This document shows, piece by piece, positions 1 to 32,263 of a stretch of DNA of 32,263 bases (position 1 is its first letter; each line of letters begins with the position of its first letter). Source of the DNA: Deltaproteobacteria bacterium (lineage in GTDB: Bacteria > Myxococcota > B64-G9). The notes under the pieces were generated by a model that made no database searches, was not told the origin of the DNA, and was given only the letters and a program-made list of their open reading frames with translations. The translations under genes and the position numbers were made by a program. Location: the NCBI GenBank assembly GCA_030591445.1, contig JAUVBB010000016.1:1-32263 (forward strand), written 5' to 3'.

Positions 1-951
1 AATGACGTCGATGGGAAAATTGATTGTGCCGATGACGATTGCGCCGGCACTGCCGCTTGCGCCGGCCCTACCAGGGAATCCAACTGCGCGGATGGCCTGG
101 ACAACGATGAAGATGGTTTCATCGACTGCTCCGATACCGATTGCAGCTCTTTTGCTGGTTGCCAACTGCCCGACCGCGAGAGCAATTGCGGCGATGGCGT
201 GGACAACGACAGCGACGGCTTGGTCGATTGTGCCGATACGGACTGTGCTGGTTATGCCGGCTGTGGTACCGGTGGTTCCGAGAGCAATTGCAGTGATCTC
301 GTCGATGACGACGGCGACGGCCTAGCCGATTGCCTGGATCCCGACTGCGAAGCCGAAGCCAGTTGCCAGGGCACGCTTTCTTGTAACAGCATGATGGGAT
401 GCTACCGTTGCTGCGCTGACAACGATATGCAGTGCCGGGTTGCCTGCACCAACGAGGCCACCGCCAATGCCCGCGATATCTACATGACCATCAACGAGTG
501 TATCTACACCAATTGCCTCGATGCCTGCGACGGTACTGACCTCGACGCTTGCATGGCCTGCCAAGAAGCCAGCTGCATGACCGAGATCAACGCTTGCGGT
601 TCCACCTTGGCCGACGAGGGCACGGGCGAGGGCTGCTACGGACTGATCCAGTGCATGGGTACTTGCGCGGGTCCGATAACCAATGGCAACGCCGATACCT
701 GTCCCAGCGATCCCGGTTCGGTATGCTTCGACGGTTGTCTGGCCAATGTTGACGTGTCGAGCATCGACAAGCTCAACGCGGTCAACGGGTGCATCAGCGA
801 AAAGTGTCCGGCATGTATGACCATCAGCTGCGATGCCGAATGCGTGGTGCAGACTTCTACCGAATGCACCGAGTGCATGGCTCCTTGCTCCGACTGCCAG
901 CAGTCTGAATGCATGACCGAGCTGTACGGCTGCATATTCGATCGCAGCTAA
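1..951 (+). CDS. Cys/Asp-rich repeat protein, MopE/thrombospondin-3-like Ca-binding repeats (5' truncated by window)
   Basis: Frame 1 is open from base 1; ESNCxDGxDNDxDGxxDCxDxDC recurs every 34 aa (at about nt 76, 178, 280); Cys-rich C-terminus; stop at 951. Confidence 0.8.
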   Translation, partial: NDVDGKIDCADDDCAGTAACAGPTRESNCADGLDNDEDGFIDCSDTDCSSFAGCQLPDRESNCGDGVDNDSDGLVDCADTDCAGYAGCGTGGSESNCSDLVDDDGDGLADCLDPDCEAEASCQGTLSCNSMMGCYRCCADNDMQCRVACTNEATANARDIYMTINECIYTNCLDACDGTDLDACMACQEASCMTEINACGSTLADEGTGEGCYGLIQCMGTCAGPITNGNADTCPSDPGSVCFDGCLANVDVSSIDKLNAVNGCISEKCPACMTISCDAECVVQTSTECTECMAPCSDCQQSECMTELYGCIFDRS

Positions 952-981
952 GATATCTCTCACGCTCGCCCGGCAATCGCC

Positions 982-1278
982 TCAAGTTGGTGACGTTTTT
1001 CCGGGCGGGTGTAGATTGACCAAGGTTGCTCCCCACCCGCCGGCCTCCGGCCCGGCCAGTTGAAAAGACGCCACTTCCGGGATTTTCCCTAAGACCGCGT
1101 GTACCGTACGCCGCAGGTGGCCTTTGCCCTTGCCGTGCACGATACGCACCGCCAAGATGCCGCGTGCTTGGCACTCGGCCAGGTAATCTGGAACCAATTC
1201 CTTGACCTCGCGGGGATGGAAGGTGTGCAAGTCCAGGCAGCCGTCGATGGGGATTTCGATGGGATCGATTTCGTCCAT
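982..1278 (-). CDS. Smr (MutS2 C-terminal) domain protein
   Basis: [33 protein letters not shown]...[21 protein letters not shown]-like and HGKGxGxLR Smr motifs; start chosen at internal Met. Confidence 0.85.
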
Positions 1279-1384
1279 AGACCCCAGGCTACCTGCTGGC
1301 CGAAATCGGGGCAAGCTGTCTGCGGAGATTTTTCTTGCCTGGCCGGGGCCGGCTCCCATATGAGAAGAAGCGAAAGGAGACGCC

Positions 1385-2611
1385 ATGGTTGACATACGAC
1401 CGTTTCGCGGCTTGCGTCCCCAGCCGGGGCAGGCAGCCCAAATTGCCTGTCCACCTTACGATGTTCTGGGCGATGCTGAAGCCCGTGGGCTGGTCAGGGA
1501 AAATCCGGACAGTTTTGTGCGCGTCATTCGGCCTGAGGTGGATATGGCGCCCGGGACTGATCCCCATACCGAGCCCATTTATGCCCAGGGAAAGGCCAAT
1601 CTGGCGCGCATGATGGGGGCCGGTCGGCTGCAGCGAGATCCGACGCCCAGCCTGTACCTTTACCGCTTGACCCATGAGGGCCGGCAGCAACATGGCCTGG
1701 TGGCGGGCGTGAGCGTGGCCGACTATCGGGCCGGCCGGATCAAGAAACACGAACTGACTCGGCCGGCCAAGGAAAAAGATCGTACCCGTCATATCGAAGT
1801 GCTCGGCGCCCAGGCCGGCCCGGTCTTGCTCACCTACCGGGCCCCGGAAGAAATCAGTGCCTGCTTACAGTCACTGTGTGCCGCGCGCAGAGCTGACTGT
1901 GAATTCACCGCGGACGATGCGGTCGAACACGCGCTATGGCATTTGGCCGATGCGGAGGTGGTAAATCGTCTCCAGTCTTTGTTCGCCGGCGTCGAAGCGC
2001 TTTACATCGCCGATGGTCACCACCGAGCTGCCGCCGCCGCCGCCGTGAGTGGGTCGCGATCTGGTCCCGGCGGTCATCAGCATTTCCTGGCGGTGGCCTT
2101 TGCCGATCATGAGATGCAAATCCTGGGTTATCATCGCCTGGTGAAAGACTTGGCCGGCCTAAGCCGGGAGGCCTTCTTGCATCAAGTTGCCGTAAACTTT
2201 GACCTCACTGTCGTCGAGCGGCCCGAGCCTTTGTCTGCCCACCAGTTTGGGATGTTCTTGGACGGGAGCTGGTACCGGCTCAGTGCCAAGGCCGGTAGCT
2301 TTTCTGGCGCTGATCCGGTCGGCGGGCTCGATGCCGCTATCTTGCAACAGAACTTGTTGGCCCCTATATTGGCCATTGCCGATCCGCGTACCGATGATCG
2401 CATCGACTTCGTGGGTGGCATGGACACGGTGGCCGCGCTGGAGAGAAGATGCCAGCAAGATATGGCCGTGGGCTTCTATCTGGCTCCGGTATCGGTGGCC
2501 CAACTACTTTCGGTGGCTGACGCCGGGGCGGTGATGCCGCCCAAGTCGACTTGGTTTGAGCCCAAACTTCGTTCCGGATTGATTGTACGCCTCTGGGAGG
2601 ACGAGACATGA
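1385..2611 (+). CDS. DUF1015 family protein
   Basis: [14 protein letters not shown]...[27 protein letters not shown] motif; overlaps serC by 4 bp (ATGA). Confidence 0.88.
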
Positions 2612-3693
2612 ATCGCATTTACAATTTTAACGCTGGCCCCTCTACCTTGCCGCTGCCGGTGCTCGAACAGGCGCAGGCAGAATTCGTCGATTACCAGGGC
2701 CGAGGCATGTCGCTGCTGGAAATGAGCCACCGCAGCCCCGAATACGATCGGGTGCACACTCGCTGTATAGAGTTGCTGCGCGAGATGTTGGCCTTGCCCG
2801 CCAACTATCAGGTCTTGCTCTTGGGCGGTGGCGCTACCATGCAATTTGGCATGGTGCCCTTGAATCTGCTGGGCCAAGGCCGCAGTTGTGATTTTACTTT
2901 GACTGGTGCCTGGGCCAAGAAAGCCCTGGCTGATGCCCGCAAGTTGGGTAAAGTTCGCATGGTCTACGACGGTAGTGAACATGATTTTATGCGCTTGCCC
3001 GATCCGGGCGCACTCGATTTGGACCCGAAAGCCGCCTATCTGCACCTGACCTCCAACGAAACCATCGGTGGCGTGCAATGGCAGAGCTGGCCGGATCCTG
3101 GCCCAGTGCCCATGGTTTGCGACATGTCTTCCGATATCCTTAGCCGCCCGCTGCCCATCGAGCGCTTCGGCCTGATCTATGCCGGCGCCCAAAAGAACCT
3201 GGGTCCCGCCGGCCTGGCCCTAGTGATTATTCGCGACGATGTACTGGCAGCCTGCGTGGATGATTTGCCCGCCTATTTGCGCTACCCAGTGCATGCCCAA
3301 AAAGGCTCCTTGTATAACACCCCGCCGGTCTATGCCATTTATCTCACCCAATTGGTGCTGGAGTGGTTGCATCAGCAGGGCGGGGTAGCCGCGGCCGACC
3401 AGTTGGCCCAGCAGCGTTCGGGCCTGTTATACGACGCTATCGATCAGTCGACGGGATTCTATTCTTGCCCGGTCTCCGCCGATTGTCGCTCACGCATGAA
3501 CATTGTTTTCCGGCTGCCCAGCGAGGAGTTGGAACAGAGTTTCATCTCGGAAGCACAAGCACAGGGCATGGGTGGGCTCAAAGGCCATCGCAGCGTAGGC
3601 GGTTGCCGGGCGTCGATCTACAACGCCATGCCGCTTGCCGGCGCCACCGCCCTGGCCGACTTCATGCGCCACTTTGCCGCTAGCCATGGATGA
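2608..3693 (+). CDS. serC: phosphoserine aminotransferase
   Basis: [26 protein letters not shown]...GMSLLEMSHRS...LLLGGGATMQFGMVPLNLL; AGAQKNLGPAG PLP-lysine region. Confidence 0.95.
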   Translation: MNRIYNFNAGPSTLPLPVLEQAQAEFVDYQGRGMSLLEMSHRSPEYDRVHTRCIELLREMLALPANYQVLLLGGGATMQFGMVPLNLLGQGRSCDFTLTGAWAKKALADARKLGKVRMVYDGSEHDFMRLPDPGALDLDPKAAYLHLTSNETIGGVQWQSWPDPGPVPMVCDMSSDILSRPLPIERFGLIYAGAQKNLGPAGLALVIIRDDVLAACVDDLPAYLRYPVHAQKGSLYNTPPVYAIYLTQLVLEWLHQQGGVAAADQLAQQRSGLLYDAIDQSTGFYSCPVSADCRSRMNIVFRLPSEELEQSFISEAQAQGMGGLKGHRSVGGCRASIYNAMPLAGATALADFMRHFAASHG

Positions 3694-3701
3694 AAAGGGA
3701 T

Positions 3702-4259
3702 CTAATTTAAGGAATCAAGCTCGTCGCAGATGGCCATGTCGAAATCACGGCAGATTTGCGGTCTTTGCTCATAAACGCTGCAACGCATGCGTCCCGTCCG
3801 ATCTCGTTTAAGAAAAACGCACTTGTCGCCGACTTTGTCCTGGTTGGATTTGAGTTGAAACTTGAACTCGCCGGTCCAGTCCACCGCCGGGTCGGTGTAT
3901 TTTTTGGCGAAGTCGACTCGCGAAAGCGCGCCCCGCAGCTGGTCAATGTCTTCATTGGTCACCAACACGTTGTACTCGCGGCAACAGGTAGCCTCTTTGC
4001 ATTGATCGCAATTGACCGAATCCATGTCCTCGTCTGGTTCTTCCATGACGTGCTTTTTGACCCGGGCGAAAAGCTGCTTGGCCAAACGCTCCAGATCCTC
4101 GTGATCATACACGTCCAGCACCCGGGTGCCCTGCTTGGAGACCGCATAATGGGTGCTTTTTTGGCTCACCGGCAAGTCGAAAGTCACCGTAAGCTTTCCC
4201 TCTTGGTCCAATTCCAGGTCGGAAATGGAAAGACCATTTAACTCCGTCAACTTGTTCAT
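3702..4259 (-). CDS. YkgJ-family cysteine-cluster protein
   Basis: CDQCKEATCCREYNVLVTNEDI ... CSVYEQRPQICRDFD, typical YkgJ Cys pattern. Confidence 0.8.
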   Translation of the reverse strand: MNKLTELNGLSISDLELDQEGKLTVTFDLPVSQKSTHYAVSKQGTRVLDVYDHEDLERLAKQLFARVKKHVMEEPDEDMDSVNCDQCKEATCCREYNVLVTNEDIDQLRGALSRVDFAKKYTDPAVDWTGEFKFQLKSNQDKVGDKCVFLKRDRTGRMRCSVYEQRPQICRDFDMAICDELDSLN

Positions 4260-4345
4260 GACGCTCCTCTAAGCAGAGATCTCTCAATAGCAAAGACCAG
4301 AGCCTATCTATCTGATTCCTCTTCGTCAAGCGCCAAAGGGCCGGG

Positions 4346-5707
4346 TTAATACATAAAAGTGCTGGCCAGGAAGAAGTAGAAGAAGGTCTGGGTGATTTCG
4401 ACGCGGGCGTAGTCTTGGGCTTCGAGGGCGAGCTGGCCAGGGTTGTTGACCGCGATAACGTCTTCGCCGGTGCCGCGGGAAAAGGCGAAACCCAGACGGG
4501 TCAGCGAGTGCTCGGAGCTGAGGCCAAAGGCGAAGCTGCCGCCAAACATATTTACCCGAGCGGGGGTGGGCCGGGTGACGTTCTCGTTAGGGATTTGGGG
4601 AGAGGAGGCGAAGTTGGAAAAAGCGCCCAGACCTATGCTGTAGCGACCCAGGAACTTGTATTCGGCGCCCAGGTTGCCATTGATGGTGAGCTTGCGTTCG
4701 ACAGTGGTGGGAATCAACAGGGCGCTGCTGGCCTGTTTGTCTTCGAGGTTCACCAGCGTGTAGTCGACTGGCAGGTACAGGCTTAGATCGGCAGACAGGG
4801 TTAAGAAATCGCCAATAAAGTAGGCCAGGCCCATGCGGGCCTCGCCATTGATCTTAGATTCGGATTTGACCTGCACCTCGTCGGGGGTGGGCAGGAAACC
4901 GACATCGCCATTGCCATCGGAACGCGAGCGGGCAAAGCGCAAACTGCCTTTCGAGTACACGGTCACCGAAGGACTGCGTACCATGGCGCCCAGGTACAGG
5001 TTGTTCAGGACCCGAAATTTTATCCCGCCCACCAGCATCAGGCTGTCGTTGGAGAAGTTCATGTCCATCATGGCACTGCGAAAAGAGCGGAACTCACCGT
5101 TGACCAGATCGCTGGCAATGAAGTTCGAGGCGGCGTCTTGGACCGAGCGATGAGCCAGGGCTACGCCCGCGCCGATGCTGATTCGATCGGATAGACGCAT
5201 GGCGGCGCCGGCGGCCAACCACAGGGTTTGGTCTTCGAAGACCCGATGATAGCCGTGGCGATATGGGCCCAAAACCGGGTCCTGCGAAGTGCCCTCTTCG
5301 GCGGTGGAGCTCTTGCGGTAATAGGGCACGGCAATGCTGGTGCCGAAGGCATAGGGTCGTCGCCCTCTCATATCCAAACGGCCAAAGGTTTGCACAAAAC
5401 CCGCCGAGGAGGGCACGGCCACGATTTTGGAGATGGGATCTTCCGGGAACACGAGTTCTTCCTTGCCCACCGAGGAATCTTGAATGCCGTAGAGATTGGC
5501 CGAGAGGCTCAGCGAAGTTTTGTGCACATCGACCATGCCGGCTGGGTTGTACCACATGCCCGAAGGATCGGCGCCGATGGCGGTATAGGCACCGCCCAGG
5601 CCGACGGCCTGATCGCCGATGATGTAATCTTGATAATGCACGTCGCCGGCTCGGGCCCAAACAGAAAAGCCCAGCCAGAAAACCATAAGTACGACTGTCA
5701 GGCGCAT
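4346..5707 (-). CDS. outer-membrane beta-barrel protein (FadL/OmpP1/UPF0164-like)
   Basis: Signal peptide MRLTVVLMVFWLGFSVWARAG; GDQAVGLGGAYTAIGADPSGMWYNPAGMV; C-terminal aromatic (FYFFLASTFMY). Confidence 0.8.
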   Translation of the reverse strand: MRLTVVLMVFWLGFSVWARAGDVHYQDYIIGDQAVGLGGAYTAIGADPSGMWYNPAGMVDVHKTSLSLSANLYGIQDSSVGKEELVFPEDPISKIVAVPSSAGFVQTFGRLDMRGRRPYAFGTSIAVPYYRKSSTAEEGTSQDPVLGPYRHGYHRVFEDQTLWLAAGAAMRLSDRISIGAGVALAHRSVQDAASNFIASDLVNGEFRSFRSAMMDMNFSNDSLMLVGGIKFRVLNNLYLGAMVRSPSVTVYSKGSLRFARSRSDGNGDVGFLPTPDEVQVKSESKINGEARMGLAYFIGDFLTLSADLSLYLPVDYTLVNLEDKQASSALLIPTTVERKLTINGNLGAEYKFLGRYSIGLGAFSNFASSPQIPNENVTRPTPARVNMFGGSFAFGLSSEHSLTRLGFAFSRGTGEDVIAVNNPGQLALEAQDYARVEITQTFFYFFLASTFMY

Positions 5708-5751
5708 GGTCACGCACCTCCTCGGGGCATGAATAATCTTCGCGCTTCCTA

Positions 5752-7167
5752 TCATATTTTTCCGATGGCCGCTATCACCATCCATAGACCCAAGCCGGCA
5801 ACCACCACCGCGCTGAGTCGCGGTAAGGTAGCCAGTGCGCGTTGGGCACGGGGGCCGGTAGAGAAGCGTTTGAGCAGATCGCGGCTGCGGGTCACCAGGA
5901 TGCCGAGTACGATCAGGGTGGCGGCTAGCCCCAGGCTGAAGGCCAGGATGAGCAACAAGCCCAAGGCGATTTTGCCCAGATAGATGGCCGACAAGAGCAC
6001 CACCGTGGCCGACAGGCAAGGCACCATGCCACCCGAGATGCCCAGGGCTAGCAGTTGCCAGGGACGAATTTCGTGCTGGTGTTCATGGGCGTGGTCATGA
6101 TCATGGCTATGGCTGTGATCATGCTCATGATCTTTGTCGGCGCGCCGGCCGAGAAGCATCCACAGGCCCATAAGCAGAATCATGCCGCCGGCCACCAGGC
6201 TTAGCCATGGGGTCAGCCGCTCGGGCACTACATGCTCCGCGGCCCACAGGGCCACCACGCCCAGCATTAACACCGAAAACACGTGAGTGAAAGTAACAAT
6301 AAGACCCAACCAGACCGCATGGCGCATTTTTCCGCTACGGCCGACCAGGTAGGCGGCCACCAGGGTCTTGCCGTGACCCGGGCTGAGCGCATGGACCGCG
6401 CCCAAGAAAACGGCCAAGGCCAGAATGGCCAGCCAGCGCCAAAATCCCAGATCGTCGCGGGTCAGTGCTTGTTTGAGTGCGTCCGCGTCGTCGGTCAGTT
6501 GCGCGCCCTGCTCGCTTGGCTTTTCTGGCGAGCGATCTTGGCCCAGCTGTTCTCCCAGTTCGAAGCGAATGCGCACCGGGCTTGGTGCTTTGCCCTGGTT
6601 CCAGAACATGCGCGGCACCACGCCTCGGTCCCGCCGGTCGCGGGCAATGGCGTTAATCTCGACTCCGGGGCCACTGCGCACGAAGAGCTCGGTTTGCTCC
6701 AGATCGGGAAAGCGAGATCGATCGTGATAGACCAGGTTGTGCTTTCCCGGCGGGCAGGGAATCTCGATCAGAAAGCGAAAACGCATAGGCGCAAATCGAT
6801 CCACCCGCGCAGAGATCAAGTCAAAGCGCCCCGGGTCCGGTTGGCTGGCCGGCACTTGGCCATCCAATTGCAAGGAGAGATCCCGGACCAGCTTCTGCCT
6901 GGTCCAACGGTGAATGAAATCGGATTCGGTCTGGCTCAATTTGCCGTCGCCGTCATCGTCCGCCCGCTCCCGCAACTTGCGCGCCGGCAAATCTCCCACC
7001 GTGATGGTGTATTCGAACCGGACGCTGCCCGCCTCAAACGTGATCTCGGTATAACGATTGATGGAAAAAGGCTGATACTGAGCATGCGCTGCCACCCCCG
7101 CCGGCAAACACAAAACCAGCAAAACGGTTAGGACGAAAAACGCAATCGGGCGCAAGGCAACATGCAT
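5752..7167 (-). CDS. NicO/RcnA-type nickel/cobalt transporter with N-terminal periplasmic domain and His-rich loop
   Basis: Signal sequence MHVALRPIAFFVLTVLLVLCLPAGVAAHA; multiple TM segments; HALSPGHGKTLVAAYLVG; DKDHEHDHSHSHDHDHAHEHQHE; divergent from nikR. Confidence 0.85.
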   Translation of the reverse strand: MHVALRPIAFFVLTVLLVLCLPAGVAAHAQYQPFSINRYTEITFEAGSVRFEYTITVGDLPARKLRERADDDGDGKLSQTESDFIHRWTRQKLVRDLSLQLDGQVPASQPDPGRFDLISARVDRFAPMRFRFLIEIPCPPGKHNLVYHDRSRFPDLEQTELFVRSGPGVEINAIARDRRDRGVVPRMFWNQGKAPSPVRIRFELGEQLGQDRSPEKPSEQGAQLTDDADALKQALTRDDLGFWRWLAILALAVFLGAVHALSPGHGKTLVAAYLVGRSGKMRHAVWLGLIVTFTHVFSVLMLGVVALWAAEHVVPERLTPWLSLVAGGMILLMGLWMLLGRRADKDHEHDHSHSHDHDHAHEHQHEIRPWQLLALGISGGMVPCLSATVVLLSAIYLGKIALGLLLILAFSLGLAATLIVLGILVTRSRDLLKRFSTGPRAQRALATLPRLSAVVVAGLGLWMVIAAIGKI

Positions 7168-7251
7168 GCCGGCATACCTATCAGCTCGGTGTGGTAGCCG
7201 CAACCAAAGGTGCGGCCCGGACCGTCTTGCACTTGCATCTAGCTGACACCT

Positions 7252-7278
7252 GTGCTACGTATTTTCCAGACGTGTTAC
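7252..7278. promoter_or_regulatory. candidate NikR-associated repeat in the NicO/nikR divergent intergenic region
   Basis: GTGCTAC (7252-7258) - N13 - GTGTTAC (7272-7278) between divergent genes; overlaps a possible -10 (TACGTA 7256-7261) 17 bp after TTGCAT (7233-7238). Halves are direct, not inverted, so assignment is tentative. Confidence 0.3.
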
Positions 7279-7310
7279 TCGGGTATTGGGCCCGGTTACG
7301 GAGATTGTTT

Positions 7311-7727
7311 ATGACGGACATTATGCGTTTCGGGGTATCCATCGAACGGGAACTGTTGGATAAATTTGATAGCTGGGTGGGCCATCATTCCTGGGCCAAT
7401 CGTTCGGAGGCGATTCGGGATTTGATTCGGGATCGACTGGTGGAGGAGCGGTGGAGTGGCAGTGAGGATGAGGTTACGGCTACTTTGACCTATGTATATG
7501 ATCACCACGTGACCGATTTACAGGCGCGGCTGACCCGGCTGCAACATGATCACGAGGGCGCGGTGTTGAGCACCATGCATGTGCATCTGGACCACCATAA
7601 CTGTATCGAGGTGCTGGTGATGAAGGGCAAGGCTAGAAGCATCCAGAAAATGGCCGACCGGGTGTTGGGTACTCGCGGGGTCAAACACGGCGCGCTGGTT
7701 CGGACTCTGTCCGATCCGGCGGCGTAA
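7311..7727 (+). CDS. nikR: nickel-responsive transcriptional regulator NikR
   Basis: RHH N-terminus MRFGVSIERELLDKFDSWV...NRSEAIRDLIRDRLVEE; ACT-type Ni site TMHVHLDHHNCIEVLVMKG. Confidence 0.94.
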   Translation: MTDIMRFGVSIERELLDKFDSWVGHHSWANRSEAIRDLIRDRLVEERWSGSEDEVTATLTYVYDHHVTDLQARLTRLQHDHEGAVLSTMHVHLDHHNCIEVLVMKGKARSIQKMADRVLGTRGVKHGALVRTLSDPAA

Positions 7728-7738
7728 AGGGAGGCGAC

Positions 7739-8368
7739 GTGCATCTGCCTGATGGTATTCTCTCGGCTCCGGTGTGGATAGGGGCGGGCGCGGTGACGGC
7801 CGGGGCGCTTGCGCTTTGCGTGCGCAGGGCTTCTCGGCAGTTAGACGAACAGCGGGCGCCGCTGATGGGCGTGTTGGGGGCCTTTGTTTTTGCTGCCCAA
7901 ATGATTAATTTCCCGGTTCCCGGCGGCACTTCGGGTCACCTGATGGGAGCGGTGTTGTTGGCCGTCTTGTTGGGTCCGGCGGCGGCTAGTGTGGTGCTCT
8001 TCTGTGTGTTTCTGGTCCAGTCGCTGCTGTTTCAGGATGGGGGTATTACCGCGCTGGGCGCCAATTTCATCAATATGGGTCTGGTGGGGAGCTTCGGCGG
8101 CTGGGCGGTTTATCGTTTGCTTGCGGGCGGTGGCGGGCAAGCCCGTCGTAGCCTGGCTGCTTTTGTGGCGGCTTGGGCGGCGGTGGAAGTCGGAGCCTTG
8201 CTGGCGGCTCTGCAGCTCTGGGCCTCGGGCAGTGCGCCGCTTATGCCCGTGCTCTGGACCATGGGCACGGTGCATGCCTTCATCGGTATCGGCGAAGGGC
8301 TGATCACGGTGGCCACCCTGCGCTTTTTGTCGGCGGCGCGTCCCAGTCTGTTGGAGTCCGTGCCATGA
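7739..8368 (+). CDS. cbiM: ECF nickel/cobalt transporter S component CbiM/NikM-like (GTG start)
   Basis: N-terminus MHLPDGILS; INFPVPGGTSGHLMGA; RBS GGGAGG before GTG. Confidence 0.92.
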   Translation: MHLPDGILSAPVWIGAGAVTAGALALCVRRASRQLDEQRAPLMGVLGAFVFAAQMINFPVPGGTSGHLMGAVLLAVLLGPAAASVVLFCVFLVQSLLFQDGGITALGANFINMGLVGSFGGWAVYRLLAGGGGQARRSLAAFVAAWAAVEVGALLAALQLWASGSAPLMPVLWTMGTVHAFIGIGEGLITVATLRFLSAARPSLLESVP

Positions 8369-8685
8369 AGACTTTCGTGCTGGTTTTGTTGGCAGTCTCC
8401 CTGGCGGTGGCCGCTGGTTTGGCTTTGCTGGCTTCCGGGGCGCCGGATGGTCTCGAACATAGCTTGGCGTCTTTAGGGGTAGCGGAAGGCGAAGCCCTCC
8501 TGGCTGCTCCCATGGCCGACTATCAGCTGCCCGGTGAATCGCCCGCGCGCTGGCGGCAGATCGGCGCCGGTCTCAGCGGTACCTTGGTGGTCTTTTTTCT
8601 GGCCTGGCTAGCCGGTACTCTTCTTCGTCGGCGGAGGCCGCGCTCATTGCCACCCGCGCCGGCCCATTCCCAGAGCGAGCACTAG
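8365..8685 (+). CDS. PDGLE-domain (CbiN/NikN-like) small membrane subunit
   Basis: Two TM segments; ASGAPDGLEHSLASLG; 4-bp overlap with cbiM. Confidence 0.88.
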   Translation: MKTFVLVLLAVSLAVAAGLALLASGAPDGLEHSLASLGVAEGEALLAAPMADYQLPGESPARWRQIGAGLSGTLVVFFLAWLAGTLLRRRRPRSLPPAPAHSQSEH

Positions 8686-8688
8686 TAC

Positions 8689-9471
8689 ATGCACCATCGA
8701 ACCGTCGAGCAGTTGGCCGCGGGCGCGGGGCCGATACATCGACTTGATCCCCGGGTCAAGCTGGTGACGGTTTTGGCTTTCGTGGTGGGGGTCTCGACTT
8801 TGCCGGTGGTGCCGCTGACGCTTTTCTTATGGCCGGCGGTTCTGGTGCTGAGCGCGCTTTTGGTTGCGGGGCTGCCTTTTCTTTTCGTGCTGTCCCGAAG
8901 TTTGCTGGTACTGCCCTTCGTACTGATGGTGGCTATGTTCTTGCCTTTTACCCGCGGGCCCACGCCCCTTTGGGTTCTGCCCGGGCTGGAGCTGACCGTG
9001 TATCAGGAAGGGCTGCAGCTTAGCCTGGCCATTTTGATCAAGGGTGCCCTGGCCTTGTTGGCGGTTGAGTGGCTGGTTTTCACCACCCCCTTTCATCGTT
9101 TGCTTCTTGCCATGCGCGCTTTTAGGGTGCCGCGCGTGATTGTGGTGACCCTTTCTTTCTTGTTTCGCTACCTGGACTTGTTGGCCGATCAAAGTCAACG
9201 GGTGCGCCGGGCCCGGATGGCCCGGGCCCCGGGCGGGACGGTGCGTTGGCGCCTGCGTTCGACCGGAGGCATGATTGGTCGCTTGCTTCTGCGCGCTCTG
9301 GATCGCGCCGACCGCGTCCACCAGGCCATGCTGGCCCGGGGCTTCGACGGCGAAATACGGATTTTATCCTGCCTGCAAATGCGCCGGGTCGATGTGGTGT
9401 TTCTGGTCGGGGCGGGCGCTGGTTTGGTGGCGGTACCTATTCTGGGTCTGGTGGCGGGAGGCGGTTTATGA
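8689..9471 (+). CDS. cbiQ: ECF transporter transmembrane (T) component CbiQ
   Basis: HRLDPRVKLVTVLAFVV; multi-TM; RARMARAPGG and ALDRADRVHQAMLARGFDGE coupling motifs. Confidence 0.92.
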   Translation: MHHRTVEQLAAGAGPIHRLDPRVKLVTVLAFVVGVSTLPVVPLTLFLWPAVLVLSALLVAGLPFLFVLSRSLLVLPFVLMVAMFLPFTRGPTPLWVLPGLELTVYQEGLQLSLAILIKGALALLAVEWLVFTTPFHRLLLAMRAFRVPRVIVVTLSFLFRYLDLLADQSQRVRRARMARAPGGTVRWRLRSTGGMIGRLLLRALDRADRVHQAMLARGFDGEIRILSCLQMRRVDVVFLVGAGAGLVAVPILGLVAGGGL

Positions 9472-10220
9472 AACCCGGAGATCTTGCCGTGGCGGTCGAG
9501 GACTTGTCCTTCGATTATCATGGCCACCAGGCCCTGTCCGGGATCTCTTTTAGCCTGGAGGCCGGGGAACGGGTCGCGCTGGTGGGCCCCAACGGCGCCG
9601 GCAAATCCACCCTGATGCTGCATTTGAATGGATTGCTGATGGGTAGCGGGGTGGTGCGTATCCACGGACTGCGCATTGAAAAATCTTCGCTTAGCAAAGT
9701 ACGCCAGCAAGTGGGCATGGTGTTTCCCGATCCCGAAGATCAGTTGTTTATGCCCACCTTGGAAGAAGACGCCGCCTTTGGTCCCTTGAACATGGGCCTG
9801 AGCCGTCAACAGGCGACCCAACGGGCCCGGCAGGCATTGGCCACCATGGGTTTGGCCGAGCTGGGCGAGCGATCGTCTCACCATTTGTCCGACGGCGAGC
9901 GGCGACGAGCGGCCATTGCCACCGTCTTATCGATGGAGCCCAAGGTCTGGGTACTGGACGAGCCCGGCGCCAACCTGGATCCGAAAGGGCGGCGGGAGCT
10001 GATCGCGGTCTTGCGGCAGCTGCCGGGCACCGTGCTTCTGGCTTCCCACGACATGGATATGGTGGTACAAGTGTGTAAGCGTTGTCTGGTCCTGGATGGG
10101 GGAAAGTTAGTGGCCCAGGGATTAACCGAGCAAGTACTGGCCGACGCCGAGCTCATGGAGCAGCACGGACTGGAGGTTCCTTTGCGCCTGGCAAACAAGC
10201 AACGGAGTGAGACTTGTTGA
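9468..10220 (+). CDS. cbiO: ECF transporter ATPase CbiO
   Basis: Walker A GPNGAGKST; Q-loop PEDQLF; signature LSDGERRRAAIA; Walker B VWVLDEPGANLD. Confidence 0.93.
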   Translation: MKPGDLAVAVEDLSFDYHGHQALSGISFSLEAGERVALVGPNGAGKSTLMLHLNGLLMGSGVVRIHGLRIEKSSLSKVRQQVGMVFPDPEDQLFMPTLEEDAAFGPLNMGLSRQQATQRARQALATMGLAELGERSSHHLSDGERRRAAIATVLSMEPKVWVLDEPGANLDPKGRRELIAVLRQLPGTVLLASHDMDMVVQVCKRCLVLDGGKLVAQGLTEQVLADAELMEQHGLEVPLRLANKQRSETC

Positions 10221-11047
10221 GAACGCTGCCGATTCTGTTGGGGGTCTGGGTCTGGCTGGCGGGGGCGGCCTTTGCCGCCGAGCCGGTCTCGCTGCGGGAC
10301 GAAGGACTGCGCCTGCTCGAACAAGGCAAGGAGCGCGAGGCCTTGCTGAAGCTGGGCGAGGCCCGGGCCCAGGGAGCGGGCGATCCTGAGCTACGCGTGG
10401 CCTTGGGTGGGCTTTATCTGGCCCGCGGCATGTTTCAGAAGGCCTTAATCGAATACAGTCAGCTCTTGCTGAAAGATCCCAACCATGTCGAGGCCAACTT
10501 GGGTCGAGCCGATTCTCTCATCGGCTTGGGCGATGCCAAGAAGGCGGTGGGCCCGGCCAAGTTGGTTACTGAGATCGAGCCCGAGTTGGTCCGTGGCTGG
10601 CAAGTACTCGGGCGGGCATATCTCCATGACCAGCAACAAGATTACCAAAATGCGCAAAAGTCCTTCCAGCGGGCCGCCGCCTTGGCTCCTGCTGACAAGC
10701 AAGTGGGTTTGCTGCTGGCCCGGGCCTTGAACTTCGACGAGAAGGTAGAAGAAGCCATCGGCGTCATGGAAGCTCTACTCGACAAGCATCCGGGCGATCG
10801 GGACGTGCTGGTGAAATTGGCCGAGGCTCTCTATGCCTTGCGCAAGCTAGATCGGGCAGCGAACCTGGCCCAGGAGATCCTCGATAAGAATCCGGAGGAT
10901 GCCGATGCCTTACATATTTTGCGCCAAATCCGCTCCCGCCAAGCCTATGTTTTTTGGGTGCCGGTGATTGCCTTGATTGCTTTTCCGCTATTCTTCTTCG
11001 GCGTACGCTGGTTGAAAAAAGGCCGAATCCCAAAAGTAGAAAGTTAG
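10214..11047 (+). CDS. TPR-repeat protein, signal peptide and C-terminal TM anchor (TTG start likely)
   Basis: LRTLPILLGVWVWLAGAAFAAE; several TPR-like helices; FWVPVIALIAFPLFFFGVRWLKKG tail. Confidence 0.8.
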   Translation: MLRTLPILLGVWVWLAGAAFAAEPVSLRDEGLRLLEQGKEREALLKLGEARAQGAGDPELRVALGGLYLARGMFQKALIEYSQLLLKDPNHVEANLGRADSLIGLGDAKKAVGPAKLVTEIEPELVRGWQVLGRAYLHDQQQDYQNAQKSFQRAAALAPADKQVGLLLARALNFDEKVEEAIGVMEALLDKHPGDRDVLVKLAEALYALRKLDRAANLAQEILDKNPEDADALHILRQIRSRQAYVFWVPVIALIAFPLFFFGVRWLKKGRIPKVES

Positions 11048-11062
11048 TTTTCGAGAGGGATC

Positions 11063-11869
11063 ATGAAGCCTCTAGGTCTGATCTTGATGATGGCTGTCTT
11101 GATGGGTGGTGCCGATGCGTGGGCCGATGAGGCGCCGTGTCAGACCCACCACTTGGAGCCTACCGAACTCAAGCAACGCTTACGCCGTTGGCGGGGCATG
11201 TCGCCTTTCCAACGCTGGCGCTTGATCGAGGTCCGGCCGGGGACCTGTGCCGTCAAGGGCGCGGTGCCGGTGGACCTGGTTTTGCGACCGCCTCCGGGAT
11301 GGTCGACCCACAAGCTGATCTATCGGGTCAATGCGCGGATGGTGTTGGATCAGCAAAGTGGCCAACCGATGTCGCCCACCGATACCGAGACACTTTTAGC
11401 CCAGACTGCCGCCGGCGCTCGCCGCTTGATCCGGGCCGCCGAACAGCAGGAAGACTTCCACCGATTTATCGAGCGCTACGGCCCGGTGCGGGCCGAGATT
11501 GGCTGGGATATGGCGCCTCCGCAATTGCGGCTGGTCTTGCGGGCCGAGCGCTGTTCGCGCTGTCCGCCGACCAAGCTGCCCGAGTTGGTGCTGACCGAGC
11601 GCGCCAAAGATTTGGTGGTAGCCTACCAATTGCCGCGCATCGATGGCCTGCCGGCCCGGCGCGAGTTGTTACGCTTTGTCGAATCCCTCTCCTCGCAGCA
11701 GTCGGCCTGCCGGGCCATCTGGATCGAGGCCCATTGGTTGGCGCAACCGCAAGGCGATGAGTTGACGGAGGGAGTCGGTTCCTGGATGTGTAGCGCCGTT
11801 CTGAGCGGCGAAGGCTGTCCACGCATTTATTCCAAAGTCGTGACCGACGAACTGGAAGTGTTGGAGTAA
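11063..11869 (+). CDS. exported protein of unknown function
   Basis: MKPLGLILMMAVLMGGADAWADEAPC signal peptide; 15-bp gaps to both neighbours. Confidence 0.7.
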   Translation: MKPLGLILMMAVLMGGADAWADEAPCQTHHLEPTELKQRLRRWRGMSPFQRWRLIEVRPGTCAVKGAVPVDLVLRPPPGWSTHKLIYRVNARMVLDQQSGQPMSPTDTETLLAQTAAGARRLIRAAEQQEDFHRFIERYGPVRAEIGWDMAPPQLRLVLRAERCSRCPPTKLPELVLTERAKDLVVAYQLPRIDGLPARRELLRFVESLSSQQSACRAIWIEAHWLAQPQGDELTEGVGSWMCSAVLSGEGCPRIYSKVVTDELEVLE

Positions 11870-11884
11870 AGGGGAGCGGTTCTT

Positions 11885-12424
11885 ATGGAAGAGGCGCTTT
11901 CAAACTACCGGCTCTTGTTGGGCAAGCTGGATGATTTCTTTGCCCATGCCCAAGAAAAATATGCCGCCGTCATGCACTGTGGACCGGGTTGCGACGATTG
12001 CTGCCACACGCAGCTGTCGGTGTTTTCCTTCGAGGCGGCCCTGCTGGTTGAGGCGGTGGGCCATTTGTCGCCGGCTGTGCGTCAGGCGATAGTCGCCCGG
12101 GCCCGCCAAGCTGAAAAAGATCCGCAATCGCCCTGTCCCCTGCTGGTTGATCAACAATGCCTAGTTTATGCCCAGCGACCGGTCATTTGCCGAACCCACG
12201 GCCTGGCCTTGTTGGTGCCCGAGAGCGGAGAGCTCAGCGTCTGTCCGCGTAACTTCCTCGGTAGTAAACACATCGACGGTGACTGCGTGCTCGATTTGAC
12301 CCCGGTCAATCAGCTTCTGTCCACGCTGGGCCGGATTCTTACCCAGCAGGGCGAGTTGGGTCCCCTGCGCAGCTCGTTGAACCAGGCTCTGATGGAAGCC
12401 TGGGCCCCGGATGCCGCGCCATGA
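11885..12424 (+). CDS. YkgJ-like cysteine-cluster protein
   Basis: CGPGCDDCCHTQLSVFSFEAALL ... CLVYAQRPVICRTHG ... CPRNF. Confidence 0.82.
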   Translation: MEEALSNYRLLLGKLDDFFAHAQEKYAAVMHCGPGCDDCCHTQLSVFSFEAALLVEAVGHLSPAVRQAIVARARQAEKDPQSPCPLLVDQQCLVYAQRPVICRTHGLALLVPESGELSVCPRNFLGSKHIDGDCVLDLTPVNQLLSTLGRILTQQGELGPLRSSLNQALMEAWAPDAAP

Positions 12425-13119
12425 GCAAGTGGTTTATTTTGATCTCCTTGCTGTGGACTGCTTGCCCCTCTTCGACTTCGCCACCCAGTTCCGCGCCGCC
12501 CCCGGTGGTCCTGGCCCCCGATGCTGGTTCGGTGGTTTACAGTTGGCTCGACGAAAACGGCAGGATTCGCATGTCGGCCCGCATGGAGGATATCCCCTCC
12601 TCGCAACGGGCCCGGGTGGTGGTGAGCGATACCGGGCGCCCGCGCGCGGAACGTTTGCGCACAGACCGCATCATGGTGGTCGATGCCCGCCAAGAAAACC
12701 AGGATGGTCCGGTAAACTACACCTTGGTCGATCTCGACCGCTTGGGTGCCGTAAAGACCGGGGCCCCGGAAGCCGACGACCCCGCCGCTTTGGGCCGACG
12801 TGCCGCCGCCCAACTGGCCGAGTCGGCTCGGAGCTTGCTCGGCATAGCCCCGGCGCTAGCAGAAGATACCCCCGCGGTCATTCTCTATACCGCCGAGTGG
12901 TGCGGCTTTTGCAAAAAGGCCGCCGCCCATTTACGCAAGCAAAAAATTGATTTTCAGCAACGTGACATCGACCGCGATCGCGGCGCCGCCGCTGAACTAA
13001 AGCGCAAACTCCGCCAAGCCGGTCTGCGCGGTAGTGGCATTCCCGTACTCGACATTGGCGGCAATCTGGTTATCGGTTTTGACCGCAATCGTATTGATCA
13101 ATTGCTAGCCAAAATCTAA
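12421..13119 (+). CDS. lipoprotein with DUF4124-like segment and C-terminal glutaredoxin domain
   Basis: MSKWFILISLLWTAC lipobox-like; VYSWLDENGRIRMSARMEDIP resembles DUF4124; AVILYTAEWCGFCKKAAAHLRKQKIDFQQRDID...GSGIPVLDI glutaredoxin fold with CGFC. Confidence 0.82.
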   Translation: MSKWFILISLLWTACPSSTSPPSSAPPPVVLAPDAGSVVYSWLDENGRIRMSARMEDIPSSQRARVVVSDTGRPRAERLRTDRIMVVDARQENQDGPVNYTLVDLDRLGAVKTGAPEADDPAALGRRAAAQLAESARSLLGIAPALAEDTPAVILYTAEWCGFCKKAAAHLRKQKIDFQQRDIDRDRGAAAELKRKLRQAGLRGSGIPVLDIGGNLVIGFDRNRIDQLLAKI

Positions 13120-13166
13120 ATCTCGTCTTGTCATCCGGGCGCAACCGAACAATAATAGCAACCAGG

Positions 13167-15074
13167 ATGACGACGATACCCACAGCGTGTACCTATGATT
13201 GTCCGGATGCCTGCGCTTTGCAGGTGGAGACCGAGAGCGACCGGATTCACATCCGGGGGGCGCCCGATCATCCCATTACCCGTGGTTTTGTCTGCGGACG
13301 CATTCGCCGCCATGTCGGTCGGCTCCGCGATCCGGAGCGGGTGACCACGCCGCTGCTACGCCGTGAGGGCAAGTGGCAAGAGACGGATTGGCAAACGGCC
13401 CTGGATTTGGCAGCGGAAAAACTTTCGGCGGCGATGCAAGAGGATGGACCGGCCTCGGTGGTTTATCAGATGAGTGGTGGCTCGCTGGGGCTGCGAAAGA
13501 AACTGGTGGGGCACTTCTTTAGCTCCCTGGGGCCGGTGACTACGCTACGGGGCGGCGTGTGCGATGAGTGCGGAGTGGCGGCCCAGGAGCAAGATTTTGG
13601 CATGGCCGCCGGGCACGATTTTACCGATCTTGGCAACAGCCAGGCAGTTGTGCTTTGGGGCAAGAATCCGGCGGCCACCGGCGTGCATCTGATTCCATTT
13701 CTACAAGAGCGGCGGCGGGCCTCGGTACCCATTGTGCTCATCGAGGTGGTGGCGACCGAGACGGCGGCCTTTGTCGACCGCCTGGTGTCGGTAGCGCCGG
13801 GTGGAGATGGCTTCTTGGCACTTTCCGTGTTGCGGCTCCTGCTCGATAGCGATCGCCTCGACGCCCGGGCGATTGCCCGCTGTGAGAACTTTGTCCCATT
13901 CAGGGATTGGCTGGCTGGTTCCGAAATGCAAGTTGCCAGCCTGGCCCGCCAGGCCGGTGTGGCCATGGCCGACGTGGAGTTTTTGGCCGAACTCTATGCG
14001 CAGCCAGGGCCGGTGGCCACCCATCTGGGCTGGGGGCTGCAGCGCCGGGCCTCGGGGGGCAAGAACTTGCGCTGCATTGATGCGCTGGCCGCGCTCAGTG
14101 GCCAGGTCGGGATTCGCGGTGGCGGGGTGACCTATACCTCGCGGCGTAGCCGGGGCCTGGACCAAAGTTTCTTGGCCAAGAAAAGCGGCCGCACTATCGA
14201 CATAGCTAGCTACGGCCGGGATCTTGCCGCCTTGCGTGATCCGCCCGCGCGCTTTGTCTATATTCACGGGGCCAACCCGGTCTCGGCTTTGGCTGATTCC
14301 CAGGCCACCGCCGCTGCCTTGCGGGCGGTGGACTTCGTGGTGCTGGCCGATGCCTTTTTGACCGACACCGCCGATTGTGCCGATCTGTTTTTGCCGGTGT
14401 CGCTGATGCTCGAAGATCCGACCGATGCCGTGGGTTCCTTTGGCCACCATCATGTGGCCCGGGTGCGTCAGGCGGTCTTGCCGCCGACAGGGGTCCGGGA
14501 AGATGTCTGGATAGCGCAGCAGCTTCATCGTCGCCTGGGCCTTACGCCGGATCCTTGGCTGGCCGACCCCGCGGCCGCGCTCGAACGCATGGTGGCACCT
14601 TGGTTCGAGGCTTCCGGCGATGATTTTCGGCGCAACCCGACCCAGCCGGAAATCCCCTTTCAGGACGGTTTTGCTACTCCCTCGGGCCAGATGCGACTCA
14701 GCACCGAAATGCCGACTGCTGTCGAAGTCGATGCCGCTTATCCGCTTAGCTTCTTGACCGCCAAGCCGCGGTCTTACCAGCATTCGCAAATCCGGCCACA
14801 GGAGCAGCGTGGCTTGCCTCTTTGTCTGCTCAGTCCCGAGGCTCCGGGCGCCCAGGGCCTGCAAGACGGCCAGCCGGCGCGGGTGGTGAGCCCCTTGGGC
14901 AGCTTGTCCGTGCGCGTGGGTCTGCGGCCCGGCATGCGGCGTGATGTTTGCTTGCTGCCCATGGGCGGCTGGTTGCGCTGCGGGCGCGCGCCCAATGCCC
15001 TGGTGGCGGCCAAGCTTACCGACATGGGCTTCGGGACCGCATTCTACGATCAAAGAGTTCGCCTTGAATCCTGA
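13167..15074 (+). CDS. molybdopterin (Mo/W-bisMGD) oxidoreductase family protein
   Basis: ACTYDCPDACALQVE...GFVCGRIRRHVGRLRDPERVTTPLLR (4Fe-4S N-terminal domain); VLWGKNPAATGVH; YIHGANPVSALADS; C-terminal molydop-binding region. Confidence 0.88.
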   Translation: MTTIPTACTYDCPDACALQVETESDRIHIRGAPDHPITRGFVCGRIRRHVGRLRDPERVTTPLLRREGKWQETDWQTALDLAAEKLSAAMQEDGPASVVYQMSGGSLGLRKKLVGHFFSSLGPVTTLRGGVCDECGVAAQEQDFGMAAGHDFTDLGNSQAVVLWGKNPAATGVHLIPFLQERRRASVPIVLIEVVATETAAFVDRLVSVAPGGDGFLALSVLRLLLDSDRLDARAIARCENFVPFRDWLAGSEMQVASLARQAGVAMADVEFLAELYAQPGPVATHLGWGLQRRASGGKNLRCIDALAALSGQVGIRGGGVTYTSRRSRGLDQSFLAKKSGRTIDIASYGRDLAALRDPPARFVYIHGANPVSALADSQATAAALRAVDFVVLADAFLTDTADCADLFLPVSLMLEDPTDAVGSFGHHHVARVRQAVLPPTGVREDVWIAQQLHRRLGLTPDPWLADPAAALERMVAPWFEASGDDFRRNPTQPEIPFQDGFATPSGQMRLSTEMPTAVEVDAAYPLSFLTAKPRSYQHSQIRPQEQRGLPLCLLSPEAPGAQGLQDGQPARVVSPLGSLSVRVGLRPGMRRDVCLLPMGGWLRCGRAPNALVAAKLTDMGFGTAFYDQRVRLES

Positions 15075-15948
15075 CTTAGCAAGCGCCCGGGCCGATCTAA
15101 AACAGCGCTTCCGCGCGGACGGCGGTTGTTCGATCCGGCCGGACGACACGGCTTCCCGGCCCGACGCCACCGCCTGGGCTTGTTTGGCTCTGGCCCAGGA
15201 CAAAATAGCGGACCCGCGGGTGCAAGGCGCCCGCGATTTTCTGGCCGCCGGCCAAGCAGAAGACGGGCGGATCTCGATGCTAGCCGAGGCCGCCGATGTC
15301 TTCTGGCCCACGGCCTTGGCTATTTTGGCCTGGTCGGGCTCGGCGGCCCATGGGCCGGCTCGCCAAAGAGCGGTGCAGTTCTTGCTGGCCGTCACCGGTC
15401 GTCATTATCCTCGCCGGCAGGCGGCCCCCGCGGCCCATGATACCGAACTGCGCGGCTGGCCTTGGGTGGGCGGGACCCATTCCTGGGTAGAGCCCACCGC
15501 CATGGCCATGATGGCTTTGACTCTTTGCGGCCAGGCCGAGCACGAGCGGGTGCACGAGGCGGGCCGGATGTTACTAAATCGCCAACTTCCGGACGGGGGC
15601 TGGAACTACGGCAACACCGCCGTCTATGGCACTGTGCTCCACCCCTTGCCCCAATGCACGGGCGTAGCCCTGGCCGCCTTGGCGGGTCGGGTGGCTCGGC
15701 CTATAGTGCAAAAGAGCATTGCCTATCTGCAGGGGCAAGCAGCGCGCTTGCGTACTCCGCTTTCGCTTGCTTGGGTTTTGTTGGGTCTGGGCGCCTGGGG
15801 GCAAAGACCGGCGGGCGCGAGCGCGTGGCTGGGTGAGAGCCTGGGCCGGCAAGATCGTTACGGCGCTTATGATACCGAAGCGCTAAGTTTGTTGTGCTTG
15901 GCCAGTTCGGCCACGGCAGATTGGTTAGTCAATGACCCAGCCCACTGA
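15064..15948 (+). CDS. prenyltransferase/squalene-cyclase-fold (alpha/alpha toroid) protein, TTG start likely
   Basis: Repeating helical motifs (RPDATAWACLAL, FWPTALAILAW, SWVEPTAMAMMALTL) and QW-like PDGGWNYG; overlaps upstream stop by 11 bp. Confidence 0.72.
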   Translation: MNPDLASARADLKQRFRADGGCSIRPDDTASRPDATAWACLALAQDKIADPRVQGARDFLAAGQAEDGRISMLAEAADVFWPTALAILAWSGSAAHGPARQRAVQFLLAVTGRHYPRRQAAPAAHDTELRGWPWVGGTHSWVEPTAMAMMALTLCGQAEHERVHEAGRMLLNRQLPDGGWNYGNTAVYGTVLHPLPQCTGVALAALAGRVARPIVQKSIAYLQGQAARLRTPLSLAWVLLGLGAWGQRPAGASAWLGESLGRQDRYGAYDTEALSLLCLASSATADWLVNDPAH

Positions 15949-16954
15949 TCAGCACCGGCCGAAGCGCCGTATTTCCCGCCGTCGTTTTTTACAGGGTAGC
16001 CTGATTGGCACGGTGGCGGGTGTGAGTGGCGGTCTGGTCTGGCAGTTGCGTTCTGGCAAACAGAAGCCGGCTACCTTTATTGGCCGGGCTTCCGATTATC
16101 GTGCAGACTTTGCTCAACTGATTGGCGCAGGCTTGCAAGAACTTGGTTGGGGGCCCGCGCAGATACGGCAAAAGCGAGTGCTGCTCAAGCCCAATCTGGT
16201 AGAGCCGCACGCCCAGGCCGAGCAGATCAATACCCATCCCCAGGTAGTGCGCGGGGCCGCCGAGGCTTTTTTGCGCATGGGGGCCCGGCAGGTGCTGGTG
16301 GCCGAAGGGCCCGGACACCGGCGTGATACCTTGCTGGTGCTGGAAGAGTCGGGTCTGGCCGAGGCCTTGGCTGAAGATCGGATCCCGTTTAGCGATCTTA
16401 ATTCCCAGGCGGGTTGGATCTTGCCCAATCGCGGTGCTTGGACCGAGATACCGGCTTTTCACTTTCCGGCGATCTTGAACCAGGTCGACCTGATCGTGTC
16501 CTTGGCGAAGATGAAAACCCATCATTGGGCAGGCGTGACTCTGTCGATGAAGAACCTCTTCGGAGTCATGCCGGGCATGATCTACGGTTGGCCCAAGAAC
16601 GTTTTCCATCAGGTCGGTTTGCAGGCTTCGATTCTGGATATTACCGCCACCCTGCGTCCACATTTTGCCATCGTCGACGGCGTCATCGGCATGGAGGGCG
16701 ATGGTCCCATCATGGGCCCGGCCAAGGCGGCCGGGGTGGTAGTTATGGGCCGCTCCTTGCCCGCGGTCGATACCGTTTGTGCCCGAATCATGGGCATCGA
16801 TCCGACCCAAATTCCTTATTTGGACGTGGCCGCACGCCGGCTGGACCCCAGAGTGAAAAACGGTATCTGGCAAAGGGGAGAGTCTATCGCCACCGTGCAG
16901 ACCGACTTTCAGCTTCTGCCCCATATCCGCGCGCACCAAGGCATTCGACTTTGA
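15932..16954 (+). CDS. DUF362 domain protein with Tat signal
   Basis: RRISRRRFLQGSLIGTVAGVSG Tat motif; VLLKPNLVEP; VSLAKMKTHHWAGVTLSMKNLFGVMPG. Confidence 0.88.
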   Translation: MTQPTDQHRPKRRISRRRFLQGSLIGTVAGVSGGLVWQLRSGKQKPATFIGRASDYRADFAQLIGAGLQELGWGPAQIRQKRVLLKPNLVEPHAQAEQINTHPQVVRGAAEAFLRMGARQVLVAEGPGHRRDTLLVLEESGLAEALAEDRIPFSDLNSQAGWILPNRGAWTEIPAFHFPAILNQVDLIVSLAKMKTHHWAGVTLSMKNLFGVMPGMIYGWPKNVFHQVGLQASILDITATLRPHFAIVDGVIGMEGDGPIMGPAKAAGVVVMGRSLPAVDTVCARIMGIDPTQIPYLDVAARRLDPRVKNGIWQRGESIATVQTDFQLLPHIRAHQGIRL

Positions 16955-18213
16955 GCAAACAGCAGGCAAAAAGCAGCGCGGGCCCTACCCAGGGCTCCGA
17001 GCGTATCGTTGCTCTGGATGTGCTGCGTGGTTTTGCCTTGCTCGGCATCTTGATCATGAACATCCAGTCCTTCGCCATGCCTTCGGCGGCCTACACCAAC
17101 CCCACCGCCTATGGCGATCTACAGGGGAGCAATCTGCTGGTTTGGTTCTGGTCTCATGTGCTGGCCGATCAGAAATTCATGGCGCTCTTCAGCATGCTCT
17201 TTGGCGCCGGCGTGGTTTTGATGGCGGATCGGGCCGCGGCTAGTTCCCGCTCGCCGGCCGGCATTCATTACCGGCGCATGGTTTGGCTGGGGGTTTTCGG
17301 TTTGGCCCATGCCCATTTTCTGTGGTACGGCGACATTCTATTTTGGTACAGCCTCAGCGGCATGGTCGTTTTTCTTTGGCGAGGCAAATCACCCCTTTGG
17401 TTGCTTTCGGCAGCGCTGGTCATGCTGCTCATTCCCAGTTTGCTGATGGTGCTAGGCGGCCTGAGCATGTCGCTATGGCCGGCCGAGCTCAAGGCCGAAG
17501 CCGCCCAGATATGGTTGCCCTCGGCAGAAAGTATTGCTCGCGAGCTGCTTGCCTACCGCGACAGCTATTGGGGACAGATGCCTCAGCGGAGCAGCCAGGC
17601 CCTGGGCTTGGAGACCTACGTGGTGGTGTCCTTTGCTTTCTGGCGTTGTAGCGGTTTGATGCTGATGGGCATGGCTCTGTTCAAGCTGGGGGTTCTCAGC
17701 GGCGCCCGCAGTAAGAAAGAGTATGCCCAGTTACTGGCACTCTCGCTGCTGGTTGGCTTGAGCCTGGTATTGATCGGCGTTCATCTCCATTTCGAGGCTG
17801 GCTGGAGCTTGGAATACTCCTTCCTGTTTGGCATGCAGTGGAACTATTGGGGTGCCATCGGGGTGAGTTTGGCCTGGACGGCTTTAGTTATGTTGGCCTG
17901 CCAGAGCCTGCCCGCCGGCTGCTTGCGCCCGTTGGCCGCGGTGGGCCAGACCGCGCTGAGCAATTACCTCCTGCAGTCGATTGTTTGCACCTGGATTTTT
18001 TACGGCCACGGCCTGGGGCTTTACGGCACGGTCGAGCGCAGTGGCCAGTTGGCCCTGGTTCCAGTAATCTGGGTTTTTCAAATCCTGGCTTCCATGCTCT
18101 GGCTGCGCAGTTTTCGCATGGGTCCCTTTGAGTGGTTGTGGCGATCTCTGATCTACCGCCAGCCCCAGCCTTGGCGGCGGCAAAAAGCAAAGTCAGGGAC
18201 GGACGGGGCATGA
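16951..18213 (+). CDS. DUF418 family integral membrane protein (TTG start likely)
   Basis: ERIVALDVLRGFALLGILIMNIQSFAMP; FMALFSMLFGAGVVL; many TM segments; 4-bp overlaps with both neighbours. Confidence 0.88.
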   Translation: MSKQQAKSSAGPTQGSERIVALDVLRGFALLGILIMNIQSFAMPSAAYTNPTAYGDLQGSNLLVWFWSHVLADQKFMALFSMLFGAGVVLMADRAAASSRSPAGIHYRRMVWLGVFGLAHAHFLWYGDILFWYSLSGMVVFLWRGKSPLWLLSAALVMLLIPSLLMVLGGLSMSLWPAELKAEAAQIWLPSAESIARELLAYRDSYWGQMPQRSSQALGLETYVVVSFAFWRCSGLMLMGMALFKLGVLSGARSKKEYAQLLALSLLVGLSLVLIGVHLHFEAGWSLEYSFLFGMQWNYWGAIGVSLAWTALVMLACQSLPAGCLRPLAAVGQTALSNYLLQSIVCTWIFYGHGLGLYGTVERSGQLALVPVIWVFQILASMLWLRSFRMGPFEWLWRSLIYRQPQPWRRQKAKSGTDGA

Positions 18214-19172
18214 AGACCTTTGGCTTTCAGTGGCATTTGAGTGATCGTTGCAACCAGCGTTGTGCCCATTGCTATCAAGAGGATTTTACCGGGGCTAGCG
18301 AGCCGACCTTGTCGGTCCTACTGCAGATGGCCGCGCGGGTATTGCCGGCGCTGGCCGATACCCAGGTCTCGGTCAACCTGACCGGGGGTGAGCCTCTGCT
18401 GCTTAGCCATTTACCCGACTTGATCAAGAGCTTGGCCGGGTACCAAAATCTAGTTGAAATGAACCTGATCTCCAATGGCACGGTACTGGCCGAGGCGGCG
18501 CTTTCGGCCATGGCCCGCGAGCCCAAGTTTGGGCAATTGAAGATATCGATCGAATCGGCAGAGGCCCGGGTTCATGACGCCATTCGCGGTGAGGGCAATC
18601 TGGCCGTTTTGCGCAGGAATCTGCCTCGCTTGCGAAAAGCGTCGGGGCGGCCTTTGGTGCTGATGGCCACCTTGGCGCGCTATAATCTTTCTGGCATCGA
18701 ATCATTGCTTCGCTTTGCCGAAGACCATGGTGCCGCCGGCATTATCTTCGAGCGCTTTGTGCCCATGGGCCGAGGGGACCGGCTGCGCGATCAGGTCCTG
18801 GGCGGTGATGAATGGCTCCAGGCTATCGAAAGCATCGTGCGGGCCTCGGGGCTGGACGCAGATCCGGCCGATTTGCCAGCCTATCGCGCCTTCTGGCTGG
18901 CGACCGGGATCGAAGCCGAGGAGCCGCGTCGGGGCGCGCTTTGTAATCTGGGTGCCGGCTCCATGGCCCTGATGCCGGACGGGACCGTTTTTCCCTGCCG
19001 CCGCCTGCCCATTGCCGTGGGTCAGGTGCTGACCGAACCATTCGCGGCCATCCGCGCGCGCTTGCGGAAATACCAGCCGGGTGGGGACTGTGTCGGTTGC
19101 CGGGCGCTGGCAAACGCGCTAAGCGAAGATGGTTGCCAAGATGATTCCGAGTCTCCGCTTGTGCTATTATAA
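18210..19172 (+). CDS. radical SAM protein with SPASM-like C-terminal Cys region
   Basis: FQWHLSDRCNQRCAHCYQ (CxxxCxxC); NLTGGEPLL; CNLGAGSMALMPDGTVFPCRRLP...CVGCRALANALSEDGC. Confidence 0.9.
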   Translation: MKTFGFQWHLSDRCNQRCAHCYQEDFTGASEPTLSVLLQMAARVLPALADTQVSVNLTGGEPLLLSHLPDLIKSLAGYQNLVEMNLISNGTVLAEAALSAMAREPKFGQLKISIESAEARVHDAIRGEGNLAVLRRNLPRLRKASGRPLVLMATLARYNLSGIESLLRFAEDHGAAGIIFERFVPMGRGDRLRDQVLGGDEWLQAIESIVRASGLDADPADLPAYRAFWLATGIEAEEPRRGALCNLGAGSMALMPDGTVFPCRRLPIAVGQVLTEPFAAIRARLRKYQPGGDCVGCRALANALSEDGCQDDSESPLVLL

Positions 19173-19177
19173 GAGGC

Positions 19178-22150
19178 ATGACAAACCCCACCATTGAGGA
19201 CAATACCCTGGCGTCCATTGGGGATGAGGACGAGGGTGAATGCGGGGGGAGTGATCTGCAGCTTAAGGCCGGGACCTATGCCGGTCGCTATATGATTCTC
19301 GAACAAATTGGCCGGGGTGGCATGGGAGTGGTCTACAAGGCCTATGATCCGGAGCTCGACCGCAAGATTGCCCTGAAATTGTTGCGGGTGACCGGCAAAT
19401 CCGCTTCCCGGGCCGACCGGGCTCGGGATCGACTGTTGCGCGAGGCCAAGGCCTTGGCCCAATTGTCCCATCCCAACGTGGTTTCGGCTGTTGATGTGGG
19501 CACGCTGGGGGATGATGTTTTTGTGGCCATGGAGTTGGTAGAGGGCCAGACCTTGATGCAATGGATAAAGGACGAGAAGCCGAACCAACGGAAAGTGGTT
19601 CAGGTCCTGATCCAGGCGGGCCGTGGCTTGCAGGCCGCGCATCAGGCCGGTTTGATTCACCGGGACGTCAAGCCCGACAACATCATCGTGGGCGCGGATG
19701 GAAGAGTGCGCGTGCTCGATTTTGGTTTGGCTCGGGCGGCGTCGATTGACGAAATGATTGCCGAGGCCGAACAAAGGCAACGCGAGACGGCGGCCTTGGC
19801 CACGCCGAACCCGGATCCGACTGGGGTCACGCTCTCCGGTGACAGTCAGTCCGGAACCGCCAGTTTGCGAACGCGTATGACCTTGGCTGGGGCGGTGTTG
19901 GGTACGCCTGGTTACATGGCTCCCGAGCAATATCTGGGCCAGGATCTTGATGAACAAGCCGATCAATATTCTTTTTGTGTCTCCCTGTACGAAGCCCTCT
20001 ATACTTACCGGCCCTTTGAGGCCACCAGCTACCGTGAGCTAAAAAGCAAAGTCACCACCGAGCCGGTTGGTCCGCCGCCGCCCAACAGCAAAGTACCGGC
20101 CTACTTGCGGCGTATTTTGCTACGCGGCTTGGCTACCAAGAAGGAAGACCGTTACCCTTCTTTGACCGAGCTGCTGTTTGATCTGGGCAAGGACCCATGG
20201 CGGGTTTGGCGCCGGGTGATCCTGGCTGCCGTGGTGGCCCTGCTGGTGGTTGCAAGTTTCGTCACCGCGGCTGCCTACCAGGCGAGCAAACAACGTTTGT
20301 GTCAGGCGGCGGCCGAGCGTCTGGCCGGGGTCTGGGATGAGCCGACCCAGCAAGCCGTCGAGCGTGCCTTTTTGGCCACCGATCGCTCTTATGCCGGCGA
20401 CACCTTTGCGCGGGCTGACAAGGTACTTTCTCAGTATGCCCAGGCCTGGGTGACCATGCGGACCGAGGCTTGTGAGGCCACCCACTTGCGCGGAGAACAG
20501 TCAGAGCGGCTCCTGGACAAGCGCATGCACTGTCTCGATCGCCGGCTGGGGCAGTTTGGCGCCCTGACCCGATTGTTTGCGGCCCAGGCCGATGGCGCCT
20601 TGGTCGACAAAGCGGTAGCGGCGGCATCGGCATTGCCCAAACTGGCTCTTTGCGCGGACAGTGAGGCCTTGATGGCCACCAGCCCACTGCCCAACGATCC
20701 CGCGCTGCGCGGACAAATTGAAAAAGTTCGACAAAACCTGGATCGAGCTCAGGCTTTTTTGCGCGCGGGAAAATATCCCGAAGGGAAACAACTGGCGAAA
20801 CAGATTGCGCAGCAAGCTCTAGCCCTGGATTTCCCTCCGCTTCAAGCCGAGACAGAATATCTGTTGGGTTTTTTGCTGAAAGAAATGGGCGATGCCAAGG
20901 CCGGAGAACTTCGTTTGAAGCAGGCCCTGCATTTGGCCGCGGTGGCCAAAGACGATCGGCTGATGGCCAAGACGCTTGCCGAGTTGGTTCAGGTTTTGGG
21001 CGATGAGCAGGCCCGTTATGGCGAAGCGATCGAGATAGGTGTTTTGGCCGAAGCGATCGTGATTCGCGCTGGTGAGGACCCGGTGCTGGAGGCTCGCACC
21101 CTGGCTCGCACCGGTATTGTGCGGGCCCGCATGGGCGAACTGGCCGCGGCCCGAAAAGACTTTGTCCGCGCCATTGGCTTAGAAGAAAAGGCCCTGGGTC
21201 CGGAGCATTTGCATGTAGCTTCGGGCAAAGTGAATCTGGGTGCCATTCTTTTTATGCAAGGCCACTTTGCGCAGGCGCGTAAACAACACCAAGCCGCGCT
21301 TGCGATCATGGAGAGTGCGCTGGGTCCCAACCATCCAGATCTGGCCAAGCCCCACATCAATCTGGGCAATGCCCTCAACTCCATGGGTGAATTTGATGCT
21401 GCCGGGAAACACTATCGTCGGGCCTTGGAGCTTTGGGAGGCGGCGCTGGGACCGGACCATGTCAAGGTGGCGTTCACCGTCAACAACCTGGGCGATGTTC
21501 TGGAAAAGCAGGGCAAGTTGGCGGAAGCCTTGCAACACTATCAACGCGCGGAGAAGATTCTGGAAAAAGTCTATGGCCAACAACATCCAGCCCTAGCCCA
21601 GGTGATTGACAACATCGCCAACATCCATGCGCAACAGGGTAAGACGACCGAGGCTCGGGCCTTGTATCGGCGCGCCTTGGCCATCCGGGAAAAAGCACTG
21701 GGGCCCGACAATTATGAAGTGGGGGACTCGTACTACAAGCTGGGCAGTACCCTGGCCCGAGAGGGCAAGATCGAACAAGCCCTGGTTTTACTCGGTCGGG
21801 CCCTGGGTATTTGGGAGAAGGCTCTGGGTCCGGACCACCCAAAACTCGCCCATGCCCTGATCGATATCGCGGCTTGTCGGCAGGATCAGCAGGCGCCCTT
21901 GGTGGCCTTGCCCTTGTTGGAAAGGGCCCTGAAGATCCGCAAAGACAAGCAAGTCGATCAACTCCTGCAAGCCGAGGCGCAATTTGCCTTGGCCCGGGGA
22001 CTTTGGGCCGCGCATCGAGACCGCGATCGAGCGCGGGAATTAGCCCGTAAAGCGCACGCGATTTTTGCAAAGGCCGGCCAATCTCAGCAGCTTAGGCTCG
22101 GTGAGGTCGATGCTTGGCTGGCCAAGCATGGCCAGAAAGCGTCTCGTTAA
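19178..22150 (+). CDS. Ser/Thr protein kinase, TM segment, extracytoplasmic C-terminal TPR array
   Basis: IGRGGMGVVYKAYD; LIHRDVKPDNIIV; VLDFGLARA; GTPGYMAPEQ; TM RVILAAVVALLVVASFVTAAAY; TPRs ending AL(G)PDH. Confidence 0.94.
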   Translation: MTNPTIEDNTLASIGDEDEGECGGSDLQLKAGTYAGRYMILEQIGRGGMGVVYKAYDPELDRKIALKLLRVTGKSASRADRARDRLLREAKALAQLSHPNVVSAVDVGTLGDDVFVAMELVEGQTLMQWIKDEKPNQRKVVQVLIQAGRGLQAAHQAGLIHRDVKPDNIIVGADGRVRVLDFGLARAASIDEMIAEAEQRQRETAALATPNPDPTGVTLSGDSQSGTASLRTRMTLAGAVLGTPGYMAPEQYLGQDLDEQADQYSFCVSLYEALYTYRPFEATSYRELKSKVTTEPVGPPPPNSKVPAYLRRILLRGLATKKEDRYPSLTELLFDLGKDPWRVWRRVILAAVVALLVVASFVTAAAYQASKQRLCQAAAERLAGVWDEPTQQAVERAFLATDRSYAGDTFARADKVLSQYAQAWVTMRTEACEATHLRGEQSERLLDKRMHCLDRRLGQFGALTRLFAAQADGALVDKAVAAASALPKLALCADSEALMATSPLPNDPALRGQIEKVRQNLDRAQAFLRAGKYPEGKQLAKQIAQQALALDFPPLQAETEYLLGFLLKEMGDAKAGELRLKQALHLAAVAKDDRLMAKTLAELVQVLGDEQARYGEAIEIGVLAEAIVIRAGEDPVLEARTLARTGIVRARMGELAAARKDFVRAIGLEEKALGPEHLHVASGKVNLGAILFMQGHFAQARKQHQAALAIMESALGPNHPDLAKPHINLGNALNSMGEFDAAGKHYRRALELWEAALGPDHVKVAFTVNNLGDVLEKQGKLAEALQHYQRAEKILEKVYGQQHPALAQVIDNIANIHAQQGKTTEARALYRRALAIREKALGPDNYEVGDSYYKLGSTLAREGKIEQALVLLGRALGIWEKALGPDHPKLAHALIDIAACRQDQQAPLVALPLLERALKIRKDKQVDQLLQAEAQFALARGLWAAHRDRDRARELARKAHAIFAKAGQSQQLRLGEVDAWLAKHGQKASR

Positions 22151-22154
22151 ATTT

Positions 22155-25100
22155 CTATTTGCCTGGTCTTACGCAGCGGGGATAGTGGGCGGAGTCAATA
22201 AGGTCAGAAAAGACGCCGGCCACTTTGTAATGGAAGGCGATGCCCCACATTTTTGGAATTTTTGAATAAGGGTCAATCGTCTCGGTGGCTGACCAGAAAT
22301 CGAAGTATTCGCAAGATTCTTCCCATAAGGGCGACCAGAAGCAGCCGTCACCTGAGACCGGATCGGCGCCGAAGCAGGTGCAGCTGTCTACTCCGCCCTT
22401 GTCCAGGCAGTCGATCTCCTCGCAGGCACCGGCGATCACCATGCATCTGCCTCTGGGATCGAGTTGTTTACAGCCTTCGGCCAGGGTGCGCAGTTGGGAG
22501 ATGTTGGGCAGGGACCAGGTTCGACCGTGCCGCGCGCATATCTCGTAGGCCAGTTCCCAGCTTACCCGCTCTTTGCTCAGGTTGTGAGTCCAACTCTGGT
22601 CGAATTCCGAGTCGTATAGCTCGCCTTCGTTACAGGCCCACCAGCGTTCATCAAGCCGCGCATCGACACAACCATTGGTGGAGCATTTTTCATAGTCTTC
22701 GCAGCGATCGAAAAGTTCGGGCTTGTTCCAGATCAAGCTGCCGTCACAAGCGGCGCCCACGCCCGAGCACATGCGTACTTGGGTATTTAGGTACAAGCCG
22801 GTGCCACAGCCGGTGCCTTCGAGGCAGTTGAATTCCTCGGCCACCGAGGGGTCACAAACATGATCGTTGCTGTGAAAGATGGGCTGGCAAGTACCGGCGG
22901 AGCAGATGTTTTCGCGCACACAGGGCTCGGTCACGCTGCCACAGGAGATGCCACTCAAGGCGGTCCAGGCGTGCGGGTTTTGGCCCGGATCGCAGACTTG
23001 GCACTCATAGCCGTCGCGGCGGGTAGTGGCCGCATAGCAGGCACCGTCGATCAGGCACCAGTCGACCAGCAAGTCATGTTGGCAGCTGCCGTCGCTACAG
23101 AGATCGGCGGTACAGCTTATGCGGTCGTCGGTGCAGGTCGCGCCGTTGTCCGGGGCGTAGGTGCAGCCCACGACGCTGTCGCAGAGGCCGGTCTGGTAGC
23201 ACTCGGCGGGCGTGGCGCAGCTTACCGGCCTGCCGCTACAGATGCCGGCGTTGCATTGCTCATCTTGGGTACAACGGTCGCCGTCATCGCAAGTTTGGCC
23301 GTTGGCTGCGCCCGCGTTTTCAACACAGACACCCAACTCACAAGTGTCGACGGTGCAGGGATTGCCGTTATAGCATTCCTTATCGTCGGTGCAGTCGATG
23401 CAGTCGGCGTCGTCGAGATCGATGTAGCCATCGCAATCGTCGTCGGCAAGGTTTTGGCAACTTGGCTCACCGGGTGCGCCCTCGGCTTGGTTGGTGGGGG
23501 TCAGGGTATTTTGGCAGGCGCCGGTGCCCAAGCAGATGTCGGTCGTACAGGGGTCCCAATCATTGCAGTCGGGGTCGATTTGGCAAGGGGCTTCGATACA
23601 ATCCTGATTGGCATCGCAGATCAGATCATCGGCACATCGATTGTCGTCGGGAAGGTGCTTACAGACGCCGTCCATACAGACATCGCGGGTGCAGGCGATG
23701 CTATCTGCCGGACAGGCTTCGTTGTCGACTTGGGCCGGGTTGGAGCACTGGCCGGTAGCCTGGTTGCAGACGCCGGCCAGGTGACACTCGTCCTGGGCTT
23801 GGCACTGGACCGGATCCGAGCCCACGCAAATGCCTTGTAAACAGGTATCGAGCCGGGTGCAGGCGTCAGCGTCGTTGCAGGAACCCGTGTTTTTGGGCGG
23901 GTTGCTGCACAGGCCGGTTTTCGGGTCACAGCTGCCGACCTCGTGGCAATCGTCCTGGGCCGTGCACTGCACTGGCGCGGTACCTACGCACACGCCCTGC
24001 AGGCAGCGGTCGGTGGTGGTACACAAATCACCGTCGTCGCAGCTGCCTTCGCTGAGCGCTGGGTTGCTACAGGCCCGGTTGGTACATTCGTCGGCGGTAC
24101 AAGGGTTGTGGTCATCGCAGTCTTCAGGACCGTCACACTCGACACAATCCGGATCTGCCTCATCGACCAGTCCGTCGCAGTCGTCGTCTTCCAGGTTTGC
24201 GCAGTTGGCGTGACCCGCTGGTCCCTCCATGTCAGGTTTGGGAGTCATGGTGTTGCTGCAGGCGCCATCCGCTTGGCATTCGTCCAGGGTGCAGCTGTCT
24301 TGATCATCACAGTCGAGGGCGTTTTGACAGGGGGGCACCACACAGTCAGCGGTGAGGTCGCAGACCCGATCACCGCTACAGAAGTCGTCATTGACCAGAT
24401 GGGTGCATACCCCGGCGCGACAGAAATCGTCGGTACAGTCGACGCCGTCGCTAGTGCAGATCGCGTTGTCGTCCATGGCCGGATAAGCACATTGGCCGCT
24501 TTGCGTGTCACAGGCACCGTCATGGTGACAGTCGTCGGCGGCCGGGCAGACCACGGGGTCGGTGCCTTCACAAAGGCCGCTCTGGCAGGCATCTCTGCGG
24601 GTGCATTGATCGCCATCGCTACAAGCGCTGCCTTCGGCCAGGGGCGTGTTGACGCAGACGCCGGCCACGCAGTCATCTTGGGAACACTGGTTTTGATCGT
24701 CGCAGTCAGCGGCCTCGGTGCAATCGATGCAGTTCGGATCGGCCGCGTCGCTGAGCCCGTCGCAATCATCGTCGATGCCGTTACTGCAGCTGGCATTGCC
24801 GGCGGGGCCTTCGCTGCCTGGGTTCTCCTGGTGCAGGTTCGAACAGTTGCCATCCGCGCCGCAGCTGTCGACAGTGCAGGGGTCAGCATCCAGGCAATCA
24901 TCGTCTTGGCTACATGGTGGTTCCTGACAGCCGGCTTGCAGATCGCATATCTGACCCTGGGCACAGAACTCGTCGGCCGGCGCGTTGATGCAAATGGCTC
25001 CTTGCTCGCTCTCGGTACAGCTGTCAGCCGTACAGTCGATGCCGTCCGCGCAGTCGATGCTGCTGCCGCTTTTGCAAACCCCTTCGCTGCAGATCTCCGC

Positions 25101-25493
25101 ACCATTGCAGAAAACAAAGTCGTCGCATTCCACGTCCAGCGAGCAAGCCTGTAAGGTACAACCTTGCCGGGTATGGCACAATTCGTCGCTGGTGCACTTG
25201 GCATGGTTGGGCACATGCCGGCAGCCGGCGCTATCTTCGTGGCAAGAATCATCGGTGCATTCGATGTCGTCCGCGCAATCCGGTGCCTTGCCAGCCTGAC
25301 AGACTCCGTCCAGGCAGAGTTCTTGGCCGTTGCAGAACTTGCCGTCGCTGCACTGGTCATTGTCATAACAGTCCAATTCCTCCAGGGGTCCGACACAGCC
25401 CGTGCTTAGCGTCACTACCGTGAAAACAAACAAGGAGAAAAAAGAACGCCGCATGATTTGCCGCGCCCCGTAGCTGTCTTTGCTTTGGTTCAT
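22155..25493 (-). CDS. large Cys-rich lipoprotein with nested repeats and DUF1566/Lcl-like C-terminal domain
   Basis: RRSFFSLFVFTVVTLSTGC lipobox; long DxxxCxxDxC repeats; C-terminal VSWELAYEICARHGRTWSLPNISQLRTL...FWSATETI...RCVRPG; RBS AAGGAAA before ATG at 25493. Confidence 0.88.
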   Translation of the reverse strand: MNQSKDSYGARQIMRRSFFSLFVFTVVTLSTGCVGPLEELDCYDNDQCSDGKFCNGQELCLDGVCQAGKAPDCADDIECTDDSCHEDSAGCRHVPNHAKCTSDELCHTRQGCTLQACSLDVECDDFVFCNGAEICSEGVCKSGSSIDCADGIDCTADSCTESEQGAICINAPADEFCAQGQICDLQAGCQEPPCSQDDDCLDADPCTVDSCGADGNCSNLHQENPGSEGPAGNASCSNGIDDDCDGLSDAADPNCIDCTEAADCDDQNQCSQDDCVAGVCVNTPLAEGSACSDGDQCTRRDACQSGLCEGTDPVVCPAADDCHHDGACDTQSGQCAYPAMDDNAICTSDGVDCTDDFCRAGVCTHLVNDDFCSGDRVCDLTADCVVPPCQNALDCDDQDSCTLDECQADGACSNTMTPKPDMEGPAGHANCANLEDDDCDGLVDEADPDCVECDGPEDCDDHNPCTADECTNRACSNPALSEGSCDDGDLCTTTDRCLQGVCVGTAPVQCTAQDDCHEVGSCDPKTGLCSNPPKNTGSCNDADACTRLDTCLQGICVGSDPVQCQAQDECHLAGVCNQATGQCSNPAQVDNEACPADSIACTRDVCMDGVCKHLPDDNRCADDLICDANQDCIEAPCQIDPDCNDWDPCTTDICLGTGACQNTLTPTNQAEGAPGEPSCQNLADDDCDGYIDLDDADCIDCTDDKECYNGNPCTVDTCELGVCVENAGAANGQTCDDGDRCTQDEQCNAGICSGRPVSCATPAECYQTGLCDSVVGCTYAPDNGATCTDDRISCTADLCSDGSCQHDLLVDWCLIDGACYAATTRRDGYECQVCDPGQNPHAWTALSGISCGSVTEPCVRENICSAGTCQPIFHSNDHVCDPSVAEEFNCLEGTGCGTGLYLNTQVRMCSGVGAACDGSLIWNKPELFDRCEDYEKCSTNGCVDARLDERWWACNEGELYDSEFDQSWTHNLSKERVSWELAYEICARHGRTWSLPNISQLRTLAEGCKQLDPRGRCMVIAGACEEIDCLDKGGVDSCTCFGADPVSGDGCFWSPLWEESCEYFDFWSATETIDPYSKIPKMWGIAFHYKVAGVFSDLIDSAHYPRCVRPGK

Positions 25494-25694
25494 TATATGA
25501 TTTCCTTTCATGACATAGAATTGCGCCTTGCTCAGGCCATCTTCTTAATCTTCCCGTGCAAAGTTGTATGTGATCCGGCTCACGGCTGGACAATCAGGCA
25601 GAAGGCGATTCACGGGCGAACATCGCCAAGCGCCTCCTGCCACAGTCTGGGGGCGAATACCAGCAATAACTGAAAAGTTACATGTATACTGTTT

Positions 25695-27017
25695 TTACGA
25701 GCATCGTGTTTTTTTCGGGGTTTTCTGGCTGGGATAGAGAATGCGCAAGGCATCGGAACGGGTGATGATGCCGATCAGGTGGCCCTGTTCCAAGACCGGC
25801 AAGCGGCCGACGTCGTGTTGCAGCATCTTTTCCAGTGCCCGCACCAGCGGAACGTCGGGGGTGATGGTGACCACCTCTTGCGAAAGGCAGCTCGAAACCG
25901 GCAGATGGGCGCGTCCCTGTCGTCGGGCCCGGCGAATGTCGCGCAAGGAGATAATGCCGACGATTTGATCGTTCTTTAGTACCGGCGCGCCGCTGATTTT
26001 CTGGCGGCGAAACTCTTTGGCCACCTGTTCCAGTGGGCTTTCGAGGCTCACGGTGTGGACCGGGGTCGAGATCAGGTGTCGCACGAAGCTGGGCTGGGGC
26101 GGACAGCGCTTGAGTTGGCTCATGAGTAGCGCCCGAGCCTGTACGGCATCGGTGTTGCGCAACACGGCCGTGCCGGCGCCGGGATGGCCGCCACCGCCGA
26201 ACTCTTGCAATAGACTGCCGATGTCGACATAGGGCACCCGGGAGCGACCGATGATGGTGACCCGTTTCTTTCTGGCCACCAAGGCAAAGAGCACCTCGAA
26301 ACCTTGCATGGTCAGTGCCTGGCTGACCACACCCGCCAGCCCGGGCACCGATTTTTCCAGCGCCACCGTGCCAATGCCGATGCGTACCCCGCTGACCATG
26401 ACTTCACGCGTGTCTTCGAGCAAATCGATTAGTACTGGCCGTTGGGATTTTTTCAAAGGCGGATGAAGAAAGTAGCGTAGGGTTGGCAAGCTAGCACCCC
26501 GGCCCAATAGAAAAGTAACCGCTTCGGCGTCGCGCGGCGTGGTGCCGGCGTAGGTCAAAGAGCCCGTATCCGAATAAATCCCCAGCGCCAAGGCCGTTGC
26601 CTCCACCGGGTTGATGATGGTGTCGGCCGCCCGCAAACGCTCTACCAGCAGCGTGGCCACCGCACCCACCGGTTCCACTACCACCCGGTCACCCTTGAGA
26701 TCATCGTCCGCCGCCTGGTGATGATCAAAGACCTGGATTTCCACTCCCGCACCGGCCCGTTCCAACAAGGGCGCATAGGCCCGCAAGCGGCTCCGGCGGC
26801 GGACGTCGACCACAAACAGCCGCCGCACTTTTTTTAAATCGATATTCTTGACCGGCGTCAGCTCGAAGTATTCTTTATGCAAAGCCAAAAAGTCTCGCAC
26901 CACCGGCGCCAAACTACCCTGGGATACCCGAATGGTACCCGGATAAAGCATCGACACCGCCACCTGGCAAGCCAGGGCATCGAAATCGGCATTGGCATGA
27001 CTGACGACGATATCCAT
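25695..27017 (-). CDS. DHH/DHHA1 phosphoesterase-like protein with C-terminal tandem CBS domains
   Basis: VVSHANADFDALA; FDHHQAAD; GIYSDTGSLTYAGTTPRDAEAV; GGGGHPGAGTAVL; two CBS motifs (GAPVLKNDQIVGIISLRDI, RLPVLEQGHLIGIITRSDAL). Confidence 0.9.
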   Translation of the reverse strand: MDIVVSHANADFDALACQVAVSMLYPGTIRVSQGSLAPVVRDFLALHKEYFELTPVKNIDLKKVRRLFVVDVRRRSRLRAYAPLLERAGAGVEIQVFDHHQAADDDLKGDRVVVEPVGAVATLLVERLRAADTIINPVEATALALGIYSDTGSLTYAGTTPRDAEAVTFLLGRGASLPTLRYFLHPPLKKSQRPVLIDLLEDTREVMVSGVRIGIGTVALEKSVPGLAGVVSQALTMQGFEVLFALVARKKRVTIIGRSRVPYVDIGSLLQEFGGGGHPGAGTAVLRNTDAVQARALLMSQLKRCPPQPSFVRHLISTPVHTVSLESPLEQVAKEFRRQKISGAPVLKNDQIVGIISLRDIRRARRQGRAHLPVSSCLSQEVVTITPDVPLVRALEKMLQHDVGRLPVLEQGHLIGIITRSDALRILYPSQKTPKKTRCS

Positions 27018-27029
27018 TCCTGCTCCTTG

Positions 27030-27767
27030 TCAATGGCAAGACGGGTCCAGCTGAGGCTCGAAGCCATAAAAGCGAATAAGTTCTGCAAACAAGTCCGGCG
27101 TGAGCGCTTTCATCTCATGGGGACGTTCGAAGAACACTTCTGTTACCACCGCAAAAAACTCGGCCTCGTTTTTGGCTCCGTATTGACGCAGTAGTTGTTT
27201 CTCGGGCCACCGGCTGCCCTGCAAACGAAAGAAGTGCTGGCTCATCACCTCGGCCCAAGGACCATAATCAGCCTCGGCCCGCAGCCGAGGCGTACCATCA
27301 AAGCCGCCGCCCTCCTTGTCCAAGACATGAGCAAACTCGTGCAGGGCCGTATCCCGACCGTCACAAGGATAGCGCATACCCCACTGCACCGCCGGCCAAG
27401 ACAAAACCACAGTACCAAACCGATGAGCTTCGCCCAGATGGATATCTCCCTCGGCCTTGGGATTGCGAAAGGCATGAGGATAAACCACGATTTCGGTCAA
27501 ACGATCATAAAGGGACAGATCGAGATGCAAGATCAGCCGCACCGCCGCCGCCGCAATCACCACCTTCATCCTCTCCGTGATCACCAGCCCCCCGGCGCCA
27601 AAGAAGTGTTTCTCAAATATGAAAATCTGCAGCGCCCGCCGAAAGCGCGCCTGCATATCAGTATCCAACGCGGCGTAGAAAGGTAAACTCTCTACCCATT
27701 TCAGCCAGGCCTCCGGAAACTCCCGCCGGCCCCAACGCCGCCTCCGCCATGATCTAATCCATCCCAT
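27030..27767 (-). CDS. MtfA-like zinc peptidase family protein
   Basis: HEFAHVLDKEGGGFDGTP (HExxH); EAEFFAVVTEVFFERP; MGWIRSWRRRRWGRREFP N-terminus. Confidence 0.85.
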   Translation of the reverse strand: MGWIRSWRRRRWGRREFPEAWLKWVESLPFYAALDTDMQARFRRALQIFIFEKHFFGAGGLVITERMKVVIAAAAVRLILHLDLSLYDRLTEIVVYPHAFRNPKAEGDIHLGEAHRFGTVVLSWPAVQWGMRYPCDGRDTALHEFAHVLDKEGGGFDGTPRLRAEADYGPWAEVMSQHFFRLQGSRWPEKQLLRQYGAKNEAEFFAVVTEVFFERPHEMKALTPDLFAELIRFYGFEPQLDPSCH

Positions 27768-27796
27768 GGGATCGCACTCCCTTATCCTTCCATCTA

Positions 27797-27843
27797 TTGA
27801 CATGTACATAGTAAGATATTATTATGTACATGTAAAGTGTACA
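27797..27843 (+). promoter_or_regulatory. sigma70-like promoter containing palindromic operator of the Phd/PIN module
   Basis: TTGACA (27797-27802) - 17 bp - TATTAT (27820-27825); perfect inverted repeat CATGTACATA (27801-27810)/TATGTACATG (27823-27832); third TGTACA at 27838-27843. Confidence 0.75.
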
Positions 27844-27852
27844 GGAGAACAC

Positions 27853-28140
27853 ATGGCAGAAAAATGGTCCATTGCGGAGGCCAGGCGACGTTTCTCGGAG
27901 GTGGTCGATTCGACGGTCAAGGAGCCTCAGGCTATTTATCGGCGAGAACGTCTGGTTGCGGCTCTGATCGATGCGGAGACTTTTGCCGAATTTATGCAAT
28001 GGCGGGAGGCTCGTGCCGAGAGCAGCATTGCTGATTCCTTTGCCGATTTGCGCGCGCTGTGTCGTAAGGAGCGTTATCGCTTTGCCTGGCTTAAACGCAA
28101 AGATCGCGTTAATCCTTTTGCTCCCGACGATGCGCTTTGA
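27853..28140 (+). CDS. Phd/YefM-family antitoxin
   Basis: MAEKWSIAEARRRFSEVVDSTVKEPQAIYRRERLVAALIDAETF; 4-bp overlap with PIN gene. Confidence 0.88.
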   Translation: MAEKWSIAEARRRFSEVVDSTVKEPQAIYRRERLVAALIDAETFAEFMQWREARAESSIADSFADLRALCRKERYRFAWLKRKDRVNPFAPDDAL

Positions 28141-28532
28141 ATTATCTGTGTGACACCAATATCCTGAGTGAATTGGTCCGGGCCCGGCCCAACCGAGGGG
28201 TGCTCGAATGGGCGGGGCAGGTAAAGGTGATTTCGCTTAGTGTCGTGACCGTGGAAGAGATTGCCTACGGTCTCAGCGCCAAACCCAATGCCAAGGTCCA
28301 GGCCTGGTTTGACGAATTCAATGAACGGCATTGCCAGATTTTGCCCATCACTGAAGTCATTGCTCAGCGTGGTGGCGCCCTGCGCGGTAAGCTCCGGCGC
28401 CAAGGCCAGACCCGCAGCCAAGCCGACATGTTGATCGCCGCGACTGCCGATCAGCACCAACTCACCTTGGTTACCCGCAACACCCGCGACTTCGATTCTT
28501 GTGGTATTGCTCTGCTCAATCCTTTTTCTTAG
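28137..28532 (+). CDS. PIN-domain toxin (VapC/FitB-like), TTG start
   Basis: NYLCDTNILSELVRARPN; TVEEIAYGL; SQADMLIAATADQHQLTLVTRNTRDF. Confidence 0.9.
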   Translation: MNYLCDTNILSELVRARPNRGVLEWAGQVKVISLSVVTVEEIAYGLSAKPNAKVQAWFDEFNERHCQILPITEVIAQRGGALRGKLRRQGQTRSQADMLIAATADQHQLTLVTRNTRDFDSCGIALLNPFS

Positions 28533-28554
28533 GCGCCGTGCTGCTCGAAAGCAC

Positions 28555-28592
28555 ATTAGTGTGCAGAACTAATATCAAATATTATATCTGCA
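28555..28592. repeat. overlapping AT-rich inverted repeats downstream of the PIN toxin
   Basis: TGCAGA ac TAATAT-CAA-ATATTA ta TCTGCA (28562-28592; 12 of 14 pairs) and ATTAGT-gtgcaga-ACTAAT (28555-28573). Confidence 0.75.
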
Positions 28593-28595
28593 TAC

Positions 28596-29114
28596 TCAAA
28601 AACCAAGTCCCCTAAAGCGCTTGGCCTGCGCTTGGCTCAGGAGCCATTGCTCGTCGTCTTTGCGCAGGGATAGTTCCAGGCGGTAGAGGTCGCCGAGATC
28701 GGCGACTTGTTCGAGCCATTCTGGGGGATTGTCGGCCAGGGTGGCGGCGTCGGGCATTTGGGTTTTGAGGCGTAGGACATAGACGGTGGCGCGGGCCAGG
28801 CCGGGTTCGGGGCCTAGTTCGATGTCGGCTCGGGGGGTAAGCAGGCGGGAGCGGCCCAGGCGGCGGAAGGCGTAGAGCAGGGCCCGTTTGACTTCTTTGC
28901 GGTTGCGGGCGCGGCTGGGGATGAAGAAGTCGTCGGTGGTCAGATCTATCACCTCGCTCAGGCGGTGTTGTTGGCAGGCCTGGACGGCGCGGGCGATCAG
29001 GGCGCGGATGGACTCCTCGTCGGAGCTGGGTTCCTCACAACTGCCGCAGGCGGAACTGGTGCCCAGGCCGAGCAGGACCAGGGCTAGCGAGGTGGCTCGG
29101 CATTGGTTTTTCAT
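28596..29114 (-). CDS. small lipoprotein of unknown function (possible NTF2-like fold)
   Basis: MKNQCRATSLALVLLGLGTSSACGSC lipobox; alpha/beta region SIRALIARAVQACQQHRLSEVIDLTTDDFF. Confidence 0.7.
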   Translation of the reverse strand: MKNQCRATSLALVLLGLGTSSACGSCEEPSSDEESIRALIARAVQACQQHRLSEVIDLTTDDFFIPSRARNRKEVKRALLYAFRRLGRSRLLTPRADIELGPEPGLARATVYVLRLKTQMPDAATLADNPPEWLEQVADLGDLYRLELSLRKDDEQWLLSQAQAKRFRGLGF

Positions 29115-29163
29115 GACGGCTCTCTCCTGACTTTGGGACCCGACCATGATAACCTGCCTGCTT

Positions 29164-29787
29164 ATGAATGGAAAACCAAAGACCCAAGTGAAGGCCGTGA
29201 TCTTCGATTTGGGTCGGGTGTTGGTGGGGGTGGACCTGAGCCGGCCGCTGTGGGCGCGGATTATGCGTGAGCTTGATGGCCAAAACGGTGACGGCCTTGG
29301 AGACCGGTGGCGAGAGGTCTACCAAACCTATGCTACCGGCAAGTTAGCGCCCCGACCGTTCTATGTTCAGCTGCGCCAATTTCTGGGCGAGAGCTTCTCT
29401 TATGATGTTTTTGTTGCGCAATGGTGCGATGCCTTTCATGTCATGGCCGGCTCGGAAGAGTTGCTACGACGGGTGTTGGCCAAGGTGCCGGTGGGTTTGC
29501 TTTCGGATACCGATCCCCTGCATTGGGCACGCTTGCGCAAGCGTTTTGGCTGGTTGGACTTGATTGCCAAACCTACCTTGTCATTTGAGATCGGCTATCT
29601 GAAACCCGACCCTCATTGCTATGCGATGGCCGCGGCCAATCTGGGCCTGGCGCCGGAGGCCTGTTTCTTTGTTGACGACCTGCTAGCCAATGTCGAAGGG
29701 GCGCGGGCGGCGGGCATGGACGCCGAGCGTTTTGTTGATCTCGATACCCTCAGGGCACAACTGCGGCAACGAGCTTTGCCTGATTAG
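29164..29787 (+). CDS. HAD-superfamily hydrolase (HAD-IA)
   Basis: VKAVIFDLGRVLVGVD; GLLSDTDPLHW; KPDPHCYAMAAANLGLAPEACFFVDDLLANVEGARAAGM. Confidence 0.9.
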   Translation: MNGKPKTQVKAVIFDLGRVLVGVDLSRPLWARIMRELDGQNGDGLGDRWREVYQTYATGKLAPRPFYVQLRQFLGESFSYDVFVAQWCDAFHVMAGSEELLRRVLAKVPVGLLSDTDPLHWARLRKRFGWLDLIAKPTLSFEIGYLKPDPHCYAMAAANLGLAPEACFFVDDLLANVEGARAAGMDAERFVDLDTLRAQLRQRALPD

Positions 29788-29816
29788 ATTCCGTGGATGG
29801 GGAAGGAGCTGCTTTA

Positions 29817-32263
29817 TTGGCCAAAGACGATACGGAAATCGAGTCAGTCACTGGCTCCAATACTTGCCCGTCTTCGGAGCAATTTGAAAAAGACCGTCTT
29901 TTAGAGCGGGGCACCAGCGTTGGTCGCTATGTGGTCATTGATTTTGTAGACGCAGGCGGCATGGGTGCTATCTATCAGGCCTTCGATCCAGAGCTAAACC
30001 GTCCGGTGGCCATCAAGATTCTTACGGTCAAAAAAGAAAGAAGCCAGTCTTCGCGGGGGGTGGAAAGAGCCAGAATCCGTATGCTCAGAGAGGCGCAAGC
30101 TCTGGCACAACTGACCCACCCCAACGTGGTTACTGTTTATGATGTGGGCGAATATCAGGATTCTATATTTATCGCCATGGAGTTTGTTGAGGGAGACGAC
30201 CTTGACGACTGGCGAGAGAAGAACCATCCCTCCCGCGAAGAGATACTGGCCAAAGTCATTGATGCCGGCAGAGGTTTATCGGCGGCCCACCAGGCTGGCA
30301 TTGTTCATCGGGATTTCAAACCGGGGAACATGATTGTGGGCAAAGACGGTCGCGTCCGGGTATTGGATTTTGGCTTGGCCCGGGCCGCAGTGACCGGCGC
30401 AGAGGATGCCTCGTTAGATTCGGATGAGGCTCTGGAAAAATATTCGGAAAGTTTCCGATCGGGTTCAGCATCGAGCAAGGATTTGCTGACCAGCTCTTTG
30501 ACCCAGGCGGGTTCAGTGGTTGGTACCACCAACTACATGGCGCCGGAGCAAATGGATGGAAAGCAGGTTGATGAGCGTTCGGACCTGTTCAGTTTCTGCG
30601 TAACTCTTTACGAGTCCTTATACGGTTGTCGACCTTTTACCGGAGTCAATGTACGTCACATATTCAGAAACATAAAAAACGCGACACTGCAGCGGCCACA
30701 GGATAAAAAAATCCCTGGGTGGTTGGATGATCTGATCCTACGCGGGCTTTCCTTTGATAGTGCGAATCGCTTTGCCTCCATGGACGAACTACTCGAGGCT
30801 CTGCAAAACGATCCGGCGGTACTTCACCAGGAGCTGCGTGACAAACGCAAAAGAAGGGTCACGATCTTTGGCTCAATTTCGTTGTCATTGCTTATCGCCG
30901 GTTTTGGCATATGGTATGCGTCAACACAGGCCAGCCGCCTTTGCCAGGGAGCAGAAGATAAGCTGCTTGGCGTATGGGACCCGGAGGTTCGGGCAAAAGT
31001 TAAGCAGGCCTTTATGGGCACCAAGAGATATTACGCCGAAAATTCCTATCAGCGGGCAAGCAAGATCCTGGATGACCGGGCTTCAAAATGGATTGCCTTA
31101 CGCACCGATGCCTGTCTAGCCACCCATGACCGAGGCGAACAATCGGAGAGAATGTTGGATTTGAGGATGAGATGTTTGAACCGGAAGCTATCAGAGATGG
31201 ATGCCCTGGTGACTTTGTTTGCTACCAAAACCGACGCGAAAATAGTGGAGAAGGCGGTGCAAGCAACTTTCGGCCTGAGCTTGCTTGACTCGTGTTCGGA
31301 TGAAGAATTCCTGTCGGCGGAAATGGCACCACCCGAAGATGCCGGTTTGAGAGGGAAGGTCGAATCACTAAGAAAAAAACTGGATGTAGTCAAGGCCTTG
31401 GAAAAGTCCGGCAAATACCAAGGAGGCGCTGCGCTAGCCTGGCGGTCCTTGGAGATTGCCAAAACGCTCGACTACAAACCAGTAGCAGCCGAGGCCCTGT
31501 TCTTGCTGGGTCGTCTGCAAGAAAGAACGGGTAAATACGAGGAAGCAGCAAAAACTCTAAAGGAGTGTAGCTACCTGGCCGACGAAGCCAAGCACGACGA
31601 AATCAGGGCCAAGGCCAACAATCGACTCATTTTTGTATTGGGCTATAAACTTGCTCGTCTCGATCAAGTAGAGTCGGCGATTAGGCGCTCGAAAGCCGTA
31701 CTCGGCCGACTGGGAGAGCATGGAAAAATCGAGGCAGATTGGTACAACAACGTTGGCGTGGTGTTTCAAAAAAAGGGCGAGTACGATCGCGCGCTGGCGT
31801 ACTATGAGAAGGCACTGAAAATACGGGAACGAATCTTGGGCCCCGAGCATCCCGACGTAGCAAATACTCACAACAACATTGGCATTGTGTTTACGATAGA
31901 GCAAGAGTACCGCCGGGCGCTTAAGCATCAAGAGCAGGCTATGGAAATCCTGGAAAAATCCTTGGGCCCCGAGCATCCGGATGTAGCAAATACTCACAAC
32001 AACATGGGAATTACGCTCAAACGTATGGGCGAGGTCGGTCGGGCGATTGGGCATTATGAGCAGGCACTGAATATTTTGGCACAAGCCTTGGGCTCTGAGC
32101 ATCCGGATGTGGCAGATTCTCACAACAACATTGGGATTTTGTTCCACGAAAAGGGCGAGTACCACCGCTCGCTGGCGCACTTTGGCAAGGCATTGAAGAT
32201 CTGGGAAAAAGCCTTGGGGCCTGAGCATCGGGATGTGGCCTATACCCATTACCACATGGGACT
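29817..32263 (+). CDS. Ser/Thr protein kinase with C-terminal TPR array (3' truncated; TTG start at 29817, or GTG at 29793)
   Basis: Not in supplied ORF track. RBS GGAAGGAG 29801-29808; VGRYVVIDFVDAGGMGAIYQAFDPELNRPVAIKIL; IVHRDFKPGNMIV; VLDFGLARA; NYMAPEQ; TPRs LGPEHPDVANTHNNIG repeated every 126 bp; open to window end. Confidence 0.92.
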   Translation, partial: MAKDDTEIESVTGSNTCPSSEQFEKDRLLERGTSVGRYVVIDFVDAGGMGAIYQAFDPELNRPVAIKILTVKKERSQSSRGVERARIRMLREAQALAQLTHPNVVTVYDVGEYQDSIFIAMEFVEGDDLDDWREKNHPSREEILAKVIDAGRGLSAAHQAGIVHRDFKPGNMIVGKDGRVRVLDFGLARAAVTGAEDASLDSDEALEKYSESFRSGSASSKDLLTSSLTQAGSVVGTTNYMAPEQMDGKQVDERSDLFSFCVTLYESLYGCRPFTGVNVRHIFRNIKNATLQRPQDKKIPGWLDDLILRGLSFDSANRFASMDELLEALQNDPAVLHQELRDKRKRRVTIFGSISLSLLIAGFGIWYASTQASRLCQGAEDKLLGVWDPEVRAKVKQAFMGTKRYYAENSYQRASKILDDRASKWIALRTDACLATHDRGEQSERMLDLRMRCLNRKLSEMDALVTLFATKTDAKIVEKAVQATFGLSLLDSCSDEEFLSAEMAPPEDAGLRGKVESLRKKLDVVKALEKSGKYQGGAALAWRSLEIAKTLDYKPVAAEALFLLGRLQERTGKYEEAAKTLKECSYLADEAKHDEIRAKANNRLIFVLGYKLARLDQVESAIRRSKAVLGRLGEHGKIEADWYNNVGVVFQKKGEYDRALAYYEKALKIRERILGPEHPDVANTHNNIGIVFTIEQEYRRALKHQEQAMEILEKSLGPEHPDVANTHNNMGITLKRMGEVGRAIGHYEQALNILAQALGSEHPDVADSHNNIGILFHEKGEYHRSLAHFGKALKIWEKALGPEHRDVAYTHYHMG
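31835..32263 (+). repeat. 126-bp tandem TPR-coding repeats
   Basis: CTTGGGCCCCGAGCATCC... motif recurs at 31835, 31961, 32087 and 32213. Confidence 0.85.

Follow-up and report, generated by a model that had tools for sequence, protein, structure and literature searches.

An obligate toroid-DUF362 gene pair, widespread in bacteria, encoding a Tat-motif protein of LarA-like fold

Organization of the locus

The window, a stretch of 32,263 nucleotides from a Deltaproteobacteria bacterium (contig JAUVBB010000016.1), carries five consecutive ORFs on the + strand, all intact, whose successive overlaps of 11, 17, 4 and 4 bp are those given by an earlier, sequence-only reading of this DNA. The most upstream of them (13167..15074, ATG start; an alternative in-frame TTG at 13128 is possible) encodes a Mo-bisMGD oxidoreductase (MoOR) with the Pfam domains Molybdopterin, Fe4S4 and Molydop_binding. 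It is followed by the genes of an alpha/alpha-toroid protein of 294 aa devoid of signal peptide (15064..15948, TTG start), a DUF362 protein of 340 aa (15932..16954, ATG start), a DUF418 membrane protein (16951..18213, TTG start) and a radical SAM protein that matches SPASM weakly (18210..19172, ATG start). The TTG start of the toroid is supported by the N-terminus MNPDL, which is common to the homologue of locus L013. The DUF362 protein was rightly described as a Tat protein: its twin-arginine motif, R16-R17 (codons at 15977..15982), is kept in 62 of 63 homologues, and NCBIfam also detects a Tat signal.

The claim that every family is recognisable is borne out by Pfam for MoOR, DUF362, DUF418 and Radical_SAM; the toroid stays below the Pfam threshold (SQHop_cyclase_C, 24.2 bits for a cut-off of 26.1), and its fold is confirmed by a fold search. 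The DUF418 protein is YeiB-like according to NCBIfam, and its family has been placed in the TmAT acyltransferase superfamily (PMC12423673). None of the five ORFs reaches an NCBIfam equivalog cut-off; the best match of the radical SAM protein, GeoRSP_rSAM (TIGR04303), scores 89.3 bits, below the 400-bit cut-off. The division of the products into cytoplasmic and exported or membrane parts holds, as does the remark that no described system of such composition can be named.

The five ORFs belong to a packed + strand run that extends from about position 7191 to a kinase gene ending at 22150. Its upstream part contains the CbiM/PDGLE/CbiQ/CbiO, TPR, unknown, YkgJ-like and glutaredoxin genes (7739..13119), which, by Pfam and synteny, form a block with MoOR at its end. 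Since the run goes well beyond five genes, overlap alone sets no boundary for a five-gene set.

Conservation of the toroid-DUF362 pair

The grouping of the five genes into a single pathway is ruled out by synteny as a conserved system. Around the toroid genes of other genomes, no MoOR or DUF418 relative is present among the best 80 of 111 loci, and a radical SAM gene is found at one of these 80, with 28% identity. In four further genomes of the phylum that possess a toroid, DUF362 is the next gene in all four, and MoOR, DUF418 and radical SAM genes are absent from the vicinity. Within the same family, MoOR terminates a CbiMNQO-TPR-unknown-YkgJ-Grx-MoOR block, parts of which occur in three genomes (G008, G001 and G004), in each case without the pair; block, pair and radical SAM gene do not share a contig, and no DUF418 relative exists in the eight other genomes of the family. 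A remnant of local synteny persists in G007, where the radical SAM gene has a 62% identical kinase at a distance of about 1.6 kb. That the upstream CbiMNQO genes connect the pair with nickel was also considered and rejected: because the block lacks the pair in relatives, its vicinity to the pair is treated as a coincidence. MoOR, DUF418 and radical SAM are lineage-specific neighbours within the packed run. Rare adjacency elsewhere had been set beforehand as the refuting observation, and it is what the five-gene set displays; for the toroid and DUF362 genes, adjacency is obligate.

The conserved unit consists of the toroid and the Tat-DUF362 protein only. DUF362 lies immediately downstream of the toroid at 77 of 77 informative loci, the other three of the best 80 of 111 being cut by contig ends. 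The scan, whose seed was a set of motifs conserved among paired toroids, covers toroids of this kind; unpaired, more distant ones could escape it. With start codons assigned by rule, the two ORFs overlap at 31 of the 77 loci and are at most 30 bp apart at 36 more. No toroid-DUF362 fusion protein was found (the longest toroid open frame at 43 places is 472 aa), and the pairing is retained by paralogous copies inside one genome.

Genomes with the pair come from about nine or more phyla of bacteria, with Nitrospirota, Nitrospinota, Thermodesulfobacteriota, Myxococcota, Planctomycetota, Acidobacteriota, Verrucomicrobiota, Fibrobacterota and Actinomycetota represented, and with further records labelled Pseudomonadota and Bacteroidales. 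Solidesulfovibrio aerotolerans, Fundidesulfovibrio agrisoli and Singulisphaera acidiphila are among the carriers with a species name. Since the carriers are mostly metagenome bins, individual taxon assignments may be wrong. The pairwise-distance matrices of the two proteins correlate with r=0.74, which partly reflects shared ancestry, for a permutation maximum of 0.24. On the toroid tree, whose deep branches are weak, the window clusters with G007, a member of its own family, and apart from G005 and G003, which group together; this topology would fit distinct histories inside a single family.

Features of the two proteins

The AlphaFold2 model of the DUF362 protein (pLDDT 91.8) was compared with the PDB by Foldseek, and all 18 matches with E<=1e-3 are nickel-pincer racemases of the LarA type, at a TM-score of about 0.4. 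Lar_N (PF09861) does not match the protein, on which DUF362 is the sole Pfam family detected; the two families are separate and belong to one clan, CL0471 (PMC11770544). No match was obtained when the DUF362 alignment profile was compared with PDB sequences. Seven LarA sequences from the genomes carrying the pair were aligned and compared with DUF362 by hhalign. In local mode, H129, H197, K207 and H226 fall on H108, H174, K184 and H200 of LarA1 in all seven comparisons, with modest profile E-values of 0.002-0.03; in global mode the quartet is recovered in one of seven. In LarA1, His108 and His174 are catalytic, Lys184 holds the cofactor and His200 is a nickel ligand (PMC11770544). The four DUF362 residues are conserved in 62, 63, 63 and 63 of 63 sequences, respectively. 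Of these four, H197 and K207 are retained by the DUF362 paralogues encoded in the family genomes, whereas H129 is lacking from them and H226 from some of them; as judged from these alignments, the equivalent of LarA H108 is specific to the pair subfamily among the DUF362 proteins of the family. R75 and D72, which in LarA serve the phosphate and ribose of the cofactor, are not clearly kept, the region aligning loosely; K86 and N88 of DUF362, both invariant, are at most candidate counterparts.

The toroid model (pLDDT 95.6) is a single alpha/alpha barrel with QW-like repeats, whose best Foldseek matches are drimenyl diphosphate synthase, RabGGTase beta and squalene-hopene cyclases, together with the sugar-active proteins AprG and MmpH. 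An ordinary squalene cyclase or prenyltransferase was rejected because the catalytic motifs are missing: the 63 toroid sequences show neither a conserved DxDD motif nor any invariant or near-invariant cysteine that could belong to the Asp-Cys-His zinc site of prenyltransferase beta. W132, R173, W180, N181 and G183 are invariant. An N-terminal hydrophobic segment occurs in none of the 63 toroids, which places them in the cytosol, or lets them be exported solely as passengers.

Genomic context of the pair

At 43 of the best 80 of 111 loci, a Tad/Flp gene is located within 8 kb of the toroid, and three or more at 26; the remaining 37 have none in the stretch covered. The recurrent neighbours, defined by ORF clustering and Pfam, comprise TadE, TadG, a TadZ-like ATPase, TadA (T2SSE), TadB/TadC (T2SSF), the secretin RcpA, RcpC/CpaB and the prepilin peptidase. 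At 13 of these 80 loci, tadC precedes the toroid in the same orientation, its end lying 10-98 bp upstream, and in G005, of the same family as the window, the pair stands beside secretin, TadA and peptidase genes. RcpC lies at 20 kb or less from the toroid in 17 of 37 genomes; for an estimated chance rate of about 1.5-3% per genome, a binomial calculation makes this far from random. In the window itself, no Tad gene accompanies the pair in the stretch tested, and RcpC is on another contig of the genome. Mere co-occurrence of Tad genes at the genome level is uninformative within the phylum, RcpC being present in 148 of 195 genomes and in five of five genomes with the pair. On the toroid tree, the Tad label changes at least 11 times on well-supported branches, short contigs blurring the 'no Tad' label, and the Tad association is therefore not one inherited block. 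The neighbours at non-Tad loci include TPR, glycosyltransferase 2, YfhO, methyltransferase, UbiA, PAP2 and acyltransferase genes.

The most frequent families in a set of 119 neighbours of the pair include no recurrent lar gene. LarC is present in 40 of 42 genomes carrying the pair and missing from two. Lar_N is detected in 24 of the 42; of the 18 others, 17 possess LarC, and these 17 include most of the Nitrospirota genomes with the pair. Across the phylum, LarC is already found in 175 of 195 genomes, so its presence in genomes with the pair is uninformative, and the co-occurrence was discarded as a discriminating test. About 15% of surveyed prokaryote genomes contain larB/larC/larE without larA, and the users of their nickel-pincer nucleotide (NPN) are unknown (PMC11796402).

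Proposed model

The model that we tentatively propose, to which we assign a probability of about 0.42, is that the translationally linked pair provides a Tat-exported LarA-like enzyme, loaded with a cofactor with the aid of the toroid and acting on a hydroxy- or sugar-acid group of the envelope or of the pilus. In the cytosol, the DUF362 protein would fold about a nucleotide cofactor, most likely NPN, tethered through K207; H226 would serve as the nickel ligand, and H129 and H197 would form the acid/base pair. As the Tat system transports folded proteins, a LarA-like enzyme whose cofactor is made in the cytosol would need to receive it before export. Once loaded and translocated by Tat, the enzyme would use hydride transfer to racemise or epimerise an envelope group of the hydroxy-acid or sugar-acid type, an activity that would be tied in many lineages to Tad/Flp pili or to surface glycans. 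The signal-less toroid would be its obligate partner, either as a cytosolic maturation and Tat-proofreading factor or as a co-exported subunit. The obligate pairing, its wide distribution, the Tat motif, the LarA fold, the conserved quartet and the frequent Tad neighbourhood are observed, and NPN occupancy, reaction, substrate and toroid role are what we infer. The model is weakened by the modest profile E-values, by the recovery of the quartet in a single global alignment, by TM-scores of about 0.4, by the two genomes that have the pair and no LarC, and by the 37 loci, with the window besides, where Tad genes do not accompany the pair.

It is quite conceivable that the pair is real and that DUF362 has the LarA fold without being an NPN enzyme, its ligand being a different nucleotide, a metal or a metabolite of the envelope. 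The loosely aligned phosphate/ribose residues and the modest profile E-values point that way, as do the presence of K207 and H197 in generic DUF362 proteins and the non-discriminating LarC; the near-invariance of all four catalytic and cofactor residues and the restriction of H129 to the pair subfamily within the family argue for the cofactor of LarA. An enzymatic toroid is a less probable solution, and we regard it as unlikely: a protein of the class II terpene-cyclase or prenyl-transfer type would act on a lipid carrier or a glycan, and the exported DUF362 protein on its product. The fold matches to terpene cyclase, prenyltransferase beta and sugar-active barrels, the invariant pocket-type residues W132, R173, W180 and N181 and the UbiA, PAP2, glycosyltransferase and YfhO neighbours are in agreement with such a toroid, but the conserved DxDD and the zinc-site cysteine are both absent, its location is cytosolic, and a maturation role accounts equally well for the obligate pairing with a Tat substrate.

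The alternative closest to the sequence-only reading, a redox or post-translational modification pathway of five genes assembled recently in this lineage, and hence unseen elsewhere, appears very improbable. The short overlaps imply co-transcription, and the radical SAM enzyme and the acyltransferase-superfamily protein could share one surface product; against this, the MoOR and radical SAM orthologues of the family genomes have no pair beside them, three relatives possess the MoOR block without the pair, DUF418 is missing from the other genomes of the family, and the packed run is far longer than five genes.

Comparison with known systems

A full-text search, mostly outside subscription journals, returned no literature in which DUF362 and squalene cyclase are connected, in which a toroid is tied to Tad genes, or in which an NPN enzyme is exported by Tat. 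The LarA racemases and epimerases (Lar_N, PF09861; 5HUQ, 9EIA, 9Q3J) share with the DUF362 protein the fold, the clan CL0471 and the equivalents of the quartet; unlike them, the DUF362 protein has no Lar_N match, bears a Tat signal, is shorter and has an obligate toroid partner, and its NPN is a prediction. The closest NCBIfam entry is the Npun_F2552 family (NF052623), itself a DUF362 family, which the protein of the window matches with 86.9 bits, missing the 500-bit cut-off.

A more ambitious version of our model, which we consider rather doubtful, would make the pair the first Tat-exported periplasmic NPN enzyme, loaded in the cytosol by a dedicated maturation factor of terpene-cyclase fold, acting at the surface of hosts that often bear Tad pili, and one of the missing NPN clients. 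For the genomes that make NPN without LarA, the pair offers a concrete candidate, whose lysine can be put to the test. Could NPN chemistry extend to the cell envelope? If this is confirmed, it would do so; a DUF362 subfamily would receive a function, and Tad pili or surface glycans a new accessory.

The toroid has in common with class II terpene cyclases and protein prenyltransferase beta the alpha/alpha barrel with QW-like repeats, and differs from them by the lack of a conserved DxDD or zinc-site cysteine, by its one barrel and by its coupling to a Tat substrate. The pair often lies inside or adjoins Tad/Flp (type IVc) pilus loci, in 13 cases with tadC directly upstream; neither of the two has been described as a component of Tad, and many loci, the window included, show no Tad gene nearby. 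Finally, gene pairs that combine a Tat substrate with its dedicated maturation factor exist, of the TorA-TorD or NarG-NarJ type. The fold of the toroid is unlike that of TorD and NarJ, and its role would be that of a chaperone; like these systems, the pair associates an adjacent signal-less partner with a Tat-exported protein of the cofactor type.

The Mo-oxidoreductase of the window (13167-15074, +) belongs to a family-conserved block that starts with cobalt/nickel ECF transporter genes and whose other members lie upstream of it: CbiM, PDGLE, CbiQ and CbiO are followed by one TPR and one unknown protein, then by a YkgJ-like protein of the CxxCxxCC type and a glutaredoxin carrying DUF4124 (7739-13119). 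Further downstream, a Ser/Thr kinase-TPR fusion (19178-22150, +) begins 5 bp past the radical SAM gene, and is followed by a 1118-aa ORF (22155-25511, -) for which the Pfam search gave zero matches. In G007, a genome of the same family, a kinase domain 62% identical to that of the window is encoded on the opposite strand, at a distance of about 1.6 kb from the orthologue of the radical SAM gene (locus L135).

The complete genome of Singulisphaera acidiphila carries three copies of the toroid gene (C1:2404164, 4755185 and 7058609), one of them 1.9 kb from the Tad/Flp pilus gene RcpC. Two related proteins adjoin the toroid-DUF362 pair side by side in G003 (L010:10593-12871, -); the first has a pilin-like hydrophobic stretch at its end, and one of the two, searched in Pfam, gave no match. 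A family of about 500 aa (for example L013:1844-3364), also without a Pfam match, was found again near the pair at nine loci from several lineages.

In three genomes, Mo-oxidoreductase frames (G000:C200:1113-2063, G001:C3 and G004:C332) contain a single in-frame TGA at a matching relative position. These frames look like selenocysteine-containing formate dehydrogenases.
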